Shown here in pieces: positions 1 to 64,000 of a stretch of DNA of 64,000 nt; position 1 is the first letter of the stretch, and each line of letters starts with the position of its first letter. The stretch is from Natrinema ejinorense (GTDB lineage: Archaea; Halobacteriota; Halobacteria; Halobacteriales; Natrialbaceae): assembly GCF_002494345.1 (NCBI RefSeq), contig NZ_NXNI01000001.1:558001-622000 (forward strand). The letters run 5' to 3'. A program made the translations under genes and the position numbers. Under the pieces are notes generated by a model, which saw only the letters and a program-made list of their open reading frames with translations, was not told the DNA's origin and searched no databases.

Positions 1-1
1 C

Positions 2-787
2 GCCACCGGCCGCACGTCCCAGACACCCACATGGCTGGAAAACCACGGTTACCCATCGCCACCTGCCGAGGAGATTCGCGTTGACGTCTCTTACAACACG
101 GTCGCGATCGAACGGCCGCCGACCGACCGCCGACTATTCGTCGTTTCTCCCTCCCCGTCCCGAACCTCTTACGGCGGACTCTTTCCCGTAGAGGACGGTC
201 GGTGGCTTGCGATCCTCGGAGAGATGCATTCCGACGGGCCACCGCCGAACGCTGAGACGATCACGTCGATCGCCGAGAATCTCCCAATCCCTCACGTCGA
301 GCGACTCCTCACTACCCAGCCGTGGATAGATCGCGAGGTCCGGAGTTACTTCTTCCCGTCGAACGTTCGCTGGCGTTACGAGGATATCGATTCGTTTCCC
401 GACAATCTCGTCGTCGTCGGCGATGCGATAGCGAGCTTCAACCCTATTTACGCACAAGGCATGTCAGTGGCGGCGCTCGAAGCGCTACTGTTACACCACC
501 TCCTCGCAGACGGGATACCTGACGACATCGGGCTTCGATTCTTCGAGCAGGTCACGGCGGTCGTCGATATCGCGTGGCAGTTGGCGGTCGACAGCGACCA
601 CCGGTTCCCCCAGACATCCGGTCCGTCGCCCAGAGGTTCCGGGTTCCGCAACCGATACCGTTCTCGAGTAATCCGTAGCGCTCACTCCGACCCGACGGTA
701 GCTGACGCGTTCTATCGGGTACTCGCGATGCAACACTCCCCTACGTTACTGCTACGCCCTGGTATCTTGTGGCGTGTCTTGACGTAG
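2..787 (+). CDS. FAD-dependent monooxygenase-like protein, C-terminal part
   Basis: The frame is open from the window edge, so the N-terminal Rossmann FAD-binding part lies outside; 261 residues are visible. The segment VVVGDAIASFNPIYAQGMS (about bases 410-465) is the second FAD-binding GD motif of the FAD_binding_3 / p-hydroxybenzoate-hydroxylase-like and geranylgeranyl-reductase-like families. The C-terminus, rich in Arg and Pro, resembles haloarchaeal and actinobacterial FAD oxidoreductases of unknown substrate. It ends 16 bases before the convergent O-methyltransferase gene, so the two may belong to one metabolic unit without being co-transcribed. The substrate cannot be read from the sequence. 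Confidence 0.7.
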   Translation, partial: ATGRTSQTPTWLENHGYPSPPAEEIRVDVSYNTVAIERPPTDRRLFVVSPSPSRTSYGGLFPVEDGRWLAILGEMHSDGPPPNAETITSIAENLPIPHVERLLTTQPWIDREVRSYFFPSNVRWRYEDIDSFPDNLVVVGDAIASFNPIYAQGMSVAALEALLLHHLLADGIPDDIGLRFFEQVTAVVDIAWQLAVDSDHRFPQTSGPSPRGSGFRNRYRSRVIRSAHSDPTVADAFYRVLAMQHSPTLLLRPGILWRVLT

Positions 788-803
788 ACGTCGTTCAGTA
801 TCG

Positions 804-1814
804 CTACTTCGTCGCGACCACCATCGTTTCGGGGGTCGGAAGGTCCCGCACTTCCGTCTTCGAGAATCCCACCTCTCGAAGCCAGGTCTCACACTCCTGT
901 GGCGTGTAATCGAAGCCATCCGCCGTCTCGACGAGCGTGTTCAGACTCACCAGCAGCCCCATCTCGTTTTCGCGACGTTCGTTATCGATCATGGTCCCGT
1001 AGACGAGGAGCACACCGCCCTCCGGCAGGGCCTCGTAGGCACGTTCGAGTATCTCTTTTTTACCAGATAGTCCCCAGTCGTGGATGATACGGCCCAAAAT
1101 GAACACGTCGTGTTCCGGGAGGGGGTCCTCAAGGAAGTTACCGCCGTGAAACGAGACCCGGTCGTCCATTCCGCGTTCCGCGATGAACTCCATCGATATC
1201 GGTTCGAGTTTCGGAAGGTCGAACGCGGTCGCCTCTATATGGGGATTTTTCTCAGCGATTGTCACCGGCACCTGCCCCTCGGCAGTTCCGAGGTCACACA
1301 CCGTCTCGTACTCTTCCCACTCGAAGGTTTCCGCGATAACGGTGGCGACCGCGAGACTGAATCCCGTCATCGAACTGGCGAACCGCTCGAGACGCTCGTC
1401 CGCTTCGTAGAGCGCGTTGAAATACTCGTCGTCGTCATCGAGGTCGACTTGAGGTTCCCCGGTTCGAACTGCGTCCGCGAGGTTCATCCACGCCGGATAC
1501 ATTCGATTGTTTCCCAGAGCGAGCGCATCTCCCACGTAGGTTTCCTTGTTCTGGTCGAGGTACAGATCGGCATCGGGCGCGTTTCGGTACAGTCCGTCGT
1601 CACGTTCGAGAAAGCCCAACGCGACGAGGGCATCGAGAAAATCGGCCGATGCTCGCGGATGGAGATCGAGCCGCTCTTCGAGCGCCTCTCGCGTCAGCGG
1701 TTCTTCCGCTAACTCGGTAAATACCCCCAGTTCGACGGCGGCAAAGAGCGCTTTTGATGCGAGGAATCTGAATCCCGTCTGAATGATACGATTCGGCGTG
1801 ACGTCCCCAGACAT
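804..1814 (-). CDS. SAM-dependent O-methyltransferase (AdoMet_MTase_2/hydroxyneurosporene-type)
   Basis: A 336-residue protein with the two-domain layout of dimeric small-molecule O-methyltransferases. Residues 8-90 form the winged-helix dimerisation domain (SKALFAAVELGVF, then an HTH-like segment). The Rossmann methyltransferase domain follows, with the AdoMet glycine motif VCDLGTAEG near 172-180 and IIHDWG near 243-248, where this family carries its catalytic His. ATG at 1814 is preferred over the in-frame GTG at 1820 because an A/T-rich TATA-like stretch sits about 30 bases upstream. Likely substrates are hydroxylated aromatics or isoprenoids; this is inferred from family only. The gene abuts an FAD monooxygenase-like gene tail-to-tail. 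Confidence 0.8.
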   Translation of the reverse strand: MSGDVTPNRIIQTGFRFLASKALFAAVELGVFTELAEEPLTREALEERLDLHPRASADFLDALVALGFLERDDGLYRNAPDADLYLDQNKETYVGDALALGNNRMYPAWMNLADAVRTGEPQVDLDDDDEYFNALYEADERLERFASSMTGFSLAVATVIAETFEWEEYETVCDLGTAEGQVPVTIAEKNPHIEATAFDLPKLEPISMEFIAERGMDDRVSFHGGNFLEDPLPEHDVFILGRIIHDWGLSGKKEILERAYEALPEGGVLLVYGTMIDNERRENEMGLLVSLNTLVETADGFDYTPQECETWLREVGFSKTEVRDLPTPETMVVATK

Positions 1815-1840
1815 AAACACAACAAATTATCGAAGCCATT

Positions 1841-1876
1841 AATAATTTACTGAAGTATATAATATTTACTTATACT
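1841..1876 (-). promoter_or_regulatory. A/T-rich promoter of the O-methyltransferase gene
   Basis: Almost pure A/T sequence with overlapping TATA-like boxes (for example 1841-1848 and 1858-1866) directly upstream of the start at 1814. The nearer box is spaced for a short-leader or leaderless transcript. Confidence 0.45.
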
Positions 1877-2064
1877 ATCGCTACATAATATGCAGAGCGC
1901 GATCCCACTCCCGCCTTCATCGAATAACTAGGTTGTCCCCTGATTATCTCGACGCATCGACGGACGTGTCGTGTGACCGATTCACTGTCTCTGTTACTAA
2001 GGCGGCGAAAACAGGAGGCCCGTAACGACCGCGCTCTCTCCCGTACGGTGGGGCCCGACTCGAG

Positions 2065-2340
2065 TCAGGAATGGTCCGTGAGTTCGACCGACGAGGGAGA
2101 GGGCTCCCGCTCACGGTCCGCGATTTGCGTCTTGCAGCCGAGTCGCCGTTTGTCGTTGACGAAGAAGGGCGTCGGAGCTACAGACGGCCTGCCGACAGGA
2201 ACGACAGAAGTACGCGAGGAGTCGTACTCGTCGCGGGCGTACGTGACCGCGTCGAGGACGCCATCTCCTTCTCGAAGGGCACGTGGAAGTCGTCGAAGCG
2301 GTTTCTGCTTGTCCGCCACTTCGGGGGCATAGCGGAACAG
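2065..2340 (-). pseudogene. sdhB: Decayed sdhB (succinate dehydrogenase iron-sulfur subunit) fragment
   Basis: Directly downstream of sdhD, the minus strand encodes recognisable pieces of haloarchaeal SdhB in alternating frames. LFRYAPEVADKQ is followed in a second frame by FDDFHVPFEKEM, then in the first frame VLDAVTYARDEYDSSRT, then in another frame the 2Fe-2S cluster motif FCRSCRQAVCSSDA, then back to FFVNDKRRLGCKTQIAD. Small compensating indels (about -2, -1, -1, +1) separate them. The N-terminal extension with its start codon is missing, as is everything after about one third of the subunit, including both other Fe-S cluster regions. An intact SdhB is near 290 residues. No sdhA remnant was found between here and the O-methyltransferase gene. 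Confidence 0.85.
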
Positions 2341-2359
2341 TTGACGAGGGCCCTCCGTA

Positions 2360-2725
2360 TTAGATCATCCCGTTCATCGTGAGTGCGACGTAGGTTCCCT
2401 GCGCGACGAGTCCGACGCTGACAACGACCAGCACTGCCAGAACGGCCTTCTTTTGCGTTCCCTCCAACCCCTGGTTGACCAGCGCGTTGTAGACGCCGTT
2501 GACACCGTGGAAGGTAGCGGTGATCAGGAACAACACCATTGTCAACAGGTACCCAACGTTTTGCATTCGGGCCTGAGTACCCAGGAAGCTTACCTCGTAG
2601 GCGTGGTTGACGAAGTGTAAGAGGAAGAAGTGGAAGGCGAGAACGACCACCAGAAACGCCGCCGTGACCCGCTGGAGGAACCAGCGCGTGCCGCCGGGCG
2701 TAAACGAGGAGTAGCGTTCCGCCAT
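2360..2725 (-). CDS. sdhD: Succinate dehydrogenase membrane anchor subunit SdhD
   Basis: A 121-residue hydrophobic subunit of complex II with three transmembrane helices (about 14-37, 55-80, 94-116). The H-x2-NG motif (ATFHGVNGVYNAL, near residue 70) is the haem/quinone-site histidine region. Its ATG overlaps the sdhC stop by one base (TAATG), the normal haloarchaeal sdhCD junction. The reading frame looks undamaged, although the sdhB that should follow is a fragment. Complex II would need Fe-S and flavoprotein subunits encoded elsewhere. SdhC and SdhD naming is sometimes exchanged in archaea. Confidence 0.85.
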   Translation of the reverse strand: MAERYSSFTPGGTRWFLQRVTAAFLVVVLAFHFFLLHFVNHAYEVSFLGTQARMQNVGYLLTMVLFLITATFHGVNGVYNALVNQGLEGTQKKAVLAVLVVVSVGLVAQGTYVALTMNGMI

Positions 2726-3153
2726 TAGAGCGTTACCCCCGCGAGGAAGGTCGGAACGCTCGCGACGGTGATCGCGCCCGTCAACACCAGCGAGGCGTAG
2801 AAACTCTTGTCCTGTGACTCGAGTCCGATCCCGAGATCAACCATCAGCAGGCGGAGGCCGTTCAGGATGTGGAAGACGGCCACCGCGAGCAAGCCGATCT
2901 CGAGCAGCCGGATCAGGAACAGGCCCTCGAGCCCCTGTAGCGTCGTGGTGTAGACGTCGTTTTGTGCTTGGATGACTCCGGTACTCTGACTTGATGCGCT
3001 GATAGACGTGCTCAGCACGGCGATGTGAGTGAACAGGTAGCCGATCAGGATCCACCCGGTGAACTTGTGGAGGATCCACGCCCACATGCCGGCCGAGAAC
3101 TCCTTCCAGCGACCGAAGTCCTCGATGAGACCGCGATTGTAAGACTGACTCAT
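2725..3153 (-). CDS. sdhC: Succinate dehydrogenase cytochrome b556 subunit SdhC
   Basis: A 142-residue membrane anchor of complex II. HKFTGW (about 29-34) starts the first transmembrane helix, and [15 protein letters not shown] (about 113-127) matches the SdhC signature containing the haem-b ligand His. A loop near 47-70 (Ser/Gln-rich) connects helices 1 and 2. This is the first gene of the operon; about 160 bases separate it from the next gene upstream. The protein appears full length and intact. Confidence 0.87.
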
Positions 3154-3316
3154 GCGCTCGTGTGGACCGTTTGACCGGGGCGGTATAGAAGTTCCTCTTA
3201 TCTCACTTCACCCGATTTCCCTCCCGCTGAATCGCTACAGAAAGAAATCAGTTCGAGCCACGGGCACCCGAACTCGTTCGGGAGGCAGCCACCGAGCGGG
3301 GGAACCCAGCGATCGG

Positions 3317-4411
3317 TCAGTCGTTTCGCCGGAGTTCCGACCGCGATCGCTCCGTCAGCCGCTCGCGCTCGAGGGCGGTGAGTGTATCCGGCGAGAGGCC
3401 GACGAGGTGACAGAGCGGGTTCCCCGGGTAGACGACGGGGTTCTCGAGGACGCCGACGATGAGACCGGTAAACGGTGCCTCGACGGTGACGATGTCCTCC
3501 TCCTCTTTGAACGGGTTCGTGATCGTACAGATGACTTCTCCCTCCTCGACGAGTGCACCGCGGCCGCGTTTCATGTCGACGATGCCGCCCGCGTCCGCGC
3601 GAAGCCATGTCTTCTCGTTGTCGTCGTCGATGACGGTTCGCCAGCCGGGCCAGTGGACCGAGGAGTCCCGATGGAGCCCGAACTCGGCGAGCACGCTCGC
3701 GACGCCGGTGAGTGCCTGATCGATCAGGCGTCGCTGGAACCGGTGGGCTTCGCCCATCTCGATGGTGATCGTGGGGATCCCGTCCTCGGTCGCTTCCCGG
3801 CGGAGCGTGCCCGAGGGCCCTTCGCCCGCGATGATGACGTTGGAGCTGAACGCCTTGGCGAGGCGGGCCACGTTGGAGCGCTCCATGTTCGCCCGGACGT
3901 GAATCATGTTTGTTCGCCCGCGCGTGGAGGTGTGGAAGTCGAGCCCGATGTCACAGGGTTCGATGAAGTTCGTGTAGATCTGGTGGGCCATCCGCCTGGC
4001 GCTGGTCGACCCTTCGCGGCCGGGGAACGATCGATTCAGATCCCGGTCGTAGATCGGCAGATACCGCTCCTGAGCGAGGAATCCGGGGACGTTCATCACG
4101 GGGAGGCAAACGAGCGTCCCGTGGAGAATCGAGTGATCCCAGTCGTGGGCGACCTCTCGGACGACCTCGATTCCGTTCAATTCGTCGCCGTGGGCCGCCG
4201 CGGAGAGGAACACGGTCGGTCCCGGTTGCTCGCCGTTGATCACCGTCACGGGAATTCTGACGGGATCGCCGAGATACGTTTCGCTGATCCCATAGCGGAT
4301 GTTCGCCGACTCGCCGGGGTCGACTCGACCCCCGTTGTACGTGAACGCCTCCGCCATCGGTTCGGAGCTATCAGACTGATCGGGCGGCTCGCTCGCCGCG
4401 TTGTCGGTCAT
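3317..4411 (-). CDS. Succinylglutamate desuccinylase/aspartoacylase family zinc carboxypeptidase-like protein
   Basis: A 364-residue AstE/AspA-family metalloenzyme of the M14 fold. Zinc ligands are visible as AAHGDELNG (HxxE) near residue 85 and the His of GLDFHTS near 170; the catalytic Glu lies in ITIEMGEAH near 230. The C-terminal third is a beta-barrel with a lipoyl-like hairpin, as in haloarchaeal relatives. The frame extends upstream to 4546, but ATG 4411 is chosen because GGAG precedes it by 8 bases and the upstream extension lacks family character. It probably hydrolyses an N-acyl amino acid or related amide; the exact substrate is unknown. Confidence 0.75.
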   Translation of the reverse strand: MTDNAASEPPDQSDSSEPMAEAFTYNGGRVDPGESANIRYGISETYLGDPVRIPVTVINGEQPGPTVFLSAAAHGDELNGIEVVREVAHDWDHSILHGTLVCLPVMNVPGFLAQERYLPIYDRDLNRSFPGREGSTSARRMAHQIYTNFIEPCDIGLDFHTSTRGRTNMIHVRANMERSNVARLAKAFSSNVIIAGEGPSGTLRREATEDGIPTITIEMGEAHRFQRRLIDQALTGVASVLAEFGLHRDSSVHWPGWRTVIDDDNEKTWLRADAGGIVDMKRGRGALVEEGEVICTITNPFKEEEDIVTVEAPFTGLIVGVLENPVVYPGNPLCHLVGLSPDTLTALERERLTERSRSELRRND

Positions 4412-4597
4412 ATACACTTCTCCGGGGCAACCACCGTGAATCTTCTCCCTCGAGTAGCTCCGAGAGTGGCCCGTTACGCGTGCTCGCATCGTCAACATGT
4501 CGGTTTTTCCGGAGAACGCCGCGTTCGATCGAACACCGGCAAGCAAAATCTGGGACTGTGGGCATACGTTTTGTATCTGGCAGTGTTACACTCACCC

Positions 4598-5350
4598 ATG
4601 GAAATTCGAGAGGCCACCGACGCCGACGTCGAAGCGATTCGCTCGATCGCTCACGATTCGCTCAACTCCACGTACACGGCCTTCCTCGAGGAAGCGACCA
4701 TCGACGATGCGATCGAGCAGTGGTACGGTGACTCCATCGCCGACGAACTCGCCGACGACCGGTCGCTCTTTCTGGTCGTCGAACGCGACGGCGAAATCGC
4801 CGGCTTCTCCCAGAGCGAACTCGTCGGCCAGCCGGCTCTCACCGGCCACCTCCTCTGGCTGCACGTCCACCCCGACCACCGCGACGGCGGAACGGGCGTG
4901 CGACTGCTCGTTCGCACTCGCGAGCGGTTGCTCGAGGAGGGCGCAACGGGGATCCAGTGTTTCGTCCTCGCGGACAACGAGGGCGGCAACGAGTTCTACC
5001 GAAATCACGGTTTCGAGCAGGCCGGCCAGCGCGAGGTCGAGATCGGCGACGAAACGTTTACCGAGAACGTCTACGTCGAGCGTGACCTCGAGGACGACGG
5101 CGAGTGGGGCGCGATTGACGAGCTCACGGTCGACGGCGAGACGATCTACGTGAGCTACGGAGAGGCCGCCCGCGGGAGTCGATCGCCGTTTTACACGGCC
5201 TACAAGAGCGAGGACCGACACGACCAGTACGCCTGGTTCTGTGGCAACTGCGACTCGATCGACAACGCGATGGACGCGATGGGCCGAATCGAGTGTAACA
5301 ACTGCGGCAACCGGCGGAAAGCGACGCGGTGGGACTCGTCGTACCTGTAG
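4598..5350 (+). CDS. GNAT acetyltransferase fused to a zinc-ribbon (DUF5816) domain
   Basis: 250 residues. Residues 1-165 are a GNAT domain: MEIREATDADVEAIRSIAHD opens it, and the acetyl-CoA region is in LWLHVHPDHRDGGTGVRLL. Residues 185-250 form a haloarchaea-specific module with two CxxC pairs (FCGNC and CNNC), consistent with a zinc site. The open frame reaches back to 3152, but that extension is antisense to the AstE-like gene. ATG 4598 fits the GNAT N-terminus exactly. The acetyl acceptor is unknown. Confidence 0.82.
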   Translation: MEIREATDADVEAIRSIAHDSLNSTYTAFLEEATIDDAIEQWYGDSIADELADDRSLFLVVERDGEIAGFSQSELVGQPALTGHLLWLHVHPDHRDGGTGVRLLVRTRERLLEEGATGIQCFVLADNEGGNEFYRNHGFEQAGQREVEIGDETFTENVYVERDLEDDGEWGAIDELTVDGETIYVSYGEAARGSRSPFYTAYKSEDRHDQYAWFCGNCDSIDNAMDAMGRIECNNCGNRRKATRWDSSYL

Positions 5351-5662
5351 GGTCGAGCCGCCACGTTCCCCCCCCTCTTTCTCGTCGTTCGGTGTGCCAG
5401 TTTCCCCCTCCGTACGGGCAGTTTACCTGCTGTACGGACGCCGTTCGGCTAGCTAGGTGAGGCTACGACCCAGTTCGCTCCCACTCGTACCGGGATTTCC
5501 CCGGTAGAACCGCCCGTTCGGTGGCCAGCCGTCCTCGGTCCTGTTACGTGTGCCTTCGCGCTGTTGTCCCCCCATTACAATTGATCGATCGCCCGATTCT
5601 ACGAGTACGTTGGCCGCTTTCGACCGCTGCGTCGACAGTCACGAGTGTCCCATCGCCGAACT
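5351..5662. other. Intergenic region upstream of the flippase gene
   Basis: 312 bases without a supported gene. Short frames here run into the flippase gene in other phases and have no family signature. An A/T patch (ATTACAATTGAT, near 5574-5585) is the only promoter-like element I can point to. Confidence 0.4.
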
Positions 5663-7132
5663 ATGAACAGGGAGGACCACATCGTCGACGGCTTCAAAGC
5701 AACGCTCATTGCGCGCGCGACCTACATGCTCTCGAGCGCGCTCTTACTCTTCGTCCTGGCACGGTATCTGCTCGATCCGGACGGCTACGGCACGCTGTAC
5801 TGGGCCATCGGCGTGTTGGCGATCGTCCGGCTGTTCGCGGATCTCGGGCTCTCGCGGTCCGTCGCGCGGTACATCTCCGAATACCGGGAGGAGGATCCCG
5901 GACAGGTACCACACCTGCTCAGGACGACGGTTACGGCGAAGCTCGTGTTGATCACGGTCGTCGGGTACGTGCTGGTGCTCTTCCACGAGCGGATCGCGCT
6001 CGCGCTCGGTGAGCCGGGAGCTGTCCCGTTTCTCGCAGCGGGAGCCCTCTATCTCCTGGCATTCTCCGCGAGCACGTTTTCGCAGGTCGCACTCCAGGGA
6101 TTCAATCACCTCGGCTACAGCGCCATCGTTCAGGCCGTCAGCGGGATCGGCAGGCTCGTCTTCGCCGTCGCGTTCGTCCTCGCCGGCCTCGGCGCGCTCG
6201 GCGCGTTCTTCGGGTACATCGTCGGCTACGCCATCGCCGCAGCTATCGGAGTCGGAATCCTCTACTATGGATTCTACAGACGGTACGAGACGGCCGAGGA
6301 ATACGAGGAGGGCCTCTCGCGCAGGCTGCTCGAGTACAGCGTCCCGCTGACGGCGACACAGAGCGCGAACGTCATCGACAAACAGATCGATATCGTTCTG
6401 GTCGGTTTCTTCATCAATCCCGCGGCGGTCGCGTTTTACACCCTCGCGAAGCAGATCACCGACTTCGTCCTCGCACCCGCCGAATCGCTCGGGTTTACGA
6501 TCTCACCGAACTTCGGCGAACAGAAGGCCGCCGGGGAGCTCGAAAGCGCCCGGCAGATCTACCAAACCTCGCTGACGAACATCCTGTTGCTCTACATCCC
6601 CGCGGCGGTCGGCCTGGCGATCGTCGCGAGGCCGTTCCTGACGCTGGTCTTCGGAACCGACTACGCGACCGCGGTACCCGTGTTGCAGGTCCTCGCCGGG
6701 TTCGTCGTCTTACAGGCGATCACGAACCTGACGAGCGATAGCCTGGATTACCTGGGGCGCGCTCGAGCACGCGCGATAGCCAAAGGCGGGACGTCAATCG
6801 CCAACTTCGGGTTGAACGTGGTGTTGATTCCGACGATCGGGGTCGTCGGCGCCGCGATCGCTACGGTGGCGACACACTCGGTCTACGTGGCGGTCAACCT
6901 CTATATCGTCCACACCGAACTCGGCCTGAACGTCGCGCGGATCGCCCGCAGGACGGGACTTATCTGTGGGATCACTGGCGTGATGGCCGTCTCCGTACTC
7001 GTGGTGACGCCGTTGGTTTCGAACCTGCTCATGTTGTCCGGAGCGATCGCCGTCGGCGCGATCACCTGGGCCGTCCTGGCCGTGCTGAGCGGGTTGGTCG
7101 ATCCGGGACAGGTTCGATCCGTCATCAGCTGA
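5663..7132 (+). CDS. Oligosaccharide flippase family (Wzx-like/MOP superfamily) membrane protein
   Basis: A 489-residue integral membrane protein with about 14 hydrophobic segments and the N-terminal pattern of polysaccharide biosynthesis proteins (ARATYMLSSALLLFVLARYL, then DPDGYGTLYWAIGVLA). It is expected to flip lipid-linked oligosaccharides across the cytoplasmic membrane for S-layer glycosylation or exopolysaccharide. ATG 5663 is preferred to the in-frame GTG 5645. No glycosyltransferase gene is adjacent; the nearest is over 18 kb away, so its glycan partner is not obvious from context. Confidence 0.82.
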   Translation: MNREDHIVDGFKATLIARATYMLSSALLLFVLARYLLDPDGYGTLYWAIGVLAIVRLFADLGLSRSVARYISEYREEDPGQVPHLLRTTVTAKLVLITVVGYVLVLFHERIALALGEPGAVPFLAAGALYLLAFSASTFSQVALQGFNHLGYSAIVQAVSGIGRLVFAVAFVLAGLGALGAFFGYIVGYAIAAAIGVGILYYGFYRRYETAEEYEEGLSRRLLEYSVPLTATQSANVIDKQIDIVLVGFFINPAAVAFYTLAKQITDFVLAPAESLGFTISPNFGEQKAAGELESARQIYQTSLTNILLLYIPAAVGLAIVARPFLTLVFGTDYATAVPVLQVLAGFVVLQAITNLTSDSLDYLGRARARAIAKGGTSIANFGLNVVLIPTIGVVGAAIATVATHSVYVAVNLYIVHTELGLNVARIARRTGLICGITGVMAVSVLVVTPLVSNLLMLSGAIAVGAITWAVLAVLSGLVDPGQVRSVIS

Positions 7133-7224
7133 CACATACGACGTATTACACTTACTCGGTGGGAGCAACTGTCACAACCGACCGAACTGCCAATACTTAT
7201 CCGACGGGTTGGCGTTTATGCCGT

Positions 7225-8565
7225 ATGGCCGGTGCCGATCCCGTAACCGTCGGGGTATTGAGTCTTCATACAAGTAAGGAAACCAAGGCGATTCTCAACG
7301 CCGTCGAAGAACTCGGACACGACACCGAGTGGCTTCGCAACGAGAACACGTCGGTCAGCGTCGCAGACGGAAGCCCCGTCCTCGAGCCCGACGTCGACGT
7401 GATCGCGAATCGAATGTTGCTGTCGAACACCGAACAGCCTGCGGAGGAACTCGGGCTCGCCAACACGTTCTCTCAGCTGGTGCCGACGCTCAACGAACCG
7501 AACGCGGTGTTGACCGCGATTCACAAGCTGTCGACGGCGACCGCACTGGCGGCGAACGATATCAGGACGCCCGACGTCACGCTCGCGCTCAGCGGCGATC
7601 GATTGAACGCCGCACGGGGACGGTACGGCGAAGAGGCGGTGTACAAGACTGCGATCGGGACCCACGGCGGCGGGACGTGGAAAGTCGGCCCCGACGATCC
7701 CATCAACGCGAAGGTGGGCAACCGCTATGCCTTCCTGCAGGAACTCGTCGATATGGAAGACGTCCGCCACCGCGACCTGCGCGTCTACGTCGTCGGGGAC
7801 CAGGTCGTCGCCGCGATGTATCGCTACGCGCCGGACAACGACTGGCGAACCAACGTCGCACTCGGGGGCTCCGTCGAGGACGCGACCGAGGAGCTCCCCG
7901 AGGAGGCCCGCGAGATGGCCCGCAAGGCGGCCGACATCGTCGGTCTCGATTACGCGGGGGTCGACCTCGTCGAAGGGGACGAAGGCTGGTTCGTCCTCGA
8001 GGTCAACCCGACGGCGGGGTTCAAGGGGCTCTACGAGGCAACACAGGTAAGCCCGGCACCCTACATCGCGAAGCTGGCGATCGAACGTGCGGGCGGCGAA
8101 GTCGACGACTCTCGAGTACGGGATATCTCGACCGTCCTCGACGACTCCCGACCGACCGCCCAGCCCGCAGCGATGACCACGGAGACGGAGCACGCGGTGA
8201 TCGGCTACACCGAAGAGGTCGTCCTCTCGGGAACCAGCGGCTCGAAATCGGTGCTCGCAAAGTCCGACACCGGTGCGACGCGGACGAGTATCGACACCGG
8301 CCTCGCAGCCGACATCGGTGCCGGCCCGATCAAATCCATCACCCGCATCAGATCCGGTAGCAGCAAGCAATCGAAAAGCCGCCCCGTCGTCGACGTGGTC
8401 GTCGGCGTCGGCGGCAACCAGCACACGGTCACGGCCAGCGTCGAGGACCGCAGCCACATGGACTACCCAGTCCTGCTCGGCCGGGATATCCTCGAGAACT
8501 ACCAGGTCGACGTCAGCCGTCGGATCGACAGCGAGGCAGCCGACACGCCGGAAGAAGAAGAGTAA
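7225..8565 (+). CDS. RimK-type ATP-grasp ligase fused to a RimB-like (PF05618) protease domain
   Basis: A 446-residue two-domain protein. Residues 1-300 are a RimK/LysX ATP-grasp amino-acid ligase: lysine and glycine-rich loop YKTAIGTHGGGTWKV near 147-161, metal-binding FVLEVNPTAGF near 261-271. Residues 325-430 match the RimK-associated ATP-dependent zinc protease family: AKSDTGATRTSI with the DTGA signature near 353, and DRSHMDYPVLLGRDIL near 412. RimK adds glutamates to a protein C-terminus, and RimB in Pseudomonas removes them, so this chain may carry both addition and trimming activities. ATG 7225 is used; the upstream extension to 7159 lacks family similarity. The archaeal substrate is unknown. 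Confidence 0.82.
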   Translation: MAGADPVTVGVLSLHTSKETKAILNAVEELGHDTEWLRNENTSVSVADGSPVLEPDVDVIANRMLLSNTEQPAEELGLANTFSQLVPTLNEPNAVLTAIHKLSTATALAANDIRTPDVTLALSGDRLNAARGRYGEEAVYKTAIGTHGGGTWKVGPDDPINAKVGNRYAFLQELVDMEDVRHRDLRVYVVGDQVVAAMYRYAPDNDWRTNVALGGSVEDATEELPEEAREMARKAADIVGLDYAGVDLVEGDEGWFVLEVNPTAGFKGLYEATQVSPAPYIAKLAIERAGGEVDDSRVRDISTVLDDSRPTAQPAAMTTETEHAVIGYTEEVVLSGTSGSKSVLAKSDTGATRTSIDTGLAADIGAGPIKSITRIRSGSSKQSKSRPVVDVVVGVGGNQHTVTASVEDRSHMDYPVLLGRDILENYQVDVSRRIDSEAADTPEEEE

Positions 8566-8674
8566 TCGGCTGGACTGATCGGTGAGCCGATTTCGGAACG
8601 GCGGCTCGCGAACCGACGCCCGAGGGTCCCGGATCCGATTAATTTATTGACTTGTTGTCCGAACGTGTACTCGC

Positions 8675-8923
8675 ATGACAACGGTCCTCGCCTCCACGCT
8701 CTCCGAGACGCCAGTGATGGGAGCCGACGGAACGGAGATCGGTACGGTTCACAACGTGACGATGAACGTCGAAACCGGAGCGCTCCGACACGTACTCGTT
8801 ACCCCAACTGCCGATACCGTCGGCGGGTTCGACAGGAACGACGACGGAAAGATCGTCGTCCCCGCCCACTGTCTGAGCGATATCGACGATTACCTGATCG
8901 TCGACCGGACGAAACGCGACTGA
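8675..8923 (+). CDS. PRC-barrel domain protein
   Basis: 82 residues forming a single PRC-barrel. MGADGTEIGTVHNVTMN supplies the first strands, followed by ALRHVLVTP and the closing KIVVPAHCLSDIDDYLIV. Haloarchaea carry many such stand-alone barrels, thought to act as small adaptor or RNA-related modules. It starts at ATG 8675 shortly after an A/T patch (TTAATTTATTGA near 8638-8649) that resembles a TATA box. It stands alone between the RimK fusion and katG. Confidence 0.75.
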   Translation: MTTVLASTLSETPVMGADGTEIGTVHNVTMNVETGALRHVLVTPTADTVGGFDRNDDGKIVVPAHCLSDIDDYLIVDRTKRD

Positions 8924-11527
<2,604 letters not shown>

Positions 11528-11616
11528 TCGAGGTGCCGCGACGAGGCTGATCGAGGGGCCGCCGACCGCTTTCGCTGCCCCATCGGTCGAACGGTCGGCC
11601 CGACCGGAGTCTCGCG

Positions 11617-12903
11617 TTACTCGCTTCGGATGACGATCTCGTCGTCCGTGATTTCGGTTATCTGAGCCGAGTCGACGGGATAGTCGTCGTCACCGTGGCT
11701 GCCCCAGTCCAGCCGCGCTTTGAGGCGGTCGGTCAGCCCGGGTTCGGGATCGATGTAGGCCGTCTGGCCCTCGACTTCGGCGACCATTCCGATCTGCTGG
11801 CCCGATTCGTCGACGACGTCCTTTCCCTGATCCTCGTGAGTGAGTTCGACCGACGACGCCATCGGTTCCTCCGTCGCTTCCATCTCGGCGTCGGATCCGG
11901 TACTCGTCGTCGCCTCGCCACCCATGGCTTCGGTGGAGCCGGCGTCCATGTCGCCCCCCGCCATCGCTCCGTACTCCTCGATGTCGATGATCTCGCCTTC
12001 GAGAACCTCGCTGGCGATCACCTCCGACTCGATCAGTTCGGACTCCTCGAGCACGTATTGCATCCGCAGCTGCTCGCGTAGCTCCTCTTCGATCGTCCTG
12101 CGTTCGATGAGTTCGCTGTGAACGGCGTCGCCTTCGGCCCGCTGGCTCTGGATCACCTCCTGTTCGACCACGTCGTCGGGCGTCACGCTCGAGCGGATGA
12201 TGTCGCTCTCGAGGATCGACCGCTGGACGCTCTCGAGTTCGATATTCGTCTCGAGTTCGTCGCGCTCGAGTTGCTCGTCCTGTTCGATGTCGACGTCGAC
12301 GACGCGGCTCTCGACGGTGTAGCGTTCGATCTCCTCGATCGTGTCCAGGCGAGTCTCGTCGACGGTGACCTCGATTATGTCGTCGGCGACGAACTCCGTC
12401 TCGACGATGTCACGGCTCAGCAGTTCGGAGTTGACGACCTCCCGTTCGACCAGATCCGTGTCGATCACTTCGCTCTCGATCGTGTCCCGCTCGACGATCT
12501 CCCGCTCGACGACTTGCGTCTCGACGATTTCGGTCGTTACCGTCTCGCCGCGGCGCAGCGAGTCCTCGAGTTCGTCCTGGCCGAGATCCGCCCGATCGAA
12601 GGCCCGCTCTCGGTCGACGATCTCGAAGAAGCCCAGCCCTTCCCCGGTCGGTTCCTCCTCGTGGTAGACGAACACGAGGTCCTCGTCGTCGAACCGGTCC
12701 TCGAACTCCTCCCAGGTATACTCCTCGTGATCCGCACCCAGTTCGTCCCGGTGAGCGAACGTGTGACCGTGGCCCTCGCTGTCGCTGATCCTGACCGGGA
12801 CGGCATCGCGAGCCTCGGCCCACTCCCTGATTCGTTCGGGATCGGCGGTCATTCGTCGCTGCTCGGCGGCGTCCGTCTCACTCGAGGATCTGTCGTTTGC
12901 CAT
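11617..12903 (-). CDS. Pentad-repeat acidic protein with C-terminal PRC-barrel-like domain
   Basis: 428 residues in three parts. Residues 1-115 form a globular N-terminal domain of unknown family (GHTFAHRDELGADHEEYTW, then FVYHEEEPTGEGLGFF). Residues 118-300 are a run of five-residue units of the form x-(E/D/Q)-(I/V/L)-(V/I/L)-(E/D), such as TEIVE, TQVVE, REIVE, RDTIE, SEVID, TDLVE, at least eleven in unbroken register. A Met/Gly/Ala-rich linker follows, and then residues 345-428 with PRC-barrel character (GKDVVDESGQQIGMVAEVEG, closing PVDSAQITEITDDEIVI). The repeats recall DUF2382 of bacterial PRC-DUF2382 stress proteins. It is convergent with katG. Function unknown. Confidence 0.7.
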   Translation of the reverse strand: MANDRSSSETDAAEQRRMTADPERIREWAEARDAVPVRISDSEGHGHTFAHRDELGADHEEYTWEEFEDRFDDEDLVFVYHEEEPTGEGLGFFEIVDRERAFDRADLGQDELEDSLRRGETVTTEIVETQVVEREIVERDTIESEVIDTDLVEREVVNSELLSRDIVETEFVADDIIEVTVDETRLDTIEEIERYTVESRVVDVDIEQDEQLERDELETNIELESVQRSILESDIIRSSVTPDDVVEQEVIQSQRAEGDAVHSELIERRTIEEELREQLRMQYVLEESELIESEVIASEVLEGEIIDIEEYGAMAGGDMDAGSTEAMGGEATTSTGSDAEMEATEEPMASSVELTHEDQGKDVVDESGQQIGMVAEVEGQTAYIDPEPGLTDRLKARLDWGSHGDDDYPVDSAQITEITDDEIVIRSE

Positions 12904-13093
12904 CTCGGTCGGTCTTGCGACCGACCTGTACTTCAGTCGTCGGGGTCATCTCATCCGGTCAGTGTCTCCTTTCTCGAGTCGCCGCGTATTACCTGCATAC
13001 TCCGGGGGGTAATCCGGTATTGTGACCGATCCGTCCGTTTCGATGGGGGCCGGCAGCGGTTGCAATCGGCTATTACGCAGGCAGAGCGGTCGC
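12904..13093. other. Intergenic region between the pentad-repeat gene and the glycosylase gene
   Basis: 190 bases containing an inverted repeat ATTACC/GGTAAT at 12988-12993 and 13008-13013, about 85-110 bases upstream of the pentad-repeat gene start. No gene is supported. Confidence 0.3.
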
Positions 13094-13732
13094 TCAATCG
13101 GACTCGTACTCGGCCCAGATGTACCGTGTCGCCACCGATCGGTACGGACGCCACGACTCGGCGATCTCCCGCATCTCGGCACGTGTCATCTCCCCCGTTT
13201 CGTGACCGTCTCCATACAACTGCTCGATCCCACGGCGGACGGCGAGGTCTCCGAGGGGGAGGACGTCCTCACGCTCGAGTACGAATACCAAGAACATACG
13301 CGCCGTCCAGTCCCCGACGCCTTTGATTTCGGTGAGGGTGTCGACGACTTCGTCGTTGGAGTATTCCGCAAGCCCGTCCCGAGTGAGGTCCTGTTCCTGA
13401 AACGCCCGAGCGGCGTTGCGGATATACTCGATTTTGCTCCGGGAGAGGCCGGCGGAGCGGAGTGGCTCGTCCGCTGTCTCCAGGACGGCTTCCGGAGTGA
13501 CTTCGCCGCCGAACAACTCGAATACCCGCTCCCGAACTGCGTTGGCGCTCGCCGTCGAGAGTTGCTGGTTGATAATGGAAATGCAGAGTCGCTCGAACTC
13601 GTCCCACTCCGCCTCAACGTACGGGTCGTGCGTCTCGATCAGTCGCGCCATCACGGGATCCTGTTGCAGGACAGGTTCGGCCTCGTCTATCATTTCGTGG
13701 AACGAACGATAGGACCGAGACGGGAAAGGCAT
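13094..13732 (-). CDS. DNA-3-methyladenine glycosylase II-like (HhH-GPD) protein
   Basis: 212 residues of the AlkA/HhH-GPD base-excision superfamily. INQQLSTASANAVRERVFELFG begins the domain, EIKGVGDWTARMFL (about 135-148) is the helix-hairpin-helix, and LPLGDLAVRRG (about 158-168) contains the catalytic Asp. It would excise alkylated purines from DNA. Two ATGs are possible: 13732, used here, and 13693 (MIDEAEPVL). Neither has a clear ribosome-binding site. Confidence 0.8.
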   Translation of the reverse strand: MPFPSRSYRSFHEMIDEAEPVLQQDPVMARLIETHDPYVEAEWDEFERLCISIINQQLSTASANAVRERVFELFGGEVTPEAVLETADEPLRSAGLSRSKIEYIRNAARAFQEQDLTRDGLAEYSNDEVVDTLTEIKGVGDWTARMFLVFVLEREDVLPLGDLAVRRGIEQLYGDGHETGEMTRAEMREIAESWRPYRSVATRYIWAEYESD

Positions 13733-14095
13733 CTCGATAGTGGTTCGCGTTCACACATTCGAGGGCCGAGGGGGTGGCGGCACAGCTTTGAATTCGATCG
13801 CGGTACAGTCGGATTCGATCCGAATACGCTGTGGTGTGAATTTCCCTCATCGCCGCCCTCGAGCGCCCCGACGTGGTCTCATAGGGACCGCTCGCGGTCC
13901 GTCGCCGGCGATCGGAACGGCGGGTCCGACGGACCGGGCTCGAGAACTGGTGCTTGGCGACCCCGCTCGCGTCGGCGCTACCGACGGATTCAAGTCGAGT
14001 TGTACGAACGCAAGTACAATGAGATTAGTGGAGACGGCTGCCATCGAACACCGACTGGCTTCCGGGACGGTCGCCTGGGCCCCATCACGACGGCC
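13733..14095. promoter_or_regulatory. Upstream region of cobyrinate diamide synthase with palindrome
   Basis: 363 bases without a supported gene. A perfect inverted repeat TTGTAC-8 bases-GTACAA lies at 14000-14019, ending 76 bases before the start, and could be an operator. No B12 riboswitch-like motif was recognised. Confidence 0.35.
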
Positions 14096-15403
14096 ATGAG
14101 GGGGTTCGTCCTCGGAGGCGTCAGTTCCGGCGTCGGGAAGACGGTCGCGACGCTGTCGATCGTGCAGGCACTCGAGGATGCCGGCTACGCGGTCCAGCCC
14201 GCGAAGGCGGGTCCGGACTTCATCGACCCGAGCCACCACGAGGCGATCGCGGGTCGTCCGTCCCGGACGCTCGATAGCTGGCTCTGTGGCGAGGACGGTC
14301 TCCGCCGGAACTACCGACGCGGGGAGGGCGACATCTGCGTCGTCGAGGGCGTGATGGGGCTCTACGACGGCGACGGTTCGAGCACCGCGATGGTCGCCGA
14401 ATCGCTCGGGCTGCCGGTCGTCCTCGTGGTCGACGCGAAGGCCGGGATGGAGAGCGTCGCGGCGACCGCGCTCGGGTTCCGCGAGTACGCCGACGCCATC
14501 GGCCGCGATATCGAGGTCGCCGGCGTCGTCGCCCAGCGGGCTCACGGCGGTCGCCACGCACAGGGCATCCGTGACGCCTTGCCCGACGGGCTCGAGTTCT
14601 TCGGCCGAATCCCGCCGGACGACGACCTCGAAATTCCCGACCGCCATCTCGGACTCGAGATGGGCGAGGAGGCGGCGTTGCCGACCGCGGCCCTCCGGGA
14701 GGCGGCCGAGTCGCTCGAGGCCGATCGGTTAGCGGACATCGCGCGCGAACCGCCCGTTCCCGACTCCTCGCTCGAGCCCGGAGCGCCGGTCGACGCCACG
14801 ATCGCCGTCGCGAGCGACGCCGCGTTTTGCTTTCGGTATCCGGCGACGGTCGAGCGGTTCCGCGAGCGTGCCGAGCTGGTCACGTTTTCGCCGGTCGCGG
14901 GAGATCCCGTTCCCGCGTGCGACGCCGTCTATCTCCCCGGTGGCTACCCGGAACTCCACGCCGAGACCCTCGAGGCAGCCGGCACGCTCGCGGATCTCGG
15001 GGAGCTGGCGAGCGAGGGACTGCCCGTTCTCGGCGAGTGTGGCGGGCTGATGGCGATGAGTCGATCGCTGACGACCACGGACGGAACGCGAAGCGAGATG
15101 GCCGGGGTTTTGCCCGCGGACGTGACCATGCACGACCGCTACCAGGCGCTCGATCACGTCGAACTCGCGGCCACCGAGGGGACGCTGACGGCGGCCGCCG
15201 GCGAGGAAATCCGCGGTCACGAGTTCCACTACTCGAGCGCCGACGTCGACGGCGACGCCCGCTTTGCGTTCGAAACGGTTCGGGGCGACGGCATCGACGG
15301 CGACCACGACGGCCTGACCGCACACGAATCGCTCGGCACCTACGTCCACGTCCATCCCGAGAGCGGGGCCTTCGATCGGTTCCTCGAGCGGGTCTCTTCC
15401 TGA
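14096..15403 (+). CDS. cbiA: Cobyrinate a,c-diamide synthase
   Basis: 435 residues. It amidates cobyrinic acid side chains a and c with glutamine and ATP in cobalamin synthesis. The N-terminal P-loop GGVSSGVGKT (residues 6-15) and KAGPDFIDPSHH are typical of the CobB/CbiA dethiobiotin-synthetase-like domain. The C-terminal class I-like glutaminase domain begins near 245 with the nucleophile in LGECGGLMAMS (near 312) and ends with YVHVHP. The frame continues upstream to 13022, but ATG 14096 matches the family start (MRGFVLGGVSSG). Other cobalamin genes are not in this window. Confidence 0.9.
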   Translation: MRGFVLGGVSSGVGKTVATLSIVQALEDAGYAVQPAKAGPDFIDPSHHEAIAGRPSRTLDSWLCGEDGLRRNYRRGEGDICVVEGVMGLYDGDGSSTAMVAESLGLPVVLVVDAKAGMESVAATALGFREYADAIGRDIEVAGVVAQRAHGGRHAQGIRDALPDGLEFFGRIPPDDDLEIPDRHLGLEMGEEAALPTAALREAAESLEADRLADIAREPPVPDSSLEPGAPVDATIAVASDAAFCFRYPATVERFRERAELVTFSPVAGDPVPACDAVYLPGGYPELHAETLEAAGTLADLGELASEGLPVLGECGGLMAMSRSLTTTDGTRSEMAGVLPADVTMHDRYQALDHVELAATEGTLTAAAGEEIRGHEFHYSSADVDGDARFAFETVRGDGIDGDHDGLTAHESLGTYVHVHPESGAFDRFLERVSS

Positions 15404-15431
15404 CCGGACTCGGGATCGAAGCCGACGAGAA

Positions 15432-16442
15432 TCAGCCGTCGGCGTCCGCCCGTTCCCAGAGCGGATAGAGGTCGTCCTCGATCGGCTCGGTGATCGATGC
15501 ACCGTCGAGACGGAGTTCGCCGTCGCCGCCGTCGTAGTCCCGAACGGTTCCGATCACCGCGGCCTCGAGTCCTGCGTCCGCGAGCGCCCCGAGACAGTCG
15601 TCGACCACGCTTTCGGGGACGGTCGCGAGCAACGCGCCGGAGCCGAAGATCCGGAGCGGGTCGACGCCCGCCGCGGCACACAGCGTCGCGGTCTCCTCGC
15701 GGATCGGGACGGCGTCGCGATCGACCTCGAGTCGGACGCCCGACGCGCGGGCGACCTCGAGCAAGCCGGCGGCGACGCCGCCCTCCGTGGGGTCGTGCAT
15801 CGCCGTCGCGTGTTCGCGGACGATCCGGGCTTCGGGAACGACGCTGATCTCCGCGAGGAACCCCTCGGCGCGCTCGCGGGTTTCGGAGTCGACCCCGAGT
15901 TCCTCGCCGAAGTCGGCCGCGAGGATGGCCGATCCCTCGAGCCCCGCCGCCTTGGTGAGGACGACGGCGTCGCCAGGTTCCGCGCCGCCGGTCGGGACGA
16001 ATCGGTCGGTCGCCCCCATCGCCGTCAGCGAGAGGATCGGGCGCTCGAGTTGGTCGACGTACTCCGAGTGGCCGCCGACGATCGACGCACCGATCTCGCG
16101 GGCGGCTTCGTGGAGGTCGTGTGAGATCTCCTCGAGGAGCCGGTCGCTCGGTCCGCCCTCGTCGCTCGGCAGCAAGACGACGGCCGTCAGCCAGCGCGGG
16201 TCGGCCCCCGAGACTGCCACGTCGTTGGTGGCGACGGCGACGCCGAGGGTGCCGACCTGGGACGCAGCCAGGGAGATCGGATCCGAACTCACGACGAGCG
16301 TCCCCTCGCCGTCGGGCCAGTCGATCGCGGCGGCGTCCTCGCCGTCAGCCGGGCCCTGTAGTACTGTCTCGTCCGTCTCGGCCGCCCCGGTTCGCTCGAA
16401 GACGTGCGCGAGGAGGTCGTCCGGACTCACCTTGCCGGGCAT
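15432..16442 (-). CDS. AIR synthase-related (PurM/HypE-fold) protein
   Basis: 336 residues with the two-domain PurM/HypE/SelD/ThiL fold. The N-terminal ATP-binding half includes VSSDPISLAASQVGTLGVAVATNDVA; the C-terminal half includes ATAMHDPTEGGVAAGLLEVA, the HypE-like DPTEGG motif. Haloarchaeal relatives are not PurM itself, and substrates are unknown; hydrogenase partners for a HypE role are absent here. It is convergent with cbiA, 28 bases apart. Confidence 0.78.
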   Translation of the reverse strand: MPGKVSPDDLLAHVFERTGAAETDETVLQGPADGEDAAAIDWPDGEGTLVVSSDPISLAASQVGTLGVAVATNDVAVSGADPRWLTAVVLLPSDEGGPSDRLLEEISHDLHEAAREIGASIVGGHSEYVDQLERPILSLTAMGATDRFVPTGGAEPGDAVVLTKAAGLEGSAILAADFGEELGVDSETRERAEGFLAEISVVPEARIVREHATAMHDPTEGGVAAGLLEVARASGVRLEVDRDAVPIREETATLCAAAGVDPLRIFGSGALLATVPESVVDDCLGALADAGLEAAVIGTVRDYDGGDGELRLDGASITEPIEDDLYPLWERADADG

Positions 16443-16717
16443 ACCACGAACTGGGACGATGCGCCGTTTGTAGCTGTCGAAGGATCGGTACAGGATTTCG
16501 GACGCACAACGAGACGCTGAGCAGAATCGCCTGAAAGCCCCGATGTCGCTTGTATTTCACCCGAACGTGGGTTGTCGGGGTCGCTATCGTAGTGGCAAGG
16601 ACCGCGACGGAGAAACGGAACCGATTTCGAGCCCGGTCAGACGGACTCCTGTCAGTCAGTGCCGGCCCAGCCACGACCCGTCGCGGGCGGGCCGGCACAT
16701 CGGGACAGCAAACCGTC
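16443..16717. other. Intergenic, nothing recognised
   Basis: 275 bases between two minus-strand genes. No supported gene, repeat or RNA was seen. Confidence 0.3.
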
Positions 16718-17719
16718 TCAGGCGTCGGGCGCGACGGCTTCCATCGTCTGTCGAACCTGCTCCTCGCTCGCGCCACGCGGGAAGCTGACCGCGATGGCGT
16801 CGAGGCCGTCGACCGCCTCGTAGCGCTCGAGTTTCTCGCGAGCGGTTTCGGGATCGCCCGCGGCACAGAGGTCGTCGAGGATGTTTTCCTCGACCAGCTC
16901 GAGGGCGTGTTCGCGGTCGCCGTCCTGCCAGGAATCGTAGATCTCGGTAGCCTCGTCGTACCCCTGTCGCTCGAGCGCATCGCGGTAGAACGTCCCCATC
17001 CCGCCGACGTAAAAGCCGATGTGCTGGCGGGTGAGTCGCCGGGCCTCCTCGGGATCGTCGAGCGCACAGCAGGTGACGCCGGTGGTGATCTGGATGTCGT
17101 CGGGATCGCGGTCGCCGAGTTCGGCACCGCGCTCGATGTCCTCGAGGCGGTCGTTCGTTCCCTCGGGGGTGAGCATGATGCCGTGCCAGCCGTCGGCGAA
17201 GCGACCCGCGAGTTCGACCGCTTTGGGACCCATGCCGGTGACCTCGATCGGCGGCGGCGTCTCCGGCGGCTCACAGCGCAGCCGGAACCCCGAGAGGTCG
17301 AAGTCGTCGCCGTCGTAGTCGACGGTCTCGCCGGAAAGCACCTGCCGGACGATTTCGACCGTCTCGCGGGTGCGCCTGAGCGGGTTGCCGTACTCGACGC
17401 CGTGCCAGTTCTCGACGACGACCGGGCCGCTCGGGCCCAGTCCCAGTCGGAATCGCCCCTCGGAAACCTCCTGGAGCGTCGCCGCGGTCTGTCCCAGCAG
17501 GGCCGGCGACCGCGAGTAGGTGTTGAGGATGCTCGAGCCGATGTCGATCGACTCGGTTCGTTCGGCCATCGCCGTCAACACGGTCACGCCGTCCCGACCC
17601 CAGGTCTCGGGGAGCCAGGCGCAATCGTAGCCGCCGTCTTCGGCAGTCTGTGCGTAGTCGACGATCGAGTCGATCGTCGGCTGTGCGGCCACCGGCAGGT
17701 GGACATCTCTGTCAGTCAT
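16718..17719 (-). CDS. LLM-class (F420-dependent) oxidoreductase
   Basis: 333 residues with the luciferase-like monooxygenase TIM barrel: YDCAWLPETWGRDGVTVL, then GSSILNTYSRSPALLGQTAATL and RFRLGLGPSGPVVVENWHG, as in the haloarchaeal LLM family related to methylene-H4MPT reductase-type F420 enzymes. It is likely to use F420H2 or reduced flavin; substrate unknown. It is monocistronic, with no cofactor-synthesis gene nearby. Confidence 0.82.
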   Translation of the reverse strand: MTDRDVHLPVAAQPTIDSIVDYAQTAEDGGYDCAWLPETWGRDGVTVLTAMAERTESIDIGSSILNTYSRSPALLGQTAATLQEVSEGRFRLGLGPSGPVVVENWHGVEYGNPLRRTRETVEIVRQVLSGETVDYDGDDFDLSGFRLRCEPPETPPPIEVTGMGPKAVELAGRFADGWHGIMLTPEGTNDRLEDIERGAELGDRDPDDIQITTGVTCCALDDPEEARRLTRQHIGFYVGGMGTFYRDALERQGYDEATEIYDSWQDGDREHALELVEENILDDLCAAGDPETAREKLERYEAVDGLDAIAVSFPRGASEEQVRQTMEAVAPDA

Positions 17720-17977
17720 CGTCAGACACAGACGAAACGGGCCCTTTTGGGTGTATGGGAACCGGAGGCAGGATTACGATCGTTTATACGTGGGCTCGAG
17801 ACGCACCGCTGTGGTGGCACGCGCCGGTTTTCCGACGCTGGAGGCGATGAGTCGTCCGGACCCTGCGATTCGGTGACTTCCCGGACACGGGAACGGGATA
17901 GTTCGCTGACAGCCTGCTCGAACGGCTACTGGCGAGCGATGGCGGCATCCTCCCGGTCGGATTCCGTTATCGAGTAG

Positions 17978-17984
17978 TTTAAAA
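17978..17984 (+). promoter_or_regulatory. TATA box of the zinc-ribbon/EF-1-beta operon
   Basis: TTTAAAA centred 27 bases before the ATG at 18008, the spacing expected for a leaderless archaeal transcript. A GAGGGGG stretch just before the ATG could also act as a ribosome-binding site. Confidence 0.6.
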
Positions 17985-18007
17985 ACGGCGGGCGGGAAAG
18001 AGGGGGT

Positions 18008-18187
18008 ATGAGTACGATCGAGGAACAAGAGACACGCTCCTGTGTCTCCTGCGGGCTCAATATCGCGGGCACGAACGCCGCCGCGTTCAAGTGTCCCGAC
18101 TGTGGCCAGCAGATTTACCGCTGTGCCAAGTGTCGCAAACAGAGCAACCTCTACGAGTGCCCCGACTGCGGGTTCACCGGACCCTAA
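18008..18187 (+). CDS. Small zinc-ribbon protein (HVO_2753 family)
   Basis: 59 residues with four C-x2-C pairs: CVSC, CPDC, CAKC and CPDC. It ends in GFTGP. Length and motif order match the haloarchaeal mini-protein HVO_2753 of Haloferax, a structurally characterised double zinc finger. In archaea this small zinc-ribbon gene commonly sits immediately before EF-1-beta, as here, 12 bases apart, pointing to a role near translation. Confidence 0.88.
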   Translation: MSTIEEQETRSCVSCGLNIAGTNAAAFKCPDCGQQIYRCAKCRKQSNLYECPDCGFTGP

Positions 18188-18199
18188 TACACGACAACC

Positions 18200-18466
18200 A
18201 TGGGAAAAGTAGCTGCCAAAATCAAGGTCATGCCGGACAGCCCCGAAATCGATCTCGATGCGCTCCAGGAGCGCCTCGAGAGCGCCCTCCCCGAAGGTGC
18301 GAAGATCAACGGCGTCGAACGTGAGGAAGTCGCGTTCGGGCTCGTCGCGCTCTACCCGACCGTGATCGTCCCCGACGGGACGGGCGGGACGGAGACCGTC
18401 GAGGAGAGCTTCGGCGACGTCGACGGCGTCGAAAGCGTCGAAGTCGAGAACGTCGGCCGGATATAA
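18200..18466 (+). CDS. Translation elongation factor 1-beta
   Basis: 88 residues, the standard archaeal aEF1B length. [19 protein letters not shown] opens the ferredoxin-like domain, and [20 protein letters not shown] and [20 protein letters not shown] close it. It exchanges GDP for GTP on EF-1-alpha. It is co-transcribed with the zinc-ribbon gene upstream. Confidence 0.95.
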
Positions 18467-18593
18467 GACGGCCGTTTTCGCGTTTTTCAGTCGGTCGCTA
18501 TCGCTCGAGAGCCTGCTCCGTGCGATCGACTGTCGCTCTTACGGCCTTCGAATCGAGGTCGGAACGCAGTCACGTCGGCACTCGAGGCCCGCT

Positions 18594-19163
18594 TCACTGC
18601 AACCGCTCGAGGGCGTCCCGACCGACCGCCGTCGACTCGAGGCGCTCGAGGAGGGTCCGGGCGGTCACGAACGCCAGGAACCCGATCACCACGCCCACCA
18701 CAGTATCGGAGAGGTAATGCGTTCCCAGGTAGATCCGCGAGAACGCGATCAGTGCGGCGAGGACGGCGACCGGTTCGAACGGGAGCGTCTCCGAGTGACG
18801 GGCAGTCATCGTATACGTCGCGACGGCGGCCGCGTGGCCGGACGGAAACGAGTGGGCGACCGTTTCCGCCCCGCCCGTCATGCAGACTGGGTATGGCGGG
18901 AACGGTCGCTGGACCGCGGTCATCAGCGTACCGACGACGATGCCAGCGAGTGACAGGGCTCCCAGCGTCTGCAGGAACTCCTCCGTCCAGCCCGCCAGAT
19001 AGAACAGGCTCAGGAAGACGAGCCCGGCCGAGGCGGAGCCGAGACCGGTAACCGACGTAAGTAGTTTCGTCGTGATCGGATGTCGCAGTGTGAGGACGAA
19101 CTCGACCGTGCGGTCGTCGATCCGAAGCACCTGATCGACGAGTTCGCCGATGACGTGTTCCAT
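18594..19163 (-). CDS. PAP2-superfamily lipid phosphatase
   Basis: 189 residues with six hydrophobic helices and all three PAP2 motifs: VQRPFPPYP (first motif, Arg-Pro), HSFPSGHAAAVATY (second, catalytic His) and SRIYLGTHYLSDTVVG (third, SRx5Hx3D). It is an integral membrane phosphatase for a lipid phosphate or polyprenyl pyrophosphate. ATG 19163 follows GGGAG with good spacing; the frame extension to 19265 is not needed. Neighbouring genes also encode lipid-related membrane enzymes. Confidence 0.85.
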   Translation of the reverse strand: MEHVIGELVDQVLRIDDRTVEFVLTLRHPITTKLLTSVTGLGSASAGLVFLSLFYLAGWTEEFLQTLGALSLAGIVVGTLMTAVQRPFPPYPVCMTGGAETVAHSFPSGHAAAVATYTMTARHSETLPFEPVAVLAALIAFSRIYLGTHYLSDTVVGVVIGFLAFVTARTLLERLESTAVGRDALERLQ

Positions 19164-19304
19164 GTGCGTCTCCCGGAGGATACCGACCGACGATACATGG
19201 TCCCTCTGGCCCATGTTGGCCATTGTCATAATATGGGCGTTTCGGGACGACGGGGCACCCTCCATCCAGCGATCCGTCTCCGAAGCGGTGGCGCCCCACC
19301 CCGA

Positions 19305-19787
19305 TCAGCGGCCCTGCCCGACGAGCCGCCGTCCGGCGGTCCGTTCCTCGAGGAGGATCGCTCCCAGGACGAGCCAGACGCCGATCTCGAGGAAAAACGA
19401 CGGCGTCCAGAGGTAGTGGAGAACGAACGAGCCGGGCGGGATCCCCAGCGGATCGGACGGGACGACGATCGGCCAGGCGACGAAGAGGGCATCCCCGGGG
19501 CGGCCGTTGACGACGACGTGGAGAGCATCGAGCAGGAGATGTGACCCCCATCCGACCGTCGCCGCTGCCCCGGCTCGGCTGTGCAGTGCGAGCGGGAGCG
19601 CCACGATCACCAGGATGGCGCTGTGGCCGATCGAGTGATAGAGCTCGACGACGCCGACCATCCCGAGGGGTTTATCGACAATATCGGGAAGCGCCGCTCC
19701 GACGACCAGCCAGCGGGACGACAGCGTCGTCGCTCTCCCGACGAGTGCGGCCGCGACGAGGTGGGTCGGGAAGAGCACGAGTGTCAC
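19305..19787 (-). CDS. DUF457-type membrane-bound metal-dependent hydrolase
   Basis: 160 residues, four hydrophobic helices. FPTHLVAAALVG (His near residue 8), AALPDIVDKPLG (PDhhD motif near 34) and YHSIGHSAIL plus GSHLLLDALH follow the YdjM/DUF457 pattern of conserved His and Asp on the membrane face. The biochemical role of the family is not established. It lies between the PAP2 and CDP-alcohol phosphotransferase genes on the same strand. Confidence 0.75.
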   Translation of the reverse strand: MTLVLFPTHLVAAALVGRATTLSSRWLVVGAALPDIVDKPLGMVGVVELYHSIGHSAILVIVALPLALHSRAGAAATVGWGSHLLLDALHVVVNGRPGDALFVAWPIVVPSDPLGIPPGSFVLHYLWTPSFFLEIGVWLVLGAILLEERTAGRRLVGQGR

Positions 19788-19805
19788 TACGGTCGCGGTC
19801 GCATA

Positions 19806-20591
19806 TCAGTTCTGTCCGCCCGGGATCTCGTGGGGGAGTCGGCCGCTGACGGTGAGGTAGTCTCGAGCGAACACCGCCAGCGACGGCGCGAGGACGACGG
19901 GCGCGAGGGCCCAGACGAGTGCCGCCGGCACCGCGGGAGCGAGCGCCATCGTCACGAATACCATCTGTCCGCCGGCCAGATACTTCCCGAGGTTACTGTC
20001 GGGCGTGTCGAACACCGGTCGACCCCGTATTCGTCGCCAGTAGACGCCGGCGAGAAAGACGTAGCGGGCTGCCGACAGTGAGAGGTACCAGACGGGCAGT
20101 TGGCCCCACAGCACTGCCACTACCGGTGCGGCGACGAAGCCGAACGTATCGAACGCCATATCGAGGCGACGGCCGAGGGCGGTTTCTCGCCCGACCGTCC
20201 GGGCGACGGTGCCGTCGAGTTTGTCGAGTACGACCCCGCTACCGTAGCACAGCGCAGGCATCCACGCGAGATCGGTGGTCGCCGGGACGACGGCGAACCC
20301 GGCGACGACCGCGTAGAGCCCGCCCCGGAGCAGCGTCAGCGTATTTGCCAGTCCGAACGGGCGACGCCACGGATCGCGGGCGACCCGGTTCGCGTCGATG
20401 CTCCGACCAACGTACCAGAGCTGGCCCGTCCAGCAGAGTCCGGCGACGGCTGCCGGGTGGAACACCCAGCGGGTCATCCCGGCGGCGGGAAACAGCTCCC
20501 GAAACAGGGCGGCGAGACAGAGCGCACCGACCAGCGGAAAACCGAGACGGAGCCACCCGTGTGGCGACTGGTCACGCTGCCGGCCGGCCAT
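19806..20591 (-). CDS. CDP-alcohol phosphatidyltransferase family protein
   Basis: 261 residues with about six transmembrane helices. The catalytic signature D-x2-D-G-x2-AR-x8-G-x3-D-x3-D is present as DKLDGTVAR followed by GRRLDMAFD. Such enzymes transfer a phosphoalcohol from a CDP-linked donor, usually CDP-archaeol in archaea. ATG 20591 is used; a GTG at 20669 in the same frame would add 26 polar residues. It ends 18 bases before the DUF457 gene starts. Confidence 0.85.
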   Translation of the reverse strand: MAGRQRDQSPHGWLRLGFPLVGALCLAALFRELFPAAGMTRWVFHPAAVAGLCWTGQLWYVGRSIDANRVARDPWRRPFGLANTLTLLRGGLYAVVAGFAVVPATTDLAWMPALCYGSGVVLDKLDGTVARTVGRETALGRRLDMAFDTFGFVAAPVVAVLWGQLPVWYLSLSAARYVFLAGVYWRRIRGRPVFDTPDSNLGKYLAGGQMVFVTMALAPAVPAALVWALAPVVLAPSLAVFARDYLTVSGRLPHEIPGGQN

Positions 20592-20777
20592 CGATGCCCC
20601 CTGATCCGTATCGCCCCCGGTGTCGGTACTGGCGGCGCGCGTTCGCCGGCCCGAACCGGGTCCTTGCACGGAGTCCGTTCGAATCGCTCATTCAGAAGAC
20701 TCGTCTCGTGGATTGTGACCGTATCGCATTAAAAACACGACCAAACTACGCAGCGGTTTTCCCACCGCTCTGACTCG

Positions 20778-21161
20778 CTACCGCAACAGTACGACGAGAA
20801 TCACGACGAGCACTCCCTGTGCGACTTTATCGACGGCACCGAGCGTCCCGACGTCGGCCGGGAACGATTTCGACCCGGCTGCGAAGTTGACCCAGTACCA
20901 GAGGAGTATCTGAACGAGGGTATAGACCACCCCCACGGCGTAGACCGTTCGCCGCCGGTAGTCGAGTAGCAGGAGGCCGATCCCACCCAGAAAGCCCAGT
21001 CCCGCGAGGACGAAGCTCCCTCCCATCGCGGACGGAAGCATTCGGACGCCGAGGAAGAGGTGTACAGCGGCCGTGACGAGCGTCGCGACGACGCCGATCC
21101 AGTGTAGCCCACTCAACGACTCCGTGTGAAGCGCCGTCCGCTGTGTCTCCGCCGTTCCCAT
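20778..21161 (-). CDS. Four-helix haloarchaeal membrane protein (DUF7475-like)
   Basis: 127 residues, four predicted transmembrane helices beginning at LHWIGVVATLVTAAVHLFLG and ending VDKVAQGVLVVILVVLLR. It resembles a short haloarchaeal membrane family of unknown function. ATG 21161 is chosen because the upstream extension is charged and unrelated. It lies between the CDP-alcohol phosphotransferase and the reductase fusion on the same strand. Confidence 0.65.
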   Translation of the reverse strand: MGTAETQRTALHTESLSGLHWIGVVATLVTAAVHLFLGVRMLPSAMGGSFVLAGLGFLGGIGLLLLDYRRRTVYAVGVVYTLVQILLWYWVNFAAGSKSFPADVGTLGAVDKVAQGVLVVILVVLLR

Positions 21162-21211
21162 ACAGTGCCTTTGTGTTTTGGTCACATAGGTGTACTGTTG
21201 CCACACCTCAC

Positions 21212-23209
21212 TTACCGTTCGAAATCCGGCTTCCGGAGCGTCTCGAGACGAACACACTCCTCGTCGCTCAGTCTCTGGGCGGCCGCGGCTAGGTTCGCGA
21301 CGACGTGTGCCCGCGTCGTGCTGGCGGGGATAGGAACGACGCCTCGGGTCACGTTCCACGCAAGGACGACCCCGGCCGGCGAGAGGTCACGATCCGCCGC
21401 GATCTCCTGCAATACGGGCTCGTCCAGCAGGCCGGGTGCGGACAGCGGGGAGTGGGCGACGACCCGGATCCCACGCTCGTGGCAGAACGAAACGAGGTCG
21501 CTCTGTGGCTGATAGGGGTGGCGTTCGATCTGGACGAGTGCGGGCCGGACGGTTCCCGCCTCGAGGATCGTCTCGAGTTGCGCCCGCGAGACGTTACAGA
21601 GGCCGAGGCGACGCGCCCAGCCGCGGTCGAACACTGCCTCGAGGTTTTCCCAGGCCGTCTCGAGGGGGATCTCCGTCGTCCGAATCTCGCCGTCGTCGTC
21701 CTCGGGAAACGTCAGCGACTCCTGGCGCTCGACCGGCTTCTCGGCCAGTCGGTCCAATCGGCCCCGATGCTCCCAGGCGTCGGGCCAGTGGAGCGTGTAG
21801 CAGTCGAAGGCGTCGATGCCCAGCTCTGCCCGGCTGCCCGCACACGCGTCCAAGAGATGTTCGCGGCGGTGGTTGGTGCGCCAGACTTTCCCGACGAGAA
21901 AGAGGGTCTCGCGGTCGGGGGATCCCGGCGCGGCCAGCAGGTCGCCGATTCGGTGTTCGTTGCCGTACAGTTCGGCGCTGTCGAGCAGCCGGTAGCCCGC
22001 GTCCAGCGCCGTCGCGATGGAGTCCACCCGGTCGACGTACTCCCCGTCGCGGTAGCGCGAACAGCCGAAGCCGATGGGCGGGAGTCGAAGCGAGTGGCGT
22101 CCCGTCGCGCGCCGGACGCGGTCCGACGGCGCGACGGTCGGCTCGGGAACGGGAGCGCTCGTCGCCCCGTAGTCGGGAACGGCGATCGGGCCGCCAGCGT
22201 CGGCGGCCGCCTCGATCGCGTTGCAGACCGCGACGACGTGTGCACCGCGACAGCCGGTGTCCCGAGTCGGCTCCCCGGTCGCGACGCTCGCCGCGAGCCC
22301 CTCGAGGGCGTCGACGTAGGCGTAGGGCCGGCTGGGCGACTGTGGCGGTGCGTTCGTGTAGTCTCGCCCCGCGCGGCCGAACTGGACGTCGTCGATCGCG
22401 GTGTCCATCGCGCCGGTGCCCTGCAGATACAGCGATCCATCGTCGCCGTGGAGTTCCAGCCCGTAGAACTCGCGGCTGCGATGGGGCGCGTAGAAGCTGG
22501 CGGTCAGCCGGACGATGGGTCCCGCGGCGAACTCGAGCGTCGCCTCGACGTGACTCGGGGCCGCCGGCACCCGTGATTCGCGGTCGGGCCAGACGTCGAG
22601 GCTGTCGGCGATGCGAACGCGCTCGACGGGACCGAACCACGAGACGAGCAACGCAAGCGGGTAGACGCCGCCGTCGTACAACGGACCGATCTCGAGGAAC
22701 GAGTCGGGCCGGTCGTGCCAGTCGGTCACGCGGCCGACGTGAGCGTGTGCAGCGCCGAGTCGGACGGGGCCGAGTCGGCCGTCCGCGAGCAGTCGCCCCG
22801 CTCGCCGCTGAGACGGTGCCCGCGGCGTTCCGGGTGCACAGCCCAGCGCGAGGGTCCGCCGCCGTGCCATCGCCAGCAGTTCCTCGGCGACGTCGGCCTC
22901 GAGCGCGAGGGGCTTTTGCGAGTAGACGTGGCGGTCGGCCGACAGCGCCGTCCGCGTCACCGGCGCGTGGGCGGCGTGGCTCGTCAGGTTCACGACGAGG
23001 GGCGCGTCGACCGCCGCGATCGCCGTCTCCAGATCCGTAAACGACGGACAGCCGTGTTCCTCCGCGAGGCCCGCTGCCCGTTCGCCGTCGAGGTCGCAGA
23101 CGCCGGCCAGCGAGAGCGGACGCGTCGCCAGACCGGCCGCGTACTCGGCTGCGATCGCACCGGCTCCCACGAACAGACAGTTCACAATCCTACCGGGACG
23201 GCGATCCAC
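21212..23209 (-). CDS. Gfo/Idh/MocA oxidoreductase fused to an aldo/keto reductase
   Basis: 665 residues, twice the length of either family. Residues 8-345 are a Gfo/Idh/MocA NAD(P)-dependent dehydrogenase: Rossmann VGAGAIAAEY, the active-site lysine in YSQKPLALE (usually EKP, here QKP) and YDGGVYPLALLVSWFG. Residues 370-665 are an aldo/keto reductase with the full tetrad: Asp and Tyr in LLDSAELYGNE, Lys in VGKVW, His in YTLHWPD. The start may be GTG 23209 or GTG 23185; the latter gives VNCLFVGAGAIA and has AGGA just before it. The divergent sulfatase-like gene begins 49 bases away. Confidence 0.85.
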   Translation of the reverse strand: MDRRPGRIVNCLFVGAGAIAAEYAAGLATRPLSLAGVCDLDGERAAGLAEEHGCPSFTDLETAIAAVDAPLVVNLTSHAAHAPVTRTALSADRHVYSQKPLALEADVAEELLAMARRRTLALGCAPGTPRAPSQRRAGRLLADGRLGPVRLGAAHAHVGRVTDWHDRPDSFLEIGPLYDGGVYPLALLVSWFGPVERVRIADSLDVWPDRESRVPAAPSHVEATLEFAAGPIVRLTASFYAPHRSREFYGLELHGDDGSLYLQGTGAMDTAIDDVQFGRAGRDYTNAPPQSPSRPYAYVDALEGLAASVATGEPTRDTGCRGAHVVAVCNAIEAAADAGGPIAVPDYGATSAPVPEPTVAPSDRVRRATGRHSLRLPPIGFGCSRYRDGEYVDRVDSIATALDAGYRLLDSAELYGNEHRIGDLLAAPGSPDRETLFLVGKVWRTNHRREHLLDACAGSRAELGIDAFDCYTLHWPDAWEHRGRLDRLAEKPVERQESLTFPEDDDGEIRTTEIPLETAWENLEAVFDRGWARRLGLCNVSRAQLETILEAGTVRPALVQIERHPYQPQSDLVSFCHERGIRVVAHSPLSAPGLLDEPVLQEIAADRDLSPAGVVLAWNVTRGVVPIPASTTRAHVVANLAAAAQRLSDEECVRLETLRKPDFER

Positions 23210-23273
23210 ATATGTCTCCCGGCGGTGCCGTTTTGTCCGCCCGGCCCGAACGACGGGCGTGACGGAACCGGGA

Positions 23274-24143
23274 ATGAGCCGGCTCGGAACGGCCTACCTG
23301 CGGTGTCTGCAGGCGGTGGGCCGTCGGCTGGCGTACGGGACGAACGTCTACGACCGCGAGTGGGACGTCCTCGTCGTCCTCGACGCCTGCCGGGCGGATC
23401 TGTTGCAGTCGGTCGCCGCCGAGACCGATGTTCTCGAGGACGTGGCATCGATGCGTTCGGTCGGCAGTTCCTCCTCGGAGTGGCTCGAGAACACGTTCCG
23501 GGGGAATCCCGGGACGTCCCGAACGGCGATGGTAACCGGCAACACGTGGACCGATCGGTATCTCGAGGCCGACGCCTTCGCCGCGCTCGACGAGGTCTGG
23601 AAGTACGCCTGGGACGACGACCTCGGGACGGTCCCGGCGGCGGCGATCACCGACCGGGCGGTCGCGCTCGCACGCGACCGCGATCCCGAACGGCTGGTCG
23701 TCCACTACATGCAACCCCACCATCCGTTCGTCCCGGACCCGCTGACGGGCGACGACGGCATGGCCCGTACCGGCAGCCACAGCAACGACGAGAATCCGTG
23801 GGTATTGCTTCGCCGGGACGCGGTCACGAGAGAGCGGGTCTGGGAGGCCTACGAGGCCAACCTCCGGTACGTCCTCCCGGAGGTGGCGACGCTGGTCGCA
23901 AACGTCGACGGCCGGGTCGCGATCACCGCCGACCACGGGAACCTCTTCGGGGAGTGGGGGTTGTACGGCCACCCGATGCAGACCCCGGTGCCGGCGTTGC
24001 TCGCCGTCCCGTGGGCGGAGACGACGGGAACCGACCGCGGGACCCGCGAGCCGACGCGTTCCCCGCCGGAACCGTTGCCGGTTTCGCGGATCTACGGAGC
24101 CGAGACCGACCGCGACCGACTCGACGCACTTGGATATTTATAG
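23274..24143 (+). CDS. Sulfatase-like/alkaline-phosphatase superfamily protein
   Basis: 289 residues. VVLDACRADLL near residue 36 holds the first metal-binding Asp, SSSSEWLENTF near 65 a candidate nucleophile Ser, YMQPHHPF mid-protein and ITADHGNLFGEWGLYGHP near 218-235 the C-terminal metal ligands of the alkaline-phosphatase fold. It is shorter than true sulfatases and typical of haloarchaeal proteins near glycan genes. Without a signal peptide it probably acts in the cytoplasm on a phospho- or sulfo-ester. GTG 23259 is an alternative start. It is the first gene of the divergent plus-strand set. Confidence 0.75.
   Translation: MSRLGTAYLRCLQAVGRRLAYGTNVYDREWDVLVVLDACRADLLQSVAAETDVLEDVASMRSVGSSSSEWLENTFRGNPGTSRTAMVTGNTWTDRYLEADAFAALDEVWKYAWDDDLGTVPAAAITDRAVALARDRDPERLVVHYMQPHHPFVPDPLTGDDGMARTGSHSNDENPWVLLRRDAVTRERVWEAYEANLRYVLPEVATLVANVDGRVAITADHGNLFGEWGLYGHPMQTPVPALLAVPWAETTGTDRGTREPTRSPPEPLPVSRIYGAETDRDRLDALGYL
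24135..24142 (+). promoter_or_regulatory. TATA-like element before the dehydrogenase gene
   Basis: TATTTATA overlaps the last codons and stop of the sulfatase-like gene, about 145 bases before the dehydrogenase ATG. It may provide a second promoter for the four downstream genes, with a leader of about 115 bases. Confidence 0.4.
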
Positions 24144-24284
24144 TAAGCAGGGAGTACGCTTTTAGTTGGGAAAATCTTGCGTACAAGACGTGCAACGCCA
24201 GCTGAGCCCCTCGCGCTGCTACCCGTGCGGCATCGGCCCCCCGTTCGGTTCGCCGACACTACCCCGGAGACGCCGGCTCGAGCC

Positions 24285-25274
24285 ATGACCGGTCGGGCGC
24301 TGTATTTCACCGGCCCCACGTCCGTCGCCGTCCGCGAGCAGTCGGTCCCCGTCCCGGGTCCCGAGGAGGTACGGGTTCGCGTGGAACGCTCCGGAATCAG
24401 TCCGGGAACCGAGCTGTTGGTGTATCGCGGCGAGCTGTCGCCGGAGATGTCCGCCGACGAGACGATCGACGCACTCGAGGGGACGTTCTCCTATCCGCTC
24501 CAGTACGGCTACGCCGCCGTCGGCTGCGTGACGGCCGCCGGAGACGCCGTCGACGACGAGTGGCTCGATCGACGGGTGTTCGCGTTCAATCCCCACGAGA
24601 GCCACTTCGTCGCGGAGCCCGAAACGCTCGTCCCGACCACGCTCGAGCCCGAACGGGCACTTTTCATTCCGAACACGGAGGCAGCGGTCAACTTCGTCAT
24701 GGACGCACGGCCGCGGGTCGGTGCGCAGGTGGTCGTCTTCGGACAGGGGCCGGTCGGATTGTTGACGACGGCTCTGCTCGCCGAGTTTCCCCTCTCCGAA
24801 CTCGTCACGGTCGATCAGTACCCGAACCGCCGTGACCTCTCGCGGTCGTTCGGTGCCGACCGGGCAGTGGCTCCCGAAGACATCGACGACGCGGTCCCGG
24901 ACGGTGCCGACATCACGTTCGAGCTCTCCGGAAACCCGGTCGCTCTCGACGACGCCATCGAGGCGACCGGCTTCGCGGGGCAGGTCATCGTCGGCTCGTG
25001 GTACGGGACGAAAGACGTCGAGCTCGAGCTCGGGGAGAGCTACCACCGGAGCCACGTCCGGGTTCGAAGCAGCCAGGTGAGCCGCCTCGATCCGGACCAC
25101 GCCGACCGCTGGGACAAGGACCGGCGGATGGCGTACGTCCGGTCCTGGCTGGCCGAGACCGACCTCTCGGCGCTGCTCACCCATCGCTTCGAGATCGATC
25201 GGGCGGCCGAGGCCTACCGCCTGCTCGCGGAGCGTCGAAACGAGGCGGTTCAGGTCGCGTTCACCTACGAGTGA
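24285..25274 (+). CDS. MDR-family dehydrogenase, BchC/threonine-dehydrogenase-like
   Basis: 329 residues of the medium-chain dehydrogenase fold. The N-terminal GroES-like domain has SGISPGTELLVYRGE, and the Rossmann domain has VVFGQGPVGLLTTALL near 147-162. The Cys of the usual catalytic-zinc motif is Ser (SGIS) and the usual GHE histidine position reads YGYAAVG, so a catalytic zinc is doubtful. This pattern is shared with bacteriochlorophyllide dehydrogenase-like (BchC) relatives. ATG 24285 fits the family; upstream in-frame sequence back to 24177 is not conserved-looking. It precedes a pterin-synthase-like gene. Confidence 0.78.
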   Translation: MTGRALYFTGPTSVAVREQSVPVPGPEEVRVRVERSGISPGTELLVYRGELSPEMSADETIDALEGTFSYPLQYGYAAVGCVTAAGDAVDDEWLDRRVFAFNPHESHFVAEPETLVPTTLEPERALFIPNTEAAVNFVMDARPRVGAQVVVFGQGPVGLLTTALLAEFPLSELVTVDQYPNRRDLSRSFGADRAVAPEDIDDAVPDGADITFELSGNPVALDDAIEATGFAGQVIVGSWYGTKDVELELGESYHRSHVRVRSSQVSRLDPDHADRWDKDRRMAYVRSWLAETDLSALLTHRFEIDRAAEAYRLLAERRNEAVQVAFTYE

Positions 25275-25363
25275 CTGCACGTAGCGGACGCCCACGGCGT
25301 TCGCCGGGGGAGGACGGCAAGCCGCGAGCACCCTCTGGATTTAGGTGACTGTCGACCGATACT

Positions 25364-25747
25364 GTGGCTGTGTACTCGACCACGGTCGCGACCGATTTCG
25401 TGGCACAGCACTACCTCACCGTCCCGAACCCGGGTCCGGAAGGCGAGCCCCACTCCCATCACTACGAGGTAGAACTGACGTTCAGCGGCCCCGAACTGAA
25501 CGAGTACGACTACCTCGTCGATATCGACGACGCGGACGCGGCGCTCGCATCGCTGGCCGACCGCTACCGCGACGAGTTGCTCAACGATTTGCGGGAGTTC
25601 GAAGGGGACAATCCCAGCGTCGAGCGGTTCGCTCGCGTCGTCTTCGAGCGCGTGACCGACGCCGTCACCGACGACACCGTCACCGAACTGACCGTCACGA
25701 TCTGGGAGGACGAGGAGGCCGCAGCCACCTACGACGACGCCGTATGA
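25364..25747 (+). CDS. Divergent 6-pyruvoyl-tetrahydropterin synthase/QueD-like protein
   Basis: 127 residues with the T-fold layout of PTPS/QueD. Zinc-ligand histidines are visible in VAQHYLTV and HSHHYEVEL, VDIDDADAAL corresponds to the VDF strand, NPSVERFARVVFERV to the NPTxENLA helix, and TIWEDEEAAATYDD to the substrate-binding ExxxxxAxY end. The catalytic Cys normally just before the HGH motif is absent (GEPHSHHY), and the LDHxxLN motif reads YRDELLNDL, lacking its His. Pterin binding is plausible, but normal PTPS or QueD chemistry is not. GTG 25364 is the start. The stop overlaps the next gene (ATGA). Confidence 0.75.
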   Translation: MAVYSTTVATDFVAQHYLTVPNPGPEGEPHSHHYEVELTFSGPELNEYDYLVDIDDADAALASLADRYRDELLNDLREFEGDNPSVERFARVVFERVTDAVTDDTVTELTVTIWEDEEAAATYDDAV

Positions 25748-26811
25748 GGGTGGGGCTGACGCTGTACGGGAGCATCGACGAGCGATCCGGCGGGTTCCGC
25801 TACGACCGGAAGCTCGTCGAGGGGCTCCGACGAGCCGGCGACGCCATCGAACTCGTCGAACTCCCCTGGCGGGCGTATCATCGCGGCCTGCTCGACAACG
25901 GTTCCCGGACGCTTCGAAACCGGCTCCACGTCGACGTCGACGTCATGCTCCAGGACGAACTCGCTCACCCCTCGCTGGTTCACACCAATCGGCAGCTCCC
26001 CTATCCCGTCGTCAGCATCGTCCACCACCTGCGGGCGAGCGAACCGCGGTGGCTGGCCCCGCTGTACCGCACGATCGAACGCCGGTACCTCGCGACCGTC
26101 GACGGCGTGGTCTGTAACAGCGCCGTCACGCGCGCGGTCGTCACCGACCTCGGGGTCGATCCCGACAGGACCGTCGTCGCACCGCCAGCAGGTGACCGGT
26201 TCGACCCGTCCGTCGACGCCGAGACGATCGACAGCCGCGCTCGAGCGGAGCCGTTACGGGTGATATTCGTCGGCAACATCGCTCCCCGAAAAGGACTGGA
26301 CACGCTCGTCGAGGGACTGGCCGCCGCCGAACTCGACGCCGAACTGACCGTCGTCGGCCGACCCGTCGACGAGGAGTACGCCGCGTCGGTTCGTCGCAGC
26401 GTTCGCTCGCACGGCCTCGAGGACCGCGTGTCGATGACCGGCGAACTCGCCGACGAGGAACTCGAGGCCGCGCTCCGGTCGAGCCACGTCCTCGCGGTGC
26501 CCTCGCGATACGAGGGCTTTGGCATCGTCTATCTCGAGGGGATGAGCTTCGGGCTTCCGGCGCTCGCGTCGCGGGCCGGCGGCGCGACCGATGTCGTCAC
26601 CGACGGTGAAACGGGCCTGCTGGTCGATCCCGACGATCCGGCGGCCGTCGCAGCCGCGTTGCGGACCCTCGCGAACGATCCCGACCGACTGGCCGCGATG
26701 GGGCGGGCCGCCAGACGGCGCTACGAACGCCACCCGGGTTGGGAGGAGACGACCGCTCGCGTCCGTCGCCTGCTCGCCGACGTCGCCCCGACCGCGGAGG
26801 TGGTGACGTGA
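25744..26811 (+). CDS. Glycosyltransferase family 4 protein
   Basis: 355 residues with a GT-B fold. IFVGNIAPRKGLDTLVEGLA starts the C-terminal nucleotide-sugar domain, and PSRYEGFGIVYLEGMSFG gives the E-x7-E motif of GT4 retaining transferases. ATG 25744 overlaps the stop of the pterin-synthase-like gene by four bases, and its own stop overlaps the methyltransferase GTG, so the three are translated as one unit. The acceptor is unknown; a pterin- or lipid-linked product is inference from context. Confidence 0.88.
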   Translation: MRVGLTLYGSIDERSGGFRYDRKLVEGLRRAGDAIELVELPWRAYHRGLLDNGSRTLRNRLHVDVDVMLQDELAHPSLVHTNRQLPYPVVSIVHHLRASEPRWLAPLYRTIERRYLATVDGVVCNSAVTRAVVTDLGVDPDRTVVAPPAGDRFDPSVDAETIDSRARAEPLRVIFVGNIAPRKGLDTLVEGLAAAELDAELTVVGRPVDEEYAASVRRSVRSHGLEDRVSMTGELADEELEAALRSSHVLAVPSRYEGFGIVYLEGMSFGLPALASRAGGATDVVTDGETGLLVDPDDPAAVAAALRTLANDPDRLAAMGRAARRRYERHPGWEETTARVRRLLADVAPTAEVVT

Positions 26812-27734
26812 CCGACGGGTTTCAGCGCTACCTCCGGGCGAAACGCACGGTCGACGACCGTGCGCTCGATCGACGGCTGGTCGAGCAGCTACGCGAACGG
26901 CTGGCGATCCGCAACGAAGCCCGCGAGGGTCCCTTGTGCGTCCTCGAGATCGGTGCCGGAATCGGGACGATGGTGACTCGATTCCTCGAGTGGGACGTGC
27001 TCCCCGTGGGTGAGATCCGGTACACCGCCGTCGACCTGCAGTCGGACAACGTGACGGAACTTCGCCGGCAGCTCCGCACGTGGGCCGACGACCGCCCCGT
27101 CTCGGTGTCCGGGACCGACGTGCTCACGCTCGAGGGGCCCGATCGACGCATCGAGGTCGAGCCCGTCGTCGCGGAGGCGGTGACCTACGCCGATCGCGCG
27201 GCGACGGCGTCCGACCTCCTCGTCGGCGCGGCCGTGCTCGATATTCTCGAGTTGGAAGGACTGGGACCGCTACTCGGCGCGCTCGCTCCCGGCGGACTCT
27301 ACTACTTCCCCATCACGTTCGACGGGGCGACCCGATTCCGGCCGCCCCATCCCGCCGATCCCGACGTCGAACGATACTACCACGACCACATGGATGCGAA
27401 ACCGGGCGGCAGCAGTCGGGCCGGGGAGGACGTCCTCGTCCGACTCCAGGGCATGGACGGCGTCTCGCTTCTCGGGGTCGCGGGCTCGGACTGGGTCGTC
27501 CGCCCCGTCGACGGCAGCTATCCCGGAGACGAGGCGTACTTCCTCCGTCACATCCTCGCTACCGTCGAGGAAGCGGTCGGCGAGATCTCCGGCGAGGAGT
27601 TCGAGGGACTCGAGGAGTGGCTGGCCCGTCGCCGGGCCCAGGTCGACGCCGGGGAGTTGCTCTATCTCACGCATCAACTGGACGTGCTGGGGCGTGTCGA
27701 CGAGCCGAGTGGTGTCACCGATACCCGACGGTGA
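26808..27734 (+). CDS. Class I SAM-dependent methyltransferase
   Basis: 308 residues. VLEIGAGIGTMVTRFLEW near 41-58 is the AdoMet motif I, YTAVDLQSDNVTEL carries the motif II acidic residue, and LVGAAVLDILELEGLGPLL lies where motif IV/V is expected. It starts at GTG 26808 overlapping the glycosyltransferase stop (GTGA). The C-terminal half beyond residue 190 is family-specific. It is the last gene of the pterin-synthase-like operon. Confidence 0.8.
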   Translation: MTDGFQRYLRAKRTVDDRALDRRLVEQLRERLAIRNEAREGPLCVLEIGAGIGTMVTRFLEWDVLPVGEIRYTAVDLQSDNVTELRRQLRTWADDRPVSVSGTDVLTLEGPDRRIEVEPVVAEAVTYADRAATASDLLVGAAVLDILELEGLGPLLGALAPGGLYYFPITFDGATRFRPPHPADPDVERYYHDHMDAKPGGSSRAGEDVLVRLQGMDGVSLLGVAGSDWVVRPVDGSYPGDEAYFLRHILATVEEAVGEISGEEFEGLEEWLARRRAQVDAGELLYLTHQLDVLGRVDEPSGVTDTRR

Positions 27735-27797
27735 CGGCGGTTTCGACTGGTTCTCGAGCGAGTCGCCGTTCGCTACAGGAGGTGGTCTCGGAGCGCG

Positions 27798-28232
27798 TTA
27801 TCGATCGCGATCGCGGTTTGCACCCAGATCGGCCTGGGAGACGATCTCCGCGCCGACGGGCGAGAGGTCGATCGTCACGTCGTCGGTGACGGCCTTGCTG
27901 ATCTCGTCCAGGTTCCCCGCAAGCACGGTCAGCACGTCGTCGGGGCTGGTGTAGACCAGCATGTTCCCGTCCTGGCCTTCCGCAACGAGTTGCGTGTCGT
28001 TCAGGACGACCTGGTCGTTCTGGATCGTCGCCGAGACGACCGGGAGCGCCGCCGGCTTCCCCGGTTCGTCGTCCCTGACTTTGCGGATGTGGACCGCATC
28101 GAGGTCGATGACCTCCTTGTACTCCTTGATCCGTTCGGCACAGTCGACCATGTCGTTGAGGAGCGCGGTGCGGCGCTCGTTGCCGTGATCGCCGTCGAGA
28201 CAGTGCTGACAGACGCGGAGTTCGATTCGCAT
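27798..28232 (-). CDS. Conserved haloarchaeal protein with CxxC motif
   Basis: 144 residues. RVCQHCLDGDHGNER near the N-terminus has a CxxC followed by His, possibly half a metal site. The rest is mixed alpha/beta (VVSATIQNDQVVLNDTQLVA, then VLTVLAGNLDEISKAVTDDV). ATG 28232 is chosen because the upstream extension is not conserved-looking. I do not recognise a named family. It ends 63 bases from the convergent methyltransferase. Confidence 0.6.
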   Translation of the reverse strand: MRIELRVCQHCLDGDHGNERRTALLNDMVDCAERIKEYKEVIDLDAVHIRKVRDDEPGKPAALPVVSATIQNDQVVLNDTQLVAEGQDGNMLVYTSPDDVLTVLAGNLDEISKAVTDDVTIDLSPVGAEIVSQADLGANRDRDR

Positions 28233-28343
28233 TAGCCCTCGATTGGGGTTGGATACCGATGAGAATTCCGCTTCTGCCCGTCCGTTTTGGAACGCACGGT
28301 CGCGATCCACGACGGCGAAACCGGTGTGCCCGACTGCCTCGAG

Positions 28344-29042
28344 TTAAGCTCGCAACTGCTCGTGAAGCTCCCGAATCCGCTCGGTCCCGCGATCCACGTA
28401 GCCGCCGTGATAGCACACGGTGTGCTCGATTTCGAGTGCTGCCAGAGTGTCGACGGAGTCGACCGCGCGTTCCATCTCCGGCGTGAAGCGTGGTTTCGGT
28501 CCCTCGAGCGGTTTCTCCCCGTCCGCGACGAGCGCATCGCCGGCGACGAGCAGCTTTCCCGTCGGGAAATACAGCGAGACGTGGCCGGGCGCGTGGCCCG
28601 GCGTGGCGACGACCGCCATCGGCCCTGCGACCGTCGGGAATCGAACGCCATCGGTGAGTTCGATATCGATATCGACGGGTGGATACCGGCTCCCCTCGCT
28701 TTTGATCGGCTCCCGCTCGCCCGACACGTACGGCGCTTCCTCGCGGTGGGTCGCGACGACCGCGTCGACTCGCTCGAGCAGTTCCGCGAGCCCGCCGGCG
28801 TGATCCCCGTCGTGGTGGGTCAGGAGGACCAGCCAGATGTCATCGAGGTCGTACTCGAGGGCCCGGAGGTGCGTCTCGAGCCCGTCGACGGCACCCGGGG
28901 GACCGACGTCGAGCAGTACGAGTCCACGGTCGCTTTCGACGATCGTCGGCGTTACCGTCAACTGCTTGCCGCCGTACTCGACCGGAATCGGCAGCACGTG
29001 AACGCCGGCGTCTTCCTGCATATGACGCCCATTCCCTGCCAT
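28344..29042 (-). CDS. Metallo-beta-lactamase-fold hydrolase
   Basis: 232 residues with the glyoxalase-II-like signature TCHHDGDHAGG-type motif seen here as LTHHDGDHAGG near 74-84, VATPGHAPGHVSLYFP near 145-160 and VAGDALVADG near 166-175, giving a complete dinuclear metal site. The first Asp-rich strand is LVLLDVGPPGAVDGL. Two ATGs are possible, 29042 and 29021. It is likely a soluble hydrolase of thioesters or lactones; substrate unknown. Confidence 0.82.
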   Translation of the reverse strand: MAGNGRHMQEDAGVHVLPIPVEYGGKQLTVTPTIVESDRGLVLLDVGPPGAVDGLETHLRALEYDLDDIWLVLLTHHDGDHAGGLAELLERVDAVVATHREEAPYVSGEREPIKSEGSRYPPVDIDIELTDGVRFPTVAGPMAVVATPGHAPGHVSLYFPTGKLLVAGDALVADGEKPLEGPKPRFTPEMERAVDSVDTLAALEIEHTVCYHGGYVDRGTERIRELHEQLRA

Positions 29043-29110
29043 TCACGAAGGGTTTGGGTATCCCGGTCGTCGTCCGCAGCTGAAACCGTGTACTGATACT
29101 CATCTAGGAC

Positions 29111-29139
29111 TATATATAATAATTACCAACGGTTTATTA
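29111..29139 (+). promoter_or_regulatory. Promoter of the terpene-synthase-like gene
   Basis: A/T-rich block with TATATATAAT at 29111-29120 and TTTATTA at 29133-29139. The second box is centred 28 bases before ATG 29164, fitting a leaderless transcript. Confidence 0.55.
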
Positions 29140-29163
29140 CAAAGGAATAGTAAAAGTACGTTG

Positions 29164-30159
29164 ATGAGAACTGAGCGTCAGTTCGCAGCCCTCGAGGCTA
29201 CCGACGAGTCGCTTGCCCGGGTCCGAGAACAGGAACTTTCCGAGACGATCGATCCACTGATCGACGCATACGACGATATCGTCGGTGACAGGGATCGGTT
29301 CATCTGGCACTGGCTCGCATACCTGTTTCCGTCGGTTCGACTCTCCTGTGTCGATGTCGATCGCGAGCGCGCGGTTCACGACGCGAAACTGCTCGCGTCG
29401 ATATTCATCGTCGTGGCCGACGACGTCGCCGAACGACACGGGGATCGGGCGACGTTCGACGAACTGGCTGCGATCCCGTTCGATCATCGACGCTCCCACC
29501 CTGACCGACCCGCCGTCGACGGTGCCGTCGTCCGCTACCTGCAGGACGTCTGGGAACGGTTCTCGACGATATACGACGCCGGTCCCCGATCGGCGGAGTT
29601 CGCGGACCTCCTGGCGTTCGATCTCAAGCAGGCCCTGCGGGCGATCGAGTACTCGTATCTCGCGAACCAGTCTCCCGACCTCGTCTCCGAACACGAGCTC
29701 TGGCAACACGACGTGCACAACATGCTGATACTCGTCTGTGCCGACATCGACTTCGCGAACGCCCGGTCGTTCGACTCGACGGAGCTATCGAAGCTGCGGG
29801 AGGTTTGCGATCGGGGCCAGCGGATGGCCCGGATCGGCAACTGGATCTCGACCTGGAAGCGGGAACTCGCCGAGGGAGACTGTAGCGCCGGAGTCGTCGT
29901 CCACGCGCTCGAGGCCGATATTATCTCCGACAAGCAGGTACGGCGGATTCGACGGACTCCGACCGACGAAGCCGTCTCCCCTGTCGTCGAGGCCATCAGC
30001 GAATCCGGCGTCGAGGACTACTTCCTGGAGCGCTGGCAAACTGAATACGAGGAAGCCAGCCGGCTCGAGTCCGAGATCGAGAGCGTCGATATCGGGGCGT
30101 ATCTCGAGGGATACGAGACGGTGTTGCAGTACCACATCGCAAGCGAGGGGAAAAAGTAA
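29164..30159 (+). CDS. Class I terpene synthase-like protein
   Basis: 331 residues, all-helical in appearance. FIVVADDVAERHGD near 81-94 resembles the acidic DDxxD/E motif of class I terpene cyclases. RMARIGNWISTWKRELAEGD near 221-240 places N-x3-T-x3-E exactly as in the NSE/DTE magnesium motif, followed by the usual acidic Gly-Asp turn. Length and motif spacing (about 140 residues) match bacterial sesqui/diterpene synthases, although the C-terminal RY pair is not evident. It would ionise a prenyl diphosphate. The gene is monocistronic with its own A/T-rich promoter; no prenyltransferase or P450 gene adjoins it. Confidence 0.6.
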   Translation: MRTERQFAALEATDESLARVREQELSETIDPLIDAYDDIVGDRDRFIWHWLAYLFPSVRLSCVDVDRERAVHDAKLLASIFIVVADDVAERHGDRATFDELAAIPFDHRRSHPDRPAVDGAVVRYLQDVWERFSTIYDAGPRSAEFADLLAFDLKQALRAIEYSYLANQSPDLVSEHELWQHDVHNMLILVCADIDFANARSFDSTELSKLREVCDRGQRMARIGNWISTWKRELAEGDCSAGVVVHALEADIISDKQVRRIRRTPTDEAVSPVVEAISESGVEDYFLERWQTEYEEASRLESEIESVDIGAYLEGYETVLQYHIASEGKK

Positions 30160-30222
30160 GCACGCCTCATCGTCGGCGACCGAAACTGAACCGTTCTCAC
30201 GCTGCGTAATTCTCGAGAGAAC

Positions 30223-30228
30223 ATATAT
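30223..30228 (+). promoter_or_regulatory. TATA box of the MBL-fold gene
   Basis: ATATAT centred 26 bases before ATG 30252, supporting that start and a leaderless message over the in-frame GTG at 30240. Confidence 0.5.
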
Positions 30229-30251
30229 CTGCTATTATCGTGGCTCCGAAC

Positions 30252-31613
30252 ATGCGTGTTCGACACGTCAAGTCGTCGACGGTCCTCGTCGAATCAGGAG
30301 AGACCGCCGTCCTCTGTGACCCCTGGATCCTCGACGGCGCGTTCTACGGTGCCTGGGCACACTACCCGCCCGTCGAGTTCGAGCCCGAAGATTTCAACGA
30401 CGTCGACTACATCTACGTCTCCCACATTCACCCCGACCACTGCCACCGCGAGACGTTCGAGCGACTCGACTCCGAGGTTCCCGTCCTCATCCACGACTAC
30501 AACTGGGACTTCCTCAGACACAACGTCGAGGCCGCCGGATTCGACGTCCGCGAACTGCCCCACGACGAGCGGATTCACCTCGGCGACGACCTGTCCGTGA
30601 ACGTGCTCGCGTCGGACGACTGCGACCCGGCGGTGTGTGGCAATCACTTCGCCTGCCCGTGGATGGCCGAAGACGCCAGCACGCAGGGGATCGACGGCTC
30701 GACGCAGATCGATTCCATGGCGGTCTTCGACGACGGCGAGCACACCGTGCTCAATCTAAACGACTGTCGCTGGCCGATGTCCCAGCACGCTGCCGGCCGC
30801 GTCAAAGAGCAGTACGGCGAGATCGATCTGGCCATGCTGCAGTACACCTTCGCGGGGGGGTATCCCCAGGGCCGGATCGACTACTCCCACGAAAAACTGC
30901 TCGCGGAACGCGAGGACCGCCGGCTCCAGTCGCTGGAAAACGCCGTCGGCTTCCTCGAGCTCCTCGAGCCCGACTACTACATGCCCTTCGCCGGCAGCTA
31001 CACGCTCGCGGGCGATCTCGCGGACCTGAACGAGTACGTCGCGCGGTCGACGCGATCGGAGGCGCGAGACTACTTCGAGGACGACGAGCGGGTCGCCGAC
31101 GGCTCGGAGTGTATCCTCCTCAACAGCGGGGAGTGGTTCGACGTCGCCACGGGCGAGCAGTCCGCGCCGTTCTCGCCCGTCGATCAGGAGCAGCGCCGGG
31201 AATACATCGAAACCGAGCTCGCAGACCGGGAGTTTACCTACGAGTCGGATCCGATGCCGACGCTCGAGTCGTTCGAGGAGTACGTCCCGACGGCCTACGA
31301 GAACTTCGACGCCAAGCGCCGCGGGATCGGGTTCGAGTCGGAAACGGAAGTCCTCCTCTCGCTGGTCGACGACCACTACATGCGATTTACGGCGGACGGC
31401 GGCGGCCACGAGATCGTCGACGGGCTACCGGACCGAACCGATCGCCGACGGGTTCGAATGGAAATGGATCCCCGACTGACGCTGCGAATCCTGAAGGGGC
31501 CGCGGTACGCCCACTTCAACAACGCCTACATCGGGTCCCATCTCGGCTTTTCGATCGAACCCGACGTCTACGAGCGGTCGCTGTTCTACTCGATGAGCTT
31601 CCTGCACGCCTGA
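30252..31613 (+). CDS. UlaG/CMAH-like metallo-beta-lactamase-fold protein
   Basis: 453 residues. The N-terminal 230 residues hold an MBL fold: [16 protein letters not shown], then [15 protein letters not shown] (HxHxDH, near 55-60) and [10 protein letters not shown], as in UlaG-like and CMP-Neu5Ac-hydroxylase-related hydrolases. The C-terminal 200 residues have no family I can name. The first gene upstream is the terpene-synthase-like gene, 92 bases away with a separate promoter. Substrate unknown. Confidence 0.78.
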
Positions 31614-31761
31614 GCAGGCCGCGGGCCGAGCATCGTCGCCCCCGCTGGACGGGTTTTGTGGCAGATTCGAGGGCGACACTGCCGCCCGAAGAGCCCGTGA
31701 AAACCGGTGGGTGGAATACGTGTGTTTTATAACCGTCACCGGACAAAGCGGTCGTACGACT

Positions 31762-32070
31762 ATGCCGAAATCTAATGGCCCTCGTCAGGGAACCCGGAAG
31801 AAGCTCGCGAACGATCCTCGAGACCGCGGTACCTCGCCGCCACAGCGTGCGATTCAGGAGTACGAGGAGGGTGAGAAAGTCCATCTGAAGATCGACCCAA
31901 GCGTTGCGGACGGTCGCTTCCACCCACGATTCGACGGTCGCACCGGCGAAGTCGTCGGCAAACAGGGCAGCGTCTTCAAGGTCGCGATCAACGACGGCGG
32001 CAAGGACAAGACCCTGCTCGTCGCCGCGGCCCACATGCGCGCACAGAATCAGGAAAAGAGCCGGATCTAA
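31762..32070 (+). CDS. rpl21e: 50S ribosomal protein L21e
   Basis: 102 residues. [20 protein letters not shown] is the family N-terminus, followed by [20 protein letters not shown] and [15 protein letters not shown], the SH3-like barrel of eL21. ATG 31762 is clear; the upstream extension is unrelated. It opens the archaeal operon L21e-rpoF-DUF655-ksgA. Confidence 0.95.
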
Positions 32071-32077
32071 CCGCAGG

Positions 32078-32434
32078 ATGACGATCTTCAAAGAGATCGT
32101 CGACGAGGAGTTCCTGACGGTCTCGGAAACGAAGGAGCTGCTCGCCGACATCGAAGCCGAACGCGCGATGGACGAGGATCGCGAGTTGCGCTACGAGCTC
32201 GCGCGAGCGATCGAACACGCCAATCGGTTCGCCGTCCTCGAGCCCGAGGAGGCCCAGGCGCTCGTCGACGACCTGCTGGCGCTCGAGAAGGTCGACGAAG
32301 CGACGGCCTACAAGATCGCCAACCTCCTGCCGCGGGACCGGGACGAGCTTCGGTCGGTCTACGCACAGCAGCGCTACTCGCTGTCGGGAGACGAACTCGA
32401 CGAGATTCTCAACGTCGTCGCACAGTACGCCTGA
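32078..32434 (+). CDS. rpoF: DNA-directed RNA polymerase subunit F (Rpb4)
   Basis: 118 residues of the Rpb4/RpoF family, the helical stalk partner of RpoE (Rpb7). VDEEFLTVSETKELLADIEA is the N-terminal motif, and the HRDC-like part spans 45-117 (KIANLLPRDRDELRSVYAQ). It begins seven bases after the L21e stop with AGGATG near the start. The longer upstream frame overlaps L21e and is rejected. Confidence 0.93.
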   Translation: MTIFKEIVDEEFLTVSETKELLADIEAERAMDEDRELRYELARAIEHANRFAVLEPEEAQALVDDLLALEKVDEATAYKIANLLPRDRDELRSVYAQQRYSLSGDELDEILNVVAQYA

Positions 32435-32636
32435 GACGGGCTGCCGTCGCTGGGTCCCGGCACACCCGCAGGGCGGGTCGCCGCTGGGCCGACACCGACT
32501 GCGTCCGTACGAGACGATCGACCGGGCCGATTCGACGCGATGCAGGGGAACTGCTCGTCGACGCCCCACTGGCGTCTGTTCGGTCCCCTGAGAGCGGGGC
32601 GACTCTTTAAGTACGCCGTTGCCGTATCGGGACGTA

Positions 32637-33233
32637 ATGAGCGAAGCCGATGGCGACGAGACGGACGTTCGACGCGCGGTCGTGTTGGATTATCTCGCAC
32701 ACGGGCTGTCCGACGACAGCCGACCACAGTACGCGAAGTCACCGGCAGGCTACGCTGTCGGCATCGAGGATTTCCAGCTCTATCAGGTCGCGTTCGACGA
32801 GGAAGAGCGCCTGACCATCGGCAGCGAGGTCGTCGTCGAGCCGTCGGCCGAACGGGATATCGTCACCGAGTGCCACCGCGTCGAGTACGACGATCTCTCC
32901 TCGGGCGCGCAGTCGGAACTCGAGTACGTCGTCGAAGATCTCGTCGAGGAGCACGAAGAGCGGTTCGTCGACTTCTACAACGATGCCCAGCCGATCACGC
33001 TGCGGCTCCACCAACTGAACCTGCTGCCGGGGATCGGGAAGAAACTCCGGAACGGCATCTTGGACGAGCGAAAGCGCAAACCCTTCGAGAGCTTCGAGGA
33101 ACTCTCCGAGCGGGTCTCCGGGCTCCACGACCCCGACCAGATCCTCGTCGATCGGATCCTCGAGGAGCTTCGCGACGACGACCTCAAGTACCAGACGTTC
33201 GTCGGGCGACGCGAACAGGAACAGAACCAGTAG
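32637..33233 (+). CDS. DUF655 family protein
   Basis: 198 residues. The N-terminal half is an OB-like RNA/DNA-binding module (VLDYLAHGLSDDSRPQYAKS, then YQVAFDEEERLTIGSEV); the C-terminal half has a helix-hairpin-helix (NLLPGIGKKLRNGILDERK). It is an archaeal protein always near rpoF and ksgA, presumed to act in nucleic-acid metabolism, with no assigned activity. ATG 32637 lies about 18 bases inside the longest frame and is the better start by position after a TTTAA-type box (32605-32612). Confidence 0.88.
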   Translation: MSEADGDETDVRRAVVLDYLAHGLSDDSRPQYAKSPAGYAVGIEDFQLYQVAFDEEERLTIGSEVVVEPSAERDIVTECHRVEYDDLSSGAQSELEYVVEDLVEEHEERFVDFYNDAQPITLRLHQLNLLPGIGKKLRNGILDERKRKPFESFEELSERVSGLHDPDQILVDRILEELRDDDLKYQTFVGRREQEQNQ

Positions 33234-33372
33234 CGATCACGATAGTCCGGCCGTCGAGCGGTGGGGAGGCGTCGTCGAAACGGAGCCCTGAGAGGCGTCC
33301 TCGAGGGCCCGGCGAGGGACATCGAGCGCACGAGACGGTGCGTTTACACGCACCCCGGCCAAATCCTCGGCA

Positions 33373-34212
33373 ATGAGAGATCCAGACGGACTGATCGCCC
33401 GGGCCGGCGTCCGCGGCGATCCGGATCGCGACCAGCACTTCCTCGTCGACGACCGCGTGCTCGATCGGTTGCCGACCTACCTCGAGGAGATCGACGCCGA
33501 CACGAGCCACCTCCTCGAGGTCGGCGGCGGAACGGGCGCGCTGACCGATCGGCTGCTCGCGGTCGGCGACGAGGTCACGGTCGTCGAGCGGGACCGCGAC
33601 CTCGCCGCGTTCCTCCGCGAGGAGTTCGCCGCGGAGATCGACGCCGGCGAGTTGACCGTCGTCGAGGGCGACGCCCTCGAGGTCGAGTTGCCCGATTTCA
33701 CGGCATCCGTGTCGAACCTCCCCTACGGCGTCTCGAGCGAGATCGCCTTTCGACTCTTTCCCGAGAAGAAGCCGCTAGTCTTGATGTTCCAACAGGAGTT
33801 CGCAGAGCGGATGGTCGCCGAGCCGAACACCTCGGAGTACGGCCGGCTCTCGGTCTCGAGCCAGCACTACGCGGAGATCGAACTCGTCGAATCGATCCCG
33901 AAAGAGGCGTTTTCGCCGCCGCCGGCGGTCCAGAGCGCGGTGATTCGAGCGGTGCCACGCGAGCCCGACTACACGGTCGCCGACGAGGACTTCTTCCTGC
34001 GGTTCGTCAAGGCGCTGTTCACCCAGCGCCGGAAGACGATCCGGAACGCGATCCGGAACACGGCCCACATCTCCGGACTCGCGGAGCCGGAGGCGGTCGT
34101 CGACGCGGCGGACGAGGCGGTGCTCCGGAAGCGAGCCGGCGCGATGGCCCCCTCCGAGTTCGCCGCCCTGGCACAGCTCGCCTGGGAAGTCGGTGATCCC
34201 GACGACTCCTGA
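33373..34212 (+). CDS. ksgA: 16S rRNA dimethyladenosine transferase KsgA/Dim1
   Basis: 279 residues. HLLEVGGGTGALTDRLL is the AdoMet motif, VVERDRDLAAFL motif II, and SNLPYGVSSEIAFRL the NLPY catalytic motif of adenine-N6 dimethylases; the C-terminal helical domain ends with RRKTIRNAIRNTAH. It dimethylates two adjacent adenines at the 3' end of 16S rRNA during small-subunit maturation. Confidence 0.94.
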   Translation: MRDPDGLIARAGVRGDPDRDQHFLVDDRVLDRLPTYLEEIDADTSHLLEVGGGTGALTDRLLAVGDEVTVVERDRDLAAFLREEFAAEIDAGELTVVEGDALEVELPDFTASVSNLPYGVSSEIAFRLFPEKKPLVLMFQQEFAERMVAEPNTSEYGRLSVSSQHYAEIELVESIPKEAFSPPPAVQSAVIRAVPREPDYTVADEDFFLRFVKALFTQRRKTIRNAIRNTAHISGLAEPEAVVDAADEAVLRKRAGAMAPSEFAALAQLAWEVGDPDDS

Positions 34213-34328
34213 CCCGCGACTCGAGGTACTCGGCTGACTGGCGTTCGAGCCGCGGTCGCGCGTGCCGGGCAGCGACACAACCAACGGATACTCAAAGCTG
34301 CACGGCCGAGGGGCTCAGAGACGAACGC

Positions 34329-35492
34329 ATGTCCGGACTACTGACGGGGCTGGACTGGCTGTCGGAGGTGGCTCCGACGGCGGCCCACAAGCTCGCGGTG
34401 TCGTTCATGGCGGTCGGGCTCGTCGTCGTCGTCTTGCTCTCCTACCGGCGGCTTCACGAGTGGGTGGCCGACCGTGTGCGGCCGCTGTACGCCGACATCG
34501 TTGCGGTGGCGGTCCTCGTTGGTGCGTGTCTGCTGAGCGCCGCCGTCGTGACGGGGATCTGGGGACGGACGGACGAAATCCAGCAGTTCTACGCCGGACT
34601 CGATCTGAACAGGGATGCCGTTCCGCGCGCGGTCTTTTCGTTCATACTGGTCGTCGTGACGGTTATCGTCAGGCGGTTCGTTCGCCGAATCATCACGGAG
34701 GTGATGGATTCGACGGCGGCCGTCACCGAACATCAGCGCCAGGTCACCCAGCGGCTGTCGCAGGTGATCATCTGGTCCGTTTCGGTCGTGGTCATCCTGG
34801 GGATCTGGATCGAGGATCTGGGCAGCCTGCTCGTCGGGGCCGGCTTCCTCGGGATCGTGCTGGGGATGGCCGCCCGCCAGACGCTGGGGACGATGCTCGC
34901 CGGCTTCGTCCTCATGTTCGCCCGCCCCTTCGAGATCGGCGACTGGATCGAGGTCGACGACAACGAGGGCATCGTCACGGACATCTCGATCGTCAACACT
35001 CGCGTCCGCTCGTTCGACGGCGAGTACATCATGATCCCCAACGACGTCATCGCCTCGAGCATGGTGACGAACCGCTCGAAACGGGGTCGCCTGCGACTCG
35101 AGGTCGAGGTCGGGGTCGACTACGGGACGGATGTCGATCGCGCGGCGGAACTCGCGGAAACGGCCATCGACGAGGTCGACGAGGCCCTCTCCGCACCGTC
35201 GCCACAGGTGGTCGGCAAGTCCTTCGGTGACTCGGCGGTCTTGCTGGGCGTTCGCTTCTGGATCGACAAACCGAGCGCCAGACGCTACTGGAAGGCCAGA
35301 ACCGCCGCGATCGACGCGGTCAAGCGGGCGTTCGAGGACGAGGGCATCAAGATCCCGTTCCCGCAGCGCGAGCTGTCCGATCGGGCCGAAACCGGCGGCT
35401 TCCGGATCGCCGACGAGGACCGCAGTCCGCCGTCGGACGACCGGAACGCCGGCGGTACGGAACACCGAATGACGACACCGGAGGAGAACTAG
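34329..35492 (+). CDS. MscS-family mechanosensitive channel
   Basis: 387 residues. Four or five hydrophobic segments precede the MscS pore helix and beta domain: GAGFLGIVLGMAARQTLGTMLAGFVLM, then FEIGDWIEVDDNEGIVTDISIVNTRVRSFDGEYIMIPNDVI in shorter recognisable parts (GDWIEVDD, IPNDVI). It releases solutes upon hypo-osmotic shock. It lies inside the ksgA-prmC interval and ends directly at the prmC start. Confidence 0.87.
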   Translation: MSGLLTGLDWLSEVAPTAAHKLAVSFMAVGLVVVVLLSYRRLHEWVADRVRPLYADIVAVAVLVGACLLSAAVVTGIWGRTDEIQQFYAGLDLNRDAVPRAVFSFILVVVTVIVRRFVRRIITEVMDSTAAVTEHQRQVTQRLSQVIIWSVSVVVILGIWIEDLGSLLVGAGFLGIVLGMAARQTLGTMLAGFVLMFARPFEIGDWIEVDDNEGIVTDISIVNTRVRSFDGEYIMIPNDVIASSMVTNRSKRGRLRLEVEVGVDYGTDVDRAAELAETAIDEVDEALSAPSPQVVGKSFGDSAVLLGVRFWIDKPSARRYWKARTAAIDAVKRAFEDEGIKIPFPQRELSDRAETGGFRIADEDRSPPSDDRNAGGTEHRMTTPEEN

Positions 35493-36065
35493 ATGGGACT
35501 CGAGGAACGACGCGACGAGGAACCGGACGTCTACCAACCCGCCGAAGATTCACACCTGCTGGCCGAGGCGGCTTGCGAGCGCCTCGAGGGGGACGAGCGC
35601 GTCCTCGAGGTCGGAACCGGCTCGGGCTACGTCGCCGGCCGGATCGCCGACCGGACGGACGCTCGCGTGATCGCCTCGGACCTGAACCCCCATGCCGTCC
35701 GCCAGGCCCGCGGGGCGGGCGTCGAGACGGTGCGGGCGGATCTCGTCTCGCCGTTTCGGGACGCGACGTTCGACGCGGTGGTGTTCAACCCGCCGTATCT
35801 GCCGACCGATCCCGAAAACGAGTGGGACGACTGGATGGAGCACGCGCTGTCTGGCGGCGAGGACGGCCGGGCCGTCATCGATCCCTTCCTCGAGCACGTC
35901 GGCCGCGTACTCGCGCCCGAGGGCAGCGTCTACCTGCTCGTCAGCAGCCTGACGGGGGTCGACGAGGTGGTCGAAGAAGCCGGCGAACGCGGATTCAGCG
36001 CCGTGGCCGTCGCCGACGAGTCGTTCCCCTTCGAGACGCTGACGGTGCTCGAGTTGCTCCGCTAG
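35493..36065 (+). CDS. HemK2/PrmC-like protein methyltransferase
   Basis: 190 residues. VLEVGTGSGYVAGRIAD is the AdoMet motif and VVFNPPYLPTD the NPPY catalytic motif for glutamine methylation. The short form without an N-terminal domain is the archaeal/eukaryotic Mtq2 (HemK2) type, which methylates the GGQ glutamine of aRF1 together with Trm112-like partners. It begins immediately after the mscS stop. Confidence 0.88.
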   Translation: MGLEERRDEEPDVYQPAEDSHLLAEAACERLEGDERVLEVGTGSGYVAGRIADRTDARVIASDLNPHAVRQARGAGVETVRADLVSPFRDATFDAVVFNPPYLPTDPENEWDDWMEHALSGGEDGRAVIDPFLEHVGRVLAPEGSVYLLVSSLTGVDEVVEEAGERGFSAVAVADESFPFETLTVLELLR

Positions 36066-36134
36066 CGGCCGAGATTCGGGTGACGGGATACGTCGTCCGA
36101 AGGTTCTTTTCGAACGAGTGAGAGGCATCGAGTG

Positions 36135-37346
36135 ATGCCCTCTACCCGACGAACGCTGCTGAGGAGCGTCGGCGCGACCGGTGTGAGCGTCGCCGTCGCT
36201 GGCTGTTCGCTGCTCTCGCGAGCCAGGGATCCCGACGAGCCGCCGCCGTCGGGCGTCGACGACTTTCCGAACCCCGAGGACAGCGCCCGCGGGGCGAACG
36301 GTGAGTGGTCGACGTTCGGCTGCAACGCGGCCAACACCCGCGCGGTCGGCGACGGTGAGGCACCGGTCGACGGCGTTACCGAGCGCTGGCGCGTGGAGGT
36401 CGCACAGACCGCGTATCAGGCACCGGTCGTCGCCGACGGTCGCGTGTATCAACTCGACGTGGACACGCTCCGGGTCCTCGACGCCGCCGATGGGTCGAAG
36501 CTGTGGACGGCCGAGGACGTCGAACGGGTGCCCCTGGTCTGGAACGACGCCGCCTACGTTTCGACCGGGACCGCCATTCGCGCGCTCGAGGCTAAGACGG
36601 GCGAGGGGCTGTGGGAACGAGGATTCGAGAGGCCCGGCCAGGTGACGACGCCGGCGACTCATAGCGGGGAGCAACTGATCTGTGGTGTGGGTGAACGCGT
36701 CGTCGCGCTCGATCCTGCCGATGGAGCGATTCGGTGGGATCGAGAGGTGTTCGGACAGGTACTCGACCACCCTGCCGTTTTCATGGGATACTGGTTCGTC
36801 GTTGCCACCCAGGCTGGGATGGGTTACTTGCTGGACAGAGAGGGAATGGGTGGACGTCGGTGGCAACTACCTGCCGAGCCGACGGCGCCGCCCAGCGCGG
36901 ACACTGACTCGGTCTACGTCAACTGCCGAAACGGGACTACGTACGCACTGATGGACGACGGTCTCTCGGATCCGACGCGACACTGGGCGGTCGATACCGG
37001 CTGGGCGGACCGCGGTATCGCGGTGGCCGACGGGCTCGTACTCGTCGCGAACGGGCAGGGACTCCACGCCGTCGATACCGAATCCGGCGACCGGCCCTGG
37101 GAACACGAGATCGGAGACTGGCGACACACCGCGCCGGCGTACGGCCGCGACACCGTCTTCGTCGGCGGGGACCGCCTCCAGGCGCTGGACCCGACGCCGG
37201 GTGACAGTCCGGACGGGGGTCCCGCGGTGCGGTTCGAGCGCGAGTTTGGGGGTCGCGTGGGACCGGGACCGGTCCTCGACGACGGAACGATCTACGTCGT
37301 CGCACAGGTCGACGACGAGACGTACGCCTTGCTGGCGCTGGACTGA
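36135..37346 (+). CDS. Tat-exported PQQ-type beta-propeller lipoprotein
   Basis: 403 residues. The N-terminus STRRTLLRSVGATGVSVAVAG has a twin-arginine signal, followed by the lipobox Cys (VAGCS near residue 23), so the protein is a surface lipoprotein. The rest is built of PQQ-like blades, for example DTLRVLDAADGSKLWTAEDV, ALDPADGAIRWDREVFG and AVDTESGDRPWEHEIGDW. Seven blades are likely. It may scaffold other surface proteins; no PQQ-enzyme residues are visible. ATG 36135 is used (a GTG three bases before is possible). Confidence 0.82.
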   Translation: MPSTRRTLLRSVGATGVSVAVAGCSLLSRARDPDEPPPSGVDDFPNPEDSARGANGEWSTFGCNAANTRAVGDGEAPVDGVTERWRVEVAQTAYQAPVVADGRVYQLDVDTLRVLDAADGSKLWTAEDVERVPLVWNDAAYVSTGTAIRALEAKTGEGLWERGFERPGQVTTPATHSGEQLICGVGERVVALDPADGAIRWDREVFGQVLDHPAVFMGYWFVVATQAGMGYLLDREGMGGRRWQLPAEPTAPPSADTDSVYVNCRNGTTYALMDDGLSDPTRHWAVDTGWADRGIAVADGLVLVANGQGLHAVDTESGDRPWEHEIGDWRHTAPAYGRDTVFVGGDRLQALDPTPGDSPDGGPAVRFEREFGGRVGPGPVLDDGTIYVVAQVDDETYALLALD

Positions 37347-37444
37347 TAGGAGACCGTCGAGTCACGAGCCACTCGAGTCGAGTCAGTGATCGAGAGCGAT
37401 CCGCCTCCGTTTCGTTCTGCCGGGTCATCGCGGCGGAGGCGGCC

Positions 37445-37461
37445 TGTGACGTACGTTCACA
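37445..37461. promoter_or_regulatory. Imperfect palindrome upstream of the metE pair
   Basis: TGTGA-CGTACGT-TCACA, 109 bases before the first metE ATG, is a candidate operator. No riboswitch-like structure was recognised in this 220-base gap. Confidence 0.3.
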
Positions 37462-37533
37462 TTCATCGCAAACCCCCCTCTCGGAATCGATCCCTACCCG
37501 GGAACATTACTGCAGTGTATTAGTACGGATGGA

Positions 37534-37540
37534 AAATATT
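37534..37540 (+). promoter_or_regulatory. TATA box of the metE pair
   Basis: AAATATT centred 34 bases before ATG 37571, giving a leader of only a few bases. Confidence 0.5.
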
Positions 37541-37570
37541 AAGCGTCGGTATAGCCTAGCCGGGGACACG

Positions 37571-38575
37571 ATGACTGAGTACGTTTCGACCACGCCGGGG
37601 CTGTATCCGCTCCCGGACTGGGCGAAAGACGACCTTTCGGACCTCAAGGGCCACCAGAAGCACGACCTCATCAGCGGCGATGAGAGCGACGAGATTACCG
37701 CGGCCTACGAGGAAGCCCGCGAAGACGTGATCGCCGTCCAGCAGGATGCCGGCCTCGACCGCATCGTCGAAGGCCAACTGCGGTGGGACGACATGCTCGC
37801 ACACCCGCTCGCTGTCGCCGACGCCGTCGAGACCCACGGCATCGTCCGCTACTACGACAACAACAACTTCTATCGGGAGCCGGTCGTCACCGACGACCTC
37901 GAGCCCACGGGCGACGTCGCCGCGGAACTCGAGGCCGCCACGGCGCTGACCGACGGGGACGACCTGCAGGCCGTCCTCCCCGGTCCCTACTCGCTCGCCG
38001 ACCTCGCCACCGACGACCACTACGGTGACGAGGCCGACTTCCTCGGTGCGATCGCCGACTTCCTCGCGGGCGAGGTCGACGCCTTCCCCGAGCACGAAAC
38101 GCTGTTCCTGCTCGAGCCCTCGCTGGTCGAGTCGGCACCCGACGACGGTGAAGACGAGCGTGCCAGCGAAGCGATCGATCGGGTCGCGGGCGCGACCGAC
38201 GCCGACGTGGTCGTCCAGCCCTACTGGGGCGCACTCGAGGAGAAGGTCTACGCACACCTGCTCGACGCCGATATCGACGCGGTCGGTTTCGACTTCGTCG
38301 CGAACCAGGACGACAACCTCTACAACATTCAGGAGTACGGCGCGACCGACGACGTCGCGCTCGGCCTCGCCGACGGCCAGAGTACCCTCGTCGAGGATCC
38401 GGAAGCGGTCCGCGACCGGGTCGACTGGGTCGAAGGCCAACTCGGCGTCACCGAGTTCGAGACGGTCTACCTGACGACCAACACCGAGACGTTCTACCTG
38501 CCCTACAACAAGTATCAGGAGAAACTCGAGGTCCTTGCGGACGCCGCGGAACTCGCGGAGGTGAAAGCAGCATGA
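37571..38575 (+). CDS. MetE-related protein lacking zinc ligands
   Basis: 334 residues, related to the cobalamin-independent methionine synthase barrel (TPGLYPLPDWAKDDL, QDAGLDRIVEGQLRWDDM, AVLPGPYSLADLA). Where the catalytic paralogue next door has the LHVC zinc pair this protein reads VQPYWG, and the final Cys region reads TTNTETFYLP, so the homocysteine-activating zinc site is missing. It probably partners the next gene product, much as the N-terminal half of two-domain MetE does. ATG 37571 is used; the frame from 37529 overlaps the promoter. Its stop overlaps the next start (ATGA). Confidence 0.82.
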   Translation: MTEYVSTTPGLYPLPDWAKDDLSDLKGHQKHDLISGDESDEITAAYEEAREDVIAVQQDAGLDRIVEGQLRWDDMLAHPLAVADAVETHGIVRYYDNNNFYREPVVTDDLEPTGDVAAELEAATALTDGDDLQAVLPGPYSLADLATDDHYGDEADFLGAIADFLAGEVDAFPEHETLFLLEPSLVESAPDDGEDERASEAIDRVAGATDADVVVQPYWGALEEKVYAHLLDADIDAVGFDFVANQDDNLYNIQEYGATDDVALGLADGQSTLVEDPEAVRDRVDWVEGQLGVTEFETVYLTTNTETFYLPYNKYQEKLEVLADAAELAEVKAA

Positions 38576-39648
38576 GCACGAACGACAACAAAGATCAGTT
38601 CCGACCGGACGACCACGAGAACGACCACTTCCTGCTGACGACCGTCGTCGGCTCCTACCCGAAGCCCAAGTGGCTCAACCGTGCGAAGGAGCTCTATCAG
38701 GACGACGATCACGACTTCGACGAAGACGACTGGCAAGAGGCCAAAGACGACGCCGCCCGACTCATTACGAACGAACACGAACGCGCCGGCCTGGACGCCG
38801 TCGTCGACGGGGAGATGCGGCGCAACGAGATGGTCGAGTTCTTCGCCGCCCGCATCGAGGGCTACGAGTTCAACGGTCCCGTCAAGGTCTGGGGCCACAA
38901 CTACTTCGACAAGCCAAGCGTCGTCAGCGAGGTCGAATACGACGATAGCTGGCTCGTCGACGAGTACAAATTCACCGCCAGCGCCACCGACCGCCCCGTA
39001 AAAGTCCCGATCACGGGTCCGTATACGCTCGCGAGCTGGGCGTTCAACGAGGCCTACGAGGACGACGGGGAACTCGCCTACGCCCTCGCGGACCTCGTCA
39101 ACGAGGAGATCGAGAAGCTCGTCGACGCCGGCGCACGGTATATCCAGATCGACGAGCCCGCGCTCGCGACCACGCCCGACGACCACGCGATCGTCGGCGA
39201 GGCCTTAGAGCGCATCGTCGCCGACATCCCCGAGGAAGTCCGCATCGGTCTCCACGTCTGTTACGGCGACTACTCCCGGATCTACCCCGAGATTCTGGAG
39301 TTCCCCGTCGACGAGTTCGACCTCGAACTCGCCAACGGCGACTACGATCAGCTCGACGTCTTCAAAGACCCCGAGTTCACGAAGGACCTCGCGCTCGGCG
39401 TCACCGACGTCCACGTCGCCGAGGCCGAGTCCGTCGACGAAATCGAGGAGAACATCAAGAAGGGCCTCGAGGTCGTCCCGCCGGAACAGCTGGTCGTCTC
39501 GCCGGATTGCGGCGTGAAGCTGCTCCCCCGCGAGGTCGCCTACGGCAAGATGGCGAACATGGTGGAGGCGGCCCGCAACGTCGAAGCCGATCTCGATGCG
39601 GGCAACATCGACGTCGAGCGCGGTGCGCCGACGCCGGCCGACGACTGA
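38572..39648 (+). CDS. metE: Methionine synthase, vitamin-B12-independent type (catalytic subunit)
   Basis: 358 residues of the MetE C-terminal barrel. TTVVGSYPKPKWL opens it, IQIDEPALA carries a homocysteine-binding Asp/Glu, LHVCYGD has the zinc His and Cys, and VSPDCGVKLLP the last zinc Cys. It transfers a methyl group to homocysteine; the methyl donor of archaeal short MetE proteins need not be polyglutamyl methyl-folate. It overlaps the previous gene by four bases. Confidence 0.88.
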   Translation: MSTNDNKDQFRPDDHENDHFLLTTVVGSYPKPKWLNRAKELYQDDDHDFDEDDWQEAKDDAARLITNEHERAGLDAVVDGEMRRNEMVEFFAARIEGYEFNGPVKVWGHNYFDKPSVVSEVEYDDSWLVDEYKFTASATDRPVKVPITGPYTLASWAFNEAYEDDGELAYALADLVNEEIEKLVDAGARYIQIDEPALATTPDDHAIVGEALERIVADIPEEVRIGLHVCYGDYSRIYPEILEFPVDEFDLELANGDYDQLDVFKDPEFTKDLALGVTDVHVAEAESVDEIEENIKKGLEVVPPEQLVVSPDCGVKLLPREVAYGKMANMVEAARNVEADLDAGNIDVERGAPTPADD

Positions 39649-39760
39649 ACCGCTCGAGCCGGCGGCGCGACCCCGTTCTCGCTCTCGCCGTCCGATCACG
39701 AACGCGGCTCACACGAACGCACCACAAAGGGATAACTGCGGGGCCGGTGAACGACCGTCC

Positions 39761-40903
39761 ATGCCACTCGAGGTCGGCGTTCTCGGCTATCGGTTCATGG
39801 GGAAAGCACACGCGAACGCACTGGCGCGGCTCCCGATGTTCTTCCCGGACGCGCCCGCGGTCGAACGCAGCGTGCTCGTCGGTCGGGACGAAGACGCGCT
39901 CTCGGATGCCGCCGATCGTCTGGGCTTCGACGCCACCGCGACCGACTGGGCCGACATCGTCGACGACGTCGATGTCTTCTACAATCTCGGTCCGAACCAC
40001 GTCCACGCCGAGCCGTCGATCGCGGCCCTCGAGGCCGGAACGCCTGTCTTCTGCGAAAAGCCCCTCGCGCCGACGCTCGAGGGGGCCGAGGCGATGGCCG
40101 CGGCCGCCCGCGACGCCGGCGACGACGTCCCCGCCGGCTGTGCGTTCAACTACCGATTCGTGCCGGCGATCCAGTACGCAAAGGAGTTTCTCGAGGCCGG
40201 CGAACTCGGTACCATCCGCCACGCTCGCGGGCGCTACCTCCAGGACTGGCTGGTCGATCCCGACGCGCCGTGGTCGTGGCGAAACGACGAGGAGCTGGCC
40301 GGATCGGGCGCGCTGGGCGACCTCGGCGCGCACACGGTCGACCTCCTGCGATTCCTCGTCGGGTCCGACGACCTCGCGGGCGACATCCAACGGGTCAGCG
40401 GCCACCTGCGGACGTTCGTCGACGAACGACCGGTCGAGGGAAGCGACGGCGAGACGCGTCCCGTCACCGTCGACGACGCCTACTCCGCACAGCTCGCGTT
40501 CGAACACGGTGCTATGGGCACCCTCGAGGCCTCCCGCGTCGCTGCGGGCCACAAGAACGACCACACGATCGAAATTCATGGCTCCGAGGGGAGTCTGCGG
40601 TTCTCCCTCGAGCGGCTCAACGAACTCGAGGTCCACCGCGACGGCGACCGGGGCTACGAGACGATCCTGGTCACCGACGAAGACGATCCCTACGTCGACC
40701 ACTGGTGGCCGCCGGGCCACGTGCTGGGCTGGGAGCACACGTTCGTCCACGAGAACTACGAGTTCCTCAGCGCGGTCGCCAGCGGGGCGTCGGAGACGCA
40801 CCGAACGTTCGAACCCAGCTTCGAGGACGGACTCGCCGCCCAGCGAGTCCTCGACGCGATCGAACGCAGCGACGACCGGGGCACGTGGGTCGGACTCGAG
40901 TGA
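39761..40903 (+). CDS. Gfo/Idh/MocA family oxidoreductase
   Basis: 380 residues. VGVLGYRFMGKAHANAL is the NAD(P) motif, VFCEKPLAPTLEGAEAM the EKP motif with the catalytic Lys, GDLGAHTVDLLRFL the D-x-G-x-H active-site helix. It probably oxidises or reduces a sugar or inositol. ATG 39761 is chosen; upstream in-frame sequence overlaps metE. It ends ten bases from the convergent DUF420 gene. Confidence 0.87.
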   Translation: MPLEVGVLGYRFMGKAHANALARLPMFFPDAPAVERSVLVGRDEDALSDAADRLGFDATATDWADIVDDVDVFYNLGPNHVHAEPSIAALEAGTPVFCEKPLAPTLEGAEAMAAAARDAGDDVPAGCAFNYRFVPAIQYAKEFLEAGELGTIRHARGRYLQDWLVDPDAPWSWRNDEELAGSGALGDLGAHTVDLLRFLVGSDDLAGDIQRVSGHLRTFVDERPVEGSDGETRPVTVDDAYSAQLAFEHGAMGTLEASRVAAGHKNDHTIEIHGSEGSLRFSLERLNELEVHRDGDRGYETILVTDEDDPYVDHWWPPGHVLGWEHTFVHENYEFLSAVASGASETHRTFEPSFEDGLAAQRVLDAIERSDDRGTWVGLE

Positions 40904-40913
40904 TCGCGCCGAG

Positions 40914-41516
40914 TTACAGGACCGGCACGAGCATCGAAGCGAACTCGTAGGTGAAGACGTGGTTGAGCAGGACGTAGGTGACGACGCCGAGGAAGAGACT
41001 CAGGATCCACGCGCCGGCGGCGATCCGGCCGACCCTCGCGTGGGCGGTGTTCCGGAGCTCCGCAGGGGTGTGAGTGAGTCCCAGCACCAGCGCATAGAGG
41101 ACGACGGGGACCGAGACGATCGAGAGGATGATGTGGATCGCCAGCATGACGAGGTAGGGGTAGTAGACGGAGTCAGGTCCGACGAACTCCTTCGTGCCGC
41201 CGCCGCCGACCTTGAGCAGGTAGACGACCAAGAATCCGAGGATCAACACGAACCCGCTGACCATCGCCAGCCGGTGTTTCTCGACCTCGCCGGCGCGAAT
41301 CCAGTACCAGCCCAGTGTCAACACGACCGTCGCGGTCGTGTTGATGACCGCGATCACGTGTGAGAGCAGATTGACCTGCGCGTTCGTCAGGTCGGGATAG
41401 ATCGGGACGTCGAGCAGGAAAGTCCCCAGCACCAGCGCGTATCCGACGATCGTCAGGACGATCGTTGTACCCACCGGTCGCTCCCGAAGCCGCCGTCTCG
41501 CGTCAGCGGTTGCCAT
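40914..41516 (-). CDS. DUF420 family membrane protein
   Basis: 200 residues with five or six transmembrane helices. NLLSHVIAVINTTATVVLTLGW and EVEKHRLAMVSGF hold conserved histidines, and VMLAIHIILSIVSVPVVLYAL another, as in the DUF420/CtaM-like family associated with haem-copper oxidases. No oxidase genes are adjacent. Role unknown beyond a probable link to cytochrome oxidase maturation. Confidence 0.83.
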   Translation of the reverse strand: MATADARRRLRERPVGTTIVLTIVGYALVLGTFLLDVPIYPDLTNAQVNLLSHVIAVINTTATVVLTLGWYWIRAGEVEKHRLAMVSGFVLILGFLVVYLLKVGGGGTKEFVGPDSVYYPYLVMLAIHIILSIVSVPVVLYALVLGLTHTPAELRNTAHARVGRIAAGAWILSLFLGVVTYVLLNHVFTYEFASMLVPVL

Positions 41517-41630
41517 TATCGGCCGTTAGGAGTACCATCGTATCATCCTTACTGTTCGACACCCGCAGAACCGAATCCGCCACCGGTGACTCCTCGAGCG
41601 ATCCCGTCGTCGAACACGGGCCCGACGGCG

Positions 41631-44495
41631 TCAACTGATCTGGATCGCGGGTTTGCCGGGCCGGGCTTTGGTCGCCTGCTCGCCGTCGTCGGTCGCCCGG
41701 CGGACCGTCACCTCGGCACCGAACTCGTCGGTGACGAGCCACGACGCGCGGTCGAGAATCGCACGTTCGCGATCCGCCGCGAGCGCGTGCCCGCTGTCCC
41801 CGCCATCGCGGGCCGCCAGTTCGCCGACGAAGGCCCCGACAGCGGCCCGGTCGGCATCGATCTCGAGCGTCTCGTCCGCGAGCACGCGATCGACGATCGC
41901 ATCGACGTCGACGGTGCCGGCTCCGTCGGCATCGTCGGCGGTGACGGCCTCGTCGACCAGTTCGGCGGCCCGGTATTTCCACTCGCGAGCGACGACCAGT
42001 TCGATCCGCTCGGGTTCGTCGATCGCCGCCACGTCGACGATATCCCGGACGTCCTCGAGGGTCCGATCGACGAGTTGGCGTTCGCGCTGGTAGGCCGAGG
42101 CGTCGCGGTCGGGTTCGGGCCAGTCGGCTTCGACGGCGAGGCCCTCACCCCGGAGTTTGTTCCAGAGTTCCTCGCCGAGATGGGGTGCCATGGGGGCGAT
42201 CAACGCAGCGAGCGTCAACAGGCCGCGCCGGTAGAGCTCTCCCTGTGGCCGGTCGTACTCGCGATACCGTCTGAGCAGGCGGGCGAGCTCCTGAATCTCG
42301 GTCGCGGCGCGGTGGAAGCGGAATCGCTCGTACTCGTCGGTAACTGCAGCGATCGTCCGGTCGATCTCTCGGGCCACGTAGTCGTCGTGCTCGCGCCGCT
42401 CGAGGCGGGCGTCGCCCGCCTCGACGAAGGCGGTCGCCATCCGGTAGAGGGTTTGCTGGAGGTCGTACGCGCCCCGAACGTTGTTCGCGGTCCACTCGAA
42501 GTCCTGTTCGGGGTGGGCCGCCGAAAGCACGAACAGCCGCGTCGTCTCCGCACCGTACTCCTCGGGCGCGACGACGTTCCCCCTGGAACTGGACATCTTC
42601 TCGCCATCGTAGAGCACCGTCCCCTGGCTCATGAGCTCCCGAATGGGCTCCCGTCGCTCGAGGAGGTCGAGATCGGCCAGTGCCTTCGTGAAAAACCGGG
42701 TGTACAGCAGGTGGAGGATGGCGTGTTCGTCGCCGCCGACGTAGACGTCGATGGGGAGCCACTCGTTCGCGAGGTCGGTGTCGAAGGGGGCGTCCGCGAG
42801 GTCGGGCGAGAGAAAGCGCAGGTAGTACCACGAGGAGTCGACGAACGTGTCCATCGTGTCCGTCTCGCGGCGTGCCGGGTCGCCACACTCGGGGCAGGTC
42901 GTTCGGTTCCACTCCTCGGCCGCGTCCAGCGGGTTCCCCGTCGTCCGGACGAACTCCGGAAGCTCGACCGGGAGGTCCTCGTCCGGCACCGGAACGCGCC
43001 CGCAATCCTCACAGTGGACCATCGGGATCGGCGTCCCCCAGTAGCGCTGCCGGGAGATCAGCCAGTCCCGGAGCCGGTAGGTGACGTCGTCCTCGAGCGC
43101 GTCGTGGGCTGTCACGAGCCGTTCGCCGGCCGTCTCGCTCTCGAGGCCGTCGTACTCGCCGCTGTTCTCGAGGATTCCCTCGCCGGTGTAGGCTTCGCGT
43201 TCGACGTCGGTCTCGACGGATTCGTCCTCGGGGACGATCACGCGCTCGATCGGCAGCCCGTGTTCGCGTGCGAACGTGTGGTCGCGCTCGTTGTGGCCGG
43301 GAACGCCCATCACGGCACCGGTACCGACGTCGTCCAGCACGTAGCCGGCCACGTAGACGGGCAGTTCCTCGCCGGTCAGCGGGTGGATCGCGGTCGCGTC
43401 CGTTTCGACGCCCGAGAAACCGACCTCGTCCGGATCCCGCTCGCGGACCGTCTCGACGTACTCGGCGACGGTCTCGCGGGCCGCCGGCCCGTTCGACTCG
43501 TCCGCGGACCCGCTGTCCGTCCGTTCCTCGTCGCCCTTGGCCAGCGATCGAGCCAGTTCGTGTCCCGGCGACACCGCGAGGTAGGTCGCGCCGTAGATCG
43601 TCTCCGGGCGGGTGCTGAACACGTCGACGAGGTCGCCCTCGTCGCTACCGGCAGCGTCACCGACCCCGGTCACTTCGAACGTGATCCGTGCTCCTTCCTG
43701 CCGGCCGATCCAGTTGCGCTGGATCTCGCGGACGCCATCGGGCCAGCCCTCGAGTTCGTCGAGTCCGTCGTGGAGCTCCTCGGCGTAGTCGGTGATCGTG
43801 AAGAACCACTGGTCGAGTTCGCGCCGGCCGACGGGCGTCTCACACCGCCAGCAGACCCGTTCGCCGTCGCTGTTCGCGGCGTCGCCGCTCTCCCCATCCG
43901 AGGACGCTCCCTGTTCGTCCTCGCTGCTCGCGGCGTCGCCGCTCGCCCGATCCGAGGACTCGCTGCGCTCGTCCTCGCGATCGACGACCTGGGCGTCGGC
44001 CAGCACCGTCTCGCAGTCGGGACACCAGTTGACCGCCGCCGCCTCGTACTCGACGAGCCCCGCCTCGTAGAGGCGCTTGAACAGCCACTGATTCCACCGG
44101 TAGTAGTCGGGCTCGCAGGTCGTGATCTCTCGAGACCAGTCGTAGCCAAAGCCCATCGTCTCGAGTTCCTCGCGCATGCGCCGGATACACGCCTGCGTCC
44201 AGGACTCGGGGTCGGTTTTGCGCTCGAAGGCGGCGTTCTCGGCCGGCAGCCCGAACGCGTCCCACCCCATCGGGTGGAGGACGTCGTCGCCTTGCATGCG
44301 ACGATAGCGCGAGTAGGCGTCCGTGATCGCGTAGTTGCGGACGTGCCCCATGTGGAGCGTGCCCGACGTGTAGGGAAACATCCCGAGGACGTAGGTGGGA
44401 TCGGCGGCGTCCTCGTCGAGTTCGTAGACGTCGTCGCGCTCCCAGACGTACTGCCAAAACTCCTGTATCTGCGCGTGATCGTAATGACTCGTCAT
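41631..44495 (-). CDS. leuS: Leucyl-tRNA synthetase
   Basis: 954 residues, class I. PYTSGTLHMGHVRNYAI is the HIGH region near residues 40-56, and DGEKMSSSRGN the KMSKS loop near 630. The editing domain and zinc modules (CxxC pairs around WCPDCETV and VCWRCETPV) lie between. Bases 43870-43959 encode an acidic Ser/Gly/Asp/Glu insertion containing an 18-residue tandem duplication between the two zinc half-sites. ATG 44495 (MTSHYDHAQIQEFW) fits the family; the frame runs upstream to 44663. Confidence 0.94.
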   Translation of the reverse strand: MTSHYDHAQIQEFWQYVWERDDVYELDEDAADPTYVLGMFPYTSGTLHMGHVRNYAITDAYSRYRRMQGDDVLHPMGWDAFGLPAENAAFERKTDPESWTQACIRRMREELETMGFGYDWSREITTCEPDYYRWNQWLFKRLYEAGLVEYEAAAVNWCPDCETVLADAQVVDREDERSESSDRASGDAASSEDEQGASSDGESGDAANSDGERVCWRCETPVGRRELDQWFFTITDYAEELHDGLDELEGWPDGVREIQRNWIGRQEGARITFEVTGVGDAAGSDEGDLVDVFSTRPETIYGATYLAVSPGHELARSLAKGDEERTDSGSADESNGPAARETVAEYVETVRERDPDEVGFSGVETDATAIHPLTGEELPVYVAGYVLDDVGTGAVMGVPGHNERDHTFAREHGLPIERVIVPEDESVETDVEREAYTGEGILENSGEYDGLESETAGERLVTAHDALEDDVTYRLRDWLISRQRYWGTPIPMVHCEDCGRVPVPDEDLPVELPEFVRTTGNPLDAAEEWNRTTCPECGDPARRETDTMDTFVDSSWYYLRFLSPDLADAPFDTDLANEWLPIDVYVGGDEHAILHLLYTRFFTKALADLDLLERREPIRELMSQGTVLYDGEKMSSSRGNVVAPEEYGAETTRLFVLSAAHPEQDFEWTANNVRGAYDLQQTLYRMATAFVEAGDARLERREHDDYVAREIDRTIAAVTDEYERFRFHRAATEIQELARLLRRYREYDRPQGELYRRGLLTLAALIAPMAPHLGEELWNKLRGEGLAVEADWPEPDRDASAYQRERQLVDRTLEDVRDIVDVAAIDEPERIELVVAREWKYRAAELVDEAVTADDADGAGTVDVDAIVDRVLADETLEIDADRAAVGAFVGELAARDGGDSGHALAADRERAILDRASWLVTDEFGAEVTVRRATDDGEQATKARPGKPAIQIS
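43870..43959 (-). repeat. In-frame 54-base tandem duplication in leuS
   Basis: Two copies of a 36-base block beginning CTGTTCGCGGCGTCGCCGCT (43870) and CTGCTCGCGGCGTCGCCGCT (43924) are 54 bases apart and differ at about four positions. They encode SGDAA-S-rich acidic segments 18 residues apart. Confidence 0.75.
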
Positions 44496-44684
44496 TGTCG
44501 GCGAGGTCCGTTGGGTCCCACTCTGTGGGCCGGCTATATCATTGTTCGGCCGTCCACGTGATTCTCCGCTCCCTACGGAACGCACCGTCGGGTTGCCGGT
44601 CGATGCCGCCTCGAGCGACACGTGGTTCGTACCCCAGTCACGAACCGGCCGTGCGGTATTCAAAGAACCCTCCGCGGATCGGGC

Positions 44685-45146
44685 TTATCGCGTTCCGGCA
44701 GCCGTTCCTCGCGGCACGTCGCGGCCCGCAGTGTAGGCGATGTACGCCGACAGCGCCGCGCCGAGAAGTCCCGACACGACGTTACTCCAGGCAAGTCCCT
44801 GGCTGGCGGCCTCGAGGCCGTCCATCGCGAACTGGCCGTCTATCGCGAACTGCGAGACCATCATCCACAGCGCCAACAGCGCGACGAGGGACATGACGCC
44901 GGCACTGGTCGCATACCCGTTCGTGATCCGATAGTAGTTGTATCCCGCGAGCAGGAAAATCGCGCCGCCGATCAGCAGGTTGTTCCACAGCATGGACTGT
45001 GCCGCCTCGTAGATGAACGGCGAGACGGCCAGCCACAGGCCGATCAGGGAGACGACGCCGCTCAGCCACTTTTGCCCCGCCGGCTCGCCCTGCTCGCGAG
45101 CGTGCGGTTCACCGGTCGCCGGGTCGTTGGTCGTGGATTGGCTCAT
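44685..45146 (-). CDS. SPW-repeat membrane protein
   Basis: 153 residues with a polar 30-residue N-terminus and four transmembrane helices. The two repeats of the SPW family are visible: LWLAVSPFIYEAAQSMLWNN and, degenerate, LALWMMVSQFAI. ATG 45146 starts MSQSTTNDPA; a longer frame to 45203 is not needed. Function of the family is unknown. Confidence 0.8.
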   Translation of the reverse strand: MSQSTTNDPATGEPHAREQGEPAGQKWLSGVVSLIGLWLAVSPFIYEAAQSMLWNNLLIGGAIFLLAGYNYYRITNGYATSAGVMSLVALLALWMMVSQFAIDGQFAMDGLEAASQGLAWSNVVSGLLGAALSAYIAYTAGRDVPRGTAAGTR

Positions 45147-45945
45147 GCTGTCCTCGACCGTCACTACTCCGATCGCGCTGATAAAGCGCGACGACTGTTC
45201 CACCTAGCCGCCGGAAAATCGGCTCCGAGACAGCCCGTTCCTGAACCCGTCAATGACAGGTGAGAGGGGCCAAAACCGTCTTTACGATCCCCAATCGGCG
45301 ACTGGCGAGACCCCGTCAGAGAGTGTAAACGAGTATTACCGTACGCCTGCTCGCACAGCCGAGTATCCTGCCGGGACCGCCTCCCTGCCGTTCGCCGTCC
45401 GCGGGCGGGTCGCCCCTTCCTCTCGCGCATCAGCGATGGCACCCACGGTGTCCGACAGTCGATATCCGCGGGCTGAGAGGCGTCGAATAGCACCTCTCGA
45501 TTCGGGATGCCCCACCGATGGAGCGTCCTCGAGAGTCGTCGATTTCACACGCAAGGAGTGGTTCCCGCTGTTTCTCCCGTCATAAACGACGGATACCGAG
45601 CGCGCTCTCCCGCTCTCGTGCTCGGATCGCCGCGGCAGACGGTTTCCCCTGCTGAAACGGTTTTATCGTCCGTATAGTGAACGCCGAACGGCGAAACTAT
45701 CTCGTAATGAAAACGCTCGTACGTGATCGATCGAACTCCTGGGCGACCGGTCGCTGCAGGCAGCGGGGCCGGCAGCGCACCTCGGGGCAGGCCCTGGCTC
45801 GAGCGCCGCCGGACGAGATAGCGTTCACGACCGAGAACGGAGAGACTGACAGCCAGTCGATCACGACCCGACCGAAAGCGGCGGTATCGAACGGAAACGA
45901 GACGGCGCGCACGTAACAGCAATTTTCGACTCACAATTCTCAATC
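45147..45945. other. Long gene-poor region
   Basis: 799 bases in which several short frames exist on both strands (for example 45253-45585 plus, 45336-45554 minus), none with a family signature, convincing start or acidic haloarchaeal composition. I see no tRNA, insertion sequence or array. The end (45915-45945) is A/T-richer and probably carries the promoter of the following gene. Confidence 0.35.
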
Positions 45946-46890
45946 ATGCGTCGTAATGTCCAAGGACAGCGGACGAAGACCCGATCGATTCAGCGTAGCG
46001 TTCAGGTGTTGCTCACCGTCAGTGGCATCGTCTTCCTCCTGGCGGGGCTGGTTCTCGCTGCGAGCGGAGCCTCTGTCGGTAGCGCCATCGGGTCGGTCAC
46101 TGACCGATTTGACGGCTCGAACCAACCGGCTGACGACGGTATTGATTCGTCGGATGGCGACGCTACGGACGTTGGAAGCGGAAACGAGACCGATGATACC
46201 AGCGGAGAGAGCAGCGATAGCGACGATGGAGCCACCGCTGACGCCAGAGATGGCAGCGATAGCGACGATGACGGCGACGATACGGACGGAGATGACAGCG
46301 ACGGCGACGACGGAAACAGCAGCGACGGCGGCGACGGAAACAGCAGCGACGGCGGCGACGGACCACACTCGCTGACTGTGACCGTCGAAGATCAGGACGG
46401 CAACACGATCGAAGGGGCCACCGTCAGCCACAACGAGTCCTTCGGCGACGAGAAAACGACCAGCGGAGACGGCGAGGTCGAGTGGGAGGTCGAGAACGGT
46501 ACCTACAGCGTCTCCGCGAATGCGGACGGATACCAGTCCGCGGAGGATAGCGTCGAGATCGACGGCGGCGACGAGCCGCTCACGCTGAGGCTCGAGGCGG
46601 AAGCGGGCAACGACTCGAGCGACGACGGTAACACGGTGACGTTCGTCGTGGAAGACCAGAACGGCGACACGCTCGACAATGCGACCGTCGCACTCGAGCG
46701 GGAAACGCTGGGGGGCATTCGCGGAAAGGAGGAGAAACCCGTCGATCAGGACGGTGAGGTCGACTTCGAGCGCGAGAACGGCGAGTACTCCTTCACCGTG
46801 ACCGTAGACGGGAACGAGTCGAACGAACAGACCGTCGACGTCGATGGCGACACGAGACAGCCCGTGACGTACGAGACGACTGACGGCTAG
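45946..46890 (+). CDS. Membrane-anchored acidic surface protein with carboxypeptidase-regulatory-like repeats
   Basis: 314 residues. A basic N-terminus (RRNVQGQRTKTRSIQRSV) precedes one transmembrane helix (21-43). A highly acidic Asp/Ser/Gly linker (75-135) containing two copies of DGGDGNSSDGGDG-type repeats follows. Two beta-sandwich repeats come after it: SLTVTVEDQDGNTIEGATV and VTFVVEDQNGDTLDNATVAL, the CarboxypepD_reg-like/PEGA type. The exported part would extend from the membrane. Function unknown; it stands alone. Confidence 0.72.
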   Translation: MRRNVQGQRTKTRSIQRSVQVLLTVSGIVFLLAGLVLAASGASVGSAIGSVTDRFDGSNQPADDGIDSSDGDATDVGSGNETDDTSGESSDSDDGATADARDGSDSDDDGDDTDGDDSDGDDGNSSDGGDGNSSDGGDGPHSLTVTVEDQDGNTIEGATVSHNESFGDEKTTSGDGEVEWEVENGTYSVSANADGYQSAEDSVEIDGGDEPLTLRLEAEAGNDSSDDGNTVTFVVEDQNGDTLDNATVALERETLGGIRGKEEKPVDQDGEVDFERENGEYSFTVTVDGNESNEQTVDVDGDTRQPVTYETTDG

Positions 46891-47562
46891 AGACGGTTCT
46901 GGCCGGTCGCGTTCTCCTGCTCTTTTTCCGCGGTTCCCGGAGTTGATCGTTCCCTCTGGGTCGTCGACCGACCACCTGCTCGAGCGTCGATGCGCCTCCG
47001 GACTCGTTCTCGTGCCGGCAGAGCATCGCTTGGCACTTCGGTCGCTGATCGGAGGTCGAACGCGAGCAGAGTCTCGAAGCGTCGCAAAGCCCAGGCGGCA
47101 CTCGTTCCGTCGGCCCTCCGGTTCGTCGTCCGATCACTATCGGGACCGTCGATGACCGAATCTAGACGTCGTTGGTCGGAAGCATCGCAGCGGCAGTGCA
47201 AACGGGTGCCCCTATCGGCCCCGAGGGAGCATCCGTGACCGGAATAGCACGGTCGCGAGGATCGTTGCTCGCGACCGCTCCAGCGGTGTGCCATCGTGTA
47301 CTCGGCGCGTGACAGGCCGGCCTCGGCGCGGTTACGGAGATCGCTGACGCGCTCGAGCGAGAACGGTGCGGCGTCGCTCGGACGGACGAGCGACCGGTCG
47401 CTTGCGATGCCCTCGCTTCTCGAGGGCTCTGACTGACCGTTCGCCGGGTCAGACTATCACTGTTCGCCGGGTCACAGTACCGTCCTCCCCCTACCGGTTC
47501 GAGAACGGACGGGCGGTGTCGAACGGACGCGTCAAAAAGGCGTTACCTGAAAACCGAGCCGA
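46891..47562. other. Long gene-poor region upstream of glmS end
   Basis: 672 bases between convergent genes. Frames here (such as 46990-47238 plus and 46887-47294 minus) are Arg/Ser-rich shadows without families. A short direct repeat GTTCGCCGGGTCA occurs at about 47440 and 47462. Nothing else recognised. Confidence 0.35.
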
Positions 47563-49374
47563 TCATTCGACCGTGACGCTCTTCGCGAGATTACGCGGTT
47601 TGTCGATCGGGCGGTCGAGTTGCTTCGCGGCGTAGTAGGAGAGCAACTGGAGTTGGACGTTCGCGAGCAGACCCGCCCAGACGGGATGGGTTTCGGGGAC
47701 CGACAGGTGTGCGTCGGCGATGTCGACGAGGGGCTGCTCGTCCGGTCCGACGGCGACGATCGGCGCACCACGGGACTGAGCCTCGATCGCGTTCGTCTTC
47801 GTCTTGTCGTCGTCGTCACCGCCGGTCGCGATCGCGAATACGGGCGTCTCCTCGGTCACGAGCGCGAGCGGGCCGTGTTTGAGTTCCCCGGCGGCGAACC
47901 CTTCCGCGTGCTCGTAGGTGATCTCCTTGAACTTCAACGCGCCTTCGAGCGCCACCGAATGCCCGAGCCCGTGCCCGATGAAGAAGTACGAATTGCTGTC
48001 GAACATCTCCCGAGCGAGCGTCTCCGCCCGCACCGTCTCGAGGACGGCTTCGACGTGTTGTGGGAGATTCTCGAGCGCCTGGAGCATCGCCGATCGGTCC
48101 GCGACGGGAGTCGCGTCCGGAACGTCTCCGGCGATGCGCTGGGTGAGCAGGGCGAGCGTGACCGCCTGTGAGGAGTAGGTCTTCGTCGCCGCGACGCCGA
48201 CTTCCGGGCCGGCGCGGATGTAGACGGCGTCGTCGGCTTCGCGTGCAGCCGTCGAACCGACTACGTTGGTGACGGCGAGCGTCCGCGCGCCGCGTGCGGC
48301 CGCTTTCCGGACCGCATCGAGCGTGTCGGCGGTTTCGCCGCTCTGGGTGACCGCGACGACGAGCGTGGTCTCGTCGACCGGCCCGGACGTGGATTCGTAC
48401 TCGCTCGCGCGGAGGACGTCGGCCCGCACGCCCGCCTCCCGCATCAACTGCCCGCCGTACATCGCCGCGTGATACGACGTCCCGCAGGCGACGAACTGGA
48501 CGGACTCGATACCGTCGAACGAGCCGGGTGGGAGGTCCTCGAAGGCGACGTCCCCGTCCTCGATCCGACCCTCGATCGTGTTCGAGAGGGCCGTCGGCTG
48601 CGTCTCGATCTCTTTGAGCATGTAGTGGTCGTACTCGCCTTTCCCCGCGTCCGCCGGGTCCCAGTCGACGGTGTCGACGGACCGTTCGATCGGCGTCCCG
48701 TCGAGGTCGGTGATCCGGTAGGAGTCGGGTTCGAGAACGACGAGGTCGCCGTCCTCGAGGTAGATCACTTCGTCGGTGTGATCGAGGAACGCCGGCACGT
48801 CGCTGGCGAGGTACCACTCCTCCTCGTCGAGACCGAGGACCAGCGGAGAGCCCTTTCGCGCCGCGTAGACTCGCTCCTCGCCGTCGACGATCGCGGCGAT
48901 CGCGTAGCTCCCCTCGAGCGTGTCGACGGCCTCGCGGACCGCCTGTTCGGTATCGTCGGTCGTCGCCAGGCACTCGTCGATGAGATGCGGGATGACCTCC
49001 GTGTCGGTGTCGCTCTCGAACTCGTGGCCCCTCGCCGTGAGCTCCGTCCTGAGCTCGTCGTAGTTGTCGATGACGCCGTTGTGGACGACCGCCACGTCAC
49101 CCGCCGTGTCCGTATGCGGATGGGCGTTCTCGTCGGTCGGTGGCCCGTGCGTGCTCCAGCGGGTGTGGCCGATCCCCATGTTTCCGTGCGGGTCGCTATC
49201 GAGCGACGATTTGAGGTCGGACACTTCGCCGGACGTCTTGTGGACTTTCACACCCGATCCGTTCTGGACGGCGATCCCCGCCGAGTCGTAGCCGCGGTAC
49301 TCGAGGTTCTCGAGACCCGAGAGGAGCGTCTCCGCCGCACTTCCGTGGCCGATACGGGCGATGATACCGCACAT
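47563..49374 (-). CDS. glmS: Glutamine-fructose-6-phosphate aminotransferase (isomerizing)
   Basis: 603 residues. Met is followed by the N-terminal nucleophile Cys (MCGIIARIGHGSA), and the glutaminase domain has YRGYDSAGIA, GHTRWSTHGPPTDENAHPH. Two SIS domains follow (VACGTSYHAAMYGGQLM, VTQSGETADTLDAV), ending KPRNLAKSVTVE. It makes glucosamine-6-phosphate, the entry to UDP-GlcNAc and the glycan genes downstream in the window. ATG 49374 must be the start because Cys2 has to be exposed; the frame runs open to 49575. Confidence 0.94.
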   Translation of the reverse strand: MCGIIARIGHGSAAETLLSGLENLEYRGYDSAGIAVQNGSGVKVHKTSGEVSDLKSSLDSDPHGNMGIGHTRWSTHGPPTDENAHPHTDTAGDVAVVHNGVIDNYDELRTELTARGHEFESDTDTEVIPHLIDECLATTDDTEQAVREAVDTLEGSYAIAAIVDGEERVYAARKGSPLVLGLDEEEWYLASDVPAFLDHTDEVIYLEDGDLVVLEPDSYRITDLDGTPIERSVDTVDWDPADAGKGEYDHYMLKEIETQPTALSNTIEGRIEDGDVAFEDLPPGSFDGIESVQFVACGTSYHAAMYGGQLMREAGVRADVLRASEYESTSGPVDETTLVVAVTQSGETADTLDAVRKAAARGARTLAVTNVVGSTAAREADDAVYIRAGPEVGVAATKTYSSQAVTLALLTQRIAGDVPDATPVADRSAMLQALENLPQHVEAVLETVRAETLAREMFDSNSYFFIGHGLGHSVALEGALKFKEITYEHAEGFAAGELKHGPLALVTEETPVFAIATGGDDDDKTKTNAIEAQSRGAPIVAVGPDEQPLVDIADAHLSVPETHPVWAGLLANVQLQLLSYYAAKQLDRPIDKPRNLAKSVTVE

Positions 49375-50049
49375 CAGCCCAACACCTCCCGAGCAGCGGC
49401 CATCGACCACGGTGTCCCATCTGACGACCGCCGTGCGACGCGGGTGACGATGGTCGCGTCGGTCGTTTCGAGCCGATCCGAGACCGCTGCCTGAACTGCA
49501 GTACTGGTTCGTGTCATGGGTAGTTCCGACCCCGTCCGCCAGTACCGGCGACGGCCGGGGCTTCACTCTCACCACGTGTGACAGCGGCCATTACTATAGC
49601 ACGAATAAGTCAGTACTGCGAATACGACCGGCCCTATCGGCCGTCTAATTCCCCATTCGGCCCTCGAAACCGTCTCTGTTCGTCTCAGCCGGGTTGCAAT
49701 CCCGACGTCCCCTGGGGGTTGTCCGGTTCCGGCTATCGGAACGGTACCGATAGTAGCCACTGAACGTCACTGCACACCCGATCGCACGACGGCTTCGCGA
49801 TCGGTATGTAACCCGGTTCGAATGTTCCCGCCGATCGTTCGGCAACGACCGATCGGATCGTGTCCTGACGAACCCGCTGGACGCCGTGACGGCTCCCATC
49901 TCCGCTCCGAACTGTCGCTCGGACGTGCGGTCTCGAGTTCGAGACGGGGGTCGTCGCAGCCGGACGTCTGATCGGCCTCGAGCGGGTAACTAGTGGGTGA
50001 AAACGGGGAGGGGGTGACTGGTGGGTAAGAACTGGGATCCGGTACGTGC
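49375..50049. promoter_or_regulatory. glmS upstream region
   Basis: 675 bases without a supported gene. A TATA-like patch near 49592-49610 could give glmS a leader of about 200 bases. Overlapping inverted repeats GTTCCG/CGGAAC (49726-49742) and TATCGG/CCGATA (49734-49752) form two mutually exclusive hairpins farther upstream. Two imperfect copies of a GTGGGTRARAAC motif lie near 49992 and 50020. No tRNA found. Confidence 0.35.
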
Positions 50050-50697
50050 CTACGGCAGGGGGTTATCGACTTCGTCGGACTCCCCTTCTCGACTCGGCGG
50101 TCGATCGGCCAGCGTGATGACGTTCTCCCGACCGACGGATTGCTTCTCGATCGTGCCGTCGGCGTGCATCTGCGAGCAGATCCGGCTCACTTTCGACTTC
50201 GACCAACCGGTTTCTTCGGTGATCCGATGTTGACGAATCTGGCCGTGATTCGCGACGAGGAGCCGGACCACTCTTCCTTCGTCGCTCAGGAGTTGTGGCG
50301 GCGTGTCCGGTGAGAGATACGACTCGTAGGCCCCGCGGTCGCTCGCTCGTGTGCGGCCCGAGTCGTCTTCGTCAGCTCCCGTCTCCGGCACCAGCACGAG
50401 CGACGAAACGTCGATATCGCGCTCCGATAGCACGTCGGCCATGCGGAGACCGACGAGTCCGGTGATCAACAGGAAGAGAACCGCGATCAGGGCCCATTCC
50501 CAGACTGACGTCACTCGAAGCAGTTGTACCCCAGACAACGATCCACCGGACCGGTCGCCGATCTGTGAAACGGCCGGTCCCGATGCGATCGCGTGGACGT
50601 CGTACCGCTGTATCGAAGCCGGAGCCATGTCGATCGAGATGCTGCTCTGCATCGATGCGAACCGTGCTCTGACTCCGATCTGGGGCGTGGACACCAT
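50050..50697 (-). CDS. Membrane-tethered winged-helix regulator (DUF7343-like)
   Basis: 215 residues. A short N-terminal outer segment precedes one transmembrane helix (VWEWALIAVLFLLITGLVGL, about 66-85), then a polar linker and a C-terminal winged helix: VVRLLVANHGQIRQHRITEE, then GWSKSKVSRICSQMHADGTI (recognition helix). This matches haloarchaeal membrane-anchored HTH regulators. It diverges from the nucleotide-sugar dehydrogenase gene and may control it. The start at 50697 lacks a signal peptide. Confidence 0.75.
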   Translation of the reverse strand: MVSTPQIGVRARFASMQSSISIDMAPASIQRYDVHAIASGPAVSQIGDRSGGSLSGVQLLRVTSVWEWALIAVLFLLITGLVGLRMADVLSERDIDVSSLVLVPETGADEDDSGRTRASDRGAYESYLSPDTPPQLLSDEGRVVRLLVANHGQIRQHRITEETGWSKSKVSRICSQMHADGTIEKQSVGRENVITLADRPPSREGESDEVDNPLP

Positions 50698-50790
50698 GAT
50701 TCGCGGTTCTGATTGCAGTCGGTGCGAGACCGAGTCACGAGCGTCGTGACCTCGCCGACTGCATCGGATATCCGATCCACGCCTCCTTCA

Positions 50791-50827
50791 TTATAGAGCA
50801 ATACAGGTGGGTTTAACAATGGTTTAA
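50791..50827 (-). promoter_or_regulatory. Promoter and tandem GGTTTAA sites of the regulator gene
   Basis: A TATA-like TCTATAA on the minus strand at 50791-50796 precedes the start by about 95 bases. Two GGTTTAA copies at 50810-50816 and 50821-50827, spaced 11 bases, lie just upstream of it on one helical face. Confidence 0.4.
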
Positions 50828-50912
50828 GGGCTCGGACGAGCGACTCCCGGTCCGCTCAATCCGTCAGCAGCGTTCCCGACCGTCGACGCCCGCTCGTTGT
50901 CGCGTCTACACT

Positions 50913-50936
50913 GGTTTATTCGAGGTATAGTAAACC
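50913..50936 (+). promoter_or_regulatory. GGTTTA inverted repeat upstream of the dehydrogenase gene
   Basis: GGTTTA at 50913-50918 and TAAACC at 50931-50936 form an inverted repeat around a TATA-like patch, 112 bases before ATG 51048. It shares its core with the tandem sites near 50810-50827. Confidence 0.35.
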
Positions 50937-51047
50937 CCCTCAACCGACTCGTCGATTCTACGGGACGCCCCGCGAATTGCGGGTGCACGGATTCCGGAGT
51001 CACCGTTGCACGCGGTTGTGCGACGGGTCAGCGACAACGCATCACCC

Positions 51048-52451
51048 ATGACCACGATAATCAGCGACACGGAGACGCAAGCCGACGATCGGGAGAGCGA
51101 CCAGCACGCACGAAAATCGAGTAGTCACGACGGGACCGCCCTCGAGCACTCGAACGCACAGTCGACGCGTGCGGCGACGATCTGTGTCGTCGGACTGGGA
51201 TACGTCGGCCTCCCGCTCGCAGTCGGGTTCGCCCGGTCGAACTACCGCGTCATCGGCTACGACGTCGACGGCGTGACGGTGGATCGACTCCAGAAGGGTG
51301 TCGACACGACCGGCGACCTCTCCGACGACGCGATCCAGGACGGTGACATCTCGTATACCACCGACCCGACCGAGATCGGTGCGGCTGACTACGTCATCAT
51401 CGCCGTTCCCACGCCCATCGACGACGACGATCGGCCGGACCTCGGCTACGTCGAGAGCGCGGCGACCACCGTCGGTTCGAAGATGGATCCCGGGACGACG
51501 ATCGTCCTCGAGTCGACGGTCTATCCGGGCACGACGCGCGAAACGCTCGTTCCGGTACTCGAAGACGCCTCCGGTCTGACCGCTGGCACGGACTTCTTCG
51601 TCGGGTACTCTCCGGAACGGGCCACGCCGGGCGACGAGGAACACGGCCTCGAGGACGTCGTCAAAGTCGTCAGCGCACAGAACGAGTCGGTCCTCGAGGA
51701 CGTAGCGACGCTGTACGAGTCGGTCGTCGACGCGGGCGTCCATCGCGCTCCGTCGATCGAGGTCGCCGAAGCCTGCAAGGTCGTCGAGAACGCCCAGCGG
51801 GACCTCAACATCGCGTTCGTTAACGAGCTCTCGATGGCCCTCGACAACATGGACGTCGACGGACAGGCGGTCCTCGAGGCCGCGGGCACGAAGTGGAACT
51901 TCCACGACTATCGGCCGGGGCTGGTCGGCGGCCACTGCATTCCGGTCGATCCGTACTTCTTCGCGTACCGATCGGCCCGGGAAGGGTTCGACCCCGAACT
52001 CATGCAAACGAGCCGGCAGGTCAACGAATCGGTGCCCGACCACGTCGCCGAGCAGACGATCAAGGCGCTCAACCAGTGTCACAAGACGCTCCGCGACAGT
52101 CGCGTCCTGGTGTTGGGGCTGGCGTACAAACCGGGCGTCGGGGACATCAGAAGTTCGAAGATCGGCAACGTCATCGACGTACTCCGGGAGTACGACATCG
52201 ACGTCGAGGGGTTCGACCCGTTCGCGGACGACGATGCGGCCCGGGAGTCGTTCGGCATCGAAGTTCAGGAGCGACTCTCGTTCGAGGGCTTCGACGCCGT
52301 CATGCTCGCGACGCCGCACGCGGAGTTCGAACAACTCGACCTCGAAGCGGTGGCGGGCGAACTCGCCGACGATCCCGCACTGATCGACGTGACCGGCACG
52401 GTCGACGAAGACATCGCCGCCGATGCAGGACTCGTCTACCGGAGGTTGTGA
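51048..52451 (+). CDS. Nucleotide-sugar dehydrogenase (UDP-N-acetyl-D-mannosamine dehydrogenase type)
   Basis: 467 residues. After a polar N-terminus (1-42), VVGLGYVGLPLAVGFARSNY is the NAD motif, and YSPERATPGDEEHGLEDVVK and VGGHCIPVDPYF (catalytic Cys, near 294) are diagnostic for UDP-glucose/UDP-ManNAc dehydrogenases. It oxidises the C6 hydroxyl to a uronate. With glmS nearby, UDP-ManNAcA or UDP-GlcNAcA is a reasonable product. ATG 51048 starts MTTIISD. First gene of the glycan block. Confidence 0.9.
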   Translation: MTTIISDTETQADDRESDQHARKSSSHDGTALEHSNAQSTRAATICVVGLGYVGLPLAVGFARSNYRVIGYDVDGVTVDRLQKGVDTTGDLSDDAIQDGDISYTTDPTEIGAADYVIIAVPTPIDDDDRPDLGYVESAATTVGSKMDPGTTIVLESTVYPGTTRETLVPVLEDASGLTAGTDFFVGYSPERATPGDEEHGLEDVVKVVSAQNESVLEDVATLYESVVDAGVHRAPSIEVAEACKVVENAQRDLNIAFVNELSMALDNMDVDGQAVLEAAGTKWNFHDYRPGLVGGHCIPVDPYFFAYRSAREGFDPELMQTSRQVNESVPDHVAEQTIKALNQCHKTLRDSRVLVLGLAYKPGVGDIRSSKIGNVIDVLREYDIDVEGFDPFADDDAARESFGIEVQERLSFEGFDAVMLATPHAEFEQLDLEAVAGELADDPALIDVTGTVDEDIAADAGLVYRRL

Positions 52452-52568
52452 TACGATGCGAGAGCAGCGGTCCGTCTTCGATGAACCAGTCGTCCGGGCG
52501 GTGGGCCGATCACCGTCGGGAGCAGTCTCCGTCTCGAACTGCCGGCCGATCGCGGAGGTAGATCGACG

Positions 52569-53639
52569 ATGCGAGCGATGATAACGATCCAGCACCCCGG
52601 CCACGTCCACTTCTTCCGGAATCCGATCGCGGAACTGGAAGCGCGAGGCCATGACGTCTACGTCTTCGCTCGGGAGAGCGGCGTCGCCGTCCGACTCCTC
52701 GAGGCGTACGACATCGATCACGAGGTACTGGCCGGCGAATCCGACTCCCTAGTCTCGCTGGCGGCAGTGCAGGCGACGTACGAGTGGCGACTGCTGCGGC
52801 GAGCGCATCGGATCGATCCGGACGTAATCACGGCGATCGGCGGCGTCGCTGCCGCTCACGTCGCGTCGATGGTACGAACGAAGAGTCTCGTCTTCTACGA
52901 CACCGAACACGCGACTCTCATCACGACCCTCGGCTATCCGTTCGCGGACGTGATCGCCACGCCGGCGTGTTATCGGGACGATATCGGCCCGAAACAAGTG
53001 ACGTACCCGGGCTATCACGAACTCGCCTATCTCCACCCCGAGCGGTTCGACCCCGATTCGACGGTACTCGACGACGTCGGGATCAGCCCCGAGGAGTCGT
53101 TTGCTGTCGTTCGACTCAGCAGTTGGGACGCCTCCCACGACGTCGGCCACGGCGGCTTCGACGACCCCCGCGAGGTCGTCGACCGACTCGAGGACGCGGG
53201 CGTCCGGGTTCTACTGACGGCCGAAGGAGAGCCGCCGGCCGCCCTCGAATCGTATCAGTTCGAGACGTCGCCGGACCGGATGCACGACCTGCTCGCATAC
53301 GCCGACGTCGTCCTGAGCGAGGGGGCGACGACCGCGGCGGAAGCCGCGGTGCTCGGCACGCCCGCGATCTACGTGAATCCGCTTTCGCTGGGCTACACGA
53401 CGGAGCTCGAGGAAGAGTACGGCCTGCTGTTCGAATACAACGGCGACGGGAGACACGCACGCGGGCTCGAGCGGGCCAGCTCGGTCGTCGAGGAGCCAGC
53501 CGACACGTGGGCACGGCGTCGCGAGCGCCTGCTCGCCGATCGGATCGACGTTACGGACTACGTCGTCCGACGAATCGAAACGCTCGCACGGGCACGTACG
53601 GCGGGACGATCGACTCCTGCAGCCGATGTTAGCCACTGA
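52569..53639 (+). CDS. DUF354 family glycosyltransferase-like protein
   Basis: 356 residues. ITIQHPGHVHFFRNPIAELE is the DUF354 N-terminal signature, and VLSEGATTAAEAAVLGTPAI the GT-B donor-binding loop. The family belongs to the UDP-glycosyltransferase/MurG-like superfamily. It begins 117 bases after the dehydrogenase gene and its TGA overlaps the next ATG. Confidence 0.85.
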   Translation: MRAMITIQHPGHVHFFRNPIAELEARGHDVYVFARESGVAVRLLEAYDIDHEVLAGESDSLVSLAAVQATYEWRLLRRAHRIDPDVITAIGGVAAAHVASMVRTKSLVFYDTEHATLITTLGYPFADVIATPACYRDDIGPKQVTYPGYHELAYLHPERFDPDSTVLDDVGISPEESFAVVRLSSWDASHDVGHGGFDDPREVVDRLEDAGVRVLLTAEGEPPAALESYQFETSPDRMHDLLAYADVVLSEGATTAAEAAVLGTPAIYVNPLSLGYTTELEEEYGLLFEYNGDGRHARGLERASSVVEEPADTWARRRERLLADRIDVTDYVVRRIETLARARTAGRSTPAADVSH

Positions 53640-54601
53640 TGAAGGTACTCCAACTGGTCACGTCGCCGCGGCCGTTTTTCGACCAGCAGGTGTCGGTCCT
53701 CGAGGACCGCGGCGTCGACTGTACGGTCCTGGCGGTTCCCGGCGAACACAGCGGGGATGCGGGCCGGTCGGCGGTGGATTACGCCCGATTCTACCCGAAA
53801 CTACTCTCGGCGGTCCGATCGACGTCGTACGACCTGGTGCACGCGAACTACGGGCTCGTCGCCCCCTTCGCGCTCGCCCAGCCGACGCGGCCGGTCGTCG
53901 TGACGCTGTGGGGAACCGATCTCATGAGCGAGCAGTCGTGGCTCCGATCAGTCAGTCGCCACAGTGCCCGCCGATCGGACGCCGCGATCGTCCCGAGTCG
54001 AACCATGTCGCGCGAACTCGAGACCGAGCACCGACTGATTCCCTTCGGCGTCGACACCGAACTGTTTCGACCGATGTCGAGAGCCCAGGCGCGCGAATAC
54101 ATTGGCTGGGAGATCGACCGACCGGTCGCGCTCTTCCCGTACGACCGGACCCGCTCGGTCAAGGACTTCCCACGGGCCCGTCGGCTCGTCGAGCACGCGG
54201 ACGTCGACGTCGAACTCCGAACGGTCTCCGGCGTCGCTCACGAGGCGATGCCCTACTACATGAACGCGAGCGACGTCCTGCTGGTCACGTCGAAACGCGA
54301 AAGCGGCCCGATGGTCGTCAAGGAAGCCGCCGCGTGTAACCTGCCGGTCGTCTCGACGGACGTCGGATTCGTCCGCGAGACGGTCCGCGGCGCGACCAAC
54401 TGCGTCGTCAGCGACAACGACGGGGCGCTCCTCGGCGGGCTCGAGCGGGCCATCGAAGATGAGGGGCGTTCCGACGGTCGCGAGTCGATCGACGGACTCT
54501 CCGTCGAGTCCCTCGGGGAGCGTCTCCACGGATTGTACGGCCGATTAGTGGACCGGGACGAAGAGCTGAGCCATCCGACGGGGGTCAGTCATGACGTATA
54601 G
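53639..54601 (+). CDS. Glycosyltransferase family 4 protein
   Basis: 320 residues. VLQLVTSPRPFFDQQVSVLE opens the acceptor domain, LWGTDLMSEQSWLR is typical, and SKRESGPMVVKEAAACNLPV gives the E-x7-E motif of GT4. It overlaps the DUF354 stop by one base and the next gene by 11 bases, so the three are co-translated. Confidence 0.87.
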   Translation: MKVLQLVTSPRPFFDQQVSVLEDRGVDCTVLAVPGEHSGDAGRSAVDYARFYPKLLSAVRSTSYDLVHANYGLVAPFALAQPTRPVVVTLWGTDLMSEQSWLRSVSRHSARRSDAAIVPSRTMSRELETEHRLIPFGVDTELFRPMSRAQAREYIGWEIDRPVALFPYDRTRSVKDFPRARRLVEHADVDVELRTVSGVAHEAMPYYMNASDVLLVTSKRESGPMVVKEAAACNLPVVSTDVGFVRETVRGATNCVVSDNDGALLGGLERAIEDEGRSDGRESIDGLSVESLGERLHGLYGRLVDRDEELSHPTGVSHDV

Positions 54602-56567
54602 ATCGCTGTCGGAACTGCGACCGTTGCGACTCGACACCGTCGCGGCGATCGGCGGATTCCTGCTCGCGGCGGTGCTGTTTCCGCTGCGATTTCTCATGTC
54701 GCAGATTTACCTCAATACCGTTCCGGTGATCCTCGGCACCGCGTGTGCGTTGTATCTCCTCTCCCTGTATCAGCGGGACGACTCGCGGGCGTTCCCGACC
54801 CTTCCGTCGGCGGTGTCGATGGCGCTCCCGAGTGCCGTTCTGGTCGGACTCACGGGGCTCGTGGTGCTGGCGGTCGTTCAGGGTGCGCGAACGCACCTCT
54901 TCTTTGGACTGGCGAGCGTCGTCGGGACGCTCGTTATCGGCCAGATCATCTTCGCGGGCGATCGCGACCTCCACCCCGGCTTGCTGCTCCTCCAGATCGT
55001 CTGCTTCGCGTTCGTCTTCCGGTTCACCGCGCTGTACGCGACGCCGGGATACATCGGGATCGATATCTGGACGCACCAGGAGTTCGTCGACGCGATTCTC
55101 GCGGAGCAATCCCTCAGCGCGATTTCCCACGACAAACACTACGGATCGCCGTTTTACCACCTGCTGGTCGCCGCCTCGTCGCTGCTGTACGACGTCCCGA
55201 TTCGCGCCGCGTTGTACCTCTCCGTCGGGCTCGTGATGCCCCTGTCGACCTTGCTCGTCTACGCGACCACGAACCTGCTCGTCTCGCCGCGATGGGCGGT
55301 GCTGGCGACCGCGTTCTACGCCTTCGCGAGCCACGTCGCGAGGTGGGGAATGCAGCTCATCCCCACGAGTCTGGGGCTCGTCTTCTTCCTCGCGATGCTG
55401 TACGCGCTGATCCGCGTGATGCGGATCGAGTACACGATCCGGGACTTCTCGCTCCTGCTCCTGTTGAGCGTCGCCGTTATCCTCACCCATCAGGTGTCGA
55501 CGTTCATCATGCTCGTCCTGTTGCTCGCGGCGTTTCTCGCACAGCTCGTGTTCGTGATCGGGCCGCTCGGGCTCACCCGGCTCGACACGAGCGTTTTCCG
55601 GACGAAAAAGCCGGTCAATCTCGTCGGGCTCGTCGTCTTCAACCTCGGACTGACGATCTTCGTGTGGTCGCTGACACCGTATCGTCAGGAGTCGTTCCTC
55701 GCGACGGTCCTGAGTTACTTCACGCAGACGCTCGAGGAGAGCGCCGGATTCCTCAATACCGCGGGTGACTCGTCCGACGGGGCCAAAGCGGGGGCAGAGG
55801 CTGCGCCCACGCTGATCGAACAGCTCGTACCCTATGTGGACAACCTCGGATTCCTGCTCCTGCTCGGTGTCACGTTCGTCGGCTGTCTGTACGTCGTCCA
55901 CAGGAGACGCGCCGAACAGTCGGTGTTCACCCTCCTGCTGGCGGCGGCGTTCATGCTGGTGTTCATCCTCGGACTGCCGATGTTCGGCATTCGGAGCTTC
56001 ATTCCGACGCGCTGGTTCGCGTTCCTCTACGCGCCGATGGCAGTCCTCGGCGCGATCGGAGTACGGACGCTGAGAGGGAACATGACGCCGGCACTGGTCG
56101 TTTCCGTGTTACTCGTCATCGTGCTCGTCTATCCGGGTGCGATGGTCCTCGCCGCCGAGAGCAACGCCGAAAACCCGGTCTTCGCGAACCAGCACGAGCG
56201 CCTCGCGTACGACGAATCGGAACTCACCGCGGCCGAGTCGATCGGCGAGCTGACCGGTTCGCCCCGGGGTGAAGAGATCCGTCCCGATCAGCAACTCCAC
56301 ACCGATCATCCCTATCAGACGTTGTTCAGTCGGACCGGCGCGTATCCGTCGACGACGACCGCGACGGTTCCCGAGGACGGCGTCGCGGACCACGACTACA
56401 CGGTCTATCGATCGGCACAATCGACCGACGCGACGTACGTCACGGATAGTGACGGCGAGGCGCGGATCGCACAGCTCGCTCGAGGGCAACTCTGTCGGCC
56501 TGACCAGGCCACGGTCTACACGAACGGGGATGTGACGATGTGTACGCCCGCTCCGTCGAGTAGCTGA
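54591..56567 (+). CDS. Large multi-spanning membrane protein, GT-C-like
   Basis: 658 residues, about 13 transmembrane helices followed by a 125-residue extracytoplasmic C-terminus. TPGYIGIDIWTHQEFVDAIL near 148-167 contains an acidic DxW motif in the first outside loop, where GT-C transferases place their metal-binding acid; FIPTRWFAFLYAPMAV lies near 470. I do not assign a named family. It probably uses a lipid-linked sugar for surface polysaccharide. It overlaps the GT4 gene by 11 bases. Confidence 0.6.
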   Translation: MTYRSLSELRPLRLDTVAAIGGFLLAAVLFPLRFLMSQIYLNTVPVILGTACALYLLSLYQRDDSRAFPTLPSAVSMALPSAVLVGLTGLVVLAVVQGARTHLFFGLASVVGTLVIGQIIFAGDRDLHPGLLLLQIVCFAFVFRFTALYATPGYIGIDIWTHQEFVDAILAEQSLSAISHDKHYGSPFYHLLVAASSLLYDVPIRAALYLSVGLVMPLSTLLVYATTNLLVSPRWAVLATAFYAFASHVARWGMQLIPTSLGLVFFLAMLYALIRVMRIEYTIRDFSLLLLLSVAVILTHQVSTFIMLVLLLAAFLAQLVFVIGPLGLTRLDTSVFRTKKPVNLVGLVVFNLGLTIFVWSLTPYRQESFLATVLSYFTQTLEESAGFLNTAGDSSDGAKAGAEAAPTLIEQLVPYVDNLGFLLLLGVTFVGCLYVVHRRRAEQSVFTLLLAAAFMLVFILGLPMFGIRSFIPTRWFAFLYAPMAVLGAIGVRTLRGNMTPALVVSVLLVIVLVYPGAMVLAAESNAENPVFANQHERLAYDESELTAAESIGELTGSPRGEEIRPDQQLHTDHPYQTLFSRTGAYPSTTTATVPEDGVADHDYTVYRSAQSTDATYVTDSDGEARIAQLARGQLCRPDQATVYTNGDVTMCTPAPSSS

Positions 56568-56978
56568 TCGTCCCGCCGTCGTCGACCGTCCGCTTCTTCT
56601 CGAACCACTGGAACGGGCTGACTGTGCGTGGACCCGTCGATCTCGTTCCATTCGGCGATGGTGTAGTCGACCACCGGTCGTCCATCGGCTGGGTCTCTGA
56701 CGACCGTCCCCGGATCTCAGCGGCTCCTCGAGGCGGACACGACCGTTGGTCCCTGTACTCGATTACGACGATCGACACCGTTCTCTGTGCGATCCTCGAC
56801 GTACCCGTGACTCGAGTCACGCTCTGTGCCCCGAATGGGACACCACCCTTCGACTGGAGAACATCACGCAGAACGGTTACGAGAAGCACACAGTGAGGAC
56901 TCAGACGTTTGCGACCGGCGAAGTAGATTACTCTCGTAGTGTCCGTGCAGACCCGCTTCTTTAGCGGTTGATCGACGA
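56568..56978. other. Gene-poor region
   Basis: 411 bases between convergent genes. Small frames (for example 56624-56896 plus) have no family or acidic composition. Nothing recognised. Confidence 0.35.
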
Positions 56979-57557
56979 TCAGCGATGTCGCTGTGCGCGG
57001 AGCAGCCGCCAGACATCACCGACGATCGGCGCACCGTCGAACAACCAGAGCGCCAGCACGGCGAGACCCAGCAGGAACTGGAACGCGATCTGTACCGTCA
57101 GCCCGCCGGTAAGGAGTTGGTGCACGTATCGGACGAAGTATCGAGCGAAGTGGTCGAGGAATCCGCCGTGAGAGGTCGCTGGCGGCGATGCAATCGGCCA
57201 GAGGACGATTCGGGGGTCGACCACCCGTCCCCTGAGCAACTGGCTGAACAGGTCGGCAAGCGGGTGTGAGACGTACGCGAGTGCGAACGCACCCGAGAGG
57301 GCTCGCTCCCCCCGCCGGACGGCCATCGCGTACACCGCGAGGCAAACGAACGGAGCGACGAACATCGAGTGTCCGATCGAATAGCCGACGTCCGTGATAC
57401 CGACCGTCCAGGCGAGCGGTTTGTCGATGAGGTCCGGTAGCTGCGACCCGACGGCGACGGCGACCGTCTCGCGAGCGGAGGGCGACGTCCGAAAGATCAC
57501 GTTCGTCGTCAGCGAGTACAGGACGTACGCGAACGCGAAGTGCTCCCATGGCCACAT
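56979..57557 (-). CDS. DUF457-type membrane-bound metal-dependent hydrolase
   Basis: 192 residues, five hydrophobic helices. WPWEHFAFAYVLYSL, VGSQLPDLIDKPLAWT (PDhhD), YSIGHSMFVAP and LAYVSHPLADLFSQLLRG carry the conserved His/Asp residues of the YdjM/DUF457 family. Its start is immediately after the DUF1616 stop, one operon. It is paralogous to the gene at 19305. Confidence 0.78.
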   Translation of the reverse strand: MWPWEHFAFAYVLYSLTTNVIFRTSPSARETVAVAVGSQLPDLIDKPLAWTVGITDVGYSIGHSMFVAPFVCLAVYAMAVRRGERALSGAFALAYVSHPLADLFSQLLRGRVVDPRIVLWPIASPPATSHGGFLDHFARYFVRYVHQLLTGGLTVQIAFQFLLGLAVLALWLFDGAPIVGDVWRLLRAQRHR

Positions 57558-58547
57558 CTATTCCACCTCGATCGGAAGACGGGCGACGCGATAGGCGTTG
57601 TCGGTCGTCGGCTCCGCCGGCGGTTCATCGTCGTATAGCAACAGCAGCAACCGAAGGTCGTCCCCTCGCATCGTCGGCGTGATCTCGAGGGTCTGCCGGT
57701 GCGTGTCGCCATCGGAAACCGTCGCCGTCTTCCTGTCTAGCTCGGCCGATTCGCCGACGGTCACGTTGGTCCCGTCGTCGCTCACCCGCTGGAGCAGCAC
57801 CACGGTCGTGTAGGTCCGCTGTTCGTGTTCCCGATTCGTGATCGTCGCCTGTAGCTCCTGACGCTCTCCCGCGGTATAGGTCGACTCGTACATCGTTCCT
57901 GTTTCTCCAGTCACGTTTTCCGATTCGACCGATAGTTCCGTGAACCCGTCGTGCTGCGGCGGGTTCACGAGGGCGAAGCCACCGCTCGCGAGCAACAGGA
58001 GCAGCCCGATCCCGACGGCCACGTTGTACGGTCGGTAGCTGATTCGCTCGTACGGACTCGGACGATCCCGAGCAAAGAACGGTGAGACCGACGATATCGA
58101 GGGTGTGAACCGCCGATCGGGCGGACAGCGGTATCGAGAACCGATCGCGAAGAGTGCGAGGACGACGGTGATCACTGCCAGCCCCGAGAGTACCGGTTCT
58201 AGCGTCAATCCCCCCGGGGTTACGGCCGCGAAAAGGGTGATCGCGGGGACGATCGCAACACTAAACACGACTGACAGGACCGCTCGTTCGATCGGCTCGA
58301 GTCCACCACTGACTAGCAACGGACTGCCGAGTCCGGATTTCTCGTCGTCGAAGGTCCGATAGTCGTCGTTTGGCTCGTCCGGAAAGAGGGCCGAGACGAG
58401 CGTATACCCGGGAAGGAAGAGAACGAGCGGAATCGTCAGCGCGATTCTGACAGCTCCGCCTATGCCTGAAACAATGCCGAACGTGAGGGCGCCAGTGACC
58501 GCGATGACGACTGCGAGATCGAAAAACCACCAGTGAGTGTCGCTCAT
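57558..58547 (-). CDS. DUF1616 family membrane protein
   Basis: 329 residues. Four N-terminal transmembrane helices contain the family hallmark IPLVLFLPGYTLVSALFPDE and GLEPIERAVLSVVFSVAIVP. A fifth helix (about 176-192) is followed by an exported beta domain (YTAGERQELQATITNREHEQ). DUF1616 proteins accompany archaeal surface-polysaccharide genes; function unknown. The start is supported by a TATA box 30 bases upstream. Confidence 0.83.
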   Translation of the reverse strand: MSDTHWWFFDLAVVIAVTGALTFGIVSGIGGAVRIALTIPLVLFLPGYTLVSALFPDEPNDDYRTFDDEKSGLGSPLLVSGGLEPIERAVLSVVFSVAIVPAITLFAAVTPGGLTLEPVLSGLAVITVVLALFAIGSRYRCPPDRRFTPSISSVSPFFARDRPSPYERISYRPYNVAVGIGLLLLLASGGFALVNPPQHDGFTELSVESENVTGETGTMYESTYTAGERQELQATITNREHEQRTYTTVVLLQRVSDDGTNVTVGESAELDRKTATVSDGDTHRQTLEITPTMRGDDLRLLLLLYDDEPPAEPTTDNAYRVARLPIEVE

Positions 58548-58573
58548 TTCCTCATCATGAGGGACAGTAGCGG

Positions 58574-58580
58574 TTTATTA
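58574..58580 (-). promoter_or_regulatory. TATA box of the DUF1616 operon
   Basis: TTTATTA on the plus strand (TAATAAA on the coding strand), centred 30 bases before the start at 58547. Confidence 0.5.
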
Positions 58581-58934
58581 TCGCCGGGATAAGCCCCGAT
58601 TCCACGGGGTAGTCCGGCGGTCGTCCGCCATCGAAGTATAACGATCTCGACACCGAATTTGCTTAAGTCACTTCCGTCCGTTCTTGAGAGTCATAGAACC
58701 GTGAATGAACGTAAATTCTGAACGAAGGTAAAAAATATGCGCGCTATTATTCTAGAAATAAATATCCGTAGACAATTCCAGTACTCGGGTATTTGGGCCT
58801 CTGGTGCCCGATATTTCGGTATAAAAATGGCGGAAAATGATATAGGAGTTCGTGAAAATACGTAAAGTATGAAATTCAGGGATACACGGTATCCATACTT
58901 TATTACCCTCTCCTGAATAGGGGTGATTGGCGCA
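58581..58934. promoter_or_regulatory. A/T-rich divergent regulatory region with palindromes
   Basis: 354 bases of low G+C. Inverted repeats GGATAC/GTATCC (58880-58894) and AAAGTATG/CATACTTT (58864-58901) overlap 34-70 bases before the start at 58935. A direct repeat of CG(G/A)TATTT occurs near 58795-58828. No gene supported. Confidence 0.45.
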
Positions 58935-59546
58935 ATGAAAGCGAAACATATCAGCTCCGAAGAGAAGGATAAGGCCGGTGTGATCGACGACCGTCAGGGT
59001 GCGGATGAGGACGCTGATTGCCTCTCCGAGGAGCCTGCGTTTTCGAAGGACGAAATCTTTCATCTCCTGCAGAACGAACGCCGTCGGATGGTGCTTCGGT
59101 ATCTCCGAGGAACTGAAGGGCCCGTACGCATGCGCGATGTCGCAGAGCAGGTCGCCGCGTGGGAACACGATACTACCGTCGAAAACCTCACGTCGACACA
59201 GCGTCAGCGCGTCTACATCCCCCTCTATCAGTCCCATCTCTCGAAACTCGACAAGGCGGGCCTGATCGAGTACCAGCAAAACCGCGGACTCGTCGAGCGA
59301 AAGCCCCCTGCTGACCGAGTCGACCGATACCTCGAATTGGACTCGACCGAGGTCTCGACCGATGAGCAACGCTCCGAGAGCCCACAGTGGGACGATTACT
59401 ATCTCGGTGCAACGGTCGTCTCCTACGCGATTCTCCTCGGTGCAGTGATCGAGTTGCCGTTCGCCTCGCTCCTCTCGGGGATCGGTCTGAGCGCGCTCAT
59501 CCTCACGGTCTTTACGATGGTCACGATCAAGCGACTCGTCAACTGA
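58935..59546 (+). CDS. Membrane-tethered winged-helix protein (DUF7344)
   Basis: 203 residues. FSKDEIFHLLQNERRRMVLR starts the DUF7344 winged helix, running to YQSHLSKLDKAGLIEYQQNR (about 35-120). Two C-terminal transmembrane helices follow (about 158-198, DDYYLGATVVSYAILLGAVI). Proteins of this type are common haloarchaeal putative regulators next to surface-glycan genes. ATG 58935 is preferred to GTG 58923. Confidence 0.8.
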   Translation: MKAKHISSEEKDKAGVIDDRQGADEDADCLSEEPAFSKDEIFHLLQNERRRMVLRYLRGTEGPVRMRDVAEQVAAWEHDTTVENLTSTQRQRVYIPLYQSHLSKLDKAGLIEYQQNRGLVERKPPADRVDRYLELDSTEVSTDEQRSESPQWDDYYLGATVVSYAILLGAVIELPFASLLSGIGLSALILTVFTMVTIKRLVN

Positions 59547-59612
59547 TGTTGACTCCCACGCACGTCCCGACGCAGACCGAACCGACGACCGGAGACAGTA
59601 TCCGTCTGCTCG

Positions 59613-60098
59613 TTACGAAATCAGGACGGAAACCGAGACGAGCGCGATGAACAGGAGCAACAACCCGATCGAAATCGTTGCGAGCACGGCCGGTGAGAAT
59701 CGCTGACCTCCGCCCGTGTGAGTAACGGACCGCTCGACCAGCCCCTGTGTCTCGTCGAACTCGATGGCACCCGACTCGTCGAGTGCTGGCAGGCGCTCCT
59801 GATGGAGTCGCTCGTGGATGGATGCCCACGTTTCGATCGACGTGTAGGCCGGTTCGATCAACGCATCGGCGACTTCGTCGACGGTCACGGGTGTGTTCAT
59901 CTCGTTGATGACGTCCACGAGCGCGTCATCGGATTCCGGAAGGAACCGCTCGACTCGAGTATCGGCTTCTCGGCCCGACGAGAAATCACTCCCTGGAGCG
60001 TAGATCATCGTCACGCCCGAACACGTATCCGAAGCCCCAGACCGCTCTTCGTCGGATTCGTTGGACGAAGAACGCAACCAAGACGGCGTCAGACGCAT
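59613..60098 (-). CDS. Second membrane-tethered DUF7344-like protein
   Basis: 161 residues. The winged helix spans about 50-120 (VDEVADALIEPAYTSIETWA, ERLPALDESGAIEFDETQGL), and one C-terminal transmembrane helix (139-160) ends the chain. It is convergent with the DUF7344 gene at 58935, with which it shares the LDESGAIEFDE-type wing, suggesting an old duplication. Start 60098 has a TATATAA box 26 bases upstream. Confidence 0.77.
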   Translation of the reverse strand: MRLTPSWLRSSSNESDEERSGASDTCSGVTMIYAPGSDFSSGREADTRVERFLPESDDALVDVINEMNTPVTVDEVADALIEPAYTSIETWASIHERLHQERLPALDESGAIEFDETQGLVERSVTHTGGGQRFSPAVLATISIGLLLLFIALVSVSVLIS

Positions 60099-60120
60099 AT
60101 TCCGCGCTTAAACGGCGTGG

Positions 60121-60163
60121 TATATAAGGCTTCTCACGGTTTATTCCCCGTGAACGGAATAAA
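60121..60163 (-). promoter_or_regulatory. TATA box and palindrome upstream of the second DUF7344 gene
   Basis: TATATAA at 60121-60127 is centred 26 bases before the start. Just upstream lies a perfect inverted repeat TTTATTCC-8 bases-GGAATAAA (60140-60163), a likely operator. Confidence 0.5.
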
Positions 60164-60328
60164 TAGCACGTAGAGTGACTTTCACGGATGATCGCCACCG
60201 TGAGACCCCAGCAACGATCGTACTCACTGAAAGTCGATGCAGACGATCGCGCGACGGCTGTTCGATCGGTGTGTCAATCGGATCAATTGGTACTCTATTC
60301 TCTCTCCGGCCGGATCGGACCGAGCGCG

Positions 60329-62032
60329 TTACGTGACCGTCCGCTCCGGTGGCCACAGCCACGACTGGAGTTGGTCCCGTGATCCCGACCAGCACTCGAG
60401 CCATCCGCGGAGATCGGTGAGTCTGAGTTTGTGCCTGGCCGGCAGGTGATGGACGTGCTCGAGGTCACCCAACAGCCGTCGGTCGAAGTCGTGTCGTTCG
60501 AAGAGCGTCTTGCGGTCCGGCCACGGCGGTTCGAACGACGAGAGAACCGGTGTCTTCCGACGAACGAAGCCTTCCACCTCGTTGAGCAGCGTTGCATCGT
60601 GCGGTCGATCGGGCGGTCGGTGTCGCAGGATGTCGTCGTCGATTTGCTCACACGCCTGGAGGAACGTGCCCGTCGTTCGGTCTTCCGGTGGTGTCAGGAG
60701 GTGCCAATCGATCAGGTCGCGATCCGTCGCCAGAAACGAGGTCACGAAGTGATCGGACAGGTGATTGTGGAAGGGCATCGACGGCTGATTTGCGATGCCA
60801 CAGCAGGTGAGCGCGTTCTGGACCGTCTCCGCGCGGCCCCGTCTGGCCGCGAACTCGTCGCCGATAGCGTCCCTGACGAACGCGTCCGGAGCCACGTCGA
60901 ATGCCGTCTGTTCGGCGAGTTCGAGGCTGGCCTCGCGGCTGTAGCCCAGTTTCTCGAGGAGTACCTCGACGGGGTCGGGATCCGGATCGAGCCGGCCGGT
61001 CGGAATGCGTTTATCGAGGAGGTCGATGGTTTCCGAGGCGGTGAAATGGCCGCGAAAGAACGTGTCACAGAGGAGGCCGTGATACATCGTGTCGACCTCG
61101 ATGTCGTCCGTGTAGCCGGCGTGGTGGATGTGCAGGGACTCTTTGATCCCCTGTGAGTAGCGACTCTTCGACTCGTCGGGCCGGAGGTAGCGCTCGTCCG
61201 GTGGGAAGGCAGTGTGGCTCGCGCCGTACTGAGCGGCGAGCGATCGCGCGCCACGGACCTCCTGTGCCTCGAGTGATCCCACCGTATAACTGCAGCCGAT
61301 GTCGTCGACTTGCGAGAGGAGGATTCGCGAATCGTAGCCGGCCGAGAGGAGCACGCCCTTTCGCCCCGGGAGCGACGATCGCCGTCGGAGTGCCCGCTCG
61401 AGTCGATCGGCGAGTTCGTCGACAGCGTCGAATTCCTGTGGCGGCTGTGGGTCGTAGACGAATCGATCGAGCGAGTCGATCGACGCGGGCGTGAGACGGC
61501 TGTCGATCGGCAGCCGATGGAGTTCCGTGACGGTCGTCTTCTCGCCGAGGACAACCCCGAGGTGGAGGAATTCGAGGACGCCGTCCCGAGAGAGCGTCGG
61601 CTCCGCGATGGTGCGGCCGATCGCAGCAGCGTCGGTTCCGAAGACGCGAGTCCCCGAATCGTCAGTATAGAAGCACTCCCGGGATCGAATGGGGTCAGTA
61701 GCGACGAACGCGTCATCGCTCGACTCGGCATCGACGACGGCCAGATACGACCCATTGAGCGCCGTCAGCGCATGCCGTCCGTCCGTCTCGTAGCGCTCGA
61801 GAAGCCAGCGTGCGGCGTTGGGTTCGTCCCCAGGGACGTACGCCTCGCCCCAGACGAGACAGCACCCCTCATCGCCGGTGTACGCGGCGCTCCAGCCGGG
61901 TGCGCCGAGATCGGAATCGCTGATTCCGACCGTAAGCATCGATCCAGCGAGCACCTCGTCGAATTCGTCGCTGGATCTGAACCGCTCGAACGCGTCTATA
62001 CCGCCGAATACGCCGAAGAGTTCCCTGTTCAT
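60329..62032 (-). CDS. Asparagine synthase-like amidotransferase lacking the glutaminase cysteine
   Basis: 567 residues. The N-terminal half resembles the class II glutaminase domain of AsnB, but its start reads MNRELFGVFGG instead of MCGI, so the catalytic Cys2 is missing. The synthetase half has the PP-loop GVLLSAGYDSRILLSQVDDI (near 245-264), normally SGGxDS. Such proteins in polysaccharide clusters modify sugar carboxylates, or act as ammonia-using ligases. ATG 62032 is used; the frame goes on to 62140. It diverges from the deacetylase gene. Confidence 0.78.
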   Translation of the reverse strand: MNRELFGVFGGIDAFERFRSSDEFDEVLAGSMLTVGISDSDLGAPGWSAAYTGDEGCCLVWGEAYVPGDEPNAARWLLERYETDGRHALTALNGSYLAVVDAESSDDAFVATDPIRSRECFYTDDSGTRVFGTDAAAIGRTIAEPTLSRDGVLEFLHLGVVLGEKTTVTELHRLPIDSRLTPASIDSLDRFVYDPQPPQEFDAVDELADRLERALRRRSSLPGRKGVLLSAGYDSRILLSQVDDIGCSYTVGSLEAQEVRGARSLAAQYGASHTAFPPDERYLRPDESKSRYSQGIKESLHIHHAGYTDDIEVDTMYHGLLCDTFFRGHFTASETIDLLDKRIPTGRLDPDPDPVEVLLEKLGYSREASLELAEQTAFDVAPDAFVRDAIGDEFAARRGRAETVQNALTCCGIANQPSMPFHNHLSDHFVTSFLATDRDLIDWHLLTPPEDRTTGTFLQACEQIDDDILRHRPPDRPHDATLLNEVEGFVRRKTPVLSSFEPPWPDRKTLFERHDFDRRLLGDLEHVHHLPARHKLRLTDLRGWLECWSGSRDQLQSWLWPPERTVT

Positions 62033-62216
62033 CGTCGAAACGTCCTCACAGACGGCGTACGGTCCCGCGGGGAAGAATCGCGTTCCAACCGATCTTCGTG
62101 TCCGTACGCCTCCGTGGGCCACCTTCGGACGAGCACTCAATTACTATGCTACCCTTAAGCGTCGATGCGACGGATTCGAGGCGAGTCGGACGACTGTCGC
62201 TCCGGACTATCGGATC

Positions 62217-62224
62217 TATAATAA
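62217..62224 (+). promoter_or_regulatory. TATA-like box of the deacetylase gene
   Basis: TATAATAA centred about 35 bases before ATG 62256, inside the 223-base divergent region between the amidotransferase-like and deacetylase genes. Confidence 0.4.
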
Positions 62225-62255
62225 TGGGATCGCTGTCGGTAGCTTCGGATCGTCA

Positions 62256-63584
62256 ATGTCACGGAAACGCGCGACGCGACGTCGGTTCCTCGCACTGTCG
62301 GGTGCGGCCGGACTCACCGGTATGGCCGGCTGTGCGGATCGGCTCAAGTCGGCGTCCGAGGAAATCAACGGCGATTCAGCGGACGAACCCCCGGCCGGTT
62401 CGGACGGCTCGACGCCCGGACTCACGGACGGGATGCCGCCGCTCGAGACCGAATTCGACAGTCGAGAACGGTATCGCCAGCCGGGCGAAGCGCTCGACGA
62501 TTTCGGTGATCTCGATGCCTGGACCGTCAGTCGAGGATCCGGCGAAGCGGACACGGACGTCGTGTTCGACGGTGAGCAGAGCTTCAAGCTCCAGTCGAAC
62601 GGCAGCGAGAATATCGTCGCGGAGCGGAGCCTCGAGGGGGAAGACCTGACGGAAACGGACCTCTCCGTGATGGTCCGGACGACGACGCCCCAGAGCATCG
62701 CGATCAACCTGCGTCTCGTCGACCAGTTCGGCACCGAGAAGGTGTACTCGCTTCGGGAAATCAGGTACCGCGCTCCCGACATCGGCTGGTTCCGGACGAG
62801 TCCCGGCGTCTTCCAGCAGGACGAGGTCGGACCGTCGCTGGACTATCTGGATCGGCTCGAGATTCAGGTGCTCCACTCCATGCCGGAGGCGGAGGTCTGG
62901 GTCGACGATCTGCGGACCCACGAGACGCCCGACCAGGGGTACGTCATGTTGAGCTGGGACGACGGGATGCTCGACTACTACGAGACCGCCGCGCCGCTCC
63001 ACGACGAGTACGGGTTCCCGGCGGTCCAGGCACCGGTGCCGCGGTGGGTCGAACAGGGACGAGCGGGAGTCATGTCGCTCTCGGAACTGCAGGAGCGCCA
63101 GGAAGCCGGCGATCAGATCGTCGTCCACGGGACGCACGATCCGATTCACGAACTCGACGACGAAGACGTACTCGAGGAACGGCTCAGGAACGACAAACGG
63201 TGGTACATCGATAACGGCTTCGAAGGGGCGAACTACATCGTCCATCCCCACAACAGTTTCGACAAGACGAGCCTCGAGCAGACGACCGCCTACCACTACT
63301 GTGGCGGCTTCAATCAGTCCGGGAGCGTCAACACGACGAGCGTCTACGGCTTCGATCCCCTGGCGTTGCCGCGGACGATCGGACACGACCTCGGGATTTC
63401 GAAACGGAGCGTCGATCTCGCCGCCCAGCACAACCAGTGTACGATCTTGAACTTCCACACGTTCGACGCCGACAACACGATGCCCGAGGGCGACTACGAG
63501 ACGCTACTCGAGCACATCGACAGCGCCGACGTCGAGGTCATTACCTTCGACGACCTCTGGCGACTGCGAGCGGGCGACCGCTGA
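62256..63584 (+). CDS. Tat-exported polysaccharide deacetylase lipoprotein
   Basis: 442 residues. SRKRATRRRFLALSGAAGLT is a twin-arginine signal followed by a lipobox Cys (MAGCADRL near 26). A beta-sandwich (70-225, carbohydrate-binding-like) precedes the NodB deacetylase domain: VMLSWDDGMLDYYETAAPLH has the catalytic Asp pair and VVHGTHDPIHEL the metal His residues. It would remove N- or O-acetyl groups from an extracellular glycan. ATG 62256 gives the signal at the N-terminus; the upstream frame overlaps the neighbouring gene. Confidence 0.84.
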   Translation: MSRKRATRRRFLALSGAAGLTGMAGCADRLKSASEEINGDSADEPPAGSDGSTPGLTDGMPPLETEFDSRERYRQPGEALDDFGDLDAWTVSRGSGEADTDVVFDGEQSFKLQSNGSENIVAERSLEGEDLTETDLSVMVRTTTPQSIAINLRLVDQFGTEKVYSLREIRYRAPDIGWFRTSPGVFQQDEVGPSLDYLDRLEIQVLHSMPEAEVWVDDLRTHETPDQGYVMLSWDDGMLDYYETAAPLHDEYGFPAVQAPVPRWVEQGRAGVMSLSELQERQEAGDQIVVHGTHDPIHELDDEDVLEERLRNDKRWYIDNGFEGANYIVHPHNSFDKTSLEQTTAYHYCGGFNQSGSVNTTSVYGFDPLALPRTIGHDLGISKRSVDLAAQHNQCTILNFHTFDADNTMPEGDYETLLEHIDSADVEVITFDDLWRLRAGDR

Positions 63585-63766
63585 TTTTCGGTTCCCGTCG
63601 GCGCCTCGCTTGCAGTCCGTGGACGACTCCCCGAAACGACCGACGCTCCGGTAGCGACGGCTCCCCGCTCACGAACCAGAAGCGATGGGGCTCCGTTCAC
63701 GAGCTGGGAGCGTCGGTGGGTACCGGTGAGTGTCGCCACGGTGGACGGCAGGACTCGACGATCGAG
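63585..63766. other. Short intergenic region
   Basis: 182 bases between convergent genes; nothing recognised apart from low-complexity frames. Confidence 0.3.
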
Positions 63767-64000
63767 TCAGCAGTTCGCCGAGAGCGTGATCCGATCGATA
63801 TCGGTCGATCCGTCGTCGTCGACGACGCGCAACGCGACCGGATGATCGCCGTTCGCACCGATCGTCACTTCGATCGTCTCGCCGGCCGCCTCGAACGAGC
63901 CGTCGGCACCGACGCACCACTCGTAGGCCACCAGTTCGCCGTCCGGATCGCGCGACTTCGAGGCGTCGAGGGTGACCGTCTGACCCGGCTCGAGAACCGT
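63767..64000 (-). CDS. PKD-domain protein, C-terminal part
   Basis: Reading from the window edge, 77 codons are open and end in TGA at 63767. The sequence (LEPGQTVTLDASKSRDPDG, then VAYEW and VALRVVDDDGSTDIDRITLS) is a PKD beta-sandwich, an extracellular domain common in haloarchaeal surface glycosidases and S-layer-associated proteins. The rest of the gene lies outside the window. It faces the polysaccharide deacetylase gene. Confidence 0.75.
   Translation of the reverse strand, partial: TVLEPGQTVTLDASKSRDPDGELVAYEWCVGADGSFEAAGETIEVTIGANGDHPVALRVVDDDGSTDIDRITLSANC

Follow-up and report, generated by a model that had tools for sequence, protein, structure and literature searches.

The locus and its reading frame

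The window, the whole 64,000-nucleotide stretch of the Natrinema ejinorense contig that we analysed, holds a forward-strand open reading frame that begins with ATG and encodes 331 residues before its stop codon (Table 1). These boundaries agree with the 331-residue chain of the preliminary description, whose proposal that the gene has its own leaderless promoter gained support from the upstream sequence. In the closest relatives the surrounding sequence has diverged, yet a TTTATTA box persists at about the same distance from the ATG, a pattern consistent with leaderless transcription in haloarchaea that also settles which codon is the start. Against close relatives, dN/dS ranges from 0.17 to 0.38, which indicates that the gene is under purifying selection.

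Table 1. Features of the window, with positions counted from its first nucleotide
Feature	Position	Strand	Basis or remark
End of FAD oxidoreductase of the paralogue island; gene begins before the window	1-787	+	
O-methyltransferase of the paralogue island	804-1820	-	PF00891, 1e-32
sdhB-like remnant at island end	2065-2319		
Second copy of sdhD/sdhC (succinate dehydrogenase membrane subunits), island border	2360-3153	-	
Divergent metallo-beta-lactamase-fold hydrolase	28344-29042	-	PF00753, 2e-27; immediate neighbour in 14 loci, mainly Natrialbaceae
TTTATTA box, likely TATA element of a leaderless promoter, 31 nt 5' of the ATG	29133-29139	+	Sequence; same distance in closest relatives
Putative class I terpene synthase, 331 aa	29164-30159	+	ORF; PF19086 below threshold; AlphaFold2 model; PDB matches; 52/125 family genomes
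Asp-rich metal motif DDVAE (residues 86-90: D86, D87, two residues, E90)	29419-29433	+	Residue conservation in 59 homologues
Broken helix G region (residues 176-198), with near-invariant N186-M187 and no conserved pyrophosphate-sensor Arg	29689-29757	+	DSSP; column counts; profile alignment to bacterial synthases
NSE-type metal motif NWISTWKRE (residues 226-234: N226-x3-T230-x3-E234), Trp replacing the canonical Asp	29839-29865	+	Residue conservation
Beta-lactamase-superfamily protein, downstream, probably unrelated	30252-31613	+	PF12706, 7e-8; not conserved beside the family

In the window's clade the genes adjoining the synthase include none recognised as a tailoring enzyme, and no prenyl-diphosphate synthase was identified next to the window gene. 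Apparent prenyl-synthase neighbours from a motif scan were discarded because they overlap a protein cluster read as a cystathionine-gamma-synthase-type enzyme. Elsewhere, SnoaL-like or FAD genes adjoin other relatives of the synthase.

Both metal motifs that had been picked out are present in the expected order, and their separation, put earlier at about 140 residues, is 140 residues exactly. We scored the pair as DDxx[DE] followed by Nxxx[ST]xxxE with 125-155 residues between them. It arose in 0.12% of 20,000 shuffles of the window protein and was found in one of the 704 neighbouring proteins that are 250 aa or longer, compared to 57 of the 59 family members. The motif pair in the window protein is more than chance.

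An alignment of 59 diverse homologues (30-69% identity) showed how tightly these positions are held. D86, D87, N226, W227, W231, R233 and E234 are invariant in all 59. Position 90 is Glu in 51 and Asp in eight, so that every homologue has DDxx[ED], and position 230 is Thr in 58 and Ser in one, which leaves N-x3-S/T-x3-E in 59 of 59. Further invariant residues are Y36, R43, W50, W130, D153, Q156, D196, R212, R223, D239 and W291.

Predicted fold and putative diphosphate-binding residues

We modelled the protein with AlphaFold2, using the family alignment as input, and obtained an all-helical structure of high confidence (mean pLDDT 94, pTM 0.92) with the fold of a class I terpene synthase, in which DSSP places breaks in helix G at residues 182 and 188. 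The top Foldseek matches in the PDB were a Streptomyces diterpene synthase, T-muurolol synthase and VenA (E 1e-4). Each of the best 50 PDB entries from VIA-align was a class I terpene synthase or a terpenoid cyclase domain, with Z scores of 19.5-21.4 and 260-290 residues aligned (Z up to 21.4 over 286 residues). The top VIA-align match, bornyl diphosphate synthase, was tied with many others and was set aside as uninformative on the product. The all-helical chain of the preliminary description is thus borne out, as is its expectation that structure prediction would return a terpene synthase fold. A different fold, or loss of the motifs in close homologues, had been named there as telling against a terpene synthase; neither occurred, as the model has the class I fold and both motifs persist throughout the 59 diverse homologues.

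Sequence searches gave fainter signals. The HMM search that had been proposed was positive in that the protein matched PF19086 (E 3.5e-4), and fell short in that its 20.8 bits lie under the 23.7-bit gathering cut-off. With a limit of E<=1 the same profile picks up 25 of 26 relatives, the best at 5.7e-8, and 15 of the 59 reach E<=4.5e-5, roughly the gathering cut-off. Searching PDB sequences with the single protein yielded no relative, only a chance ubiquitin-family match (E 0.77), and the family profile matched nothing there. An hhalign comparison with a profile of 15 bacterial-type synthases was weak (probability 2.4%, E 0.02); in that alignment DD falls on DD and NWISTWKRELAEGD on NDIASLEKEEARGE. 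Since this comparison is weak, the case rests on fold and motifs together, not on sequence homology alone. On that footing, the window gene very probably encodes a soluble class I terpene synthase, and in both fold and probable chemistry the preliminary description is upheld.

The superfamily fold is also that of the enzymes of lipid and carotenoid synthesis, and GGPP synthases were among the Foldseek matches, so we considered whether the protein is instead a relative of prenyl-diphosphate or squalene/phytoene synthases. Trans-prenyl diphosphate synthases are recognised by two DDxxD motifs; here the second motif is N-x3-T-x3-E and no Pfam polyprenyl_synt match was found. Squalene/phytoene synthases carry two DxxxD motifs and match the SQS_PSY profile, to which the window protein has no Pfam match at E<=10. 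The patchy presence of the family among genomes, described below, would also ill suit an essential lipid step, and we regard a role of this kind as highly improbable.

As a class I terpene synthase, the window protein resembles the bacterial-type enzymes of PF19086 (pentalenene synthase 1PS1, T-muurolol synthase and VenA) in length, all-helical fold, an Asp-rich motif near residue 90, an NSE-type triad near residue 230, the helix-G break and a Trp near the C-terminus (W291). Our yardstick pentalenene synthase sequence was identical to PDB 1ps1_A. The window protein differs from the bacterial-type enzymes in having DDxxE where they have DDxx(x)D and NW..T where they have ND..S, and identity in structural alignments is about 10-18%.

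PMC8450962 gives the usual bacterial anchors as two motifs, DDxx(x)D and ND(L,I,V)xSxx(K,R)E (the NSE motif), together with three further elements: an Arg located 46 residues N-terminal to the NSE motif, an Asn eight to nine residues C-terminal to it, and, in the C-terminal part, an RY pair that follows a Trp at a distance of six residues. In the window family the second NSE position is Trp in 59 of 59 homologues and the canonical Asp is absent. The sensor-Arg position, 46 residues before the motif, is the variable W180, and the profile-aligned position, Q181, is Arg in just 25 of 59. Ser or Ala (residue 242) replaces the Asn after the motif, and the RY pair is missing: W291 is invariant, yet residues 297-298 are a variable E-A. 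Judged by its residues, with three diphosphate-anchoring positions altered, the predicted synthase is not a canonical bacterial-type enzyme.

In canonical enzymes the sensor Arg and the NSE Asp are hydrogen-bonded partners, so it is coherent that both should be absent together. There is also a precedent in sestermobaraene synthase SmTS1, a class I enzyme that is active without the sensor Arg, the NSE Asp (Gln in SmTS1) or the Asn after the motif (PMC8450962). Because SmTS1 works without both anchors, their loss does not refute function, and the window family would be a distinct variant. The likeness concerns motif positions; SmTS1 is a Streptomyces enzyme with the Asp-rich motif NDLTV (PMC8450962).

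Distribution of the family and its genomic settings

When genome contigs were scanned, the single protein recovered nothing, whereas the alignment as query recovered relatives. The gene is carried by 52 of 125 genomes of its own taxonomic family, its own genome counted in, and by 120 of 391 sampled genomes of its class (~31%). Additional families within the phylum have relatives as well, some methanogens among them (one being a Methanohalobium MAG, L090). One methanogen family (L165, L168) has very divergent relatives that keep N-x3-T-x3-E, which reads SNTVNTWKRE in L165; the L168 copy is broken. Family members were also seen in bacterial MAGs (L120, L130), and because these lie on contigs of 5-6 kb that may be misbinned, we draw no conclusion on spread to bacteria. 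Natrialba chahannaoensis and a Halobacteriales MAG carry the synthase in tandem or repeated copies (L063:9914-12296; L069). Four genomes (G041, G018, G253, G617) hold fragments or stop-interrupted copies, which suggests that the synthase may have been lost repeatedly. Six plasmid-borne homologues were checked and all six are annotated "hypothetical protein". By sequence comparison, the window synthase is a member of a widespread archaeal family that databases label "hypothetical".

A second synthase copy, 37% identical to the first, lies in the same genome 3.3 kb before the window. It sits in an island of ~16.7 kb (contig 543627-560360, G000:C1; loci L188 and L172) that ends at window position 2359 and has a GC content of 54.6%, compared to 63.5% in its flanks. 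The island is bordered by two sdhCD copies that are 85% identical, and a same-species genome has the uninterrupted site. Alongside the paralogue it encodes two P450s, two FAD enzymes, two methyltransferases, an aminotransferase, and SnoaL and UbiA proteins. Tailoring enzymes such as P450s, FAD enzymes and methyltransferases are usual for cyclised scaffolds, and this natural-product-like setting supports the view that the family probably contributes to secondary metabolism. In other haloarchaea, synthases directly adjoin or lie near FAD oxidoreductases that share about 50% identity with the island's own (L080:10953-12323; L106:11823-13172).

Other relatives keep different company, often regulators of the light/oxygen type. 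At a distance of one or two genes from the synthase, 29 of 303 positions are taken by Bat-like regulators (PAS-GAF-BAT-HTH_10), compared to 3 of 1032 further out, and the counts for HalOD1 proteins are the same (29/303 and 3/1032). Histidine kinases fill 12 of 153 positions at distance one and 6 of 743 at five or more genes. The relatives beside a Bat-like regulator and HalOD1 are loci L086, L089, L091, L092, L096, L109-L112, L123 and L127, and L075, L076, L084, L085, L118 and L126. These regulator genes may be co-directional with the synthase or divergent from it, a variability that argues against mere synteny, and the Bat-linked synthases form one clade (support 97/95). In Halorussus halophilus the stop codon of the synthase gene overlaps the first codon of a gene for an HTH regulator, and HalOD1 comes next. 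A histidine kinase directly follows the synthase in the Methanohalobium (L090:5911-8295) and Thermoplasmatota (L125) relatives, and has multiple PAS domains in the former. Because the loci are related and haloarchaea possess many regulators of these types, we infer a functional linkage rather than observe one.

For some members of the family, the arrangement suggests a product that may be made under regulatory control or act as a signal. The window's own clade is free of regulator linkage. A more specific proposal is a form of haloarchaeal terpenoid signalling, in which the synthesis or perception of a diffusible terpene would be controlled by the adjacent Bat-like, HalOD1 or histidine-kinase proteins and the window clade would be a de-linked branch; we offer it tentatively and consider it rather doubtful. 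The adjoining genes for Bat-like, HalOD1 and histidine-kinase proteins beside so many relatives could also bring to mind a catalytically dead synthase fold, retained to sense isoprenoids by binding them and to communicate with the regulators next to it. Against this, every metal ligand is invariant, which is not the pattern of pseudo-enzymes, and such a sensor is very unlikely.

Predicted chemistry and significance

Homology of fold and motifs suggests how the window protein would work as an active synthase: DDxxE of helix D and N-x3-T-x3-E of helix H would coordinate three Mg2+ ions, and these in turn would bind the diphosphate group of the substrate, an allylic prenyl diphosphate. Departure of the diphosphate would ionise the substrate to a carbocation, which would be folded within the helical barrel into a terpene, probably a cyclic one. 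GGPP is the main archaeal precursor, and this C20 compound is the most likely substrate; FPP or the C25 compound GFPP may also serve.

The same fold and metal chemistry could end differently, with the prenyl cation quenched by water to a linear alcohol or the prenyl group moved to an acceptor. Such an outcome would accord with the altered diphosphate anchors (Trp for Asp, and no conserved sensor Arg or RY pair), and terpene cyclases that have a cryptic function as aromatic prenyltransferases are reported in PMC7414894. The closest structures, in contrast, are cyclases or terpene synthases, and the paralogue sits among tailoring enzymes of the kind usual for cyclised scaffolds. A non-cyclising enzyme is therefore an unlikely reading, and formation of a probably cyclic terpene remains the one we favour.

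Terpene synthases make scents and antibiotics in plants and Streptomyces and are the basis of much natural-product chemistry; to our knowledge, archaea are hardly credited with them. In the open-access literature we found no study of the window synthase family. The title of a preprint by Samusevich et al. (bioRxiv 2024.01.29.577750, cited in PMC12797696) claims archaeal terpenoid biosynthesis via structure-aware prediction. Its enzymes may cover the window family, and given that title we do not claim a first archaeal terpene synthase here. We did not equate the antiSMASH "terpene clusters" of haloarchaea (PMC8600319) with the family, as the passage that describes them names no enzyme.

Class I terpene synthases of another kind also occur in haloarchaea. 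Plasmids of Actinarchaeum halophilum and Halocatena marina (L182:5494-7841; L183:5467-7851) carry operons of a canonical, Streptomyces-like synthase and a polyprenyl synthetase, genes that are annotated as hypothetical or SRPBCC. These synthases match pentalenene synthase by sequence, have the canonical ND..S and lie next to a prenyl-diphosphate synthase, whereas the window family has none of these features.

The regulator linkage and the island-borne tailoring cluster provide concrete leads to the function and product of the window family. With its altered diphosphate-binding residues and its presence in about one third of sampled haloarchaeal genomes, the family would offer culturable hosts and a ready test for archaeal cyclic terpenes.
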